Positions 1 to 52,485 of a stretch of 52,485 bases of DNA are shown here, piece by piece. Position 1 is the stretch's first letter. Each line of letters begins with the position of its first letter. The notes under the pieces were generated by a model. The model was not told the DNA's origin. It made no database searches and worked only from the letters and a program-made list of their open reading frames with translations. A program made the translations under genes and the position numbers. The DNA is taken from positions 1 to 52,485 of the forward strand of contig WRMG01000006.1 of assembly GCA_009777255.1 (NCBI GenBank), in the 5' to 3' direction. This DNA comes from Oscillospiraceae bacterium. GTDB lineage: Bacteria; Bacillota; Clostridia; Oscillospirales; UBA929.

Positions 1-729
1 AAGCTGATCGAGGGCTTTCTGTCGGAGCTGTGGAAGGACGACGGCTCAAAGCTTGCCGGAGCCATGCGCTACAGCCTTTTATCCGGCGGCAAGCGTATAC
101 GCCCCGTTATCACGCTGGCGTTCTGCGAGATGTGCGGCGGCAGGGCTGAGGACGCGCTGCCTGCGGCGTGCGCCGTCGAGCTGATCCACACATATTCGCT
201 GATCCATGACGACCTGCCCTGTATGGACGACGACAACTTCCGGCGCGGCAGGCCCGCGAACCATAAGGTGTACGGCGAGGCTATGGCGCTGCTGGCCGGC
301 GACGGTTTGTTGAGCTATGCCACGGTTTTGCTGTCCGGCAGGACGTCTGCTTTGGCCGATGCTGTCGGCGGAGCCGCGTTTGACATGGTGCGCGGTCAGG
401 CGCTGGAAATCGAGGGCTGCGCCGATACGCGCGAGGTGTACAGGCTGAAGACAGGCGCGCTGTTTATCGCCGCGGCTAAAGCGGGCTGTATCATAGCAGG
501 CGCGGGCGCTGAAGGTCTGGACGCGGCGGCGGCTTACGCCAACGCTCTGGGCTTGGCGTTCCAGTACAGGGACGACATGCTCGACATGGGCGGGCCCTGT
601 TCGGACGGCATAGACCGCGCGGGGGAAATAATCAGGCTTACCGGCGCCGCGAAGGAAGCGCTCGCGCCGTTTGATAACAGCACATTCCTGCTGTCGCTTG
701 CCGACAGCCTGTCCGAACGCGAAATGTAA
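1..729 (+). CDS. ispA: Farnesyl/geranyl diphosphate synthase (polyprenyl synthetase), 5'-truncated by window edge
   Basis: Condenses isopentenyl diphosphate with allylic diphosphates to give C15 (or C10) prenyl diphosphate in the cytosol. The reading frame is open from base 1, so the true start lies upstream; 242 residues are visible. The GGKRIRP substrate-binding motif (visible residues 28-34) is followed by the first Asp-rich motif DDLPCMD (70-76) and the second, RDDMLD, near residue 190. After the second motif only about 47 residues remain, and the usual lysine/GSD/K-TY segment found there in bacterial IspA is not recognisable, so the C-terminal lobe looks shortened. It heads the run ispA-yuiD-OLE RNA-oapA-dxs, the expected isoprenoid context. 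Family assignment is firm; chain-length specificity is inferred. Confidence 0.93.
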   Translation, partial: KLIEGFLSELWKDDGSKLAGAMRYSLLSGGKRIRPVITLAFCEMCGGRAEDALPAACAVELIHTYSLIHDDLPCMDDDNFRRGRPANHKVYGEAMALLAGDGLLSYATVLLSGRTSALADAVGGAAFDMVRGQALEIEGCADTREVYRLKTGALFIAAAKAGCIIAGAGAEGLDAAAAYANALGLAFQYRDDMLDMGGPCSDGIDRAGEIIRLTGAAKEALAPFDNSTFLLSLADSLSEREM

Positions 730-776
730 GGGCGCGCGCCGCGCGTCCGCGGGTTATCCGCAGAGAGGTGACATTA

Positions 777-1247
777 TTGCTGTTTTTAGTATCGTTTTTC
801 CGTAATAACACGGACTGGCTGACGGGCAATTATATACTGAACGTGTCGGTTCTGGCGTTCTGCACCGCGCAGCTGGTGAAAATAATTATTTATTCGCTGA
901 TGAACAGAAAACTTGACTTCAGCCGGCTGTTTGAGTCCGGCGGTATGCCCAGCTCACACGCGGCCACCGTAACGGCGCTTGTTGCCACGGTTGGGAAGGT
1001 CTGCGGCACGGGGTCGCCGGAATTCGCAATCGCGGCGATCGTGGCGATGGTGGTCATGTACGACGCGCTGAATATCCGGCGCGCCGCGGGCGAACAGGCG
1101 AAGCGGATAAATTTTTTAATGGAGAACTGGCAGCATGTCAACACGCCGGAAGCGTTTGAGCGCCAGCTGAAAGAGCTGCTGGGGCACACGCCGTTTCAGG
1201 TTTTGATCGGCGCGCTTATGGGGCTTGCGTTCGGGCTGCTTATATGA
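777..1247 (+). CDS. Divergent PAP2-family (DUF212/YuiD-like) membrane protein
   Basis: Integral membrane protein of 156 residues with about four hydrophobic segments and the family signature GGMPSSHAA (about residues 55-63), which resembles the phosphatase motif of PAP2 acid phosphatases. I chose TTG at 777 because the run GAGAGGTGA at 763-771 is a good ribosome binding site at the right distance; the GTG at 768 lies inside that site. It sits 47 bases after ispA and ends 9 bases before the structured RNA. PAP2-like activity on prenyl or lipid diphosphates would suit the isoprenoid context, but that is inference; the DUF212 family has no firmly assigned reaction. Confidence 0.85.
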   Translation: MLFLVSFFRNNTDWLTGNYILNVSVLAFCTAQLVKIIIYSLMNRKLDFSRLFESGGMPSSHAATVTALVATVGKVCGTGSPEFAIAAIVAMVVMYDALNIRRAAGEQAKRINFLMENWQHVNTPEAFERQLKELLGHTPFQVLIGALMGLAFGLLI

Positions 1248-1256
1248 TAAACTGAG

Positions 1257-1830
1257 ATACGGAGACGCGGTATTCTAGTCGGGCCGCCCGGGCTTGAAGA
1301 CGGGCCTAAAAATCCGTTTGAGGGCACATCGATGAAGTCCCTTGTGCTTGCTTCTTACGCCCAGTTTGGGGTGGGTGCTGGGGGTTAAGGCTTCAGGGCC
1401 GGCCGCAATGGCATGCGGTCAACACCCTTTTGCCGTGGAGACCCGCTCTTGTGGAGCAATCCACGAAGCGGGGAAGAACCTGCATTGCGGCGAAAGCTGT
1501 GTGCAGAGTAGCCTGCCTTGAGTGGACATCGGCGGGATAGGGGATTAAACCACGCCGCCCGTGGCCGCGGAAGCGTGCTATCGCCCCTTGAAAGCCGGTC
1601 TGCAAAAGAGGCTAGAGTCCGGCGCGGCCCGTTATGGAAAACATCTAGACCGTCTTTACGGGGTTCCTGGGGGATTACAGTGCGTGCTTAACGGCAATTC
1701 GGTCCCGCGTGCGGTAACGCCGCGGCGTTCGCTTTAATGGGAAACCGCCCTGTTGGCGACGAGGGGCAGCGGACGGGGAAAGCCAACCGAACCTATGCCG
1801 CAAGATTTATCCCGGGAACCGTCTCCGTAT
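1257..1830 (+). ncRNA. ole: OLE RNA (ornate, large, extremophilic RNA), probable
   Basis: A 600-base stretch without a credible gene, lying between ispA/yuiD and oapA-dxs, where OLE RNA is found in Bacilli and Clostridia. OLE RNAs are about 600 nt, form a membrane ribonucleoprotein with OapA and are linked to Mg2+ homeostasis and stress tolerance. Visible structure: a closing helix of 10 perfect pairs, 1257-1266 (ATACGGAGAC) with 1821-1830 (GTCTCCGTAT), brings the ends together. A 12-bp hairpin lies at 1442-1472 with one bulged C. A hairpin at 1480-1506 has a GAAA loop. A hairpin at 1705-1725 has a GTAA loop (CCGCG/CGCGG outer, GCG/CGC inner stem). Two GNRA loops and a closed outer helix argue for a folded RNA. 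Identity rests on context, length and structure; I could not compare it with the family alignment. Ends are set by the closing helix and may be off by tens of bases. Confidence 0.84.
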
Positions 1831-1848
1831 ACGCAACAGGAGGAATAT

Positions 1849-2082
1849 ATGAGTTACGTGTATAAAACAATAGAGAGCGACAAACTTTCTTCCGTTTTTG
1901 ATTTGCCGCTGTCGCTGCTTGGCAAAAAGGTTGAAGTCATCATCAGGCCGCTGCCGGAAAAATTGACAGCGGAGAGAGGCTCGGCTTTCGGCTGCCTTAA
2001 AAAATATGCCGACCCGTCGCTTATACACGAAGAGGACGGTGTCTGGGAACGGGCGGTGGCGGAAAAGTATGCGGATAGCTGA
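1849..2082 (+). CDS. VapB-like antitoxin
   Basis: A 77-residue protein whose first half has the short basic/hydrophobic pattern of antitoxins paired with PIN toxins (LPLSLLGKKVEVIIRPL at about 19-35). Its C-terminal tail (KKYADPSLI then WERAVAEKYAD) resembles the toxin-wrapping tail of VapB antitoxins. The ATG at 1849 is preceded by CAGGAGGA at 1837-1844; a longer frame from 1753 would run through the structured RNA and is rejected. Its last 14 bases overlap the PIN toxin gene, the usual antitoxin-toxin arrangement. It starts 18 bases after the closing helix of the RNA, so it is probably transcribed with it. Function is inferred from the pairing. Confidence 0.8.
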   Translation: MSYVYKTIESDKLSSVFDLPLSLLGKKVEVIIRPLPEKLTAERGSAFGCLKKYADPSLIHEEDGVWERAVAEKYADS

Positions 2083-2443
2083 CGCGAATGTTCTTCTGCG
2101 TTATATCCTTGACGACCATGAAGAGTTGTCGTCTAAGGCCCGCCGGATTATTGACCGCAATGTAATTTATGTTCCTGTCGAGGTTCTGTGTGAGGTCGTG
2201 TTTGTTTTGCTGAAAGTTTATAAGGCGGAACGGAACGATATAGGCCGGCAGCTCTGTAGTTTTTTCGTGAAAACAAACTGTATATTGCCGAATAGGGAAG
2301 CTGTTCTGAAAGGGCTGGAGTTGTTCGCGGAAAACAATCTCGATTTTGTTGATTGTATTCTTGTCGGGTATATGAGCGTTGAAGGCGCGGAGATTGACAC
2401 GTTTGATTCCAAACTGCTGAGAGTATTAAAAAGTTTTGAGTAA
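2069..2443 (+). CDS. PIN-domain ribonuclease toxin (VapC-like)
   Basis: A 124-residue PIN-domain protein, expected to cleave RNA in a metal-dependent way and to be held inactive by the preceding antitoxin. The acidic metal-binding residues are visible: Asp in IADANVLLRY near the N terminus, Glu in VLCEVVFVL, Asp in DFVDCILVG and Asp in IDTFDSKLL near the C terminus. The ATG at 2069 lies inside the antitoxin gene (14-base overlap), implying translational coupling. It stops 6 bases before oapA. AT content and codon choice look higher than in oapA and dxs, suggesting the pair was acquired separately. The family call is firm; the RNA target is unknown. Confidence 0.87.
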   Translation: MRIADANVLLRYILDDHEELSSKARRIIDRNVIYVPVEVLCEVVFVLLKVYKAERNDIGRQLCSFFVKTNCILPNREAVLKGLELFAENNLDFVDCILVGYMSVEGAEIDTFDSKLLRVLKSFE

Positions 2444-2449
2444 TCAGTT

Positions 2450-2983
2450 ATGAAAAAACGGGTGAAACCATCAATTAAATGGGCGCTTAGGCTGCTTTTG
2501 TGGTCGTTTGCCATCTCCATTGCGCTGACGCTTTTTTCGGCGCGCGCGCTGTCCGGCGCGGGGCTTATATCGGCGGCGCTGATTCTGCTGGTGTTCGTGG
2601 CGCTGGGCGTGGGCTTCGATATGCTGGGGGTCGCGGCGGCTACGGCGCTTGAAAAGCCGTTCCACGCCATGGCGGCGAACCGCGTAACGGGCGCCTCGGA
2701 GAGCATCAGGCTGATAAAAAACGCCGACAGGGTGGCGTCGTTTTGCAGCGATATGGTAGGCGACATCTGCGGCATTGTCAGCGGCGTCAGCTCGGCGGCG
2801 ATCGTCACCGTCCTGACCCGGGACCTCTCGGCGTCCGTCACGGCCACGATGCTCGTGGTATCGGGGCTGCTGGCGGGGCTGACGGTGAGCGCCAAAGCGC
2901 TGTTCAAGCCGGTCGCCATGCGCCACAACACACAAATTGTCCTGATGATAGGGCGTTTGATACACATAGTTAAAGGAAAGTGA
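2450..2983 (+). CDS. oapA: OLE-associated membrane protein OapA
   Basis: A 177-residue protein with about four membrane segments (roughly 11-30, 38-62, 104-124 and 130-150) joined by a basic, amphipathic middle. Position (after the structured RNA, before dxs), size and topology match OapA, the protein that binds OLE RNA and anchors it in the membrane. The sequence has FDMLGVAAATA (57-66) and a D101-x3-D105 motif within FCSDMVGDICGIVSG; such an acidic pair is conserved in OapA as far as I recall. No strong ribosome binding site precedes the ATG at 2450, so translation may be coupled to the toxin gene ending 6 bases upstream. In the standard arrangement oapA follows the RNA directly; here two genes separate them. 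Confidence 0.85.
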   Translation: MKKRVKPSIKWALRLLLWSFAISIALTLFSARALSGAGLISAALILLVFVALGVGFDMLGVAAATALEKPFHAMAANRVTGASESIRLIKNADRVASFCSDMVGDICGIVSGVSSAAIVTVLTRDLSASVTATMLVVSGLLAGLTVSAKALFKPVAMRHNTQIVLMIGRLIHIVKGK

Positions 2984-2987
2984 AATA

Positions 2988-4727
2988 ATGCGGAAAAGGT
3001 CCGTGGCTGAACTGACGGCCGAATGCGCCGAGCTGCGCAAACGCCTTATAGCCAATATAGCCCAGACGGGCGGGCATCTCGCGTCGAACCTCGGCGCGGT
3101 GGAGCTGACGGTCGCGCTGCATCAGGTTTATAACACAGGCGTTGACCGCCTTATATTCGACGTCGGGCACCAGTGCTATACGCACAAGCTCCTGACCGGA
3201 CGCGGGTTAAGCTCCCTGCGCGCTTACGGCGGCGTCGCGGGCTTCCCTAAACCCAGTGAGAGCGCGCACGACGCGTTCGTCTCCGGCCACGCGTCAACCT
3301 CCATCTCCGCGGCGCTGGGCATGGCGCGCGCGCGGAGTATCCTTGGCGGCGGCTATCATGTCGCGGCGGTGATCGGCGACGGCGCGCTCACCGGCGGCCA
3401 GGCGTATGAGGCGCTGGCCGACGCGGGGCACAGCGGGTTGGGGCTGGTCGTCATACTGAACGATAACGAGATGTCGATAACCCGCAATGTCGGCGGCGTG
3501 GCAAAGCATTTGGCGCGGCTGAGAAACGGCCAGCAGTACTTTAAGCTGAAAAGGGTTTACCACAGGATGGTGGTAAGCGTCCCGGGCGGACGCGCGGCGG
3601 ACAGGACGCTGCACAGAATGAAAACGGGCATTAAGGAATACTTCTTCCCCAGCTCGCTGTTTGAGAGCATGGGCTTTACATACCTCGGCCCCGCCGACGG
3701 GCATGATCTGAAAACGCTGATACGCCTGCTGGAATACGCGAAAGGGCTGAACAAGCCCGTTCTGGTGCATGTCAACACGGTAAAGGGCAAGGGGTACGGC
3801 TTCGCCGAGCGGAACCCGTCGCGGTTCCACGGCGTCACGCGGTTTGACGTTGTCACGGGCGTGCCGGAGGCAAACGGCGAGCCGTCGTTCTCGTCGGAGT
3901 TCGGCAAAGCGCTCTTTGAGCTTGCCGTCAACGACAGGCGCATATGCGCCGTCACCGCCGCGATGGGCGACGCGACGGGGCTGAGGCAGTTTTCCAAAAA
4001 GCTGCCCAAGCGCTTCTTCGATGTGGGCATCTGCGAGGAGCACGCGGTCACGATGGCGGCGGGCATGGCGAAACAGGGGCTGCGCCCCGTCTGCGCGATA
4101 TACTCCACTTTTTTGCAGCGGGCATATGACCAGATACTACACGACGTCGCAATACTGAATCTGCCGGTCATCTTTGCCGTTGACCGCGCGGGGCTTGTGG
4201 ACGACGGCGAAACGCATCATGGCGTATTCGACGTTGCGTTTCTGAACAGCATACCGAACATGACGGTTCTCGCGCCCGCCTGCTATAACGAGCTGCGCAC
4301 CTGCCTGAAATACGCGCTGGAGCTGAAATCCCCCGTGGCGATACGCTATCCGCGCGGGCCGGAGGGCGCGTACAGGGGAAATTCGCTGAAAAACATCATG
4401 CTCCGCAAGGGCGGCGACATTACCCTCGCCGTTTACGGCACAACGGTAAACGACGCGCTTGCCGCCGCGGGCATGCTGGCGGACGACGGCATATCGGCCG
4501 GCGTTCTCAAGATTATGCGCCTTACGCCCGTTGACGCGGCTTATATGCCCGAGAGCGGAAGGGTGCTGTTTGTTGAGGAGGTCTGCCGCGAGGGGTCGGT
4601 CGCCCAGCGCCTCGGGTACCCGGGCCTGGCGATAGACGGATTCGCCGCCCACGGCGCGCCTGAAAGCCTGCGCGCCGGGCTGGGGCTTGACGCGGCGGGC
4701 ATTTACAAAGCCGTTAAAGCGCTGTGA
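2988..4727 (+). CDS. dxs: 1-deoxy-D-xylulose-5-phosphate synthase
   Basis: Thiamine-diphosphate enzyme that joins pyruvate and glyceraldehyde 3-phosphate, the first step of the non-mevalonate isoprenoid pathway. Visible motifs: TGGHLASNLG (27-36), FDVGHQCYTHKLLTGR (about 57-72), the thiamine-binding GDGALTGG (130-137) followed by ND, GPADGHD, the GKGYGFAE segment and ICEEHAVTMAAGMA with the catalytic Glu of the transketolase pyrimidine domain. At 579 residues it is somewhat shorter than the usual ~620, mainly at the N terminus. The ATG at 2988 has an AAAGGAAAG ribosome binding site. Only 4 bases separate it from oapA, and its stop overlaps the tlyA start, so the run is co-transcribed. Confidence 0.96.
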   Translation: MRKRSVAELTAECAELRKRLIANIAQTGGHLASNLGAVELTVALHQVYNTGVDRLIFDVGHQCYTHKLLTGRGLSSLRAYGGVAGFPKPSESAHDAFVSGHASTSISAALGMARARSILGGGYHVAAVIGDGALTGGQAYEALADAGHSGLGLVVILNDNEMSITRNVGGVAKHLARLRNGQQYFKLKRVYHRMVVSVPGGRAADRTLHRMKTGIKEYFFPSSLFESMGFTYLGPADGHDLKTLIRLLEYAKGLNKPVLVHVNTVKGKGYGFAERNPSRFHGVTRFDVVTGVPEANGEPSFSSEFGKALFELAVNDRRICAVTAAMGDATGLRQFSKKLPKRFFDVGICEEHAVTMAAGMAKQGLRPVCAIYSTFLQRAYDQILHDVAILNLPVIFAVDRAGLVDDGETHHGVFDVAFLNSIPNMTVLAPACYNELRTCLKYALELKSPVAIRYPRGPEGAYRGNSLKNIMLRKGGDITLAVYGTTVNDALAAAGMLADDGISAGVLKIMRLTPVDAAYMPESGRVLFVEEVCREGSVAQRLGYPGLAIDGFAAHGAPESLRAGLGLDAAGIYKAVKAL

Positions 4728-5512
4728 AAATCAGGGCGGACCAGCTGCTGGCGGACAAGGGGCTTGTGCCAAGCCGCGAGCGCGCAAAAACCACGATCAT
4801 GTCCGGTCTGGTATATATCGGCGAGGAGCGGGTGGACAAGCCCGGGCAGCTTGTAAACGAAGACGCGGAGATCACCGTGCGCGGCAATCAGGACGGCTTT
4901 GTAAGCCGCGGCGGGCAAAAGCTGGAAAAGGCGCTGAGCGTATTTGAGATCGACGTGGCCGGACTGAATATCATCGACGTGGGCGCCAGCACCGGCGGCT
5001 TTACGGACTGTCTGCTCAGGCGCGGGGCCGCGCATATCTGGGCGGTGGACGTCGGCTACGGGCAGCTGGCGTGGAGCCTGAGAAACGACGGGCGCGTCAC
5101 CGTTTTGGAGCGCACGAATATACGCTATCTGACGCTCGATAGAATCGGGCAAGCCCTTGATATGGCGGTGATCGACGTGTCGTTTATATCTCTCGGGCTT
5201 GTGCTGCCGCCGGTGCGCGCGCTGCTGAAAACCGACTGTAAAGCAGTATGCCTTGTCAAGCCGCAGTTTGAGGCGGGCCGCGAAATGGTTGGCAAAAAGG
5301 GCGTTGTACGTTCGCCGTCCGTACACGAGCAGGTGCTGGAGAAATTTACCGGTTACGCGAAAAACGCGGGCTTCGGCGTATGCGGGCTGACATACAGCCC
5401 CGTCCGAGGGCCCGAGGGGAATATTGAATATCTGGCGTTTATATCCGCGGCGGATGTCCGCGGAGCGCCGCCGATACAACAGATTGTGGGAGATGCGCAC
5501 TCATGCCTTTAG
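4724..5512 (+). CDS. tlyA: TlyA-family rRNA 2'-O-methyltransferase (S4 + FtsJ-like)
   Basis: A 262-residue protein with an N-terminal S4 RNA-binding domain (about 1-60) and a Rossmann methyltransferase domain carrying the SAM motif DVGASTGGFT (85-94), followed by the ERTNIRYL, VIDVSFISL and LVKPQFEAG segments typical of TlyA/YqxC. Members 2'-O-methylate cytidines of rRNA; the old 'hemolysin' label is misleading. The start is GTG at 4724, sharing GTGA with the dxs stop, so translation is coupled. It sits between dxs and nadK as in many Firmicutes. The target nucleotide is inferred from the family. Confidence 0.93.
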   Translation: MKIRADQLLADKGLVPSRERAKTTIMSGLVYIGEERVDKPGQLVNEDAEITVRGNQDGFVSRGGQKLEKALSVFEIDVAGLNIIDVGASTGGFTDCLLRRGAAHIWAVDVGYGQLAWSLRNDGRVTVLERTNIRYLTLDRIGQALDMAVIDVSFISLGLVLPPVRALLKTDCKAVCLVKPQFEAGREMVGKKGVVRSPSVHEQVLEKFTGYAKNAGFGVCGLTYSPVRGPEGNIEYLAFISAADVRGAPPIQQIVGDAHSCL

Positions 5513-6315
5513 CCGTTTTATTTGTGAATACGCGCCGCGACCCGGATTTTGCCGTTACCGGAAGGGTGAAGGACAGGCTCGGCGTCTTGGGCTGCGTCTG
5601 CCGCGTATACGAGGACGAGCCGGTTATCTTTGAGAAAGCCGACTTTGCCGTCACGCTGGGCGGCGACGGAACCATCCTGAAATGCGCCGGCATAGCGGCG
5701 CGCTATGACGTGCCGGTGCTGGGGATAAATCTCGGGCGGCTGGGCTTTATGGCGGAGCTGGATATTGACGAGCTGGATCTTTTGGAGCTTGCCGCGGCGG
5801 GGAAATATCAGCTGGACACGCGGATGATGCTTGACGTTTCGATAATAAACGACGGCGCGGCGCGTTATACCGACTGCGCGCTGAACGACGCGGTGGTGTC
5901 GGGGGCGCAGCGGGTGGTAGACCTCGCGGTGTCGGCGAACGGCGAGCCGCTGACCCGCTTTATGGGCGACGGCGTGATTGTGTCAACCCCCACGGGCTCG
6001 ACGGCTTACGCCTGCTCTGCGGGCGGCGCGATCATCGAGCCGCATATCGAAAATATCGCCGTTACGCCGATCTGCCCGCACAATTTGCATATACGCCAGC
6101 TCATACTCAGCGGCGGCAGCGCCGTGCAGATAACGCCGCTGGGCACCAGCGGCTACGGCGCGTTTTTGACCGTGGACGGGCGCGGCGGCGTACCTTTGGA
6201 AACGGGGGAGCATGTGGAGATAACGCGCTCGGAGCGCGTGTGCAAGCTGATACGGGTTAAAAAACGGAACTTCTATAAAATCATAAGCGAAAAGCTGGGA
6301 GGAGGGAGCCTATGA
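5503..6315 (+). CDS. nadK: NAD kinase
   Basis: Phosphorylates NAD to NADP with ATP (or polyphosphate) in the cytosol. The 270-residue chain carries the nucleotide-binding GGDGT motif (53-57), NLGRLGFMAELD shortly after, LNDAVVSG and the STPTGSTAY motif of the C-terminal all-beta domain. The ATG at 5503 lies 10 bases inside the end of tlyA, so the genes overlap. Its own stop shares ATGA with argR. Length and motifs are normal for the Firmicutes enzyme. Confidence 0.96.
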   Translation: MPLAVLFVNTRRDPDFAVTGRVKDRLGVLGCVCRVYEDEPVIFEKADFAVTLGGDGTILKCAGIAARYDVPVLGINLGRLGFMAELDIDELDLLELAAAGKYQLDTRMMLDVSIINDGAARYTDCALNDAVVSGAQRVVDLAVSANGEPLTRFMGDGVIVSTPTGSTAYACSAGGAIIEPHIENIAVTPICPHNLHIRQLILSGGSAVQITPLGTSGYGAFLTVDGRGGVPLETGEHVEITRSERVCKLIRVKKRNFYKIISEKLGGGSL

Positions 6316-6761
6316 AATCGAGGCGGCAGGCGAAGCTGTTGGAGCTGATAAACAACGGGGTCGTCGAGACACAGGAGGAGCTGACCGCCCTGCTGAACGG
6401 CGAGGGGTTCGAGGTGACGCAGGCGACCGTTTCGCGGGATATAAAGGAGCTCAATATAACAAAAACGCCGGTCAGGAGCGGCGGCTACCGCTATACGGCG
6501 GGCGGCGCGGGCGCGGGCCCCAAGAGCGACAAGCTGATAAAAATATTCAAGGAGAGCGTTACGCAGATAGATTCGGCGCTGAATATCGTAGTCGTTAAAA
6601 CACTGCCCGGGCTTGCTTCGGGCGCCTGCTCGGCGCTGGACGCGACGGAGGGGCTGGGCATCGTGGGGACGCTGGCCGGTGACGACACGGCGTTTCTGGT
6701 GATGCGCTCGAATGAGGCGGCCGCGGAGTTCTGCGAGCGCATACATGTTATGCTGAGATGA
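6312..6761 (+). CDS. argR: Arginine repressor
   Basis: A 149-residue ArgR/AhrC protein with an N-terminal winged helix (about 1-65, including TQATVSRDIKELNI) and a C-terminal hexamerisation and arginine-binding domain ending in GTLAGDDTAFLV, whose paired Asp residues contact arginine in the family. It regulates arginine synthesis and breakdown genes, and in other bacteria assists site-specific recombination. Start codon overlaps the nadK stop (ATGA at 6312), and recN starts in its own stop. No arginine genes are present in this window; its place before recN is the conserved Firmicutes position. Confidence 0.95.
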   Translation: MKSRRQAKLLELINNGVVETQEELTALLNGEGFEVTQATVSRDIKELNITKTPVRSGGYRYTAGGAGAGPKSDKLIKIFKESVTQIDSALNIVVVKTLPGLASGACSALDATEGLGIVGTLAGDDTAFLVMRSNEAAAEFCERIHVMLR

Positions 6762-8416
6762 GTATGTTAAGCCATCTGCGCATAGAGAATATCGCCGTCA
6801 TCGAGAGCATGGACATTATATTCGGACGGGGGCTGAACCTGCTGACGGGCGAAACAGGCGCGGGCAAGTCGATAGTGATCGACGCCCTGGGCGCCGTTCT
6901 GGGCGCGCGCACAACGCGCGAGCTGGTGCGCACCGGCGCGCCGTCGGCGCACGCGGGCGCCGTTTTCACCGGCGCGGGTGAAGAGGTTTTGGCGTGGGTA
7001 AGAGATACCTTGGGCGTGGAGCTCGGGGACGGCGAGCTGTCGGTTTCGCGGGATATTATGGCGGACGGCCGCACGGTCTGCCGCGCTGCGGGCCGGACGG
7101 TGACGGTCGCGCAGCTGAGGGAGCTGGGTTCTAAGCTCGTTCAGATCCACGGACAGCATGACAGCCGGATGCTGCTCGACGAGGAGAGCCATCTGGCGAT
7201 ACTGGACGAATACGGGCAGACGCCGCTGGCGGCGTATATTGAAAAATACGACGAGTGGAAGGTGTTGGACGCGGAGCGCGGGCGGCTGCTGCGCGACGAC
7301 GCGGACAAGGTGAGGCGCGCCGACACCTTGACATATCAGCTTGACGAAATAACGGCGGCCGATTTGCGGCCGGAAGAGGACAAGCACCTCGCTGAGCGGC
7401 GCGGTCTTTTGAAAAACGCGCACAGAGTCGCGGAGGCCGTGACCGAGGCCTATCAGCTGATATACGGCGGCGACGGGAGCGCGGCGGACATACTCGGCGA
7501 GGCGGCCCGCGCGCTGTCCGGCGTCGCGGGGATAAGCGAGGAGCTGTCGGGCTTGCACGGGCGCGTTCAGGACGTGATGTATAACGCTCAGGACGCGGCG
7601 GAGGAGATACGGGCGCTGAAGGATGAGCTGGAGGCCGACCCTGACGAGCTGGAGCGTATTGAGGCAAGGCTGGATTTGCTGTACCGGCTTAAACGCAAAT
7701 ACGGCGCGGCCGTGGAGGATATACTCGCGTTTGCCGAAAGCGCGAGGGATGAGCTGGAGAAGATAGAGAAATCCGACGAGCGTCTGGCGGAGCTGAATGT
7801 TTTGTGCGAGAGCGCGCTGGACGGGGTTAAGGCGGCGGCGGTTGAGCTGTCGGCGGCGCGGGCGGCGGCGGCGGCGGATATGCGGGGGCTTTTGGCCGGC
7901 GAGCTGCGGGAGCTGGATATGCCGAGCGCGGAGTTTGAGGTGGCGCTCAGGGAGAGCGGGCTGTACCGGAACGGCGCGGAGACGGCGGAGTTCCTGTTCT
8001 CGGCCAACGCCGGAGAGCCGCCCAAGCCGTTAAGCAAGATAGCGTCGGGCGGCGAGCTGTCGCGCGTGCAGCTGGGGCTGATGAACATAATACACGGCGG
8101 CGTGCCGACGATGGTTTTTGACGAGGTTGACGCCGGTATCAGCGGGCGCGCCGCGCAAAAGGTGTCGGTCAAGCTGAAAAACGCGTCGAGGGACAGGCAG
8201 GTGTTGTGCGTGACGCATCTGCCGCAGATCGCGGCGGCGGCGGACAGGCATTTCCGCATAGAAAAAGCGGTCGAGGGCGACCGCACGGTGACAAAAATCT
8301 GTGACCTTGATATGGACGGGCGCGTTGAGGAAATCGCGCGGATAATCGGCGGCACAAACGTTACGGACGCGACGCGGGAAACGGCAAAGCAGCTGATAGC
8401 CGGCGCGGATAAATAG
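6758..8416 (+). CDS. recN: DNA repair protein RecN
   Basis: SMC-like ATPase acting early at DNA double-strand breaks. The Walker A motif GETGAGKS is at residues 31-38, a long charged coiled-coil region spans roughly 160-370, and the C-terminal head has the ABC signature ASGGELSRVQLGL (about 430) and Walker B MVFDEVDAGISG. The length of 552 is standard. The ATG at 6758 overlaps the argR stop; a second ATG lies two codons on at 6764. In many Firmicutes spoIVB and spo0A follow recN; here a dCMP deaminase follows instead, so the conserved operon ends at this point. Confidence 0.96.
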   Translation: MSMLSHLRIENIAVIESMDIIFGRGLNLLTGETGAGKSIVIDALGAVLGARTTRELVRTGAPSAHAGAVFTGAGEEVLAWVRDTLGVELGDGELSVSRDIMADGRTVCRAAGRTVTVAQLRELGSKLVQIHGQHDSRMLLDEESHLAILDEYGQTPLAAYIEKYDEWKVLDAERGRLLRDDADKVRRADTLTYQLDEITAADLRPEEDKHLAERRGLLKNAHRVAEAVTEAYQLIYGGDGSAADILGEAARALSGVAGISEELSGLHGRVQDVMYNAQDAAEEIRALKDELEADPDELERIEARLDLLYRLKRKYGAAVEDILAFAESARDELEKIEKSDERLAELNVLCESALDGVKAAAVELSAARAAAAADMRGLLAGELRELDMPSAEFEVALRESGLYRNGAETAEFLFSANAGEPPKPLSKIASGGELSRVQLGLMNIIHGGVPTMVFDEVDAGISGRAAQKVSVKLKNASRDRQVLCVTHLPQIAAAADRHFRIEKAVEGDRTVTKICDLDMDGRVEEIARIIGGTNVTDATRETAKQLIAGADK

Positions 8417-8429
8417 GGAGGACAGGCTT

Positions 8430-8918
8430 ATGGACAGGCGTGACAAGGTAAATTATTATTTAGACATAGCGGAACAGGTGTCGGAGAGGTGTACCTGTAT
8501 CAGACGGCATTACGGCGCGGTCATCGTTAAAGACGACGAAATAATCGCCACCGGTTATGTCGGCGCGCCGCGCGGGCGAAGAAACTGCACCGATATGGGG
8601 ACATGCGTGCGGGAGGAGCGGAAGGTCGCCCGCGGCGAGAGATATGAGCTTTGCCGCAGCGTCCACGCCGAGGCGAACGCGATCATCAGCGCGCCGCGAA
8701 AGGATATGATTGGCAGCTCGCTGTATCTTGCCGGTATCGAAGCCGGCACGGGCGAGTATATCAAAAACGCCGTTTGCTGCGCGATGTGTAAACGGCTGGT
8801 TATCAACGCGGGCATTTCAAAGGTGTACATAAGGGACGACAAGGAGAATTATCGGGTGATAGATGTTGGGGAATGGATAGAAAACGATGAGTCGTTAACG
8901 GGTGAATTTGGGTATTAA
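8430..8918 (+). CDS. Deoxycytidylate deaminase (ComEB-like)
   Basis: Zinc-dependent deaminase converting dCMP to dUMP for thymidylate synthesis. The 162-residue chain has the zinc and catalytic motif HAEANAI (79-85) and the second zinc pair C117/C120. The canonical PCxxC appears here as CCAMC: the proline is replaced by Cys116, while both ligands remain. The start ATG has AGGGAGGACAGG just upstream. It follows recN after 13 bases and overlaps the 3' end of bioY on the other strand by 24 bases. A general cytidine/riboflavin-type deaminase is less likely given the ComEB-like TGYVGAPRG segment. Confidence 0.9.
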   Translation: MDRRDKVNYYLDIAEQVSERCTCIRRHYGAVIVKDDEIIATGYVGAPRGRRNCTDMGTCVREERKVARGERYELCRSVHAEANAIISAPRKDMIGSSLYLAGIEAGTGEYIKNAVCCAMCKRLVINAGISKVYIRDDKENYRVIDVGEWIENDESLTGEFGY

Positions 8919-9434
8919 GAGACGCCTGACCAGAATCGCGGCCAGCGCGATTTTCAGCAGATCGCCGGGGATATAGGGAAACACGCACATCGCCAGCGCG
9001 GCGGCGAGCGTGTTTTTTGTCACGAACATGAACCACAGCGTTCCCATTGTGAAGTAGCACACCGCGCCAACCATCATGGCGGCGGCATAGAACAACATTT
9101 TTTTCGGCAGCTTGGCAATAATAAGTCCGATGACAAACGCGGCGGCGGCATAGCCCGCTATGAATCCGCCGGTCGGCCCCGTTAGATAACCGAGCCCGCC
9201 GGAAAACCTTGAGAACACGGGCGCACCGGCCGCGCCCAGCAGCACGTAGACAAGCTGGCTCATGCCGCCCCTTGCCGCGCCGAGCAGGCCGCCCGCCATA
9301 AACACGGAAAAGGTGGCCAGATTGAACGGCACGGGTGTGAACGGCAAGTAAAATGACACCTGCGACAGCATCGCCGTCAGCGCCGCGAACAGCGCGGTCA
9401 GCATCAGATCCTTTACGGACATTTTACGTTTCAT
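8895..9434 (-). CDS. bioY: BioY biotin transporter substrate-binding subunit
   Basis: Membrane S component that binds biotin and works alone or with the ECF energy-coupling module. The 179-residue sequence shows six hydrophobic segments and the family pattern FTPVPFNLATFSVFMAGG (about 32-49), GLGYLTGPTGGFIAGY and a helix-rich remainder. The start is preceded by AAGGAGAGG. It lies 23 bases downstream of birA on the same strand, so both share the BirA-controlled promoter. No ECF ATPase genes are in the window. The stop overlaps the convergent dCMP deaminase gene. Confidence 0.94.
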   Translation of the reverse strand: MKRKMSVKDLMLTALFAALTAMLSQVSFYLPFTPVPFNLATFSVFMAGGLLGAARGGMSQLVYVLLGAAGAPVFSRFSGGLGYLTGPTGGFIAGYAAAAFVIGLIIAKLPKKMLFYAAAMMVGAVCYFTMGTLWFMFVTKNTLAAALAMCVFPYIPGDLLKIALAAILVRRLLIPKFTR

Positions 9435-9457
9435 AACAGCCTCTCCTTAAATATGTT

Positions 9458-10426
9458 TTATATCCCGTTAAAATTTCCTCTGATACTTATTTCGCCGGAG
9501 ATCAGGGTTTCCGCCGTCCCGTCCTCAAGCTCCACGACAAGCCCTCCCCTGCCGTCAATATCCACGGCCTTCGCGCGCGCCGTCCCATCGTGACGTATGA
9601 CGTCGATTTCGCGCCCCAGCACGGCGGAGCGCTTTCTGTACTCCGTGATGATCCCGTCCGAGCCGATCAACTCCAAACCGGCAAACAGCTGCCGGAGTAT
9701 TTTTGCGGCAAGCTCGTTGCGGGCGGCCTTTCCGCCGAGCCGCAGGGAGGCCGCGATATTCTCCAGCTCCGCGGGGAAGCTGCCGGTTGACACATTGACG
9801 CCGATGCCCAGCACGGCGAACTCAATGCCGCCGCTTTCGAGATCGGTGACGGCTTCGGTGGAGATGCCGCATACCTTTTTGCCGTCCAGCAGAATATCGT
9901 TTACCCACTTGATCTTGGGGCTGAGACCATAGCTCTCGACAGCGCGGCATACCGCGACGGACGCGAGCGTGGTCAGCAGCATACCATCGCGCGCGGGAAA
10001 ATCAGGGCGCAGGATAACGCTCATATAGACGCCGCAGCCGGGAGGGGAGTAAAAACCGCGTCCCATGCGCCCGCGTCCGGCGGATTGGCTGTCGGCGATC
10101 ACCACGGTGCCGTGCGCCGCGCCGTCAACGGCGAGCTGTCTGGCGGTCAGGTTGGTTGACGGGAGCGACTTAAAGACGCGTATGTCCCATGGCTCCGCGT
10201 CCAAAAACGCCCTCACGCCCTCCGCCGACACGACGTCGTTACGGCGCGAGAGCCTGTAGCCCCTGTTGGGCGACGCGCTTATTATGTGGCCGTCGCGCCG
10301 CAGCTCGCTCACGGCCTTGTGGACGGCGGCGCGCGAAACGTCCAGCGTTTTGGCGAGCCGCTCGCCGGAAACATCCGTTTCGCGGTTGTTTTCGAGGATT
10401 TGAAGGACTTTGTTTTTTGTCGGCAT
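9458..10426 (-). CDS. birA: Bifunctional biotin-protein ligase / biotin operon repressor
   Basis: Makes biotinyl-AMP, attaches biotin to carboxylase or decarboxylase carrier domains, and as holo-repressor binds DNA. The 322-residue chain has an N-terminal winged helix (about 1-60, LAKTLDVSRAAVHKAVSELR), a catalytic domain with GRGRMGRGFYSPPG (117-130) and KWVNDIL, and a small C-terminal SH3-like domain. The start lies about 10 bases after the predicted transcription start. A BirA-type operator overlaps its own -35 box, so it probably represses itself and bioY when biotin is plentiful. Confidence 0.95.
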   Translation of the reverse strand: MPTKNKVLQILENNRETDVSGERLAKTLDVSRAAVHKAVSELRRDGHIISASPNRGYRLSRRNDVVSAEGVRAFLDAEPWDIRVFKSLPSTNLTARQLAVDGAAHGTVVIADSQSAGRGRMGRGFYSPPGCGVYMSVILRPDFPARDGMLLTTLASVAVCRAVESYGLSPKIKWVNDILLDGKKVCGISTEAVTDLESGGIEFAVLGIGVNVSTGSFPAELENIAASLRLGGKAARNELAAKILRQLFAGLELIGSDGIITEYRKRSAVLGREIDVIRHDGTARAKAVDIDGRGGLVVELEDGTAETLISGEISIRGNFNGI

Positions 10427-10443
10427 TTCGATACCCCCGCACT

Positions 10444-10472
10444 ATATTAACATGCCGCGCCAACATTGTCAA
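10444..10472 (-). promoter_or_regulatory. Sigma-A promoter of birA-bioY
   Basis: On the minus strand TTGACA (10472-10467) and TAATAT (10449-10444) are separated by exactly 17 bases. Transcription would begin around 10437, leaving a leader of roughly 10 bases that still includes a G-rich ribosome binding site before the birA ATG at 10426. Confidence 0.8.
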
Positions 10473-10497
10473 CTATAAAATTAAAAATGGTTTACAA
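10466..10497. promoter_or_regulatory. BirA operator
   Basis: TTGTCAACT (10466-10474), a 14-base AT-rich spacer, and GGTTTACAA (10489-10497). The right arm equals the BirA consensus half-site; the left arm matches its reverse complement TTGTAAACC at 7 of 9 positions. The spacing fits the 14-16 bases seen for BirA sites. The left arm covers the -35 box of the birA promoter, so binding would block it. Confidence 0.82.
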
Positions 10498-10516
10498 TTA
10501 TTTTTTCGATAATCTA

Positions 10517-10546
10517 TTGACGAGCCTTTGTGTTTTAGGGTAAACT
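10517..10546 (+). promoter_or_regulatory. Possible promoter of the ilvB operon
   Basis: TTGACG (10517-10522), an 18-base spacer and TAAACT (10541-10546), about 37 bases before the ilvB start. The -10 box is a weak match. No T-box, riboswitch or leader-peptide attenuator was recognised in the 85 bases between the BirA operator and ilvB. Confidence 0.38.
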
Positions 10547-10582
10547 GGCATTGACCAATTCAGAAAGGAACCGGCTGTAAAA

Positions 10583-12247
10583 ATGGAGTTGACCGGCGCG
10601 CAAATACTTGTAAAGACATTGATAGAGCAGGGCGTTGACACCGTATTCGGTTATCCCGGCGGTACGGTGCTGGGCATGTTTGACGCGCTCGGCGAATACG
10701 GCGATAAAATAAAAATCATCATGCCCGCGCATGAGCAGGGCGGCGCCCACGCCGCCGACGGCTACGCGCGCGTCAGCGGGAAATGCGGCGTGGCGCTGGC
10801 GACCTCGGGACCGGGCGCGACAAATCTTGTGACGGGTATCGCCAACGCGTATATGGATTCCGTACCGCTGGTGGCGATAACCGGCAATGTGACCCGCGCG
10901 CTGATGGGGCGCGACACGTTTCAGGAGGTTGACATCTGCGGCGTGACCATGCCGGTGACAAAGCATAATTTTTTGGTACAGGACATATCGGAGCTGGCAA
11001 ATACGGTTAAAGAGGCGTTTGTTATAGCGGCGTCGGGGCGGCCTGGCCCCGTGCTGGTGGATATTCCCAAGGATGTCACCGAGGAATACTGCGAGTATAT
11101 TCCGGCTGGGGGCTATAAGCCGCGGGAGGCCGCCGCGCCGAATCAGGGCAGCCTGAAGCTCGCCGCCGATATGATTGCGAAAGCGAAGCGCCCGCTTATC
11201 TACTGCGGCGGCGGAGTGGTGGCGGCCAATGCCTGCGGGCAGTTAAGGACGCTGGCGGAGCGGGGGAATATCCCCGTTGCCGCAAGCCTGATGGGGCTGA
11301 CCGCGCTGCCGTCGGATCACCGGCTTATGCTTGGGATGATAGGGATGCACGGCACACCGGCGTCCAACTTCGCGGGGGAACGCTGCGATTTGCTGATAAG
11401 CGCGTGTTCGCGGTTCTCCGACCGCGTCGCGGGCGACCGCAAGCGCTTCGCGCCCAACGCGCGGCTGATACATCTGGACATCGACCCCGCCGAGTTTGAC
11501 AAGAATGTGACCTGCGATCTGCATATACGGGGCAGCGCGGAGGTTGTACTGGAAAGGCTGCTGATCCCCGAAAATCAGGATGACGGCTGGATCGGCGACA
11601 TACTCCGCTTTAAGGCCGAACACCCTATGCCTGACGGGGGCGATAAACGGCGGATAAATCCGCGCGGCCTTATGCGCGTGATCCGCAGGCTGGCTGGCGA
11701 AGACGCGATACTGGTGACGGATGTTGGGCAGCATCAGATGTGGGCGGCGCAGTATTACCCGTTTGAGCGGCCGCGCTCGTTTGTTACCAGCGGTGGACTG
11801 GGCGCCATGGGCTTCGGCTTGGGCGCGGCGATCGGCGCGAAGGCGGCGGCGCCGGACAGGCCCGTCGTGCTGGTGACCGGCGACGGCAGCTTCCACATGA
11901 ACCTGACGGAGCTGACGACCGCCGTTACGCACAACTTGCCGGTAGTGATTGTTATTATGAACAACGGCGTTTTGGGCATGGTGCGGCAGTGGCAGAGCAT
12001 GTTCTGCGGCTCGCGGTTCGTATCGACGACGCTGGGCAGAAACGCCGACTTCGTTAAGATATGCGAGGGGTTCGGCGGCTTGGGCTTTAAGGCGGACACG
12101 ATGGCCGGGGCGGAGGCCGCGCTCGATAAGGCGCTCAGCTCGGGGCGCGTGTGCGTTATCGACTGTACGGTCGATCCCGACGCCAAGGTTTTTCCTATGA
12201 TACCGCCGGGCGGCTCGGGAGGAGATATAATTTACAATGAACAATGA
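10583..12247 (+). CDS. ilvB: Acetolactate synthase large subunit
   Basis: Thiamine-diphosphate enzyme making acetolactate (valine, leucine) or acetohydroxybutyrate (isoleucine). The 554-residue chain has GYPGGTVLGMFDAL with the region preceding the catalytic Glu (HEQGGAHAADGYAR, about 51-64), a central FAD-binding domain, and the diphosphate motif GDGSFHMN ... MNN in the C-terminal domain (about 433-461). Start ATG at 10583 follows an AAAGGAA sequence at rather long spacing. The last codons and stop fall inside four tandem 7-base repeats (12234-12261). The regulatory subunit ilvN follows after 94 bases; ilvC and ilvD are not in the window. Confidence 0.95.
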   Translation: MELTGAQILVKTLIEQGVDTVFGYPGGTVLGMFDALGEYGDKIKIIMPAHEQGGAHAADGYARVSGKCGVALATSGPGATNLVTGIANAYMDSVPLVAITGNVTRALMGRDTFQEVDICGVTMPVTKHNFLVQDISELANTVKEAFVIAASGRPGPVLVDIPKDVTEEYCEYIPAGGYKPREAAAPNQGSLKLAADMIAKAKRPLIYCGGGVVAANACGQLRTLAERGNIPVAASLMGLTALPSDHRLMLGMIGMHGTPASNFAGERCDLLISACSRFSDRVAGDRKRFAPNARLIHLDIDPAEFDKNVTCDLHIRGSAEVVLERLLIPENQDDGWIGDILRFKAEHPMPDGGDKRRINPRGLMRVIRRLAGEDAILVTDVGQHQMWAAQYYPFERPRSFVTSGGLGAMGFGLGAAIGAKAAAPDRPVVLVTGDGSFHMNLTELTTAVTHNLPVVIVIMNNGVLGMVRQWQSMFCGSRFVSTTLGRNADFVKICEGFGGLGFKADTMAGAEAALDKALSSGRVCVIDCTVDPDAKVFPMIPPGGSGGDIIYNEQ

Positions 12248-12261
12248 ACAATGAACAATTA
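12234..12261. repeat. Tandem 7-base repeat at the ilvB 3' end
   Basis: Four consecutive units, ACAATGA three times and then ACAATTA. The ilvB stop codon (TGA, 12245-12247) is formed by the second unit, so the last residues of IlvB are encoded by the repeat. Confidence 0.85.
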
Positions 12262-12275
12262 ACAAGTGGGAAAAT

Positions 12276-12304
12276 GTAGGGGACGACGCCCTCGGCGTCC
12301 CGCG
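12276..12304. repeat. Palindromic repeat element, type A
   Basis: GTAGGGGAC followed by the stem GACGCC-CTC-GGCGTC (12285-12299). The same element recurs at 20453-20480 and inverted at 33151-33177. It lies between ilvB and ilvN, inside an operon, so it must be transcribed and could form an RNA hairpin. Confidence 0.8.
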
Positions 12305-12341
12305 AAATACAGATAACAGATAGGGGACGGGGTGAGGCTTA

Positions 12342-12836
12342 ATGAATACGTGGCTGCTGGCGCTGCTGGTGAACAACCATTTCGGCGTGCTTATGCGGGT
12401 GACGGGGCTGTTCAGCCGGCGGGGATACAACATCGCGTCGCTGTCGGTGGGTGAGACGAACGACCCTGACATCTCGCGCATCACCATACAGACGCATACC
12501 GACGGCGCGGCGATACATCAGATTATCAAGCAGCTGGAAAAGCTGGAGGACGTTAAGAGCGTCGCGCTGCTGCCGGGCGCCGAAACCATAGCGCGGGAGC
12601 TGCTGATTATAAAGCTGGTCGTCCCCGCGGCAAGGCGCGGGGCGCTGGCGGAGGCGCTCTCGGGCTTCGACTGCAAAATGCCGTATGAGGACGAGAACAA
12701 AATCATTCTGGAGTTTACGGGCAGTACGGCGCGGTGCGGGGAGCTGATCGGGGTATTAGACTCGTATACGGTTCTGGAGCTGTGCCGGACGGGCGTCACG
12801 GCGATGTCAACGGTGCATCAAATTCAAAGTATATAG
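12342..12836 (+). CDS. ilvN: Acetolactate synthase small (regulatory) subunit
   Basis: A 164-residue ACT-domain protein that activates IlvB and confers valine feedback inhibition. The N-terminal ACT domain begins LLVNNHFGVLMRVTGLFSRRGYNI (residues 7 onward), followed by the SLSVGETNDPDISRITI strand, and the C-terminal domain carries the usual ELLIIKL motif near residue 86. The ribosome binding site is GGTGAGG. A type A repeat element separates it from ilvB, which may lower or tune downstream expression. Confidence 0.94.
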   Translation: MNTWLLALLVNNHFGVLMRVTGLFSRRGYNIASLSVGETNDPDISRITIQTHTDGAAIHQIIKQLEKLEDVKSVALLPGAETIARELLIIKLVVPAARRGALAEALSGFDCKMPYEDENKIILEFTGSTARCGELIGVLDSYTVLELCRTGVTAMSTVHQIQSI

Positions 12837-12883
12837 CGGATGTGACGCTGAAAATTTATATTATCTAAAGGAGAGTTACTATT

Positions 12884-13186
12884 ATGTCAAACGCCGTCAT
12901 ACTTACGTTTTATAAATTAAAAGAGGGCGCGTCTGTGCCTGATTTCCTGCTTGCCGCGGATAGGTTTCATGAAGTGTTCGTCTTAAAGCAAAAGGGCTTG
13001 ATTTCTTGCAAATTGATTGCGAATGACGAGCTGTGGGGCGATTATTCTGTTTGGGAATCAATGGCTGATTTCAAAAACGCGGACCCGCAAACACCTGATG
13101 AGCATAACGCAATTAGTAATTATTTTTCATTTATTGACACGCAAAGCGCCGCGGACTATCATTTTAATGTTGAGAAAAGTTATTAA
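12884..13186 (+). CDS. Small protein, probable dimeric alpha/beta-barrel (ABM-like)
   Basis: A 100-residue protein beginning MSNAVILTFYKLKEG with an SD of AAAGGAGAG. The pattern of strand (VILTFYKL), helix (FLLAADRFHEVF), strand (ISCKLIAND), strand with Trp (WGDYSVWES) and helix resembles ferredoxin-fold ABM/Dabb proteins, some of which are monooxygenases or stress proteins. No catalytic residues can be assigned. It is placed between ilvN and a xylanase gene, unrelated to branched-chain amino acid synthesis. The AT content is higher than its neighbours, which suggests acquisition. Function unknown. Confidence 0.6.
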   Translation: MSNAVILTFYKLKEGASVPDFLLAADRFHEVFVLKQKGLISCKLIANDELWGDYSVWESMADFKNADPQTPDEHNAISNYFSFIDTQSAADYHFNVEKSY

Positions 13187-13228
13187 TTCGGATACACCAT
13201 TGAAATTTATAACAGGAGGTTGATTCAC

Positions 13229-14413
13229 ATGAAAATCAACAGCAGGTATGCCCATCGCGCGGCAAGCAAAACAATTAAGGCTGCCGAAGGCGCTGACGTC
13301 GAGGTGACGGTCAGGCAGAAGAGACACGCCGTTCTGTTCGGCTGCTCGGAGTTCAGCACGCTGCCTTACGCAAGCGGACAGATGACGGACGCGGACAGGC
13401 TTATCGCCGAGGAGCGCTATGACAGAATGGCGGACATTTTCAACTCCGTGACGCTGCCGTTCTACTGGGGCAGGTTTGAGCCTGAGCGCGGCAAACCCGA
13501 TACCGAAAGGGTGAAAAAAGCCGCAGAGTTCCTGACGGCGAAAGGGTTTACGCTTAAAGGCCACCCGCTCTGCTGGCATACGGTCTGCGCGGACTGGCTG
13601 ATGGCTTTGCCTAACGACGGGATACTTAAAGCGCAGCTTGACAGGATCGAGCGCGACACGCGTGAGTTCGCGGGACTTATTGACATGTGGGACGTGATAA
13701 ACGAGGCGGTAATCATGCCCGTTTTCGATAAGTACGACAACGGCATAACGCGGATCTGCAACGAGTACGGCAGGGAGAAACTGTGCGAGCTGGTCTTTAA
13801 GAAAGCGCGTGAAACGGCGCCGGAGGCCACGCTACTTATAAACGACTTCGACCTCTCGGTGAGATATTCCGAGCTGATTGAGCGCCTGCTTGACGCCGGA
13901 GTTGAGATCGACGTGATCGGCTTGCAGACGCACATGCACCAGGGCTATCGCGGCGCGGAAGCGATACAGGAGGTGCTGGAGCGGTTCTCGCGGTTCAAGC
14001 TGCCGCTGCATTTTACGGAGGTGTCGCTTGTTTCAGGCCCGCTGATGCCGCCGGAGATAGACGACCTTAACGACTACAAAAACAGCGAATGGCACTCCAC
14101 GCCCGACGGGCTGGAGCGGCAGGCGGCCGAAACGGCGGAGTTTTACGAGCTGCTGTTCGCGCATCCGCTGGTACAGGCCGTGACGTGGTGGAGCTTTAAC
14201 GACGGGCTGTGGCTCGGGGCGCCGTCCGGGCTTATAACAAAAGACAGCAAAGCCAAGCCCGCCTACGACGAGCTGCGCAAGCGCATAAAGGGCGAGTGGT
14301 GGCTCGCGGAGGAGAAGCATGTCACGGACGCGAACGGCGAGATCACCGTAACGGGCTGCTTCGGGGATTATACGGCGGAGGCCGGCGGCAAAACGATAGA
14401 GTTTTCTATATAA
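13229..14413 (+). CDS. GH10 endo-1,4-beta-xylanase, no signal peptide
   Basis: Glycoside hydrolase family 10 TIM barrel of 394 residues. Visible signatures are GHPLCWHT (substrate-binding His), WDVINEAV with the acid/base Glu, DVIGLQTHMHQGY, LHFTEVSL with the nucleophile Glu, and the late WWSFNDG loop. The ATG at 13229 follows AACAGGAGG at 13211-13219; the TTG at 13220 overlaps that site. No signal peptide or carbohydrate-binding module is present, so it probably acts in the cytoplasm on short xylo-oligosaccharides. A C-terminal tail of about 40 residues (from 'EEKHVTDANGEITVTG') looks like a small beta extension. Its position between ilvN and leuA is unexpected. Confidence 0.88.
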   Translation: MKINSRYAHRAASKTIKAAEGADVEVTVRQKRHAVLFGCSEFSTLPYASGQMTDADRLIAEERYDRMADIFNSVTLPFYWGRFEPERGKPDTERVKKAAEFLTAKGFTLKGHPLCWHTVCADWLMALPNDGILKAQLDRIERDTREFAGLIDMWDVINEAVIMPVFDKYDNGITRICNEYGREKLCELVFKKARETAPEATLLINDFDLSVRYSELIERLLDAGVEIDVIGLQTHMHQGYRGAEAIQEVLERFSRFKLPLHFTEVSLVSGPLMPPEIDDLNDYKNSEWHSTPDGLERQAAETAEFYELLFAHPLVQAVTWWSFNDGLWLGAPSGLITKDSKAKPAYDELRKRIKGEWWLAEEKHVTDANGEITVTGCFGDYTAEAGGKTIEFSI

Positions 14414-14438
14414 AAAATAAAATTGCGGGAGGGAAAAG

Positions 14439-15959
14439 ATGAGAACAATCAAAATATTCGACACGACGCTGCGCGACGGGGAACAGTCCCCGGGCTGCAG
14501 CATGAACTTGCAGGAAAAGCTGGAGGTCGCCGCGCGGCTTGAGGCTCTGCGGGCGGACGTTATCGAGGCGGGCTTTGCCGTATCGTCGCCTGACGACTTC
14601 GAGGCGGTTAAAACCATCGCGCAAACCGTTAAAAACTGCTCGGTAGCGAGCCTGACCCGCGCGATAGCGAGGGACATCGACCGCACGTGGGAGGCGCTTA
14701 AACACGCGAAGGATCCGTGTATCCATCTCTTTTTGGCGACGTCGCCGGTGCATATGGAGTATAAGCTGAAGATGCCGCCGGAGAAGGTGCTGGAGCGCGC
14801 GGTCGAAACGGTGCGCCACGCGAGCGGGCTATGCCCGAATATCGAGTTTTCCGCCGAGGACGCGACACGCAGCGATTGGGACTTTTTGGCAAAGGTTTTC
14901 TCGGGCGTTATCGCGGCCGGCGCGACGACGATAAATGTGCCGGACACGGTCGGCTATACCACGCCGCACGAGATGGCCGAGCTTATCGCGTATCTTAAAG
15001 AGCGCGTGGAGGGCATAGAGCGCGTCGGGCTTTCCGTACACTGCCACAACGACCTCGGCATGGCCGTGGCGAATACGCTGGCCGCCGTCAAGGCGGGCGC
15101 AACGCAGGCGGAGTGTACGATAAACGGCATCGGCGAGCGCGCGGGCAACGCCGCTTTGGAGGAGATAGCGCTGGCGCTGCACACGAAGAAGGAGTACTTC
15201 GGCGCCGTCACGAATATTGACACGCGGCAGATATACCGCTCGAGCCGCGCGCTGTCCAGCATAATCGGAATGCCGCTCGCGGCGACCAAGCCGATTGTGG
15301 GCGCCAACGCGTTCGCGCACGAGGCGGGCATACACCAGCACGGTGTTCTGGCGAACCGCAGCACATATGAGATCATGAGACCCGAGGACATCGGGATACC
15401 GTCGAATAAAATCGTGCTGGGCAAGCATTCGGGCCGTCACGCGTTTGAGGACAGGCTTAACTCGCTCGGCTTCAGCCTGTCAAAGGAGGATGTCGAGAGC
15501 GCGTTCGCGCAGTTCAAAATGCTGGCCGACCGCAAAAAGGTCGTCAGCGACGACGACATAATCGCGCTGATCAGCGACAAGAGCCTGGAGATCGAAAACG
15601 GCTATCAGTGCGTGCGGTTCGTGGTCAACAGCGGCAGCACGATCCCCGCGATGGCCGCCGTCAAGCTGAAAAAGGACGACGTGGAGAAAGAGGATTCCAG
15701 CACCGGCGACGGCCCCATCGACGCTGTGTTCAACGCCATCGACCGTATTGTTGACCGGCATTACACACTGCTCGATTATTCGATACGCTCCGTGACCGAG
15801 GGCGAGGACGCCTTGGGCGAGGCGATTGTCAAGCTGGGGCGCGGCAATGAGATAGTGACCGGCCGCGGGCTGTCCACGGATATAATCGAGGCCAGCGTCA
15901 AGGCGTATCTCAGCGGCGTAAACAAGCTGGCGATGAAAAGCGCGGCAACGGAGGTGTAG
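14439..15959 (+). CDS. leuA: 2-isopropylmalate synthase
   Basis: Condenses acetyl-CoA with 2-oxoisovalerate, the committed step of leucine synthesis. The 506 residues comprise an HMG-CoA-lyase-type TIM barrel (DTTLRDGEQSPGCSMN near the N terminus, metal-binding HCHNDLGMAVAN around 201-212, NGIGERAGNA) and a C-terminal LeuA allosteric domain starting about residue 380, through which leucine inhibits. The start has GGGAGGG upstream. It is followed after one base by cimA, a paralogue. Confidence 0.95.
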   Translation: MRTIKIFDTTLRDGEQSPGCSMNLQEKLEVAARLEALRADVIEAGFAVSSPDDFEAVKTIAQTVKNCSVASLTRAIARDIDRTWEALKHAKDPCIHLFLATSPVHMEYKLKMPPEKVLERAVETVRHASGLCPNIEFSAEDATRSDWDFLAKVFSGVIAAGATTINVPDTVGYTTPHEMAELIAYLKERVEGIERVGLSVHCHNDLGMAVANTLAAVKAGATQAECTINGIGERAGNAALEEIALALHTKKEYFGAVTNIDTRQIYRSSRALSSIIGMPLAATKPIVGANAFAHEAGIHQHGVLANRSTYEIMRPEDIGIPSNKIVLGKHSGRHAFEDRLNSLGFSLSKEDVESAFAQFKMLADRKKVVSDDDIIALISDKSLEIENGYQCVRFVVNSGSTIPAMAAVKLKKDDVEKEDSSTGDGPIDAVFNAIDRIVDRHYTLLDYSIRSVTEGEDALGEAIVKLGRGNEIVTGRGLSTDIIEASVKAYLSGVNKLAMKSAATEV

Positions 15960-15960
15960 C

Positions 15961-17559
15961 TTGAAAATCGAGATATTCGACACCACGCTCAGGGACGGCG
16001 CTCAGGGCGAGGGCATACAGTTCTCGCTTATCGACAAGCTGGATATTGTCAGGGCCTTGGATAATCTGGGTGTCAGATATATCGAGGCGGGCAACCCCGG
16101 GTCGAACCCCAAGGATCTGGCGTTTTTTGAGCAGGCCGGCCATATGGCGCTGAAGCACGCGCGGCTGGCCGCGTTCGGCGCGACGCGTCGCCGTGACGTG
16201 ACCGCGGAGGAGGACCTGAACTGCCGCTCGCTCTTAGCGGCGGAAACGCCGTGCGCGGTGATATTCGGCAAGGCGTGGGATTTGCACGTCACTGAGGTGC
16301 TGCGCGCGGGGCTTGACGAGAACCTTGCGATGATAACCGACACGCTGAGATTTTTCAAAGACAGAGGCAAAGAGGTCATATTTGACGCCGAGCATTTTTT
16401 CGACGGATACAAACGCAATCCCGCTTACGCGCTGGACGTGCTGAAGGCCGCGCGCGCGGGCGGCGCGGACTGCCTTGTCCTCTGCGACACCAACGGCGGC
16501 TGCTTCCCCGACGAGATATACGATATTACAAAGGCCGTGACGGAGCGCTTTAAGACGCGTATCGGTATACACTGCCATAACGACTGCGGCAGCGCCGCGG
16601 CCAACTCCGTAATGGCTGTAAAGGCGGGCGCTTTGCATGTGCAGGGGACCTGCACGGGCTTCGGCGAGCGTTGCGGCAACGCCGCGCTGAGTACGGTCAT
16701 ACCCGGGCTGCAGCTCAAGCTGGGATATGACTGTATCCCGCATATTGCGCAAATCACCGAAACGGCGCGTATAATCAGCGAGATAGCCAACTTAGCGCCC
16801 GACAACAGCGCGCCGTTCGTCGGCGTGAGCGCGTTCGCGCACAAGGCTGGGATGCACATCGACGGGGTTTCAAAAAGCGCGGAGTCGTTTGAGCATATTC
16901 CGCCGGAGTCCGTGGGCAACAAGCGCCGCTTCCTCACAAGCGAGATTTCGGGGCGCGGCGCGATACTGCCGGTGCTGCGGCGTCTTATGCCCGGGCTGGA
17001 CAAGGATTCGCCCGAGGCCGCCGATGTTACCGCCCTGTTAAAGCAGCTGGAGTTTGAGGGCTATCAGTTCGAGTCGGCCGAGGCGAGCTTTGAGCTTGTG
17101 GTGCGCAAGCGGCTGGGGCTCAGCCGCACGTTTTTCGACCTGGAGCATTATCATATCCTAAACGATCAGGACACGACCTGCTCCGCCATCGTCAAGGTCA
17201 GCGTGGACGGCAGCGAGGAGATTTCCGCGGCCGAGGGCGACGGCCCCGTCAACGCCATGGACAGGGCGCTGAGGCGCGCGCTGGAGGGCTTTTACCCTTC
17301 GCTTAAAAAGATGCGGCTGACGGACTTCAAGGTGCGCGTTTTGGAGAGCCGCGACGCCACCGCCGCGAAGGTGCGCGTTCTCATTCAGTCCACGGACGGC
17401 GCGGACGTGTGGACGACAATCGGCGTATCGACGAATATCATACACGCGTCGTGGAAGGCGCTGACCGATTCGATCGAGTATAAACTCTTGAAGGAGAGGC
17501 AGGAACCCTGCCGGGCAACACGGGGGCAAGCCCCCGAACCCCCGACGGTAACCGTATAA
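15961..17559 (+). CDS. cimA: (R)-citramalate synthase
   Basis: Condenses acetyl-CoA with pyruvate to citramalate, opening the threonine-independent route to 2-oxobutyrate and isoleucine. The 532-residue protein has [16 protein letters not shown] in place of the LeuA signature, [14 protein letters not shown] typical of Cim[14 protein letters not shown], and a C-terminal regulatory domain ([10 protein letters not shown]). The start is TTG at 15961 with ACGGAGGTG upstream inside the end of leuA. The last ~17 residues (PCRATRGQ... onward) are encoded by a GC-rich inverted repeat (GGGGGC-AA-GCCCCC) and look like a non-family extension. Confidence 0.92.
17510..17550. repeat. GC-rich inverted repeat inside the cimA 3' end
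   Basis: CTGCCGGGCA followed by GGGGGC-AA-GCCCCC and a further CCCCCG run. The first part also occurs within the repeat cluster after leuB (around 20490-20502, CTGCCGGGCAAA). It adds an arginine/proline-rich tail to CimA before the stop. Confidence 0.6.
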
Positions 17560-17575
17560 TAAAGGAGAGCTGAAA

Positions 17576-18835
17576 ATGGGCATGACTATGAGCCAGAAGA
17601 TATTGGCGGCGCACGCGGGGCTTGACGCCGTGGAGCCGGGGCAGCTTATCAAGGCGAAAACGGACCTTGTGCTGGGCAACGACATAACGGCGCCGGTGGC
17701 GATAAAGGCCTATCGCGCGGCGGGCTTCGGGCCGGTGTTCGACAGGGAGAAGATCGCGCTGGTCATGGACCACTTCACGCCGAACAAGGACATAAAGGCG
17801 GCCGAGCAATGCCGGCTTGTCAGAGAGTTTGCCAAAGAGCAGGACATCCTGCACTTTTACGACGTGGGCGAGATGGGCATAGAACACGCGCTGCTGCCTG
17901 AAAAGGGGCTTGCCGCGCCGGGCGAGCTTATCATCGGCGCGGATTCGCACACCTGCACCTACGGCGCGCTGGGCGCGTTCTCAACCGGCGTGGGCAGCAC
18001 CGATATGGCGGCCGGCATGGCAAAGGGTATCGCGTGGTTCAAGGTTCCGGCGGCGATAAACTTTAAGCTGACCGGCGCGCCGGCAAAATGGGTGTCCGGC
18101 AAGGATGTGATACTGCATATCATCGGCAGGATAGGCGTTGACGGCGCGCTGTACAAGTCGATGGAGTTCACCGGCGGCGGCGTTGCGGCCCTGTCCGTTG
18201 ACGACAGGCTGTGCATGGCGAATATGGCGATCGAGGCCGGCGCGAAAAACGGCATATTCGGCGTTGACGGCGCGGCGCTTGAGTATCTCAGGGACAAGGT
18301 GTCGCGCCCGTTTGAGATATATTCTGCCGACGCAGACGCCGAGTACGACGAGGTGATTGAGATAGACCTCTCCGCGATACGCCCGACGGTGGCGCTTCCG
18401 CATCTGCCCGACAACTGCAAAACCGTTGACGAGGCGGGCGGCATACCGGTAGATCAGGTGGTCATCGGCTCCTGCACCAACGGCAGGCTGGAGGACCTCC
18501 GCGCCGCCGCCGCAATCCTGAAAGGCCGCAAAGCGGCAAAGAACGTGCGCGTTATAATAATCCCCGCCACGCAGCTGATATACAGGCAGGCCATGGACGA
18601 GGGGCTGTTTACGGTTTTTCTTGACGCGGGCTGCGTCATCTCAACGCCGACCTGCGGGCCGTGCCTCGGCGGGCATATGGGCGTGCTGGCAAAGGGCGAG
18701 CGGGCCGTGGCGACCACGAACCGCAACTTTGTCGGGCGCATGGGACATACGGAGAGCGAGGTTATTCTCGCAAGCCCCGCCGTCGCCGCCGCCTCCGCCG
18801 TGACGGGCACGCTTAGCTCGCCGGAAAATCTTTAA
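17576..18835 (+). CDS. leuC: 3-isopropylmalate/citramalate dehydratase large subunit
   Basis: Aconitase-family subunit with a [4Fe-4S] cluster; isomerises 2- to 3-isopropylmalate, and in this setting probably also citramalate. The 419-residue length is that of the archaeal/anaerobe type. Cluster ligands are the Cys in GSCTNGR (about residue 300) and the two in CGPCLGGH (about 361 and 364). [21 protein letters not shown] near 121 is another hallmark. The SD is AAAGGAGA, and leuD follows after 30 bases. Confidence 0.95.
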
Positions 18836-18865
18836 TCGTCCATCTGCTGAAAGGAGCGTAAAATC

Positions 18866-19345
18866 ATGCCCAAGGTAATAAAATACGGCGATAACGTGGA
18901 CACCGACGTGATAATCCCCGCCCGCCGTCTGAACACCTCCGACCCCAAGGAGCTTGCGAAATATTGCATGGAGGACCTCGACCCCGATTTCCAGAGAAAA
19001 ATCCAAGGCGGCGGCATCATCGTCGCCGGCTCGAATTTCGGCTGCGGCTCGTCGCGGGAACACGCGCCTATCGCTATCAGGGCGTCCGGCGTTTCGGCGG
19101 TGATAGCGTCGTCGTTCGCGCGGATATTCTACCGCAACGCCATAAACATCGGGCTGGCGATACTGGAGTGCCCCGAAGCCGCGGCCGGCATATCCTGCGG
19201 CGACGAGGTCGAGATCAGCTTCGATACCGGCGTTATCTCAAACAAGACAAAAAACATGACATATACCGCCCGGCCGTTTCCGGAGTTTATACAGAGAGTA
19301 ATCAAGGCGGGCGGGCTTTTGGAGGCGCTGAGAGATGAAATATAA
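18866..19345 (+). CDS. leuD: 3-isopropylmalate/citramalate dehydratase small subunit
   Basis: A 159-residue swivel-domain subunit of the LeuCD isomerase. [13 protein letters not shown] (about 10-22) and [14 protein letters not shown] (about 53-66) are the family signatures. The short form pairs with the archaeal/anaerobe-type LeuC present here. The last 11 bases overlap leuB. Confidence 0.95.
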
Positions 19346-20408
19346 CATCGCCGTGATCCCGGGCGACGGCATAGGGCCGGAGATAACCGCCGAGGCGGTA
19401 AAGGTTCTGGAGGCCGTCGGGGAGAAATTCGGGCATGAGTTCAGGTTCGCTTACGCGGATATGGGCGGCTGCGCCGTCGATAAACACGGCGTTCCGCTGC
19501 CGGAAGAAACCGTCGCGGTTTGCAAGGCGTCCGACGGCGTGCTGCTGGGCGCGGTCGGCGGCCCCAAGTGGGACAAACTGCCCGGGCATCTGCGTCCCGA
19601 AACGGGGCTTTTGGGCATACGTTCGGCGCTGGGGCTGTTCGCCAACCTCCGTCCGGCCAAGCTGTTCGGCGAGCTGGCGGCCGCCTGTCCGTTAAAGCCG
19701 GAGATAGCAGGCGGCGGTTTTGACATTATGATAGTGCGTGAGCTGACCGGCGGCATATACTTCGGGGAGCGCGGCCGTGAAACGGACGCAAACGGCATGG
19801 AATCCGCGTTCGACACCGAGCGCTACAGCGCGTATGAGATCGAGCGCGTCGGGCGCGCGGCGTTCAGGCTGGCGCAAGCGAAAAGGCTTTGCTCCGTAGA
19901 TAAGGCGAACGTGCTGGAAACCTCGCGGCTGTGGCGGGAGGTAATGCACAGGCTGAAAGAGGAATATCCCGATGTGGAGTACAGCGACATGCTGGTCGAT
20001 AACGCCGCTATGCAGCTGGTGCGCGACCCGAAACAGTTCGACGTGATAGTCACGTCGAACATGTTCGGCGATATATTGTCGGACGAGGCGGCCATGCTCA
20101 CCGGCTCGATAGGTATGCTGCCGTCGGCCAGCCTAGGCTCAGGGACATTCGGGCTGTACGAGCCGATCCACGGCTCGGCGCCGGACATAGCCGGACAGAA
20201 CAGGGCCAACCCCGCGGCGATGATTCTGTCGGCGGCGATGCTGCTCAGAATCTCGCTCGGCCTGAGCGGCGAGGCCGCCGCGGTAGAACACGCCGTATCT
20301 GAGGCGTTCGCCAAGGGCTTCCGCACCGCCGATATAATGAGCGAAGGGTGTGTGCTGCTGGGCACAAGCGAAATGGGAAACGCAATCGCAGCGTCAATAA
20401 ACACGTAG
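19335..20408 (+). CDS. leuB: 3-isopropylmalate dehydrogenase
   Basis: NAD-dependent oxidative decarboxylation of 3-isopropylmalate; with CimA present it probably also handles 3-methylmalate. The 357 residues show [10 protein letters not shown] at the N terminus, [11 protein letters not shown], the metal-binding D residues in [11 protein letters not shown], and the NAD-binding [15 protein letters not shown]. The ATG at 19335 lies inside leuD. The stop TAG (20406-20408) is the TAG of the GTAGGGG edge of a type C repeat, so the native end may have been altered by the repeat insertion. Confidence 0.96.
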
Positions 20409-20428
20409 GGGCGGCAACCTGCCGCCCG
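20405..20428. repeat. Palindromic repeat element, type C
   Basis: GTAGGGGCGGCA-ACC-TGCCGCCC: 8-bp stem with 3-base loop (20409-20427). Its TAG supplies the leuB stop. Related copies at 20551-20574 (inverted), 22260-22283 and 26199-26222 keep the flank and vary the stem and loop. Confidence 0.82.
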
Positions 20429-20452
20429 TTCATAATTTGACCCCGTCACCCT

Positions 20453-20480
20453 GTAGGGGACGACGCCCTCGGCGTCCCGC
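20453..20480. repeat. Palindromic repeat element, type A
   Basis: Second copy of the GTAGGGGAC-GACGCC-CTC-GGCGTCCCGC element seen at 12276. It is followed by a further GGCAGG/CCTGCC inverted repeat around 20484-20497. Confidence 0.8.
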
Positions 20481-20550
20481 CGGGCAGGTGCCCTGCCGGG
20501 CAAAGACGATTGCCGCCGTCCCCCACGGCGCGCCGTCATCCCCCCCCAAC

Positions 20551-20574
20551 GGGCGGCAAATTGCCGCCCCTACG
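20551..20574. repeat. Palindromic repeat element, type C (inverted)
   Basis: GGGCGGCAA-A-TTGCCGCCC then CTAC, the reverse of the GTAGGGG edge. Nine-bp arms with one central base. Confidence 0.78.
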
Positions 20575-20603
20575 AAAACCCTCAATGTCGTGAAATGTCA
20601 CAC

Positions 20604-20635
20604 CCCCAAAATGTTTCACGTGAAACATTTTGGGG
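20604..20635. other. parS: parS centromere-like site in a 32-bp palindrome
   Basis: TGTTTCACGTGAAACA at 20612-20627 matches the bacterial chromosomal parS consensus TGTTNCACGTGNAACA at every position. The symmetry continues outward as CCCCAAAA...TTTTGGGG to give a perfect 32-bp palindrome. ParB/Spo0J is the expected binder. The same core with a slightly longer palindrome lies at 26296-26329. Flanking bases (ATGTCG..AAATGTC.CACCCCC) are also shared, so the site is part of a copied unit. Confidence 0.82.
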
Positions 20636-20650
20636 ACGGCAAAACAAACA

Positions 20651-20677
20651 CGGGACGCCCGGGTGTGCGTCCCCTAC
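20651..20677. repeat. Palindromic repeat element, type F
   Basis: GGGACGC...GCGTCCC followed by CTAC, the same inverted edge as the other elements. A related GGACGCAC-GGT-GCGCGTCC element lies at 25361-25391. Confidence 0.65.
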
Positions 20678-20691
20678 AACGGCAACCGTTT

Positions 20692-20719
20692 GTACGGCGC
20701 GGCATCCCTGACACGCCGT
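20692..20719. repeat. Palindromic repeat element, type E (inverted)
   Basis: Reverse complement of the CGGCGCGTCAGGGATGCCGCGCCG-type element seen at 26051 and 32938; arms ACGGCG/CGCCGT. A further arm fragment (ACGCGCGCCGTGTATAT, 20749-20765) abuts the fapA stop. Confidence 0.7.
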
Positions 20720-20765
20720 CAATATGTCGTAACAGGCGCGGGATTTCAACGCGCGCCGTGTATAT

Positions 20766-22187
20766 CTACCGCGCGGGGCCGATCGCTATCGACTCTCCCT
20801 TGTTGCGCGAGAAGCGTGTGAAGGTGTAATCCTTTTGCAGCGGGAACTGCTCCGCGCCGATGATTATTTTCACCCCGGGATACGCCGATTTCAGAACCCT
20901 GACAAAACCGCTGCCAAGGTCGGCCAGCTGCTGCTGAACCTCCGCGTATTCGTCCTCAAGGTTCACCTGCGCTATTTTCAGCAGCTCGAGCGCGTGTTTG
21001 GATTTCTCCAGGTTCGCGGCTTTGTCGGGGGTCAGGCGCCCCAGCGCCTTCAGCTGTATAAGCGCGGTGGTCAGAGGCTCAAGGCTCCTGATATTCTTTT
21101 TGCAGACCTCCAGCTCCTTTGGTATATCGACGGAGCGCTTGACCAGCAGCGGGTCGCTGCCCGTCTCTATAATCGTGGCGGCATGGGAAGTCGCGCTCCC
21201 CAAGGTGTTGGCCGTGACGGAGGTTCTGGCCGCGATATGGCCGCCCACGATCAGCCCCTTGCCGACAAGATTGACGCTCCCGCCGCACTGGACGGTGGTG
21301 TTGATGATATAAGACGTCTCCAGATTGCCGCCGAGGGTGACGCGCCCGCCCTGTATATAGCGGCAGGTGATGTTGGCGCCCGCGTCAAGCACGCCGCCCG
21401 CGCCGCCGTTAAAGCCGCCGCGGACAATGATCGAGCCGCCCGCGGTAATATGCGCCGACTCCACCACGCCGTGTATATCTATGTTGCCGCTCGCCTGCAC
21501 GTTAAATCCCGCCGCGACGCCGCCCATCACAACAACATTGCCCATAAACTGGATGTTGCCGGTCGCCGTCGATACGTCGTCCTCTACCGTATAAGTGTTA
21601 AGTACGTTGATTTTCTTGTTCACATAATCGGCCTGACCGCCGATGCCCGCGTGCAGCTTGAGCTTGTCTTCGGACAGTACCGTGTTTTTGCCCACCGGCA
21701 TGGATATATCCTTGCCGGGCTTTGCCGCAAGCGGCGCTCCCAACACGTCGGAACCCGGCGTGCCCTGCGTGAGCGGGGTTTTATCACACAGCAGAGTGCC
21801 CTGCTCGACATATTCGATAAGCCCCAGATCCTTGAAATCGACCGACCCGTCGGGGTTTTCCTTGGGCTTTATCTCGCTTTGCAGCCGTACATAGTAATTC
21901 AGCTTCGCGTCCTCGCCGTTCTCGGGCGGCTTGCCCTCGGCTATCACAACAAACTCGCCGTAAACCGGCTCGTCCGCAAGGGCCTGAAGCCGGGCCTGAT
22001 CCACGCCGAAAACGACACCCTTTTTGGCGATCGCGCTTTGCAGAAGCTCAAGCGTGACCGGCGCGCCGCCGTACTGCGGCGGACTCAGGATAACGGACGC
22101 CTCAAGCCTGTTCACCGTGACCTGCACGGTCGCCAGAGCATCCACCGGCGGCATCACGGATTCGGGTTGCTTTTCAATTTCCGGCAT
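20766..22187 (-). CDS. FapA / DUF342 family polymer-forming protein
   Basis: A 473-residue protein with an N-terminal DUF342 beta domain, a central right-handed beta-helix of glycine-rich short repeats (NIQFMGNVVVMGGV, NIDIHGVVESAHI and onward, about 215-330) and a C-terminal coiled coil (about 350-430). FapA-type proteins occur in flagellar loci and in sporulating bacteria; the role is not settled. The ATG at 22187 follows GAGGTGA; the GTG nine bases upstream is part of that site. No flagellar gene is nearby, but a chemotaxis receptor lies immediately upstream on the same strand, which hints at a motile cell. The stop codon abuts a repeat arm. Confidence 0.85.
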   Translation of the reverse strand: MPEIEKQPESVMPPVDALATVQVTVNRLEASVILSPPQYGGAPVTLELLQSAIAKKGVVFGVDQARLQALADEPVYGEFVVIAEGKPPENGEDAKLNYYVRLQSEIKPKENPDGSVDFKDLGLIEYVEQGTLLCDKTPLTQGTPGSDVLGAPLAAKPGKDISMPVGKNTVLSEDKLKLHAGIGGQADYVNKKINVLNTYTVEDDVSTATGNIQFMGNVVVMGGVAAGFNVQASGNIDIHGVVESAHITAGGSIIVRGGFNGGAGGVLDAGANITCRYIQGGRVTLGGNLETSYIINTTVQCGGSVNLVGKGLIVGGHIAARTSVTANTLGSATSHAATIIETGSDPLLVKRSVDIPKELEVCKKNIRSLEPLTTALIQLKALGRLTPDKAANLEKSKHALELLKIAQVNLEDEYAEVQQQLADLGSGFVRVLKSAYPGVKIIIGAEQFPLQKDYTFTRFSRNKGESIAIGPAR

Positions 22188-22208
22188 GTTAATCACCTCA
22201 TATCAAAT

Positions 22209-22229
22209 GGGCGGGGAAAACCCCCGCCC
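22209..22229 (-). terminator. GC-rich hairpin between the chemotaxis receptor and fapA
   Basis: GGGCGGGG-AAAA-CCCCCGCCC with one bulged base. No T run follows on either strand, so it may act as an RNA stabiliser rather than a terminator; the type is tentative. Confidence 0.35.
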
Positions 22230-22259
22230 GCGCGTGACCCCTAACGGGAATTTAATTCC

Positions 22260-22283
22260 ATAGGGGCGGCTGTCAGCCGCCCG
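22260..22283. repeat. Palindromic repeat element, type C
   Basis: ATAGGGGCGGCT-GTC-AGCCGCCCG: 8-bp stem, located 16 bases downstream of the chemotaxis receptor stop (minus-strand reading). Confidence 0.75.
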
Positions 22284-22299
22284 CTATCAGATGCATATT

Positions 22300-24108
22300 T
22301 TAGTACTTGCCGAAGTCGCTGTCGCCTGCCGGCGGCGCGTAAGAGGTCTTCTCAGGCATAACCAGCTGCTTCTTGGGCTTCGCCGCGCCAAGGGATTTCT
22401 TTGCCGTAACGCCGCCCCTCAGCTTAAACTGGGCAATCAGCTCCTCAAGCATATGCGACTGGCCGCTCATTTCCTCGCTGGCCGCCGCGCTCTCCTCGGC
22501 AGTCGCGCTGTTCTGCTGAACAACCTGCGCCACCTGATCAATTCCCCTGTTGACCTGCGAGATACCCAGCGACTGCTCCTCCGAGGACTTGGCGATCTCG
22601 CTGACAAGCTGCGTGCTCTCGTTGATGCCGGACACGATCTCCGTCAGGCTGGCGGCCGTCTCGTCCGCGATGCGGGCGCCCAGCTCCGCCTTCTCCATCG
22701 AGTTGGCAATCAAAGCGCCGGTCTCCTTCGCCGCTTCAGCGCTCTTTGACGCCAAGCTGCGGACCTCCTCGGCGACGACCGCAAAGCCCTTGCCGTGCTG
22801 ACCGGCTCTCGCCGCTTCGACCGCCGCGTTGAGCGCGAGGATGTTCGTCTGGAACGCGATGTTGTCGATAACGCTTATTACTTTATTTATATTCTGGCTG
22901 GCTTGGTTTATTTCCTTAACCGCGCCCATCATTTCGTCCATCTGGCGGCTGCCCTTTTCGGCGTTCTGCTTGATGGCGCCCGCGAGGTTGGCGGCTTTGC
23001 CGGCCATTTCGGCGTTCTCTTTGGTTTTCTGCGCGATCTCGGAGATCGAGCTGGACAGCTCCTGCACCGCCGCGGCCTGTTGGGTCGAGCCTTGCGCCAG
23101 AGCCTGAGCGCCGTCGGCGATCTGCTTCGAGCCGTCGGAAACCTGCGTGGTGGAGTTGTTTATCTCGCCGAACATGTCGTTGAGATTGGTCACCATTTTA
23201 TGAAGGGCGTTGCCCATTACATCCCTGTCGGACAGCGGGTCGATGTCGTGGGTCAGGTCGCCGGCGGCGACATTCCCGAGAATTTCGCCGATTGTATTCA
23301 TGCGTTTGACAAAGGCGGCCGCCGCGAAGATTGTCTGACCGACCTCGTCCTTGATCTCCCCGTACTTGCCGATCGTGTCAACATCCTGCGGAGCAAGGGT
23401 TATATCGCCCGTAGTGCCGGCCTTTTGCATGAAAGCGGTGAGCAGGGCCAGCGGCTTGCTGATAAGGCGGGAGATATAGAAAGCCAGAAACATGGAGATG
23501 ACTATGGCGGCGACCAGCACGACGAGGATAAGGATAAGCATTGACGTAAATGTAGAGTCGCCCTGTGCGTTGGAGTCTGCCGCGAGGTCGATCTTCATCT
23601 GGAGGACGTCGTCGAACATATCGACGACTCTGTTGGTGTCGGCTGTGTATGTCCCCATCAGAACATAAAGCTCCGCCGCGTCGTCGCCCCTCTTAGCGCC
23701 CTGATAGATAGTTTCCATACATTCCTGGAAAGCGGAATTATACAATCTCAAAGCGTCGTCGAAAGCGGCCAGCGCAACATCGGTTCTGATAGTCGCGCGG
23801 TACAGAGCCAGCTCGTCTCCCAGCTCTCTGTGATACGCAAGTGCCCTGTCGTGGGCGTCTTCAATCAAGTCGAAGTCGCCGATAGCCGCGCCAACGAGAT
23901 ATTCGCGCATACAGGCGCGCTGGCGCTGCAGCATCTCGATGGCTTTGCCCATATACGGCAGAGGGACGGTTTGGAGATCGTACATGTCGGAAGCCCCGCT
24001 GTTAATCTGCATCATGCCGAGTATGCCGACGAAGCCCACAATACCGGTCAATAATGCGGCCAAAAGGAAACTGACGATCAGTTTCATTGATACGCGCAAG
24101 TTTTTCAT
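22300..24108 (-). CDS. Methyl-accepting chemotaxis protein
   Basis: A 602-residue transmembrane receptor. TM1 spans about 8-30, then an extracytoplasmic four-helix-bundle-type sensor domain (about 31-190), TM2 (about 190-213), a HAMP region and a long cytoplasmic signalling coiled coil. The signalling tip reads [20 protein letters not shown] (about 420-440), followed by [18 protein letters not shown]. It should control CheA autophosphorylation; the ligand is unknown. No CheR-binding pentapeptide is evident at the C terminus. It has its own promoter at 24157-24185. Confidence 0.94.
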
Positions 24109-24156
24109 GAGAGTATGCCCCCTAAAAAAATTATGAGATAGAGCTAATTAATAAAG

Positions 24157-24185
24157 AGTATACCACGGTAATTTATTTTTTGCAA
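24157..24185 (-). promoter_or_regulatory. Promoter of the chemotaxis receptor gene
   Basis: Minus strand: TTGCAA (24185-24180), 17 bases, TATACT (24162-24157), about 50 bases before the start codon at 24108. Spacing is optimal and the region is AT-rich. Confidence 0.62.
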
Positions 24186-24302
24186 TAGAAAAATGTAAAA
24201 ATAAAGAGAAAAAAGTTTTCAAGATATAAATTGCCGCCGCCGCGCCGCGAGGTCTAAATCGCCGTATGCCTGTCTAAACTAGATAAAGAGGTGTTTTTAC
24301 AG

Positions 24303-25364
24303 TTGACGGCGCCGGTTAAAAAATTTTTTATAACAGCGGCCGCGGCCGCCGGAATCTGGCTGTTCTGGCGCTGGGTTTTGCCCGTGCTTATGCCGTTTAT
24401 GCTGGGATTTCTAATCGCCATGCTTATCGAACGGCCCGTGAGATGGCTGATAAAACGCGCGCGGCTGCCGCGCTGGGCGGCGTCGCTGTCGGTGACAGTC
24501 GTGCTGATAGGCGCGCTCGCGGGGCTGACATACATGCTTATCTCGAGAATCTCGTATGAAACGGGGCGGCTTTTGCGCCAGCTGCCCGATCTGATGGCAA
24601 AGCTGCCCGTTATGTCGCGGGACCTGAATATCAGGCTGGAGGCCGTCGTCACCGCCGCGCCGGCCGAGCTGCAAGACTTTCTGCGCTCCAGCGCGGAGAA
24701 GATGATACGCGAGGGCGTTAATATCCCGGGCGAGCTTTACGCGTGGCTTGGGAACTTCATCACGGGCGTTGTGGGCGCGCTGCCCGCCATCGCGCTGTTC
24801 GGCATAGCGCTGACGCTCTCTATATATATGATAAGCGCTGACTACCCGGGCGTGACGCGTTTCATTATGGCTCAGGTGCCGCAAAACCGGCGCGGGCACG
24901 TTTTGAAGATAGGGCGGAGCTTTATGCCCACGCTGGGGAAATGGCTGAAGGCGCAGGGCATTTTAATCGCAATGAACGCCGGGCTGGCGTTTATAGGCTT
25001 TATGGCGCTGCGCGTGGAGTACACGGTGATAATGGTCGGCGTCATCGCGGTTGTAGACGCGCTGCCCGTCGTCGGCAGCGGTATCATTCTGCTGCCGTGG
25101 GCGGTGTTCTGCTTTGTCACCGGCGACACGGGCATGGGCATAGGGCTCTCTGTTCTATACTTAGTATTGACGCTTGTGCGCGGAATATCCGAGCCGCGCG
25201 TCGTCGGCGCGCAAATAGGGCTGCCGCCGCTGGTATCGCTACTGGCGATATACGCCGGATATAAATTGATGGGGGTTTTCGGTATGATACTGTTCCCGTT
25301 TCTGGCGATCTTTATTGTCCAGCTCCACAGCTGGGGGTATGTCAAGCTGTGGAAGCAGGGATAG
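24303..25364 (+). CDS. AI-2E family permease, sporulation YtvI-like
   Basis: Membrane protein of about 353 residues with paired N-terminal helices, a large soluble segment (about 80-150) and five or more C-terminal helices; the late VVGSGIILLPWAVFCFVTGD and GLPPLVSLLAIYAGYKLMG segments are characteristic of the AI-2E/PerM superfamily and of YtvI. YtvI is a sporulation membrane protein of unclear activity. TTG at 24303 is chosen because AAAGAGGTG (24284-24292) then acts as the ribosome binding site; GTG at 24291 lies in that site. The stop TAG overlaps a type F repeat. Confidence 0.78.
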   Translation: MTAPVKKFFITAAAAAGIWLFWRWVLPVLMPFMLGFLIAMLIERPVRWLIKRARLPRWAASLSVTVVLIGALAGLTYMLISRISYETGRLLRQLPDLMAKLPVMSRDLNIRLEAVVTAAPAELQDFLRSSAEKMIREGVNIPGELYAWLGNFITGVVGALPAIALFGIALTLSIYMISADYPGVTRFIMAQVPQNRRGHVLKIGRSFMPTLGKWLKAQGILIAMNAGLAFIGFMALRVEYTVIMVGVIAVVDALPVVGSGIILLPWAVFCFVTGDTGMGIGLSVLYLVLTLVRGISEPRVVGAQIGLPPLVSLLAIYAGYKLMGVFGMILFPFLAIFIVQLHSWGYVKLWKQG

Positions 25365-25391
25365 AGGACGCACGGTGCGCGTCCCCTTTTA
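25361..25391. repeat. Palindromic repeat element, type F
   Basis: AGGACGCAC-GGT-GCGCGTCC with a TAG at its left edge, which is the stop of the ytvI-like gene; its right edge supplies the TAA of the convergent small gene. It may also act as a two-way transcription stop. Confidence 0.6.
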
Positions 25392-25622
25392 CGGCGCGAT
25401 GCCGAAGATTTTTTTCGAGCTGTCGTATTCGGCGCTCAGCAGCTCACGCTCGGCGCGGGCTTTTTCAAGCCGCTCCAGCGCCGAAGATACTCTCGGGTCG
25501 TCATGAGGAATACCCTGTTTTATCAGCCTTTGGAATTCAATGCGCTCCTGGTCAACCACGATATCAAGCATAGCCAGCTGTTTTGCCTGCTTATTCAGCA
25601 AGAGATGTTCGTGCAATGTCAT
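25389..25622 (-). CDS. Small coiled-coil protein, unknown
   Basis: A 77-residue, mostly helical, charged protein. Two predicted helices (about 5-35 and 44-68) are joined by GIPHDDP. The helix-turn-helix arrangement and the SSALERL segment weakly resemble Spo0E-like aspartyl-phosphate phosphatases, but the conserved SxxxD appears as SxxxE, so this is only a suggestion. The start has a GGTTG/AGG-like sequence upstream. It is convergent with the ytvI-like gene and shares the repeat element with it. Confidence 0.6.
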   Translation of the reverse strand: MTLHEHLLLNKQAKQLAMLDIVVDQERIEFQRLIKQGIPHDDPRVSSALERLEKARAERELLSAEYDSSKKIFGIAP

Positions 25623-25706
25623 GACGCAACCTCGGCATATTAAATAATGTTGAAGCCTATTATATCACAGCTTTTGATTAATGTCAACTCAAAAGAGGTA
25701 AACTAT

Positions 25707-25740
25707 TTGAACATTTTTTGGCATACTATATCTTATATAG
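25707..25740 (+). promoter_or_regulatory. Promoter with inverted repeat before the XRE gene
   Basis: TTGAAC (25707-25712), 16 bases, TATCTT (25729-25734). The -10 region is covered by the inverted repeat CTATAT-CTT-ATATAG (25726-25740), a plausible autoregulatory operator. Confidence 0.45.
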
Positions 25741-25760
25741 TTTGATTTGGCGGTGACGAT

Positions 25761-26003
25761 GTGACAATCGGGAACGCGGTTAAGGAACGGATAGTTGATT
25801 TATGCCGTGAAAGGGGGATAACGCTGAACAAGCTCGGAACGGTCAGCGGTGTTACGCAGTCCACTATCAACAATATCACGAGCGGCAGAAATAACAGCAC
25901 GACAATCGCAACGATAAAAAAACTCAGCGACGGGCTGAACATCACTGTCATAGATTTTTTTGACTGTGATATTTTCAAGTCGCTGGATCAGGAGATACAA
26001 TAG
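25761..26003 (+). CDS. XRE-family transcriptional regulator
   Basis: An 80-residue single-domain Cro/CI-type helix-turn-helix protein. The recognition region is about 21-45 (NKLGTVSGVTQSTINNITSGR). The start is GTG at 25761 with GGTGA upstream. It stands alone, with a rho-independent terminator 7 bases after its stop. Its role is unknown; small XRE proteins of this kind often regulate themselves, and an inverted repeat over its promoter fits that. Confidence 0.85.
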   Translation: MTIGNAVKERIVDLCRERGITLNKLGTVSGVTQSTINNITSGRNNSTTIATIKKLSDGLNITVIDFFDCDIFKSLDQEIQ

Positions 26004-26009
26004 AGCGCA

Positions 26010-26036
26010 AAAAGAGCGGGTGAACCCCGCTCTTTT
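26010..26036 (+). terminator. Rho-independent terminator after the XRE gene
   Basis: AAAAGAGCGGG-TGAAC-CCCGCTCTTTT: 11-bp stem, 5-base loop, T run in the 3' arm. Confidence 0.88.
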
Positions 26037-26050
26037 GATATTGCGAAACA

Positions 26051-26081
26051 TACACGGCGCGTCAGGGATGCCGCGCCCTAC
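26051..26081. repeat. Palindromic repeat element, type E
   Basis: TACACGGCGCG then a loop GTCAGGGATG-like centre and CCGCGCCCTAC. The same sequence with minor changes is at 32938-32968 and inverted at 20692. Confidence 0.72.
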
Positions 26082-26096
26082 GAAACCCGACATGCC

Positions 26097-26123
26097 GTAG
26101 GGCGCGATGTCCTCATCGCGCCG
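26097..26123. repeat. Palindromic repeat element, type D
   Basis: GTAGGGCGCGATG-TCCT-CATCGCGCC (stem 26101-26122, 9 bp). The following 23 bases (TTGTGGTGTGTTGCGTTTTG...) are repeated after the second D copy at 26409. Confidence 0.82.
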
Positions 26124-26151
26124 TTGTGGTGTGTTGCGTTTTGGGACGCGA

Positions 26152-26177
26152 CGGGCGACCGGGGACGGTCGCCCCTA
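26152..26177. repeat. Palindromic repeat element, type B
   Basis: GGGCGACCG-GGGA-CGGTCGCCC then CTAC; 9-bp stem. Copies at 26352, 26463 and 33084. Confidence 0.82.
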
Positions 26178-26198
26178 CATGGGGACGGGAACGTATTT

Positions 26199-26222
26199 GT
26201 AGGGGCGGCCATTGGCCGTCCG
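26199..26222. repeat. Palindromic repeat element, type C variant
   Basis: GTAGGGGCGGCCATTGGCCGTCCGC: GGCC-ATT-GGCC core with GGGGC edge. The right half (CCATTGGCCGTCCGCGG) is repeated again at about 26245-26261. Confidence 0.7.
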
Positions 26223-26295
26223 CGGTTCCGCCCATGCGCCGTTTGCCATTGGCCGTCCGCGGTTTTAACGCGCGCCGATGTCGCAAAATGTCGCA

Positions 26296-26329
26296 CCCCC
26301 AAAATGTTTCACGTGAAACATTTTGGGGG
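26296..26329. other. parS: parS centromere-like site in a 34-bp palindrome
   Basis: TGTTTCACGTGAAACA at 26305-26320, identical to the site at 20612. Perfect symmetry continues as CCCCCAAAA...TTTTGGGGG. It lies between two copies of the type B/D repeat cluster. Confidence 0.82.
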
Positions 26330-26351
26330 CCGGGCGGTGGTTGGGACGCGG

Positions 26352-26377
26352 CGGGCGACCGAGGACGGTCGCCCCTA
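26352..26377. repeat. Palindromic repeat element, type B
   Basis: GGGCGACCG-AGGA-CGGTCGCCC then CTACATGGG; differs from the 26152 copy by one loop base. Confidence 0.8.
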
Positions 26378-26408
26378 CATGGGACGGGAACGGCGGCGGG
26401 TTGCGTGC

Positions 26409-26434
26409 GTAGGGCGTGATGTCCTCATCGCGCC
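26409..26434. repeat. Palindromic repeat element, type D
   Basis: GTAGGGCGTGATG-TCCT-CATCGCGCC; one stem base differs from the copy at 26097 (G-U pair in RNA). The next ~25 bases and the following type B element are also shared with 26124-26177. Confidence 0.8.
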
Positions 26435-26462
26435 GTTGTGGTGTGTTGCGTTTTGGGAACGA

Positions 26463-26489
26463 CGGGCGACCGAGGACGGTCGCCCCTAC
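26463..26489. repeat. Palindromic repeat element, type B
   Basis: GGGCGACCG-AGGA-CGGTCGCCC then CTAC. Read on the minus strand its TAG edge (26488-26486) is the stop codon of the leucine-rich-repeat gene. Confidence 0.8.
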
Positions 26490-28855
26490 GGATCGATTGT
26501 TGTTTCGCCGTCGTCGTCATCGCCATCTTCAGGTGTTTCGGGTGTTGTTTCGTCGTCACCGCCGTCGCCAGATTCGCCACCACTGCCGCCGCCATCAGGG
26601 ATTTCAGGTGGTTCGGGCGGTGTTATCTCTGCGGTCAATATACCGCTCTTGTTTTTTTCCTCGTCATAGACGCCCCATGTGAGTGTAATTGTGCCGGGCA
26701 GACTGGCGGCGTTGCCGGTCATACCTGCTTTGTTGACCTTGGCATTTTGCTTTACGCGGACGGGGAACTCGGCTGAGGCTGAAACTTTCGGCAGCTTACC
26801 CCACTTTGTGCCGTTGTAGAACTCATATTTTTTCAGGTCGGTTGTGATTTTGCCATTAGCTGTTGTTATCGTTGGGGGTACCAATTCCGCGCGTTCGGCG
26901 ATTTTAAGCTCCAGTGTCATACTGGCGGGTCTTTTGCCCGTCGCCGCCTTTGTTATTTTGAGTGTCTTGCCGTAAAAATCATGCTCAGAAACATTGAAGT
27001 CTGTTTTCACAAGATTCGGGCCGTCAACAGGTGTATCAGGCTCGTCTGCTTCTCCTTTTATCATCAGCACATCGCCTTTTTTCAGCGCTAATATTTCCTT
27101 TTTGTAGTTGACCTTATAACTGGGCGCTTTGCTTTTTGTGGCGGGCGTGACCTTCCACGGCCTTCCGGCGGGTAAATAAGTGGTTATGCTGGTCGAAGTC
27201 GCGGCGTTACGCAGGAAATATGTAGTTTTCTTTGTGCCTTTTGGAGGCAGATCGGCGATTGTGTTGCCAGAGGCCGACATTTTGACCCATTCGGGGTTTG
27301 CCGGCAGCTTGCCGTCCGGCCCGGCTTGAACTATGAAAAGATCGTCCATCAGAGAGCTGAAATTTGTTTCAGGAGCTTTGGCCAAGCCCCATTTATCATC
27401 GTCGCTGTAATACAGCTTCAATTTATATGTATTGCCGCCGGGGCGCGCTCGCACCGGCATGAACGTTATAGTGTCGGAGCCGATAGCGGGCTTTCTGGTA
27501 GTTGTGTTGTAAGCGTTTGCCAATACGATGACGCTTGCGCTGTTGAACGCGGTGGTAAGCCTTGCGTTTGCGGCGCTGAGATCGCCCGCCGTCCATGTTT
27601 TTTCACCGTTCACGCTGAAGGCCGCGACGGTAAAGCCATCGGGCAGGCTGTCTGCCACGATTTCTTCAGCTTCAACGTCAATATATGGGAGGGGGCCTTC
27701 GCCGTCTACAAGATATTTATTATCAATGTCGTTTATTATAGGCTGATCGTTGTAGGGCTTGCCGTCAACGTTCAGTTGAGAGATGTCCTTATAGTTATCC
27801 TGGACAAAGTCGCCGATGCCGACATAGCCTCTTAACATAACGCCAAGCAGCTCCGCGTCGGGGTGAGTATTGTCCTCAATTGCTTTGAATATATCTTTAT
27901 ATGCGTCTGTATAGGCTTTTTTCGTGGTCTTGGGCACATAGGCGGTGGTGTCATTGAATAAAGAGTTTTTGTAGGCTGCCGCCAGCGCTACGGGCCTTGA
28001 ACGGTTGAAGTAAATGCTTTTAAGGGTATAATTGTCTGAGAGGCTAGTTTTATGAAAAGCCTGACTGTTGATTTCGGACACTGTCGCCGGTATGAGCAGT
28101 GATGTTATGCTGCTGACGTCTGTAAACGAATACATGGCGAGCGTGGTGGTAGAGGAAGAGATGGAGGCAAATCCGGTCACTGCCGGTGCTAGCTCAATTT
28201 CATCTTCAATTACTGCGGGGATTATTGTATTCCCGTCATTCTTTCCCGGCGGGTAGATAATAAGGGTTCTCCGGCCGTCGGCGTATATAATGCCGTCTTG
28301 AGAAATATATGTACCGTTGCCTTGAGCGACTGTTATTGCTTCCAGATTTTTGCATCCGGCAAACGCCAGGCCGGTAACACCCGTGACCCTATTTATGTTA
28401 ATCTCTTTAAGCTCTGTGCTGTTTCTGAAAACCTGACCGTTTATATTCCTAAGACTTTCAGGCAGGGAAATATTTTTCCATTTGGGACTGGTGGTGTCGC
28501 TGCCGAGTACACTGGCGCCTTCGTAAGTGATTGAAGTCAATGACGCGGATTTAATCGCAAGATCCGTCAGGTTATCCCAACCATCGGTGAATATGTCTCT
28601 TAATCCCTTCCAGTTTTCGCTGTTTATATCTGTCATATTGTTCACGTTCAAAATGATTCCCGTATATGATGCTTTTAGTTTAGCGCCATCCAAGCCAAGC
28701 GCGTTATTTATAGCGGTCGCAATATTTTGAGCCTCTGCGTTTATGCTTACAGTAAGCGGTTCGGATGTCTCCTCGGCAACACCGACGGGCGCGATGTACA
28801 GGACGGCCCCCAGCAGGAGCGCCAGCGTTAGTATAACGGCAACCGACTTTTTCAT
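26486..28855 (-). CDS. Secreted leucine-rich-repeat (BspA/LRR_5-type) surface protein
   Basis: A 789-residue exported protein. Residues 1-28 form a signal peptide ending near VGVAEE. Residues ~75-290 hold LRR_5-like repeats (DLAIKSASLTSITYEGASVL, LPESLRNINGQVF, FAGCKNLEAITV). The middle (about 330-720) is beta-rich without a recognised domain. The last ~45 residues are an extremely acidic, Gly/Asp/Glu/Pro/Thr tail (GGGSGGESGDGGDDE, DGDDDDGETT). No LPXTG or SLH anchor is visible. The stop lies in a type B repeat element, so the tail may be longer in relatives. Adhesion or environmental contact is inferred from the family. Confidence 0.82.
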   Translation of the reverse strand: MKKSVAVILTLALLLGAVLYIAPVGVAEETSEPLTVSINAEAQNIATAINNALGLDGAKLKASYTGIILNVNNMTDINSENWKGLRDIFTDGWDNLTDLAIKSASLTSITYEGASVLGSDTTSPKWKNISLPESLRNINGQVFRNSTELKEININRVTGVTGLAFAGCKNLEAITVAQGNGTYISQDGIIYADGRRTLIIYPPGKNDGNTIIPAVIEDEIELAPAVTGFASISSSTTTLAMYSFTDVSSITSLLIPATVSEINSQAFHKTSLSDNYTLKSIYFNRSRPVALAAAYKNSLFNDTTAYVPKTTKKAYTDAYKDIFKAIEDNTHPDAELLGVMLRGYVGIGDFVQDNYKDISQLNVDGKPYNDQPIINDIDNKYLVDGEGPLPYIDVEAEEIVADSLPDGFTVAAFSVNGEKTWTAGDLSAANARLTTAFNSASVIVLANAYNTTTRKPAIGSDTITFMPVRARPGGNTYKLKLYYSDDDKWGLAKAPETNFSSLMDDLFIVQAGPDGKLPANPEWVKMSASGNTIADLPPKGTKKTTYFLRNAATSTSITTYLPAGRPWKVTPATKSKAPSYKVNYKKEILALKKGDVLMIKGEADEPDTPVDGPNLVKTDFNVSEHDFYGKTLKITKAATGKRPASMTLELKIAERAELVPPTITTANGKITTDLKKYEFYNGTKWGKLPKVSASAEFPVRVKQNAKVNKAGMTGNAASLPGTITLTWGVYDEEKNKSGILTAEITPPEPPEIPDGGGSGGESGDGGDDETTPETPEDGDDDDGETTIDP

Positions 28856-29021
28856 ATTTCATTCCTCCCTAAAAATCACGCAATTATAGGCGTCATGTCT
28901 GTTATAAATATTATATCGGAGCTGAGCGCCCCAAACTTTAGCGGCGGCGGGAAATATTTACAATGTTATTTTATCACAATACCGCGGGAAAGGGAAGAGC
29001 AAACTTTGTATATTTTTTTAT

Positions 29022-29050
29022 TTGACACGGACCGCCGCGCGGTATAGAAT
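29022..29050 (+). promoter_or_regulatory. Promoter of the MFS transporter-regulator-ligase operon
   Basis: TTGACA (29022-29027), 17 bases, TAGAAT (29045-29050), 36 bases before the MFS start. Strong match to sigma-A consensus. Confidence 0.72.
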
Positions 29051-29085
29051 AGAACGCAATAATTACTGCGAAAAGAGAAAAGGTT

Positions 29086-30267
29086 ATGAATCGTGCCCGC
29101 ATAAACCTGCTTTATCTGCTTCTGATGGGCGCTTTCTACGGGTTTTTCTGTCTGTGCGTGGCGTTTACCGCACGTTTTTTGCATGAACACGGCTTTTCTT
29201 ATACGCAGATAGCGACGGCCACGATGATAAGCTCTGTGTGCGGCTTCTTTATCCAGCCGCTTTGGGGAACCCTTAACGACCGCGGCGTTTCGCCCAAGCT
29301 GCTGGTGTTTATAACCACGGGCCTGTCGGTCGCCGGATTCTTCCTTCTTACATATCACGGCGGCGTTTATATCGTCTCCGTTATATCGCTGATTATCTCA
29401 GCCTTGGGCGCGGCCTCGATGATGCCGATAATCGACGCCTGGGGCGTCAAGCTGATTTCACAGGGCGAGGGCCTGTCATATCCCGTGACGCGCAGCTTCG
29501 GCTCGCTGACCTATGCTTTGACCTCCATACTGTTCGGCATAATGCTCGACGCGCTGGGTATGAGGGTTACGCCGTGGCTTATGCTGATACTGGCCGTGCC
29601 GCTGGCGGTAGTCACGCTTCTGCTTCCCGCGCCGCGCGCCGCGAGGGCGGACGTCGGGAGCCAAAAGTTTTCGGAAGCCGTCGGGATACTGCTCAGGCAT
29701 CCCACTTATAAGTATTATGTCATCGCGTTTTTTATCTCGGGCATAGGCTCGGCGGCGCAGCTGCTGTACTATCCCATGCTGATGCTCGAGCTGGGCGGGA
29801 CAAACAGCCATATCGGCACGGGGCTGGCGGTGATGGCGCTTGCGGAAGTGGTTGTTATGCCGTTCTACGGCAAGCTGAGGGCGCGATTCGGCGTGAGGAA
29901 TATATATGTGTTCAGCCTGTTCGGGACCGGCGTAAGGATACTGGTGGTCGCGCTGTCGGTGAATCCGCTGATGGGTATTTATATGATGGTGCTTCAGAGC
30001 ATTGCGGGGGCGCTGGCGTTCCCGTCGATTCCGGCGTATGTTTCGGAGAATATCGACAGCCGCCTGATCTCGACGGCGCAGGTGTTTTTCCTGGCCATGG
30101 GCTTTACGCTGGCAGGCGTGGCGTCGAATCTGGTCTCGGGACATATAGCCGCGGCGCTTGGAGTGAGGAACACGTTGCTTATCATGTGCTGCGCGCCGTT
30201 CGCGGCGGCGGTGTATTTATTGATAATGACCGGAAAAAGGAGGATTAGCAATGACAGAACAGCTTAA
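29086..30267 (+). CDS. MFS transporter (MFS_1-like family)
   Basis: A 393-residue permease with 12 hydrophobic segments and the typical first-half pattern GAFYGFFCLCVAFTARFLHE then a WGTLNDRGV loop between TM2 and TM3. The closest recognisable group is the LacY/NupG/HcaT-like set (MFS_1_like). The substrate cannot be read from the sequence. Its last 17 bases overlap the XRE-cupin gene, and an acyl-CoA synthetase follows, so an organic acid substrate is a reasonable guess. Confidence 0.85.
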   Translation: MNRARINLLYLLLMGAFYGFFCLCVAFTARFLHEHGFSYTQIATATMISSVCGFFIQPLWGTLNDRGVSPKLLVFITTGLSVAGFFLLTYHGGVYIVSVISLIISALGAASMMPIIDAWGVKLISQGEGLSYPVTRSFGSLTYALTSILFGIMLDALGMRVTPWLMLILAVPLAVVTLLLPAPRAARADVGSQKFSEAVGILLRHPTYKYYVIAFFISGIGSAAQLLYYPMLMLELGGTNSHIGTGLAVMALAEVVVMPFYGKLRARFGVRNIYVFSLFGTGVRILVVALSVNPLMGIYMMVLQSIAGALAFPSIPAYVSENIDSRLISTAQVFFLAMGFTLAGVASNLVSGHIAAALGVRNTLLIMCCAPFAAAVYLLIMTGKRRISNDRTA

Positions 30268-30829
30268 AGAGATCGGCGGGCGCCTGTCCGCCCTGAGGGA
30301 GATCGAGGATTTGACGAAGGAGCGGTTCGCCGTCAAATGCGGCGTCTCGGTGGAGCTGCTGGAGGAGTATGAGAGCGGCGAGCGCGATTTTTCGTTCTCG
30401 TTTCTCTACAACGCGGCGAATATTCTCGGCGTCGATGTCGTCGATCTGATGAGCGGCGACTCCCCGAAGCTCTCGGCCTGCTGCCTTACGCGCGCGGGCG
30501 AGGGCTACGCGATAGACCGCCGCGCCGCGTACAGCTACCGGCACTTGGCGTTCACGTTCAAGAAAAAGCTGGCCGAGCCGTTTATGGTAACGGTTGACCC
30601 ATCCGCTGCGGCGGACGGCGGCGTTACGCCGCCCGAGCTGCACGCGCACGGGGGGCAGGAGTTTAATCTGCTGGTGTCGGGCCGCATGAGGTTCTTTTTG
30701 GAAACCCTTGTGTATGACCTGAATGAGGGCGACAGTATTTATTTCGACGCGTCGCGCCCGCACGCCATGCGCGCGCTGGACGGCAAGCCGGCCAGATTTC
30801 TGGCCGTCGTGATGCAGGGAGGGGGTTGA
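30251..30829 (+). CDS. XRE-cupin transcriptional regulator
   Basis: A 192-residue regulator with an N-terminal helix-turn-helix (about 8-62) and a C-terminal cupin (about 115-188, with ELHAHGGQEFNLLVSGRM supplying the His/Glu metal-site pattern and FDASRPHAMRAL the second motif). Such proteins sense a small ligand through the cupin. It starts inside the MFS gene and ends 4 bases before the acyl-CoA synthetase gene, so it most likely controls this three-gene unit. Confidence 0.9.
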   Translation: MTEQLKEIGGRLSALREIEDLTKERFAVKCGVSVELLEEYESGERDFSFSFLYNAANILGVDVVDLMSGDSPKLSACCLTRAGEGYAIDRRAAYSYRHLAFTFKKKLAEPFMVTVDPSAAADGGVTPPELHAHGGQEFNLLVSGRMRFFLETLVYDLNEGDSIYFDASRPHAMRALDGKPARFLAVVMQGGG

Positions 30830-30833
30830 GGGT

Positions 30834-32513
30834 ATGCCGTATTATGAGAAGTATACAGGCCGGAACCGTGATAATTACGCCACGCTGGAGGACCTGCAGA
30901 AAAACTATAAGCTGACCATACCCGACGATTTCAACTTTGCCTTTGACTGTCTTGACGTTATGGCCGCGGATAAGCCCGGCGATCTCGCGCTGCTGTGGAT
31001 TTCCCACGACGGCGAGGAGAGGCGGTTCAGCTATGAGGACATCCGCCGCCTTTCGGTCAAGGCCGCCAACTTCTTCATCGCGCAGGGCATAAAGAAGGGC
31101 GACATGGTAATGACGACAATGGCCCGCGACTGGCGCTTCTGGCCCGTTTTGATGGGACTGCACAGGATGGGAGCGGTCGCCGTGCCCGCGACGTATCTGC
31201 TGACAAAGAAGGATATTGAATACCGGATGAACTCCGCGTCGATCAAAATGCTGCTGACCACCCCGAGGTTCAATGTGGTACAGGCGATGGAGGAGGCGCT
31301 GCCGAACTGCCCGACGGTGGAGAAGCTGGCGATATTCGGCGGAAGCGTGCCCAACGAAAAATGGATAGACTTCGACGCCGGATTTGAGGCCGCGCCGGAG
31401 ACGCCGGTAAAGAGGGACAACGTTAAGACCGATATGATGATCATGTCATTCTCGTCGGGCACCACCGGCTACCCCAAGATGGTCTGGCACGACTACACCT
31501 ATCCGCTCGGGCATATCATGACCGGCTGCTTTTGGCACCGCTGCGAGGACGGCGGCCTGCATTTTACGATCGCCGATACCGCGTGGCTCAAGAGCCTGTG
31601 GGGCAAAATGTACAGCCAATGGCTGTCGGGCAGCGCGGTGTTCACCTATGACTTTGACAGGTTCAGCGCGGCGGACATACTCTCGAAGCTGGAAAAATAC
31701 CGGGTGACGTCCTTCTGCGCGCCGCCGACAATGCTGCGGTTTCTGATCAGGGAGGACATGGAGTCCTATGACCTCTCCGCGCTGAAGCACTGCACGACGG
31801 CGGGCGAGGCGCTGAACCCCGAGGTATACAATATCTGGATGGAGAAAACGGGGCTGAAAATCTTCGAGGGGTTCGGCCAGTCCGAAACCACCCTCTGCTG
31901 CTGGACGGGGTACCCGTGGATGCAGCCCAGGCTCGGCAGCATGGGGCTGCCGGTGCCGGGGTACAGAATGATCATCGCCGACGACGACGGCAACGAGGTC
32001 GATCCCGGCGTCACGGGCGAAATCTGTATCCGCACCGACGAGGCCGGCGGCGGCAAGCCGATAGGCATGTTCTCCGGCTACTATAAAGACGACGAGATGA
32101 CGAAAAGCGTCTGGTACGACGGGCTTTACCACACCGGCGACACGGCTTATAAGGACGAGATGGGCTTTCTGTGGTATATCGGGCGCACCGACGACGTGAT
32201 AAAATCGTCCGGCTACCGTATCGGGCCGTTTGAGGTCGAGAGCGTGCTGCTGGAGCATCCGGCGGTGCTTGAGTGCGCCGTCACGGGGATACCCGACCCC
32301 GAGCGCGGCTTCGCCGTCAAGGCGACCGTCGTGCTGAACAAGGACTATACGGCCTCGCCGGAGCTGACAAAGGAGCTGCAAACCCATGTCAAAACCGTGA
32401 CCGCGCCGTATAAATACCCGAGGGTTATCGACTATGCGGACGCGCTGCCCAAGACGGTCAACGGTAAAATCAGGCGGGTTGAGATACGCCAGAAAGACTC
32501 CGCCGCAAAATAA
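30834..32513 (+). CDS. AMP-forming acyl-CoA synthetase
   Basis: A 559-residue ANL-superfamily enzyme that activates a carboxylic acid with ATP and CoA. Motifs in order: the P-loop SFSSGTTGYPKM (about 201-213), TTAGEALNPE, FEGFGQSE, YHTGDTAY, GRTDDVIKSSGYRIGPFEVES, and the catalytic Lys545 in KTVNGKIRR. Overall it resembles acetyl-CoA/medium-chain acyl-CoA synthetases. The neighbouring XRE-cupin regulator and MFS permease suggest uptake and activation of an external acid. Substrate unknown. Confidence 0.92.
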   Translation: MPYYEKYTGRNRDNYATLEDLQKNYKLTIPDDFNFAFDCLDVMAADKPGDLALLWISHDGEERRFSYEDIRRLSVKAANFFIAQGIKKGDMVMTTMARDWRFWPVLMGLHRMGAVAVPATYLLTKKDIEYRMNSASIKMLLTTPRFNVVQAMEEALPNCPTVEKLAIFGGSVPNEKWIDFDAGFEAAPETPVKRDNVKTDMMIMSFSSGTTGYPKMVWHDYTYPLGHIMTGCFWHRCEDGGLHFTIADTAWLKSLWGKMYSQWLSGSAVFTYDFDRFSAADILSKLEKYRVTSFCAPPTMLRFLIREDMESYDLSALKHCTTAGEALNPEVYNIWMEKTGLKIFEGFGQSETTLCCWTGYPWMQPRLGSMGLPVPGYRMIIADDDGNEVDPGVTGEICIRTDEAGGGKPIGMFSGYYKDDEMTKSVWYDGLYHTGDTAYKDEMGFLWYIGRTDDVIKSSGYRIGPFEVESVLLEHPAVLECAVTGIPDPERGFAVKATVVLNKDYTASPELTKELQTHVKTVTAPYKYPRVIDYADALPKTVNGKIRRVEIRQKDSAAK

Positions 32514-32603
32514 TTGATTTTGGGTATTGCTTTTTCAATAAATACATGCTATAATACTTTTTGCGCCCTGTGCGCTAATCTATGGATAAAGGAGGTGGTT
32601 GAC

Positions 32604-32864
32604 TTGCCTAATATCAAGTCCGCCAAAAAACGCGTTCTGGTATCAGCCAAGAAAACCGCAAATAATAAAAGCGAGAAAACCGCTTTGAAAACAGCTATAA
32701 AGAAAGTACACATCTCTGTGGCGGAGGGCGGCAAGGCCGAGGCGGGCCAGGCGTATGTGAGCGCCCAGTCCTCGATCGACAAGGCCGCGCAGCACGGCAT
32801 TATGCACAAAAACACCGCCGCGCGCCGCAAGAGCAAGCTGGCGAGGGCTGTTTCCACGATGTAA
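32604..32864 (+). CDS. rpsT: Ribosomal protein bS20
   Basis: An 86-residue very basic protein (MPNIKSAKKRVLVSAKKTA) that binds 16S rRNA early in 30S assembly. The start is TTG at 32604 with the strong site GGAGGTGG at 32591-32598; TTG starts for rpsT are common and were linked to autoregulation in other bacteria. A terminator follows 21 bases after the stop. Confidence 0.97.
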   Translation: MPNIKSAKKRVLVSAKKTANNKSEKTALKTAIKKVHISVAEGGKAEAGQAYVSAQSSIDKAAQHGIMHKNTAARRKSKLARAVSTM

Positions 32865-32885
32865 TTTTGGCGGACACGATAGGCA

Positions 32886-32917
32886 GGCGCGGCGGGGAAA
32901 CCCGCCGCGCCGGTTTT
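32886..32917 (+). terminator. Terminator after rpsT
   Basis: GGCGCGGCGGG-GAAA-CCCGCCGCGCC, an 11-bp perfect stem (the loop is a GAAA tetraloop preceded by one extra G), followed by GGTTTT. Confidence 0.85.
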
Positions 32918-32937
32918 GTGTGACGTTGTGACATATA

Positions 32938-32968
32938 TACACGGCGCGTCAGGGATGCCGCGCCGTAC
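32938..32968. repeat. Palindromic repeat element, type E
   Basis: ACACGGCGCGTCAGGGATGC then CGCGCCGTAC; near-identical to 26051-26081. Confidence 0.72.
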
Positions 32969-32981
32969 AACACACCCGTTC

Positions 32982-33008
32982 GTAGGGCGCGATGTCCTCA
33001 TCGCGCCG
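32982..33008. repeat. Palindromic repeat element, type D
   Basis: GTAGGGCGCGATG-TCCT-CATCGCGCC, identical in the stem to the 26097 copy but with a different 3' flank. Confidence 0.8.
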
Positions 33009-33083
33009 TGTACCGTGTGTCGCCCGCGGGCGTCCCGTGTTTATTTTGCCGCCCGCGTAAATCCCGCGCCGTATATAACGCGG

Positions 33084-33110
33084 CGGGCGACCGGGGACGG
33101 TCGCCCCTAC
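33084..33110. repeat. Palindromic repeat element, type B
   Basis: GGGCGACCG-GGGA-CGGTCGCCC then CTAC. The stretch before it (33050-33082, CCCGCGTAAATCCCGCGCCG) resembles the inverse of 20735-20760. Confidence 0.8.
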
Positions 33111-33150
33111 ACACGTCCGCGTTAAATCCCCTGCCGGTTGCGACCGGCCA

Positions 33151-33177
33151 CGGGACGCCGAGGGCGTCGTCCCCTAC
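33151..33177. repeat. Palindromic repeat element, type A (inverted)
   Basis: GGGACGCC-GAG-GGCGTCGTCCCC then TAC: reverse complement of the 12276 element. It lies just after the 3' end (minus-strand reading) of the 13-gene operon. Confidence 0.8.
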
Positions 33178-33204
33178 AGGGGGCGTTTTTTGTGCGTGCG
33201 GGGG

Positions 33205-33699
33205 TTATTCGCCCATTATATGTATTAGGATTTCTCGCTCTCTGGCGCGCACCTGATCAAAGTCGGCGAACCATACATGGCCGAACCGGCCCAGCTGGGC
33301 ATCCCCGTCGATTATCGGGATGGAAACCGAACGCCCGATTATGGCCGAACGCAGATGGGCGTCGGTGTTCAGGCTCCACGCGGGGTCCTCCCCGATGGCC
33401 TGCGCGCGTACAATATGGTCTTTGCCGGGATGCAGGTACTGGCCCTCATAGCGGCAGGTCGGCGCGATTTTATCCAGCGCGTTGACGAGGTCCTGCATGA
33501 TGTAAAGCGTGTCGTTGAAGGTGCTGCCGGCCGACGGCTCCTGAATAAAAACGGAGCAGGTGGTATGCTGGGAGTACACCGTCAACAGGCCGTTTTTAAT
33601 GCCGGCGGACTCCAATACCCGTTTTACGTCCGGCGTCACGTCATGGAAGGTGGGGCGCGTTTGGGTCGTAACGCTTACTTTTTCACTGTGGATTTTCAT
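33205..33699 (-). CDS. YjbQ / UPF0047 family protein
   Basis: A 164-residue protein with the family signatures HTTCSVFIQEP (about 41-51), HPGKDH and the C-terminal FGHVWFADFD...REILIHIMGE. Members have weak thiamine-phosphate synthase activity in vitro; the true role is not settled. Start ATG at 33699 follows ACAGGAGGAAG; a longer upstream frame is rejected. It is the last gene of the 13-gene minus-strand operon, 25 bases after the TIM-barrel gene. Slightly longer than the usual ~135 residues. Confidence 0.9.
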   Translation of the reverse strand: MKIHSEKVSVTTQTRPTFHDVTPDVKRVLESAGIKNGLLTVYSQHTTCSVFIQEPSAGSTFNDTLYIMQDLVNALDKIAPTCRYEGQYLHPGKDHIVRAQAIGEDPAWSLNTDAHLRSAIIGRSVSIPIIDGDAQLGRFGHVWFADFDQVRAREREILIHIMGE

Positions 33700-33724
33700 T
33701 TTTGCTTCCTCCTGTAATTTATTT

Positions 33725-34432
33725 TCAGACGCCGTTTTGGCGGTCATCCCATGCCCTGCGTACCGCGGCGAACATTTCACGCAGTTTGGCTTTCGGGTCT
33801 TTCGCGTTGAAAATGCCCGACGCCGAACCGGCGGCGTCCGCTCCGGCATAGATACATTTGTATACGTCGTTTCCCGAGCTGATGCCCGCGCCTATCAGGA
33901 CGCTTATGTCCGCGTTTACGCTGCCGACGGTTTCGAGGGAGGTGCGGATATAGCTCAAATCGGCGCTCTCGGCGGTGCCTATAAGCTCCGCCGGCTCCGA
34001 TATAATGATGTTGGGGGAGAGGTTGGCCACGGCCCTTACCTCTGCCATTGAGGACGCGCATACCTCTGAATACAGCCCCAAATCCCGCGCTTTTTGGATC
34101 AGGCCGCAAAGCGCTGACAGACTGACGGGCCGTTCCGGGTGGTTCAGGCATACGCCGTGGGCGCCCGCGTCCCTGACGCTTTCTGGCAGAACCTTGCCGC
34201 CGCCGCCGCCCGGCCCTATACGAATATCGTCCATGCAGGGGGCGAATACATAGAGGTTTTTTGTGCGGGAGGCGATGCGCTCCAGCAGTATAAGCGGCGC
34301 GGTGAAAATCACCCGTATATCGTTTTTGACGGCTTCCTCATCGGCAAGCAGTGCGATGTCCACCACATCACGCCCGTACATGTAGCTCTTAGGGCCCAGT
34401 TCAAAAAAAGGCGGCTTGATTTTTGAAAGCAT
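33725..34432 (-). CDS. Triosephosphate isomerase homologue, archaeal type
   Basis: A 235-residue TIM barrel whose second half closely follows archaeal-type triosephosphate isomerase: CLNHPER (His98 as electrophile), ISEPAELIGT (Glu146 as base) and the phosphate-binding GAGISSGNDV (181-190) and SASGIF loops. Lys15 in GPKSYMYG fits the catalytic lysine, but the usual NxK asparagine is Gly13. It is shorter than bacterial TIM (~250). It probably isomerises a phosphorylated ketose or related compound made by the FGGY kinase in this operon, as TpiA2-type enzymes do in tetritol pathways; the substrate is inferred. Confidence 0.8.
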   Translation of the reverse strand: MLSKIKPPFFELGPKSYMYGRDVVDIALLADEEAVKNDIRVIFTAPLILLERIASRTKNLYVFAPCMDDIRIGPGGGGGKVLPESVRDAGAHGVCLNHPERPVSLSALCGLIQKARDLGLYSEVCASSMAEVRAVANLSPNIIISEPAELIGTAESADLSYIRTSLETVGSVNADISVLIGAGISSGNDVYKCIYAGADAAGSASGIFNAKDPKAKLREMFAAVRRAWDDRQNGV

Positions 34433-34447
34433 TCGGACTCCCTCCCT

Positions 34448-35065
34448 TTATTTGCGGATAAGCCGCGCCAGACCGGCCACGTTTACCGCGTGATTCCGCA
34501 ACCGGCTTCCGGTGTCGTTTCGCGGCGGTTCGCCGCGCGTTATTTCGTGGTAAGTGCCGGCGAAGCCGTGGGCGCCTATCTCCGACAAAGCCCTTATGCC
34601 CGACTGGATCAGCTCCCATTTGCCGATTTTCAGCGTGGGGACCAGATATTGGCGCGAGGTCTGCCCCAGCTTGACGAACTCCAGATGATGAAAATATTCA
34701 TGCGCAAGGATCATCTCCTCCGCCTCGTCATAGGGCATACCGTTTTTCTCCGCCCAGCGGCCGATGGAAACGGTGTAAAGCACGATTTTTCCCTCGTCGG
34801 GGAAATACTCGCTGAAATAGCGGACTTTGCCCACTATTTGATCGACGCTCCGTTTCTCCAGAACCAGACCGCCGCGCCGCGCGGCATCGTAGATATTTTT
34901 TGATTCGCCGCCCTCATTGAAGATATCCTTGGCGGCGGCGGCGCCGGTTTCCCACGCGCGGTCGGAAATGACGGCCCTGGCATCCTCGGGGATTTTGCCA
35001 TACAGGATGTCGCGGGTAAGCTCCTCGCGGGAGAGTTCCTTGTCAGGATAAGGGAAATTTCTCAT
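34448..35065 (-). CDS. HExxH protein, putative zinc-dependent hydrolase, unknown function
   Basis: A 205-residue soluble protein without signal peptide. It has AHEYFHHLEF (about 121-130), a zinc-binding HExxH with His122, Glu123 and His126, and a candidate third acidic ligand Glu in RALSEIGAHGF (about 160-170). The rest matches no family I can name. It is 18 bases from the acyl-CoA ligase and 15 from the TIM-barrel gene, so it belongs to the operon. It might be a peptidase or a ligand-modifying enzyme; no activity should be assumed. Confidence 0.7.
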   Translation of the reverse strand: MRNFPYPDKELSREELTRDILYGKIPEDARAVISDRAWETGAAAAKDIFNEGGESKNIYDAARRGGLVLEKRSVDQIVGKVRYFSEYFPDEGKIVLYTVSIGRWAEKNGMPYDEAEEMILAHEYFHHLEFVKLGQTSRQYLVPTLKIGKWELIQSGIRALSEIGAHGFAGTYHEITRGEPPRNDTGSRLRNHAVNVAGLARLIRK

Positions 35066-35083
35066 GGCCGCACCCTCCTCTCT

Positions 35084-37171
35084 TCACTGTTCAATCACCA
35101 GCAAAGCGTCGCATACCTGAACACCTCGCCCCTCCTCCATAACCAGCACCGGATTGAGGTCAAGCTCCTCCAGCCTGTCCCTGTTGTCACAGGCGAAGTC
35201 CGAGAGCGCAACCATTAAATCCGCCAGCGCCTCGACATCCCGCGTTTTGCCGCCACGATAACCCTCCAGCAGCGGCCAGGCGCGCAGGGACCGCAGCATA
35301 TTTTTCGCTTCGGCGCGGTTCAGCGGCGCCGGATACAGTGCGGCGTCACGGAAAAGCTCGACAAAAACGCCGCCCAAGCCCGCAAGCATTATGGGGCCGA
35401 GCTGTTTGTCCCGCTTAACGCCCAAAATCATTTCAAGCCCGCCTGTGAACATTTTCTGCACCAAAACGCCGTCTGTGTGCGCGTTCAGCTTTTTGGCGTT
35501 CTTCATTATCTGTTTATACGCGCACCGCGCGGCGGCGGCGTTAGCGAGGTTTAATTTGACGCAGCCGGCGTCGCTCTTATGCCGTATATCGGCCGAATTG
35601 ATTTTTAATACCGCCGGATAGCCGATTTGCTCCGCGAGAGCCTCTGCCTCCTCGACGCTGTGAGCCAATTCGCCCAGATAGATGTCCACTCCGGCTTGGA
35701 GCAGGATGCTTCGGCTGTCGTACTCGCTCAAGGGCTTGGCGTTAAGCTGTTTTTTTCGCGGCGGCGCCAGAGCCAGCCGTCTTTCGGACGGTTTGTATCC
35801 GATAAAATCCGCCAGATGGCGCAGCGCCGGAAACCCGTACTTGGGCGCCGCCAAAACGGGGATACCCATGCCGATAAATGTTTCTACAAAGGAGGGGTAG
35901 CGAGAACCCTCCACAAAAGGGAGGATGACCAGCGGCTTTTTTTTCAGCCGTTCGGAGGCCTTTTTGATACCCTCGAACATGATGAATTCCGGCTCGGTGG
36001 GTTTCTTTTCGGTGATCGTATAGCCCAGTATCCCGATGTCGATGCCCGGGTCATCCATAAATGTCAGGATACCTTCCGCGAACAGGTCGGCGTCATAGGA
36101 GAGGGTTACGGTCATATCAAGCGGATTGCGGGGGGTAGCGTAAAAAGGCAGCAGCTTTTTTAGCTTTTCAAGGGTCTTGGGCCGCAGCGCCTGATAGCGT
36201 ATTCCGTGCAGCCAGCCGCTGTCGGCGCATATTCCCGTTTCGCCGCCGGACATGCACATGGCGCCGAAGTTTGCCCGGTCAGGAATCTTTCCAATGGCGG
36301 CAAACAACGCCGCCGTGGTACGCAGCTCCTGAAGGTCCTGTACCCGTATGACCCCGAATTTACGGAACAGCGCATCGTAAATACTGTCGTCGCCGGTCAT
36401 GCTGCCGGTGTGGGTGGACGCGTTGGCGGCCCCCTCAGGGCTGCGCCCCGCCTTCAGGATTACCACGGGCTTGCGCTTTTGCGCGGCGCGGCGCAGTCCG
36501 GCCTCAAGACGCGCGGCGTTTTGAATCCCCTCGATATAAAGGGCTATAACCTTAGTGTCCTCATCGTCCACGAGAAAGCTGATATAGTCCTCGATGGTTA
36601 CTATCTTGCCGTTGCCGGCGGAAATAGCGTAAGACAGCTTTACCTCAGCGGCGTTCATCATGTCGATACAGAACTGCCCGCTCTGAGATACCAGACCGAT
36701 CCCGCCGGTTTTTCCGTGGTAATTGCCCTCGAACGCAAATGCCGGAATACCGTCGGAAAAATTTATGAAGCCGCTGCAATTGGGGCCCATTACCGCGATG
36801 TCCAGCTCCCGCGCGGCGCTGATCAGCCCGCTCTCATAATCCGCGCCTTTATCGCCGCCGGTTTCAGAGAAGCCGCTGGCGTAGATTACCGCGCCGCCGC
36901 AGCCTTTGCCGGCGGCCTCCCGCAGAAGGCTCTCCGCGTTCCGGCGGCCGGTGCATAGGATAACCAGATCTAAAGTGTCCGGCACATCGGACACGGTGGG
37001 GTAGCATTTCCTGCCCAGCACGGTTTCATATTTGGGATGGACGAAATATACCCGGCTGAGGTCATTTTGATAACTCATAATATTCAGGCAGGTATCGCGT
37101 CCCATGCCCATCTTTTCGCTGGCGCCGACGACGGCTACCGACTTAGGCTTCAGCAGTTTGCATATGTTCAT
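35084..37171 (-). CDS. ADP-forming acyl-CoA synthetase (acetate-CoA ligase type, fused alpha-beta)
   Basis: A 695-residue fusion: CoA-binding and ligase domains (1-460; VAVVGASEKMGMGRDT, GPNCSGFIN, and the phospho-His loop THTGSMTGDD near 250) followed by an ATP-grasp beta domain (about 470-695; SRSILLQAGVDIYLGEL, ending LEELDLNPVLV). It converts an acyl-CoA, ADP and Pi to acid, CoA and ATP. With the upstream 2-oxoacid:ferredoxin oxidoreductase it would form an energy-conserving pair. Its first 29 bases overlap the gamma-subunit gene. Confidence 0.93.
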   Translation of the reverse strand: MNICKLLKPKSVAVVGASEKMGMGRDTCLNIMSYQNDLSRVYFVHPKYETVLGRKCYPTVSDVPDTLDLVILCTGRRNAESLLREAAGKGCGGAVIYASGFSETGGDKGADYESGLISAARELDIAVMGPNCSGFINFSDGIPAFAFEGNYHGKTGGIGLVSQSGQFCIDMMNAAEVKLSYAISAGNGKIVTIEDYISFLVDDEDTKVIALYIEGIQNAARLEAGLRRAAQKRKPVVILKAGRSPEGAANASTHTGSMTGDDSIYDALFRKFGVIRVQDLQELRTTAALFAAIGKIPDRANFGAMCMSGGETGICADSGWLHGIRYQALRPKTLEKLKKLLPFYATPRNPLDMTVTLSYDADLFAEGILTFMDDPGIDIGILGYTITEKKPTEPEFIMFEGIKKASERLKKKPLVILPFVEGSRYPSFVETFIGMGIPVLAAPKYGFPALRHLADFIGYKPSERRLALAPPRKKQLNAKPLSEYDSRSILLQAGVDIYLGELAHSVEEAEALAEQIGYPAVLKINSADIRHKSDAGCVKLNLANAAAARCAYKQIMKNAKKLNAHTDGVLVQKMFTGGLEMILGVKRDKQLGPIMLAGLGGVFVELFRDAALYPAPLNRAEAKNMLRSLRAWPLLEGYRGGKTRDVEALADLMVALSDFACDNRDRLEELDLNPVLVMEEGRGVQVCDALLVIEQ

Positions 37172-37709
37172 AAATCACCATTCCGCTTTCAAATCCCGCG
37201 TTAAAGCATAGCGCGTTTTTTGGATTGTGTTTTCCTTTGCCCGCAAAGTGACTGTCAACGGCGTTTCTGAGGTATTCCGGCTCAAAGATACGGCTGACGG
37301 CGCAAAAAGCTCCCAGCATGGCGATGTTGGCGCCTTTAGCGTTATTAAAGCCGATTGCGATTTCTGTGGCGGGCAGGCGCGCGAACTTGATGTCTTTCCG
37401 GTAACCGCGGCCCGTCCTTACCAGCGATGTGTTGATAACCAGCATGCCGCCCGGTTTCAGCCGCTTTTCAAATTTGTCCAGCGACGTTTCGTTCAAAATG
37501 ATAAGGTAATCGGGCTTTGTGACATACGGGCTGGCGATCTCGCCGTCGGCTATCTTCACATGGCTGTTGGCGGTGCCTCCGCGCATTTCCGCCCCGTATG
37601 ACGGGAACCAGGTGACTGTCCAGCCCAGGCCCATAGCCGCCTCGGCAAGGATAAATCCCGCCACGGACACGCCCTGACCTCCGAACCCGGCAATAATCAG
37701 CTCCGTCAT
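37143..37709 (-). CDS. 2-oxoacid:ferredoxin oxidoreductase, gamma subunit
   Basis: A 188-residue subunit with GFGGQGV (8-14) and WFPSYGAEMRGGTANSHVKI, the hallmarks of PFOR/KOR/VOR gamma subunits. Start ATG at 37709 overlaps the beta stop (ATGA); the longer upstream frame lies in the beta gene and is rejected. Together with alpha, beta and the 8Fe ferredoxin it forms the four-subunit enzyme. Confidence 0.94.
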   Translation of the reverse strand: MTELIIAGFGGQGVSVAGFILAEAAMGLGWTVTWFPSYGAEMRGGTANSHVKIADGEIASPYVTKPDYLIILNETSLDKFEKRLKPGGMLVINTSLVRTGRGYRKDIKFARLPATEIAIGFNNAKGANIAMLGAFCAVSRIFEPEYLRNAVDSHFAGKGKHNPKNALCFNAGFESGMVIYEHMQTAEA

Positions 37710-38446
37710 ACCGGCTGCCCCCCTTTGTCGATGTATTCGCCCACAGGGAACAGGGGCTTTATTTCCTCGCGCAGTTTTTTCAGGGAGTTGAGAGGCGTCG
37801 TCCCCCAATTGGTCGGGCATGGGCTGAGTACCTCCACCAGACAAAAGCCTTCTTTGTCCAGCTGCTTTTGAAGGGCTTTTTTTATCATACTTTGCGTCCT
37901 TTCCACCTCCTGCGGGCTGTCCACCGACCCGCGCGACAGATACGCGATGTCGAAATGCCGCAGCGTCTTTACGACATCAAAGGGCGAGCCGTCCCTTACG
38001 GCGCTGCGGCCAGAGGGGGAGGAGGTGGTTCTCTGCCCGATTATCGAGGTCGGCGACATCTGCCCGCCGGTCATTCCGAAGACACAGTTGTTGACCACCA
38101 GCGCGAGGATATTCTCGTTGCGCAGCGCCGCGTGTATAGTGCTTTCGATACCAATGGCATAGGCGGAGCCGTCTCCGGCGTGGGCTATCACCACGTCGTC
38201 TTTCAGCACGCGCTTCACTCCCGCCGCGGCAATGATAGGCCGGCCGTGGGCGGCCCCGAGGTAGTTGTATGTGACGGTGCTTTCGATGAAAGCGCCGCAG
38301 GCCACGTCCATCACGGCGACTATCCTGTCGGACACGCCCAGCTGCTCGGCGGCCTCGGCTATGCACCGGACGACAATACCGTGACCGCAGCCCTGGCACC
38401 AGCCGGTATGCACGTCTTTAATAGTACAAGGTTTTCTCAGTGTCAT
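37706..38446 (-). CDS. 2-oxoacid:ferredoxin oxidoreductase, beta (thiamine-binding) subunit
   Basis: A 246-residue subunit with WCQGCGHG (16-23), the thiamine-diphosphate motif GDGSAYAIGIESTIHAALRN...VVNN (about 91-120) and GMTGGQMSPTS. These fit 2-oxoglutarate/branched-chain (KorB/VorA-like) enzymes more than pyruvate enzymes. Overlaps alpha (4 bases) and gamma (4 bases). Confidence 0.94.
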   Translation of the reverse strand: MTLRKPCTIKDVHTGWCQGCGHGIVVRCIAEAAEQLGVSDRIVAVMDVACGAFIESTVTYNYLGAAHGRPIIAAAGVKRVLKDDVVIAHAGDGSAYAIGIESTIHAALRNENILALVVNNCVFGMTGGQMSPTSIIGQRTTSSPSGRSAVRDGSPFDVVKTLRHFDIAYLSRGSVDSPQEVERTQSMIKKALQKQLDKEGFCLVEVLSPCPTNWGTTPLNSLKKLREEIKPLFPVGEYIDKGGQPV

Positions 38447-39519
38447 ATCTTACCTCTGATTTCCCGCAAAAAGGCCTCGGCCCGCTCCACGCACACTCCG
38501 GCGTCAGGCACATTTGCGAATTCGCCGTAATATTTCACCGGATACCTGCCGCCGGTGGCCAATATAATATCGTCCGTCATCTGCCCTAAAATGTTCATCT
38601 CCACACTCAGGAAGCCTTTTACCTGCGGCCCTGACTTTTCAAAGGCGCGCGACGGGAAAGGCCACAGCGTAATGGGCCGGATCAGCCCCAGCTTCAGCCC
38701 TTCGGCTCTCCCGTCTTTTACAGCCTGTTTGCATACTCTGGAGCTTATCCCGTAGGCGACAAGGATAATCTCGGCGTCGGCGGTCCGCAAGCATTCCCAG
38801 CGCTGCTGCTCCGCCGTCATCCTGCGGTATTTATCCAGCAGAAAGGTGGGATACCGGTCGGCGCCCATATGGTAATAGACGTTGACAATGTGGCGCTGCT
38901 CCTCCCCGTTTTTGCGGGATTTCAGTTCCCAGCCGCCGGTGCCGATGTCATGCTCTTTCCGCTCGGGAAGCTCCACCGCCTCAGCCATTTGCCCGATGGC
39001 GGCGTCCGACGCGATTATGACCGGATGCCGGTATTTCTCCGCCACGTCAAAGGCGGCATAGGCTATGTCGGCGTTTTCCTGCACGCCGGCGGGGGCGAAT
39101 ACGACGGTGCGGTAGTCGCCGTGGCCGCCGCCCCGCGTCAGCTGCCAGTAATCGCCCTGCCCCTGAAAGACGTCGCCGAGTCCTGAGCCGATACGCATTA
39201 CATCCACGATTACAGCGGGTATGTCGTCGGCCGCGAGGTACGAGATGCCCTCCTGTTTCAGAGAGAAGCCCGGGCCTGAAGAGGTGGTGAGGGCGCGCGC
39301 GCCTGCGGCGGCGGCTCCGAACAGCATGTTAATGCCGGCCACTTCGCTTTCCGTCTGAATACATTCTCCGTTGTATTCCGGCATACGCCAGGACATATAT
39401 TCCAAAATCTCTGACTGCGGGGTAATAGGGTAGCCGCTGAAAAAGCGGCAGCCCGCCCGCATGGCCGACTCGGCGAGGGCCTCGTTGCCCTTCATCAATA
39501 CCTTGGCCATTTTTGCCAA
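38443..39519 (-). CDS. 2-oxoacid:ferredoxin oxidoreductase, alpha subunit
   Basis: A 358-residue pyrimidine-binding and transketolase-C subunit: KGNEALAESAMRAGCRFFSGYPITPQSEI (11-39), GFSLKQEGISYLAADDIPAV and a C-terminal domain with SVEMNILGQMTDDI. The KorA/VorB pattern indicates a 2-oxoacid other than pyruvate. Start ATG at 39519 follows GGAGGTG. Substrate is uncertain. Confidence 0.94.
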   Translation of the reverse strand: MAKMAKVLMKGNEALAESAMRAGCRFFSGYPITPQSEILEYMSWRMPEYNGECIQTESEVAGINMLFGAAAAGARALTTSSGPGFSLKQEGISYLAADDIPAVIVDVMRIGSGLGDVFQGQGDYWQLTRGGGHGDYRTVVFAPAGVQENADIAYAAFDVAEKYRHPVIIASDAAIGQMAEAVELPERKEHDIGTGGWELKSRKNGEEQRHIVNVYYHMGADRYPTFLLDKYRRMTAEQQRWECLRTADAEIILVAYGISSRVCKQAVKDGRAEGLKLGLIRPITLWPFPSRAFEKSGPQVKGFLSVEMNILGQMTDDIILATGGRYPVKYYGEFANVPDAGVCVERAEAFLREIRGKI

Positions 39520-39540
39520 ACACCTCCTCTGTAAATCGGG

Positions 39541-39735
39541 CTAAAGCTCGAATACGAAATCAGGACAGATACGATAGCAATTCCCGCATTTAGAGCATTT
39601 CTCCACGTCCACCCGCACGGTAGGATACCCGTTTGTGCCGCCTGTTTTTGAGGGGGTTATTGCCTTTTTCGGGCAGAATGCGACACAGTAAAAGCAACCC
39701 TTGCATCTGGCGAGGTTGGTTTTGATTTTCTCCAT
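39541..39735 (-). CDS. 2x[4Fe-4S] ferredoxin subunit (delta)
   Basis: A 64-residue ferredoxin with two CxxCxxCxxxCP motifs (Cys 11, 14, 17, 21 and 47, 50, 53, 57), each for a [4Fe-4S] cluster. ATG at 39735 follows GAGAGGTGG; GTG at 39744 lies within that site. It lies 2 bases from the hydantoinase-like gene and 21 from the alpha gene. Electron carrier of the oxidoreductase. Confidence 0.94.
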   Translation of the reverse strand: MEKIKTNLARCKGCFYCVAFCPKKAITPSKTGGTNGYPTVRVDVEKCSKCGNCYRICPDFVFEL

Positions 39736-39737
39736 TT

Positions 39738-41897
39738 TTACCACCTCTCGTTATCGCTTGTGAGCGTGCAGATCACAATAAGCTCCTCGTCGGGAACGGC
39801 GCTTGCCAGCTCCACGTCGCCCAGCGCGTATATCTGGTCTTTTTTTTGCATACCGGACAGCGTGATTATGCGCTTGCCTCTGGCTATATAGATGTTGGGC
39901 AGCTCCGCGCCCCCTTCGCCGGAAACCGTGTAGCTTTCCAGCAGATACTCCAGCAGCTTGCGGTAGCTTTTCTTTTTGCAGCGGTGGACCGTTCCGTTCC
40001 GGCGCATAAGCCTTATAACGCCCATTTTGTCAATAAGCCGCACGGCTTTTTGTCTTTTTGTAAAGATAAAGAACCGCTTTGTTTTCCGCTCGGCGGAAAA
40101 GGCGCAATAACCGGCGTTTTCCGCCTCCAAGCTTATTTGGTCCGGCGGCATTTTCAGGCTTTCGGCCGCGATCTCCCGCAGCTCGTCGTTCGTCTTTTCC
40201 TCTTGGGTCAGGTCTTTCGCTCTCATCTCCATCGCGCCTATAGCTACCGCCCGCAGCTTGTTCTTCCGGTTGTCCATCGACACAGTTACCTCCACCGTAT
40301 CGGGGGAGGCGCCCGAATGTACCGCCATATCAAAGGCCTCGCCGCGCACGGCCAGCACATCCTGCTCGGTGGGCTGATATACGGTGCGCTCTACCATTTC
40401 CCGCACCATAGCCAGTGACACTCCGATAGGGGAGATAAGAGGCGCGTTTTTTGCGATACGGTGCTTGCAGTCAAGAATTTTAGCCAAATGGGGAACGACT
40501 GTGGAAGCGCCGCCGCCGCCGCCGACAAGGACGACGGTTTCGCTGTCCAGCTGATACTCATCTAAAAAGGCATACACGACCTGAATATTTTTATCGGCCG
40601 AAAACGACAGCGCCTTGTTGGCGGTTTCTTCCACCGATAGCCCCATGGCGTTGGCCAGAGGGAGCCATGCCTTGCGGGCGGCCCCAATACTTCCCGCGGC
40701 GTAGTCGTCTTCGGGAACAAAGCCCGCGATGTTTGCCGCGCCGGAGAGGGTGAGCGCAAAGGTCTTGCCGTTTGAACATTCGATGTAAGCGTATTCGGGG
40801 TCGCCCTTCATCGGGCGGATCGCTTTAAGGACGGGGTCTTGAATATCCTCGGGGTCGGCATACGCCTCATACGCGAGCTTAGCGATATGCGCGCTGCGCG
40901 GTCCGATGTCCACCGCTTTGCCGTCGCGTAAAACCACCATGCTTCCCCCGCCGATTCCGACAGTACGCACGTCCAGCGAATTAAGATAGGTTTTATGTCC
41001 GCCTACCTCGGCGTATTGGATCATAACGCTGCCGTCGCGCACGCAGGAGATGTCAGTGCTGGTTCCGCCTACCTCCAGAAATATACCGTCGGTCAGCTTT
41101 TCATACATCAGCGCGCCCGCCACTCCTGCGGCAGGACCCGACAGAATGGTAAGGATTGGGCGGCTGCGCACCTCGTCAACCGTCATCACGCCGCCATCGC
41201 AACGCATTACCATCAGGGGGGAGTCGATTCCGGCCTGCCGGATGCTCTGTTCGGTGTAATTGGCGGCCTCCAGCATCTTGGGCATGATGCTGGCGTTTAT
41301 TACCGCGGTGCGGGTACGCACCTTGAGCCCGTACAGCTTTGACACCTCATTCCCCGCGGTTGCGGGGATCCCCTGCTCGGTATACCGCCGCGCGACGGCA
41401 TTTTCATTCTCCGGCTTGTCCACGGCGAAGGCCTCGCTTACAACCATCGACTCCGCTCCGGCGTCCCGCAGCCGGGCCAGCGCCTCATCGGCGGCGCGTA
41501 TGAGATCCTTTTCATCTCCGGTATTCACGAAGGCGTTGCCGGTTTTCAGCAATTTGCCTCTAGTCAGCTCCACATCGCCTATATGAGTGTCGGCTTTTGC
41601 CTTTATCCCCTCAAGGCCGCGGCCCAGAGTCACTATGCCGACGCTGGATACGTCCCCCTCCAGCAGCGCGTTGGTGGCCTGCGTTGTGCCGTGGGCTATG
41701 AACGAAACATCTCCGGCCTCAATTTCACAGTCCGCCATGATCCTGCGCAGGGCTTCGACGATACCGGCCGCCACACCCTCTTTTGAGTCGTGGGTTGTGG
41801 GGATTTTAATGCCGCCGATCAGACGGTAATCTCTGTCGTCAACAGCTACGGCGTCGGTAAATGTGCCGCCTACGTCTATTCCAATTCGGACCGCCAT
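39738..41897 (-). CDS. Hydantoinase A / oxoprolinase family protein without HyuB partner
   Basis: A 719-residue ASKHA-fold protein: IGIDVGGTFTDAVAVD (5-20), FIAHGTTQATNALLEG (about 66-81), LSGPAAGVAGALM, the nucleotide-binding GTSTDISCV, VGIGGGSMV, and GGGGGASTVVPHLAK in the C-terminal half. Members hydrolyse ring amides (hydantoins, 5-oxoproline) or carboxylate ketones, using ATP. The last ~200 residues are basic and not the standard C-terminal region. No HyuB-type subunit is in the operon. In the pathway it could open a cyclic substrate or activate a carbonyl compound; I cannot choose. Confidence 0.82.
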   Translation of the reverse strand: MAVRIGIDVGGTFTDAVAVDDRDYRLIGGIKIPTTHDSKEGVAAGIVEALRRIMADCEIEAGDVSFIAHGTTQATNALLEGDVSSVGIVTLGRGLEGIKAKADTHIGDVELTRGKLLKTGNAFVNTGDEKDLIRAADEALARLRDAGAESMVVSEAFAVDKPENENAVARRYTEQGIPATAGNEVSKLYGLKVRTRTAVINASIMPKMLEAANYTEQSIRQAGIDSPLMVMRCDGGVMTVDEVRSRPILTILSGPAAGVAGALMYEKLTDGIFLEVGGTSTDISCVRDGSVMIQYAEVGGHKTYLNSLDVRTVGIGGGSMVVLRDGKAVDIGPRSAHIAKLAYEAYADPEDIQDPVLKAIRPMKGDPEYAYIECSNGKTFALTLSGAANIAGFVPEDDYAAGSIGAARKAWLPLANAMGLSVEETANKALSFSADKNIQVVYAFLDEYQLDSETVVLVGGGGGASTVVPHLAKILDCKHRIAKNAPLISPIGVSLAMVREMVERTVYQPTEQDVLAVRGEAFDMAVHSGASPDTVEVTVSMDNRKNKLRAVAIGAMEMRAKDLTQEEKTNDELREIAAESLKMPPDQISLEAENAGYCAFSAERKTKRFFIFTKRQKAVRLIDKMGVIRLMRRNGTVHRCKKKSYRKLLEYLLESYTVSGEGGAELPNIYIARGKRIITLSGMQKKDQIYALGDVELASAVPDEELIVICTLTSDNERW

Positions 41898-41913
41898 GGG
41901 GCGTCATCTCCTT

Positions 41914-43227
41914 TCAGATCAGCAGCACGGCGACGGCGATGGTAGTGACTGCCGTGAGTGCCCACCGCCAGAGGAACAGCTTGTTGGTCGCGGTGATGGA
42001 ATCTGAGCCTACGTAATTTGAAACATACACTACAACGGTGGAGGTGGGGCAGCCGTCGTTGGCCCAGCGGCAAAGCGAGTAAAATACCGCGCCGAGAATA
42101 ACGGGCGACAGCTTGCCGGTGGTGATCATGCAGGCGAGCAGACCAGCGCCCAGACCGTAGATATTCAGCGGTCCGCGGTACAGCACGCCCGGCGCCAGAA
42201 TGATGACGAAGATCACAAGGATGAATACGGTGCCCGGCGTGATAACGTCCATGAAAACCTGAATTGATTCCTGCGTGCGCGCGGCGGTCATGGCTTTCAG
42301 CGCCATGCCTATGCCGATACACAGCCCGATAGGGGGCGCGGCGTCCTTGCCCGCCTCATGGAAAGCGGTGACAAGCATATTGACGTACTGCTTTATGTTT
42401 TTATTTACGGTGAAGATGACGAGCCATAATATGCCGATGTAGAAGCAGGCCATAGGCGGCACCCCGAACACCATAGTCAGCACCACTATAATAAGCGGGG
42501 TAAGACAGGCCATCATGCCACGTATGCCCTTAACCTGTTTTTCGGGCGCGAACGCTTCCTCTTCATCGACGTCTTCCTCAGTTTCGACGGGCGCGGCAAA
42601 GGCTATTTTTTTAGCGCCCTTCTTGAAAATAAAGAACAGGTAGACCACAATGAAAATACCGGCGCCGGCAGCCAGCACTATAGCCGGCATACGCAGATCG
42701 GTAAACTCAATACCCGCCACCTGAGTCAATGCGGACATGTTAGCGGTATTCAGGGAGTAGCCGATGCCGAAGGCCATCAGGAAAAGATTGGCGGCGGCGG
42801 CGGGCGGGACCCCTATGGACAGCATTATCGGAAGCACCACGCCGCTTACCATCATTGCCGCGCCGGTTCCATACAGCGAGGTGAACAGGAACGCGGTGAC
42901 GGCGCACAGAAGCAGCGCGATTATGACGGGCTTATCTCCGCCCAGCTCGGCGGCTTTTTTAATGAGAGTCTGGGTCACGCCGGTACGGTCCATGATGCCG
43001 GAGAGCCAGCAGGCAATAAAAATGAGGAACGCGGTGCCGGCCAGATAAGTTGTACCGTCCACCAGAACCAGATTGAACAGGCTGTCCTCTCCCATGATCG
43101 GGAAGCGGGCCAGCACCGCCACCGCAATGGCCATCACCGGCAGCGCGAACAGCGCCGGCAGCTTTTTGGTAGCCATCAAAACGGCAATTATAATAAAAGC
43201 GATGATGATAAGAACTCCTATAAACAT
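41914..43227 (-). CDS. Ion-coupled organic-anion transporter (GntP/DcuC/citrate-type IT superfamily)
   Basis: A 437-residue permease with about 12 membrane helices in two halves joined by an acidic loop (EEDVDEEEAFAPEKQ, about 217-231). Repeated GTGAAMMVSGVVLPI-like and GPLNIYGLGAGLLA-like re-entrant segments are typical of the ion-transporter superfamily that carries gluconate, citrate or C4-dicarboxylates. As the only permease in the operon it is the likely importer of the pathway substrate, probably an organic anion. GGGGAGA precedes the start. Confidence 0.78.
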   Translation of the reverse strand: MFIGVLIIIAFIIIAVLMATKKLPALFALPVMAIAVAVLARFPIMGEDSLFNLVLVDGTTYLAGTAFLIFIACWLSGIMDRTGVTQTLIKKAAELGGDKPVIIALLLCAVTAFLFTSLYGTGAAMMVSGVVLPIMLSIGVPPAAAANLFLMAFGIGYSLNTANMSALTQVAGIEFTDLRMPAIVLAAGAGIFIVVYLFFIFKKGAKKIAFAAPVETEEDVDEEEAFAPEKQVKGIRGMMACLTPLIIVVLTMVFGVPPMACFYIGILWLVIFTVNKNIKQYVNMLVTAFHEAGKDAAPPIGLCIGIGMALKAMTAARTQESIQVFMDVITPGTVFILVIFVIILAPGVLYRGPLNIYGLGAGLLACMITTGKLSPVILGAVFYSLCRWANDGCPTSTVVVYVSNYVGSDSITATNKLFLWRWALTAVTTIAVAVLLI

Positions 43228-43279
43228 ATAAATCTCCCCTTTTTACAGAATAGGTTGAGGTTGATCCGTTAACGGAATA

Positions 43280-43675
43280 TCAGCCGATCCCCGCGATGAC
43301 CTCCATTTCGATAAGACACTGCCTGCCGTCGTGGACGAACAGGGCGGCCTCGTGGGAGGAACGCGCCGGATAGTCGCCTTTTGGGAAATACTCCTCATAG
43401 GTTTTGATGAAGCCGCTTAAATTTCTTCCGGGCTCGAACACGTAAGCCGTCACCCGCAGAACATGGTCAAAATCGGTTCCGGCGTCCTCCAGAAGATACT
43501 TCAGGTTTTGCATAGTTTGTCTGGTCTGTTCCTCGATGGTGCCGCCCACTATTTCGCCGTCCATTCCGAAAGGGACCACCGTGGTAAAGAACAGATTGTT
43601 CCATTTCAGTCCCTGAGAATAACTGCCTAAGGCGGGCGCTGCCCGGTTTGAGTTGATCTGGATTCTCGCGCTCAT
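43280..43675 (-). CDS. RidA-family protein
   Basis: A 131-residue YjgF/YER057c/UK114 protein. It has GSYSQGLKWNNLFFTT near residue 17, and YPARSS (about 102-107) with the Arg that binds the carboxylate of imine or enamine substrates. RidA hydrolyses reactive 2-aminoacrylate-type intermediates. It suggests that an imine or enamine arises in this pathway, for example in opening a nitrogenous ring or deaminating an amino acid. SD is AAAGGAGGA. Confidence 0.92.
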   Translation of the reverse strand: MSARIQINSNRAAPALGSYSQGLKWNNLFFTTVVPFGMDGEIVGGTIEEQTRQTMQNLKYLLEDAGTDFDHVLRVTAYVFEPGRNLSGFIKTYEEYFPKGDYPARSSHEAALFVHDGRQCLIEMEVIAGIG

Positions 43676-43748
43676 AACTCAGTTCCTCCTTTGTTTAGAA
43701 TATATTTCCAACTGCCTCGTGACGGCGCCCAATTCCGCCGGAGGCAAA

Positions 43749-45257
43749 TCATTGGCGGAAGGTTTTTCCGTTATACTCGTCATACAGCGGCTTGAGAGCG
43801 GGATAAAGTTTTTTGAACATCCCGTACATTCTGTCGTACACTGCCGCGTACCGTTCTCTGGGATAAAATGTGTCCTTTATCCTGACGAACGCGGCGGCGC
43901 CCCGATACCCGTACAGTCCCATGCCGATACCCGCGGTCAGCGCGCTGCCTATGGCTCCGGCGTACCGCGGCGACTGAGTGACGCGTACAGGAACCTGAAG
44001 AATGTCCGCGGCCATTTGCATCCAGAAAGGGTCTCCGGCGCCCCCGCCAACCGCGACGAGGGTTTGTATATCTTTGCCGGTGTCTTCGCGGAAGCAGTCC
44101 AGCTGCCCGCGCAAGCTGTAACATACACCCTCCATTACGGCGTTCAGGATGTGACGGCGATCATGCAGGTTGGTCATGTTGAAAAACACCGCCTTGGCGT
44201 TTTCGTCGCATATCGGGAAATTTTCGCCGCACAGCCATGACGTGGCAATCAGACTGCCGCTTCCGCGCGGAACCTGTTCCGCCTGACCGGACACGAAATC
44301 GTAAATCTTACGCCCCATGCGGTTCTTCTCCTCGCGGTAAAACTGATCAATGGCCCAGTCCAGCATCCGGCCCGCGCTCTGGGTGCCTCCGCCGTAAATC
44401 AGCACATCTTTGTTGATGCTGTAGATCTGGTATGCGCCGGGACTGACGGAGTCAAGCCGTTTTGCGCCGGTCATGACCGACAGCCAGCCCGAGGTGGAAA
44501 AACAGATATGCGCGTCGCCCTCCAGCAGACAGCCGGCGCCCGCCGCCGCGCCGGGTACGTCACCCGTGCCCATGTATATACGTGTTCCGGTGGTAAGGCC
44601 CAGCTCGTCAGCCGCCTCCGGCGTGAGGTTGCCGACATATTCGGCGCATAGCTTCAGGGGCGGTATGCGCGTCTCTTCGACACCGGCAATTTGATACAGC
44701 TTTTTCTTAAACGCGCGCTGCTCAGGGTCCAGAGAATAAGGGCCGGAGTTCGTAAGCTCCATGTGCAGCTTTCCGGAGGCCTTATAAGTTATGTAACCGG
44801 TACAGTCGGCAAACCAGGCCGTTCTTTGAAACAGATACGGCAGATGCTGCCGCAGCCATAAATATTTTGCCGCTACCGTGGTGGGCGTGGCAAACGCGCA
44901 GCCCAGCTGCCCGTTTATATAGTCCGCTTGCTCTCCGGCGCGCCCGTCCAAAAAAGTGATGGTATTGTAAAGAGGGCGGCAGTTTTCGTCCAGAGGTATC
45001 AGCCCCATGCCCTGAGTGCATAAAGACATGCCGAGTACGCGCGCGCCGTCTATGCCCGTTTTCTTGATAAGCTCACGGGTACATTCGCATGCGGCGTTCC
45101 AGTAAACCTCAGGATCCTGCTCGGCAAAGCTGATTTTTGAAACCAGCAGAGAGTAACTGCGGCCGGCGGTGCCCAACAGCTCGCCGTCCAAGGAGGTCAG
45201 CACCGCCTTCAGGCCGCCCGTGCCGAAATCAAAGCCTAAGATATATCCCCGCTCCAT
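43749..45257 (-). CDS. FGGY-family carbohydrate kinase
   Basis: A 502-residue kinase of the xylulokinase/glycerol kinase fold: GFDFGTGGLKAVL (8-20) is the first phosphate loop, FAEQDPEVYWNAA is the substrate region, TGDVPGAAAGAGCL (about 230) and GGGTQSAGRMLDW lead to GGGAGDPFWMQMAADI (about 410-425), the adenosine loop. ATP phosphorylates a sugar, polyol or sugar acid in the cytosol. ATG at 45257 is chosen; the upstream extension falls in the dehydrogenase gene. Best guess is a xylulokinase-like or tetritol kinase-like enzyme. Confidence 0.9.
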   Translation of the reverse strand: MERGYILGFDFGTGGLKAVLTSLDGELLGTAGRSYSLLVSKISFAEQDPEVYWNAACECTRELIKKTGIDGARVLGMSLCTQGMGLIPLDENCRPLYNTITFLDGRAGEQADYINGQLGCAFATPTTVAAKYLWLRQHLPYLFQRTAWFADCTGYITYKASGKLHMELTNSGPYSLDPEQRAFKKKLYQIAGVEETRIPPLKLCAEYVGNLTPEAADELGLTTGTRIYMGTGDVPGAAAGAGCLLEGDAHICFSTSGWLSVMTGAKRLDSVSPGAYQIYSINKDVLIYGGGTQSAGRMLDWAIDQFYREEKNRMGRKIYDFVSGQAEQVPRGSGSLIATSWLCGENFPICDENAKAVFFNMTNLHDRRHILNAVMEGVCYSLRGQLDCFREDTGKDIQTLVAVGGGAGDPFWMQMAADILQVPVRVTQSPRYAGAIGSALTAGIGMGLYGYRGAAAFVRIKDTFYPRERYAAVYDRMYGMFKKLYPALKPLYDEYNGKTFRQ

Positions 45258-45274
45258 AACGCACCACCCGTATT

Positions 45275-46330
45275 TTATATGCTTTGTAAATCCACGCTCA
45301 CCCGATATGAATCCGGCATTGAGGCGTGTTCCAAAGCTCTGGCGAACTCCCTGAGCGGAAATGTTTTGCCCTCCAGACATTTGGATACGTCAATGCTCCG
45401 GTCCCCCAGCATTTTGGCCGCCTCGATAAAATCGGCGTTGTCGGCGTTGACGGTTCCGATTATTTCCTGCTTGCGGTAATGCAGAAGATTTGCGTCGAAA
45501 TCCAGCTCCGGCTTAGGGTATCCGGCGGCAAAAATAAGCATTCTGCCCTTGAAGTGCCTGAGCATATCGTACGCCTGCCTGTAAGCGGCCGTATTGCCTA
45601 CGGCGGGAATTACCACGTCGGCGCCTCCTCCTGTCAGCTCCCGTACGACCGCGACAGGATCACAGGTTTTGGCGTTGACGACCGGGCCGATTTCCATATC
45701 CGTGGCGCGTCGGATTTTTTTGTCCGATATGTCGGTCATGATAACGCGCGCGCCGTATGCTTTGGCAACCTGCGCGTTTATCAGCCCCATGGCGCCCGCT
45801 CCCACCACCACAACCGTATCCGCGGGCTTCACGCGCGCGCGTTTCATGCCCTGTATAACGGTGGCGACCGGCTCCAGAAACGCGGCCTCCTGAGCGGGGA
45901 TGTCGTTGGAAACCTTGATGGCCAGACGTTGGGGGATAAATTTATAATTGGCAAACCCTTTTACGCCGTGAAAGCCATCCAGCCCGACGCCTGTATATGG
46001 CGCATAGCGGCAGTCGCCGGTGTTTCCGGTACGGCAGTCGCCGCACACGCCGCACTGCTGGTTCAGCTTGCCGACCCTGTTCCCGAGCTGAAACTCGCCG
46101 ATGACCTCCGCGCCCTTTTCTATCACGATGCCTACATACTCGTGCCCGTCGGCCATGGGTGATTGGAATTGCCTTAACCCCATCCAACGCTGATAATCCT
46201 CGGTGCAGATGTTGCAAATCTCCATTTTAAGCAGCATCTGATCCGGCAGGAGGGGTGGCAGCTCCCCGAGGCGAACCTCCGCCTTGCCCGGTCCCAGCTG
46301 TACACCGAAATGCGCCGTTATGAATCCCAT
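45275..46330 (-). CDS. Zinc-dependent medium-chain alcohol/polyol dehydrogenase
   Basis: A 351-residue MDR enzyme. Catalytic zinc residues are in CNICTEDY and DGHEYVG; the structural zinc lobe is CGVCGDCRTGNTGDC (four Cys). The NAD(P)-binding motif is VGAGAMGLINAQVA (about 175-188). It resembles L-threonine, sorbitol and tetritol dehydrogenases. It is the first gene of the operon, with GGAGGGCTG before the ATG at 46330. It should oxidise a hydroxyl of the imported substrate. Confidence 0.92.
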   Translation of the reverse strand: MGFITAHFGVQLGPGKAEVRLGELPPLLPDQMLLKMEICNICTEDYQRWMGLRQFQSPMADGHEYVGIVIEKGAEVIGEFQLGNRVGKLNQQCGVCGDCRTGNTGDCRYAPYTGVGLDGFHGVKGFANYKFIPQRLAIKVSNDIPAQEAAFLEPVATVIQGMKRARVKPADTVVVVGAGAMGLINAQVAKAYGARVIMTDISDKKIRRATDMEIGPVVNAKTCDPVAVVRELTGGGADVVIPAVGNTAAYRQAYDMLRHFKGRMLIFAAGYPKPELDFDANLLHYRKQEIIGTVNADNADFIEAAKMLGDRSIDVSKCLEGKTFPLREFARALEHASMPDSYRVSVDLQSI

Positions 46331-46346
46331 ATTGCAGCCCTCCTGT

Positions 46347-46375
46347 TTGACAGCGTTTTTTAAGTGTGCTATTAT
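46347..46375 (+). promoter_or_regulatory. Promoter of the GntR regulator and candidate operator
   Basis: TTGACA (46347-46352), 17 bases, TATTAT (46370-46375), nearly consensus. The 70-base divergent gap also has the inverted repeat TTTTTAA-11 bases-TTAAAAA (about 46357-46381) over the -10 box, a plausible site for GntR binding that could silence both directions. A clear -35/-10 pair for the operon on the minus strand is not evident. Confidence 0.6.
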
Positions 46376-46409
46376 TAAAAACATCAGTTAAGGAAAGGGG
46401 TTGTGCGTT

Positions 46410-47174
46410 TTGCTGAACCGTAAGATGTCCACGCCGCTGCACATGCAGGTGCGTAATATACTGCTTGACAGAATCACTTCACAGATATATCCCGTAAACG
46501 AGCAAATTCCGTCGGAGAACGATCTGAGCAAAGAATTTGGTATCAGCCGGATGACCTTGCGGAATGTAATTACAGAATTGGTATGGGGCGGCTATCTGTA
46601 CCGGATACAGGGCAAGGGTACTTATGTGTCCGAGCCTAAAATTACCGCCCGCCCAACAAAACACACCGGAATACACGAGCAAATAGAGCAGATGGGGTAT
46701 AAGGTGAAAATTGTGCCCGTGGGCGTGGAGTTAAGGCCCTGCACAGATTTTGTTAAAAGAGAGATGAAACTTGACGGCGATGAAAAGGTGTTTTCCATTT
46801 TAAGGCTGCGCTATGTCCAGGGTAAGCCGCTGAGTCTGGATACGTCTTTTATCCCTAAGAAATTCTGTCCCGGCATGACGCTTGAAGACTTCGGAAGGGC
46901 GGATCTCGGCGAGATACTGGAAAAGCGCTGCGGGCTGGCTTTGCATTACGCCGAGGAAACGCTGGAGGCCATATCAGCCGGCAAAGAGGAAGCCGAATAT
47001 CTCAGCGTTCAAGTGGGGGACCCTTTGCTGCTGCTCTGCGACAAAATATATGACGCTGAAAACCGCCTGTTTGAATACAGCCGCGTGGCCTTTCGGGGAG
47101 ATAATATCCGTATCAAAAATCAATATCCGATGGAACATCCTCTGAACCCCGAATTGAATATAGTTTTAAGATAA
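46410..47174 (+). CDS. GntR-family (HutC subfamily) transcriptional regulator
   Basis: A 254-residue repressor-type protein: winged helix (about 1-70, EQIPSENDLSKEFGISRMTLRNVI) then a UTRA ligand-binding domain (about 85-250). The start is uncertain between TTG at 46401 and TTG at 46410; both have AAGGAAAGGGG upstream. Divergent from the 13-gene operon, it is its likely regulator, released by the pathway substrate or a phosphorylated intermediate. Confidence 0.92.
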   Translation: MLNRKMSTPLHMQVRNILLDRITSQIYPVNEQIPSENDLSKEFGISRMTLRNVITELVWGGYLYRIQGKGTYVSEPKITARPTKHTGIHEQIEQMGYKVKIVPVGVELRPCTDFVKREMKLDGDEKVFSILRLRYVQGKPLSLDTSFIPKKFCPGMTLEDFGRADLGEILEKRCGLALHYAEETLEAISAGKEEAEYLSVQVGDPLLLLCDKIYDAENRLFEYSRVAFRGDNIRIKNQYPMEHPLNPELNIVLR

Positions 47175-47345
47175 ATATTGTGACAAAGGGCGTTTATTTA
47201 TGCATATAGATGTATAGACAAGTATATACATAATTATAGCAATTCCGCAGCAGCGGTCAATAGCAGAAACAAACAAAAATAGACGCGCATAACTCGAAAA
47301 AATTGTGCAATTCTGCTAAAGTCAAAAATGAGGCGGGGGATTAAA

Positions 47346-48233
47346 TTGAAAAAACATATCGGTATTACGACCGCCATGTTATCGGCTTTTATTTTCGGAT
47401 TCACCCATATTCTGGTGAAAATGTCCTATGACGGCGGCGGCAACGGGATTACCGTGACATTTTTCAGGGCGGCGTTTGCGGTTCCCGTGCTGTTTGTGAT
47501 TCTAAGGGCAAAAAAAATTCCCTTCCGCGTTAACAGAAAGGAAATTCGTGATTTATTGGTTATCGGCGCGTTGGGTTCGGCGGCGACCCCTCTGCTGCTT
47601 TACACCTCCTACTCGTATATATCTGTCGGGCTGGCCGCGGTTTTGCACTTCTTTTTTCCGGTGATTATAACGCTGGCGAATGTGATGTTTTTCAAAGAAA
47701 AAGCCAGCCGGCCCATCGTTTTGTCCGTAATGCTGGGCATAGCCGGAGTTGCTCTCTCATTTGAGGGGGCTTTGACGGGAAACCCCTTAGGCTTCGCGCT
47801 CGCTTTAGCGTCCGGCGTCACGCACGCCGTTTATATGCTGGGGGTACAGCATACGGCGCTGCGCGGAATGCACTGCTTTAAGATTTCCTTTTATCTCTGT
47901 ATTGTACAGGCCGCAATCTCTCTTCCGTTTGGGTGGAATTCCCAAAGCCTTGTATTTCAGCTTACACCGGCGGCATGGGGATATATATTGGCCGTTTCGC
48001 TGTTCACCGTTATCGGCGCCCTCTCGCTTTTGCAGGTTAGTGTGCGGTATGCCGGAGCCACAGCCGCCGCCGTTCTGTCGACGATTGAACCTATTACCAG
48101 CGTTATTCTTGGGGCGCTGCTGTTGAGCGAAACATTTACCCCGTTAAAAATACTGTCGGCCGTGTTTATTTTGGCAAGCGTTGTGCTTGTATGCGGCTTC
48201 AGACGAGAAAGCAACCGTTCGTCAACGAGTTAG
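47346..48233 (+). CDS. EamA/DMT-family permease
   Basis: A 295-residue drug/metabolite transporter with ten membrane helices in two EamA repeats (about 5-135 and 150-290; the second ends STIEPITSVILGALLLSE). TTG at 47346 is preferred since GAGGCGGGGG (47330-47339) then serves as the ribosome binding site; ATG at 47328 has none. The 170-base upstream gap is AT-rich and has no clear promoter I would commit to. The stop overlaps the stop of the convergent gene by 4 bases (TTAG). Substrate unknown. Confidence 0.87.
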   Translation: MKKHIGITTAMLSAFIFGFTHILVKMSYDGGGNGITVTFFRAAFAVPVLFVILRAKKIPFRVNRKEIRDLLVIGALGSAATPLLLYTSYSYISVGLAAVLHFFFPVIITLANVMFFKEKASRPIVLSVMLGIAGVALSFEGALTGNPLGFALALASGVTHAVYMLGVQHTALRGMHCFKISFYLCIVQAAISLPFGWNSQSLVFQLTPAAWGYILAVSLFTVIGALSLLQVSVRYAGATAAAVLSTIEPITSVILGALLLSETFTPLKILSAVFILASVVLVCGFRRESNRSSTS

Positions 48234-49189
48234 ACATAACGCGTACCTTTCCATGTGCTCCAAACTCCGATGGCGGTGTCGATCATGGCCGCGGCGACAA
48301 ATATTACGGAGAAGAAGACGGCAAACCCACCGGGCCGCAAGAAGCTGACCTTGCCGGAGAGAGTGAGCGCAAACTCAATAAAATCACCGCTTAGTAAATC
48401 CGGCCAGCGCAGTATATAGATAACGATACTTACCTGCGCGACATTGCGGACCGCGTTTATAACGCAAAGCGGGATATTCCATCTTGCCCAGTACAGCTTA
48501 AAGCCGTCGGCGATAAGCGCCATACACCCTAACAGAATAATATGCGGAATCAATCTGTCCAGCGCCGCCTGTGAAAAAGGGTTGATAATCTCTGAGTTGC
48601 GCACGAATATAAAGAACACTTCGCCTCGGATTATCATCGCGGTAAAAAGGATTGTGAAAAATACAGTCAGGCCCATCTCGGTCAAGGTTGAGGAGCGTTT
48701 GATTTTTACACCGCTCTGTTCCGGCAAGCGCGGCAGATCGCCGACTGTCCACCGTTTTTCCTTATACGCGCCGCTGTGTTCGGCAATAACGAAGCCTATG
48801 GTGACCCACAGCGCGGCTTGCAGCGCGCCTGAAAACGCCATGCCTATGGATTTTGCGGCAATCGTGTAGACCGAACCCGAGAAAATATTCATAATAAAAC
48901 CTGCGCAGGCGCAGACGACCGCAACGATCAGCGTCACCGTCTTGAGGGTGGAGATATAGATGTCGAACATGGCGGGCGAAATCAGATACCGCGGCGTCTG
49001 CCGGTACCGCTCCGCCAGTACGCGCGGCGAACCCAGATTTGTCAATACGCCTATAATATCCTGTTCGCCCGGGTCATCCGGCAGCATATCGGTTATGCTC
49101 GCTTCCAGTTCGCGCCTAATTTCGCCGCGCTCTTTCTCCGGCAAACGGCGTGTGACATCGTAAATATAACGCTCAATCATTTCATTCAT
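48230..49189 (-). CDS. HAAS/DUF1700-like membrane protein paired with PadR
   Basis: A 319-residue protein. Residues 1-65 form the helical prefix domain (MIERYIYDVTRRLPEKERGEIRRELEA, then LGSPRVLAERYR) found in proteins encoded beside PadR regulators. Seven or so membrane helices follow. It is translationally coupled to padR (ATGA overlap). Such pairs sense membrane or envelope conditions, but the function is not established. Confidence 0.82.
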   Translation of the reverse strand: MNEMIERYIYDVTRRLPEKERGEIRRELEASITDMLPDDPGEQDIIGVLTNLGSPRVLAERYRQTPRYLISPAMFDIYISTLKTVTLIVAVVCACAGFIMNIFSGSVYTIAAKSIGMAFSGALQAALWVTIGFVIAEHSGAYKEKRWTVGDLPRLPEQSGVKIKRSSTLTEMGLTVFFTILFTAMIIRGEVFFIFVRNSEIINPFSQAALDRLIPHIILLGCMALIADGFKLYWARWNIPLCVINAVRNVAQVSIVIYILRWPDLLSGDFIEFALTLSGKVSFLRPGGFAVFFSVIFVAAAMIDTAIGVWSTWKGTRYV

Positions 49190-49533
49190 TGCTGTTCTTC
49201 CCCTTCTCTTAACAGATTTTCCATCTCACCCGCCATTCGCCGCCATTCGCCGCGCAGCTGCGTATAGAGCGTCAGGCCCTGACCGCTGAGCGCGTAATAT
49301 TTACGCGGACGGCTTTCGGCGGTGTCCCACTCGCTTTTAAGCAACCCTTGTGATTCCAAACGCCGCAGCAGCGGATAGAGAGTATTGGCTTCAATACGGA
49401 TCCCCTGATTTTCCATATCCCGTAATAATGCGTAACCGTATTTTGCTTGGTTCAGGCAGCTCAAAACGGCAAGGACAAGTGTGCCGCGCCGCAAATCTAC
49501 AATCAGGCTTTGTAACAGTTCGTCATCCGGCAT
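49186..49533 (-). CDS. PadR-family transcriptional regulator
   Basis: A 115-residue winged-helix protein with the PadR core LAVLSCLNQAKYGYALLRDM and TLYPLLRRLESQGLLKSEW (residues ~18-70) followed by YYALSGQGL and a short dimerising C-terminal helix. The SD is GAGGTG. Likely represses its own promoter and its membrane partner. Confidence 0.94.
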   Translation of the reverse strand: MPDDELLQSLIVDLRRGTLVLAVLSCLNQAKYGYALLRDMENQGIRIEANTLYPLLRRLESQGLLKSEWDTAESRPRKYYALSGQGLTLYTQLRGEWRRMAGEMENLLREGEEQQ

Positions 49534-49636
49534 TTATTATCACCTCTGTTATTTATTATACTGTGTGACATACATTAATGTCAATAGAGAAATATAATTA
49601 TTTATAAAATATTTGAACTGTTATTTTATGCGAATG

Positions 49637-49662
49637 AAAAACGCCCCGTGAGGGGCGTTTTT
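49637..49662 (-). terminator. Terminator of the SPFH/zinc-ribbon operon (two-way hairpin)
   Basis: AAAAACGCCCC-GTGA-GGGGCGTTTTT: 11-bp stem with T runs on both strands. Read on the minus strand it ends the operon at 49687-52166; it also separates this from the padR promoter region. Confidence 0.9.
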
Positions 49663-49686
49663 TTAAGCTAAGCAACTTGATTGGGG

Positions 49687-50049
49687 TCAGAACGCGGAGT
49701 CGCAGGCCCGGCACTTGCCGTGGTTATTGATAAGAGTAACCTGTGAGCCGCAGTTGGGGCATTTCATTGTCGTTTCTAACCCTTTAGGCTCTTCGCTGAA
49801 AAGACTGCCCGCTGACTGCGCCGAACCGCCGCTTCCCGCGTCTGAGACAGCGCCGAACAATTTGGCCAGCAATCTGTTGGATGTGCCTGTCGTTTCCAAC
49901 CAAACAGCCAACCCGATGGCGGCGACGATGCCCATGACCCATCCGAATCCGCCGCTTCCGAAAATCGCGCCCACAACGGTACGGACGAGGGGAATGACAA
50001 TGGCGACGTACACCACGAACTTAATGACCAGCCGGATTATCCCTTTCAT
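49687..50049 (-). CDS. Small membrane protein with C-terminal zinc ribbon
   Basis: A 120-residue protein with two hydrophobic segments (about 5-28 and 34-52), a Ser/Gly-rich linker (67-85) and a C-terminal zinc ribbon with Cys97, 100, 113 and 116 (MKCPNC ... CRAC). SD is GGAGGTC. It is third in the SPFH operon and shares the zinc-ribbon theme with the first gene. Function unknown. Confidence 0.82.
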   Translation of the reverse strand: MKGIIRLVIKFVVYVAIVIPLVRTVVGAIFGSGGFGWVMGIVAAIGLAVWLETTGTSNRLLAKLFGAVSDAGSGGSAQSAGSLFSEEPKGLETTMKCPNCGSQVTLINNHGKCRACDSAF

Positions 50050-50079
50050 ATCTGTTTGACCTCCTGTATATTTTATTAC

Positions 50080-50796
50080 TTATTTTAGTGTCAGCAGCTT
50101 ATTGCGGCGTTCAATCAAAGCGTTGATTGCCGTCAAACGCTCGGCTGCGGCTTCGGGGCCTGCTTCACCGGATGAAACCATGCCGGTCAGCGCCTGTATC
50201 GAAGCGTCAATCTCCGCCGTTGCCTGCGCTGTGTCCTCCGTATCTTTAGGCGAACTGGTTTTCCATGTGTTAATCAGAACCTGAAGTTTTCGCGTTAACT
50301 CGGCGTTGACGGCAAGTGCCGGGGAATTTTTGAATGCGCTGTTCATATCCGTCAGCAGGATCTCACGCATCGCGCGCGCGTTTGCCTGTTGGGTAAGCTC
50401 GTTCTGCTGTCCGGTGATGTTATTCACACCCATGTAAATCCGCAGGGACAAAGCCAGCTGGATACCGGTCGCGCCGAGAGTCGCCAAAACAAAGTAGACG
50501 TCGGCGATGTTGACGAAGATTATCCTGAGCAGCAGCAACACAAAAATATAGGCTATGTGAATAGACGCGACGACTGTGAGAGGCACTCTGACAGGCAGGG
50601 GCTTTTTCCTGCTCAAAAAGATTATGTCACTGAAAAAGAGCATCGCGGCGGCATAGGTCATCAAACAGATGAAGTAATAGAAGGCTCCGTTACGGTTGGA
50701 TTGATCCGTCCACAAAAAAGACAGGGTGAAAACATTGCCGATGACGGCAAGCGCAGGGATTAGTCTGGCCAACAAATTAATCTGTCTGTTTTTCAT
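50080..50796 (-). CDS. Four-helix membrane protein with cytoplasmic helical tail, unknown
   Basis: About 238 residues. Four membrane helices (roughly 8-28, 40-58, 72-95 and 100-125) precede a helical, charged C-terminal region (140-238) that ends ALIERRNKLLTLK. No family recognised. The ATG at 50796 (rather than 50805) places GGATGA at a suitable distance; either is possible. It lies between the SPFH and zinc-ribbon genes in one transcription unit. Confidence 0.7.
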   Translation of the reverse strand: MKNRQINLLARLIPALAVIGNVFTLSFLWTDQSNRNGAFYYFICLMTYAAAMLFFSDIIFLSRKKPLPVRVPLTVVASIHIAYIFVLLLLRIIFVNIADVYFVLATLGATGIQLALSLRIYMGVNNITGQQNELTQQANARAMREILLTDMNSAFKNSPALAVNAELTRKLQVLINTWKTSSPKDTEDTAQATAEIDASIQALTGMVSSGEAGPEAAAERLTAINALIERRNKLLTLK

Positions 50797-50909
50797 AATA
50801 ATCATCCATTCCGCCGCTGCGCGCCGGCATAAATAATTTCGGTAAACATCCTATCCGCGCAGTAAAGGAACGATAAGACGATAGAACTTCCCCGGAATCT
50901 GTCAGCCTG

Positions 50910-52166
50910 TTACAGCTTCTGCCCGCATTCGTTGCAGAATTTTTGACCAATTTCGACTTTCGAGCCGCATCCGCCGCATTTTTTCTCCATCGGCGAGCCG
51001 CATTCGTTGCAAAACTTCTGCTTTGGTGAAACGGAAGTTCCGCAGCTGGGACATTTTTTATCCATGCCCGTGCCGCATTCCATGCAGAATTTCGCGGGGT
51101 TTTGTGAAACGCCGCAAGCGGGGCAGACAACGCCGCCCGGCGTTTGCTGTACGGGCTGAACTGCCGGTTGCTGCTGCTGCATCATTGGCTGCATCACGTT
51201 TTGCATTTGGCCGGCCATCACGCCCATCATGCCGATGCCCGCGCCCACCCCGGCGAGGTTTGTTGCCGAACCGCTTTCGTTGCCGGCGAATGTCTGCATA
51301 ACGTCCATCTGGCGGTCGCCCATATATGTAGCGCCGAGGGTATCCAGCTCATCTCTTCTGGCTCTGGCGCTGATTCTGAGACCCTCCGCTTCCTCCATCT
51401 TAACCAGCAGGTTGGCTCCAAAGCTCTCGATTTTCTTATAGTTTGCGTCTTCCTCGACATTGAGCTGCGCCGCGCATCCGACGACACTGAGGCCAAAACG
51501 CTCGAAACGGGCGATCATCGCGTCTTTAATCATCTCCGAGAGGACGTCGTTAGCGCCCAGCAAATCAATGAACGAACGCCGCTCGCCCGCGTCCTCTCTG
51601 GCCCGCTCTTTCGCGCGCATGTCGGAGGCATAACGCTGTAATATACCGCTTATATCGGCTATAACGATAGTTTTCAGGGTCGATTCCAAATCGTTCAGGG
51701 TAAACTCCTTCATTGTACCGACCACTTTTTCAAACAGGACGGCGGCATTTTCCACTTCGATCTGAAGACTGCCCGAGGCGCCTACCTTGAGGATAACGCT
51801 GTTATACTTAGGGTCTTCCAGCCGCACTTTCTCTCTGGTTCCCCACGGAAAATCAAATTGTGTGGTTTTGTTGACATACCAAATGTGGGTCGAATACGGA
51901 GTCTTTTTCCCAAACGGGACATTCATGATTTTCTGAAGAAACGGGATGAGCTTGGTTTCCACAGGATATTCGCCGGGGCCCAAAATTTCAAAACCGCTGG
52001 AGCCGCTTTTGTAAAAAACCGCCTCCTGACCCGGCATGACCTGAAGAACGGAGCCGGATGTTATCATGTTATGCGGGTATTTCCAGATCAGCGCGCCAGT
52101 CTGGCCGGTGATGCTGCCGCCGGTTACTACATCAAACATTCCCTTGGCTTTACTGAAAACTTCCAT
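50910..52166 (-). CDS. SPFH-domain protein with C-terminal zinc ribbons (YdjI-like)
   Basis: A 418-residue protein. The N-terminal two thirds is an SPFH/virion-core-like beta domain and coiled coil (PGQEAVFYKSG, GPGEYPVETKLIP, ERRSFIDLLGANDVLSEMIKDAM). A Met/Gln-rich linker (about 300-340, MQPMMQQQQPAV) leads to three to four CxxC pairs (CPACG, CMECG, CPSCG, CNECG, CGGCG, CNECG), i.e. double zinc ribbons. Such proteins sit on membranes in stress-response loci together with small membrane proteins. SD is GGAGGGG. First gene of the three-gene operon. Confidence 0.88.
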   Translation of the reverse strand: MEVFSKAKGMFDVVTGGSITGQTGALIWKYPHNMITSGSVLQVMPGQEAVFYKSGSSGFEILGPGEYPVETKLIPFLQKIMNVPFGKKTPYSTHIWYVNKTTQFDFPWGTREKVRLEDPKYNSVILKVGASGSLQIEVENAAVLFEKVVGTMKEFTLNDLESTLKTIVIADISGILQRYASDMRAKERAREDAGERRSFIDLLGANDVLSEMIKDAMIARFERFGLSVVGCAAQLNVEEDANYKKIESFGANLLVKMEEAEGLRISARARRDELDTLGATYMGDRQMDVMQTFAGNESGSATNLAGVGAGIGMMGVMAGQMQNVMQPMMQQQQPAVQPVQQTPGGVVCPACGVSQNPAKFCMECGTGMDKKCPSCGTSVSPKQKFCNECGSPMEKKCGGCGSKVEIGQKFCNECGQKL

Positions 52167-52346
52167 AAAACCCCTCCGAAATCATTTTCTCGGCATTATT
52201 ATATCATATTCGACTTGGTTGTCAACAGTAATTTTGTATCATGCCCGCCGTTGTAAGATGTGCCGGATCCCGCGCCAAAATTACCAACTACGCCCGATTT
52301 TTGACCAAGTACGCCAAAAGGCTTACGTTCGGCGCCCTTTACTCCG

Positions 52347-52352
52347 TATAAT
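52347..52352 (+). promoter_or_regulatory. Candidate -10 box of the right-end secreted-protein gene
   Basis: TATAAT at 52347-52352, 60 bases before the start. The -35 candidate 18 bases upstream (TTACGT, 52323-52328) is weak. Confidence 0.4.
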
Positions 52353-52412
52353 GTATATACGAAGCGGACGGAACCGCTCTGTATACAAAATTTATACATG
52401 GAGGTACTTATT

Positions 52413-52485
52413 ATGAAACGGAAATTATTATCCCTCACTCTCGCGGCCGTCATGGCGCTGTCGCTGGTGACGGTTCTCGCGCCGC
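52413..52485 (+). CDS. Secreted protein, N-terminal signal peptide only (cut by window edge)
   Basis: ATG at 52413 with GGAGGT at 52400-52405. The 24 visible residues form a signal peptide: MKRK, then a hydrophobic core LLSLTLAAVMALSLVTVLAP. The rest lies beyond the window, so the product cannot be named. In this kind of genome the signal is typical of extracellular binding proteins or surface proteins. Confidence 0.75.
   Translation, partial: MKRKLLSLTLAAVMALSLVTVLAP

What the first reader, a model, noticed from the sequence alone, without database searches (positions are those of the whole stretch)
1849..2443. Toxin-antitoxin pair inserted between OLE RNA and oapA
In the standard arrangement oapA follows the RNA closely. 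Here a VapBC-like pair starts 18 bases after the closing helix of the RNA and ends 6 bases before oapA. It is on the same strand and probably on the same transcript, so expression of RNA, toxin and RNA-binding protein would be linked. oapA lacks a good ribosome binding site of its own and may depend on translation of the toxin gene.
Basis: partly seen in the sequence, partly recalled or inferred. Interest (0 to 1): 0.62.

Follow-up and report, generated by a model that had tools for sequence, protein, structure and literature searches.

The report
Toxin-antitoxin pair inside OLE RNA operon
In one incomplete bacterial genome assembly, a small toxin-antitoxin gene pair of foreign base composition sits between the gene for the large OLE RNA and the gene for its partner protein OapA, which are nearly always direct neighbours; it looks like a chance insertion in a genome rich in such pairs, although it probably ties production of OapA to that of the toxin.

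Summary
A full-length OLE RNA (1246-1841, 452 bits) ends in a perfect terminal helix at 1830. Eighteen bases later a 77-aa putative antitoxin gene begins (1849-2082). It overlaps a PIN-domain toxin gene (2069-2443, all four catalytic acidic residues kept), which ends 6 bases before oapA (2450-2983). Related two-gene modules with the same layout occur elsewhere, including a paralogue in the same genome. The insertion is unique among the OLE loci read: 166 of 173 informative loci have oapA directly downstream (within 550 nt), five are unlinked, and one other has an unrelated insertion. The toxin gene has the lowest GC of the long ORFs in the window (44% against 48-64%), so it is probably an acquired module. 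The genome is rich in toxin-antitoxin genes, and its closest relative carries a different pair in the same operon interval, where OLE and oapA have been lost. Chance insertion into a permissive site in a TA-rich lineage is therefore the best explanation. oapA has a poor Shine-Dalgarno site and no promoter or terminator was found between the genes, so co-transcription and dependence of oapA on toxin translation are plausible but untested. A functional link to the OLE complex has no support.

The parts
64..729 (+). polyprenyl synthetase gene (ispA-like), upstream end of the conserved operon
   Evidence: PF00348, E 1e-43
768..1247 (+). DUF212 / divergent PAP2 gene
   Evidence: PF02681, E 1e-46
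1246..1841 (+). OLE RNA, full length
   Evidence: RF01071, 452.5 bits
1257..1267 (+). 5' arm of the terminal helix of OLE
   Evidence: 11/11 complementary to 1820-1830
1820..1830 (+). 3' arm of the terminal helix of OLE
1838..1844 (+). Shine-Dalgarno sequence AGGAGGA of the antitoxin gene; possibly the original site of oapA (inference)
   Evidence: -10.3 kcal/mol with the anti-SD; sequence
1849..2082 (+). putative antitoxin, 77 aa, family unassigned
   Evidence: homologous genes precede homologous PIN genes in L060, L061, L063, L082, L083, L084
2069..2443 (+). PIN-domain (VapC-like) putative toxin, 124 aa
   Evidence: PF01850 50 bits; D5, E42, D95, D113 invariant; model pLDDT 94.6
2450..2983 (+). 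oapA, OLE-associated protein A; its ATG is in the same frame as the toxin, two codons after the toxin stop
2988..4727 (+). dxs, downstream end of the conserved interval
   Evidence: 77% identical over 574 aa to a gene at the same place in G001; named from that family by knowledge

Best explanation
A small, horizontally acquired type II toxin-antitoxin module of the VapBC kind inserted between the OLE RNA and oapA in a lineage rich in such modules. It sits on the operon strand and probably relies on the operon's transcription. The antitoxin uses the strong ribosome site just after OLE, which may originally have served oapA. oapA, now with almost no site of its own, is probably translated by ribosomes that finish the toxin gene. 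The toxin is probably a PIN ribonuclease neutralised by the antitoxin; nothing ties it to the function of the OLE complex. Shown by sequence: identities of OLE, the PIN gene and oapA, order, spacing, foreign composition, uniqueness of the insertion, weak oapA site. Inferred: toxin/antitoxin activity, shared transcript, coupling, and use of oapA's former ribosome site.
For: Pair found in 1 of 177 OLE loci read, although the surrounding order pps-(DUF212)-OLE-oapA-dxs is widespread. Toxin GC 0.437 against 0.484-0.64 in the 46 long ORFs scored in the window. Paralogous pair in the same genome at G000:C14 and homologous pairs in distant bacteria such as Methylobacter. High TA load: 13 PIN+ParE matches in 1.17 Mb against 0 for both in most of the 20 sampled genomes outside the family. 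Same-genus G001 carries a different TA-like pair (DUF4258 + YgiT-type zinc finger) between DUF212 and dxs. Weak oapA SD and strong antitoxin SD. No + strand promoter- or terminator-like site between 1250 and 2450. Joining the two ATGs gives CAGGAGGAATATATGAAAAAACGG, a well-spaced ribosome site and start for oapA 18 nt after OLE.
Against: The antitoxin has no recognised family, and its fold prediction (pLDDT 71) matches nothing. No genome of the same species without the pair is available to show the exact insertion ends. The capture of oapA's ribosome site rests on a 5-base match (TATGA) that includes both start codons and could be chance. The promoter scan covers only one sigma-70 consensus. 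The SD comparison takes the best of several candidate starts in relatives, which favours them.
Confidence: 0.75

Rival explanations
1. The pair is a functional partner of the OLE complex: one transcript sets the levels of RNA, toxin and OapA so that toxin action follows OLE stress responses.
For: Same strand, tight spacing (6 nt to oapA, 18 nt from OLE), weak oapA ribosome site. OLE is linked to stress adaptation in the literature (PMC12265935).
Against: Absent from all other OLE loci read. Related pairs exist without OLE beside them. Foreign composition. The genome has many such modules.
Confidence: 0.06
2. Addiction: the pair stabilises the OLE-oapA block. Same-genus relatives have lost OLE and oapA; a deletion of the block here would also remove the antitoxin and be punished.
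For: G001, G002, G008, G011, G014, G016 and G017 have lost OLE and oapA from the interval; the window genome keeps both, with the pair between them. Chromosomal TA modules are discussed as stabilising neighbouring DNA (abstracts PMC2654758, PMC12548467).
Against: One genome, so no statistics. Relatives in f1 such as G003, G007 and G009 keep OLE and oapA without any pair. In G001 a TA-like pair is present although OLE is gone.
Confidence: 0.08
3. Assembly artefact: the pair was joined into the OLE locus by mis-assembly of a metagenome-derived genome.
For: The genome is 64% complete in 55 contigs and the pair differs in composition.
Against: Both flanks are in the expected order (DUF212-OLE and oapA-dxs) with only about 600 nt between them, and neither the OLE end nor the oapA start is broken. 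Two independent wrong joins would be needed.
Confidence: 0.05

Closest known systems
VapBC type II toxin-antitoxin systems (PIN-domain toxins, Pfam PF01850)
   Same: PIN toxin with the four acidic residues; short co-directional upstream gene overlapping the toxin gene; pair conserved in homologues; weak fold matches to several solved VapC toxins
   Different: Antitoxin belongs to no Pfam family; no operator or promoter of its own recognised; located inside an OLE RNA operon
OLE RNA - oapA locus (Rfam RF01071; OapA)
   Same: Full-length OLE followed on the same strand by oapA and dxs, preceded by pps and DUF212
   Different: In 166 of 173 informative loci oapA follows directly; here two genes intervene and oapA lacks a good ribosome site
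DUF4258 / YgiT-type zinc-finger pair in the same interval of the same-genus genome G001
   Same: TA-like pair between DUF212 and dxs, on the same strand
   Different: Unrelated families; OLE and oapA are absent there

Membership tests
VapBC type II toxin-antitoxin | Toxin with a PIN domain | tested here: met
   PF01850, 50.1 bits against a cut-off of 23.6; the best fold matches are largely PIN proteins, though with weak scores (TM at most 0.51, no E below 0.001)
VapBC type II toxin-antitoxin | Catalytic acidic tetrad | tested here: met
   D5, E42, D95 (or D92) and D113 invariant in seven homologues
VapBC type II toxin-antitoxin | Small antitoxin gene directly upstream, usually overlapping | tested here: met
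   1849-2082 overlaps 2069-2443 by 14 nt; similar arrangement in six homologous loci
VapBC type II toxin-antitoxin | Antitoxin with a known DNA-binding fold (AbrB, Phd, RHH or HTH) | tested here: inconclusive
   No family hit; predicted strand-helix-strand N terminus at pLDDT 71; no fold match
VapBC type II toxin-antitoxin | Ribonuclease activity neutralised by the antitoxin | not testable with these tools
   needs expression experiments
VapBC type II toxin-antitoxin | Self-regulated promoter upstream of the antitoxin | tested here: inconclusive
   Only 18 nt lie between the OLE terminal helix and the start codon; no promoter-like site on the + strand in 1250-1849, but the scan is limited
OLE RNA | Full match to the OLE covariance model | tested here: met
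   452.5 bits, model 1-616, gathering score 50
OLE RNA | oapA as direct downstream neighbour (common, not absolute) | tested here: not met
   Two genes intervene here; oapA follows after them. Five of 173 other loci are unlinked altogether, so this does not exclude membership

The most novel reading that the evidence does not exclude
In a lineage that is losing OLE and oapA, a toxin-antitoxin pair lodged between them works as an addiction lock on the OLE-oapA block, and makes OapA synthesis depend on toxin translation, so that toxin, RNA and OapA rise and fall together.
Probability: 0.08. Interest if true: 0.6.

Novelty: new member of a known kind. Interest (0 to 1): 0.3.

Why it matters
It shows that the very stable OLE-oapA gene neighbourhood can be interrupted without visible damage to either partner, and gives a natural case in which OapA synthesis may depend on a toxin gene. 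The comparison also shows that OLE and oapA have been deleted from this operon in several members of one bacterial family, which makes these genomes useful for asking what the RNA is needed for. As a toxin-antitoxin system the pair is ordinary.

Tried and rejected
(1) The pair as a standing part of the OLE operon: rejected, none in 176 other OLE loci. (2) Annotating the antitoxin by family: no hit in Pfam, NCBIfam, PADLOC or PHROGs; AlphaFold model weak and no PDB fold match. (3) TA pairs as a general habit of this operon interval: rejected beyond the genus; 34 of 35 OLE-lacking intervals measured are 39-268 nt with no inserted gene, only G001 has a pair. (4) Horizontal regain of OLE/oapA in this genome: dxs groups firmly with G001 (100/100) but the oapA tree is unresolved near the window gene; synteny favours vertical inheritance, not proven. 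(5) Flanking direct repeats as a mark of transposition: only the trivial TATGA match at the two start codons. (6) Papers joining OLE and toxin-antitoxin: four hold both terms, and none is evidently about such a pair at an OLE locus, judged by title and abstract only.

Full report
What is there. The window is the first 52,485 bases of contig 6 of an incomplete assembly (1.17 Mb, 55 contigs, 64% complete). It contains one full-length OLE RNA at 1246-1841 (452.5 bits), whose terminal helix pairs 1257-1267 with 1820-1830 without a mismatch. Eighteen nucleotides after the helix an ORF of 77 codons starts at 1849, behind a strong AGGAGGA ribosome site. It overlaps by 14 nt a 124-codon ORF at 2069-2443, whose stop lies 6 nt before oapA (2450-2983).

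What the two genes are. The second ORF is a PIN-domain protein (PF01850, 50 bits). In seven homologues D5, E42, D92, D95 and D113 are invariant. AlphaFold gives a confident model (pLDDT 94.6); its closest solved structures are largely PIN proteins, among them several VapC toxins, but with weak scores (TM at most 0.51, no E below 0.001). The first ORF matches no family in four libraries. However, homologous short genes precede homologous PIN genes, with the same overlap style, in a paralogous locus of the same genome (G000:C14), in G011 and G021, in a Methylobacter assembly and in two clostridial assemblies. Its C-terminal half carries the conserved pattern G-L--YA-P-LI--E--AW--A--EK. I call it a putative antitoxin by position and conserved pairing, not by family.

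How usual is the arrangement. I read the sequence downstream of OLE in 117 genomes of the same order and in 60 genomes from across the phylum. Four order loci are cut by contig ends. Of the remaining 173, 166 have oapA on the same strand within 550 nt, five have no oapA nearby (G005, G006, G287, G347, G371), one (G115) has about 1.7 kb with a small membrane protein and an IS200-like transposase gene, and one is the window. Neither the toxin nor the antitoxin was found downstream of any other OLE. The conserved order is pps-(DUF212)-OLE-oapA-dxs, and the window keeps it apart from the inserted pair.

Origin of the insertion. The toxin gene is 43.7% GC, below the 46 long ORFs of the window scored with it (48.4-64%). 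The genome holds 13 PIN and ParE matches in 1.17 Mb; its relative G001 has 29 and G011 has 26, while most of the 20 sampled genomes outside the family have none of either. A pair landing in a given operon gap is therefore not remarkable here. The closest relative, G001 (dxs 77% identical; grouped 100/100), lacks OLE and oapA and holds a different pair between DUF212 and dxs: a DUF4258 protein (97 bits) and a YgiT-type zinc-finger protein with a weak MqsA match. A Phd/ParE pair follows dxs. In 34 other OLE-lacking genomes the same interval is empty, 39-268 nt. So two of three genomes of this genus carry a TA-like pair in this interval and none of the other intervals measured does; the high TA load of both genomes is the simplest reason.

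Expression. The + strand between 1250 and 2450 has no promoter-like or terminator-like site by a simple consensus scan. Pairing of the region before the oapA start with the anti-Shine-Dalgarno is -2.2 kcal/mol, third weakest of 52 oapA genes and weaker than the median of random window segments (-3.5); the antitoxin has -10.3 and dxs -8.4. The oapA ATG is in the same frame as the toxin, with the codons TAA TCA GTT between. Termination at the toxin stop and re-initiation at oapA is the most likely way oapA is made; this is inference. If one copy of the shared start region is taken away with the insert, the flanks read CAGGAGGAATATATGAAAAAACGG, a good ribosome site and start for oapA at a distance from OLE seen in relatives. 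The pair may thus have come to lie between oapA and its original ribosome site. The supporting match is only five bases including ATG, so this stays a suggestion.

Judgement. The finding is real and correctly described. The reading as a linked RNA-toxin-OapA expression unit is possible at the level of transcription and translation. A functional meaning for the OLE complex has no support: the pair occurs in one genome, has foreign composition, and belongs to a module type common in that genome. An addiction effect on a locus that relatives have lost is the most interesting untested reading.

Noticed in passing
L145 and L159 (G001:C46), between DUF212 and dxs: The closest relative has lost OLE and oapA from this operon and has a DUF4258 / YgiT-type zinc-finger pair in the interval, plus a Phd/ParE pair just after dxs.
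   Followed up: partly
G002, G008, G011, G014, G016, G017 (L161, L162, L147, L165, L163, L164): OLE and oapA are both absent and DUF212 (pps in G011) directly abuts dxs with 39-185 nt between: joint loss of OLE and oapA in this family.
   Followed up: yes
G005, G006 (L047, L037, L184, L185) and G287, G347, G371 (L096, L098, L095): OLE has no oapA within the sequence read downstream (1.9-4.3 kb); in G005 and G006 oapA lies on another contig, beside dxs. OLE and OapA can be unlinked.
   Followed up: partly
L054 (G115), 0-1674 nt after OLE: A 1.7-kb insertion with a small membrane protein gene and an IS200-like transposase separates OLE from oapA.
   Followed up: partly
L183 (G188): oapA next to dxs although no OLE was found in that genome (99% complete); either OLE is missed or OapA persists without it.
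   Followed up: no
G021: C41 and C94 (L073, L075): Two oapA copies in one genome, one beside OLE and one not.
   Followed up: no
window 2441-2452: The toxin stop codon and the oapA start are in one frame, two codons apart, so stop-codon readthrough would fuse the PIN toxin to OapA.
   Followed up: no
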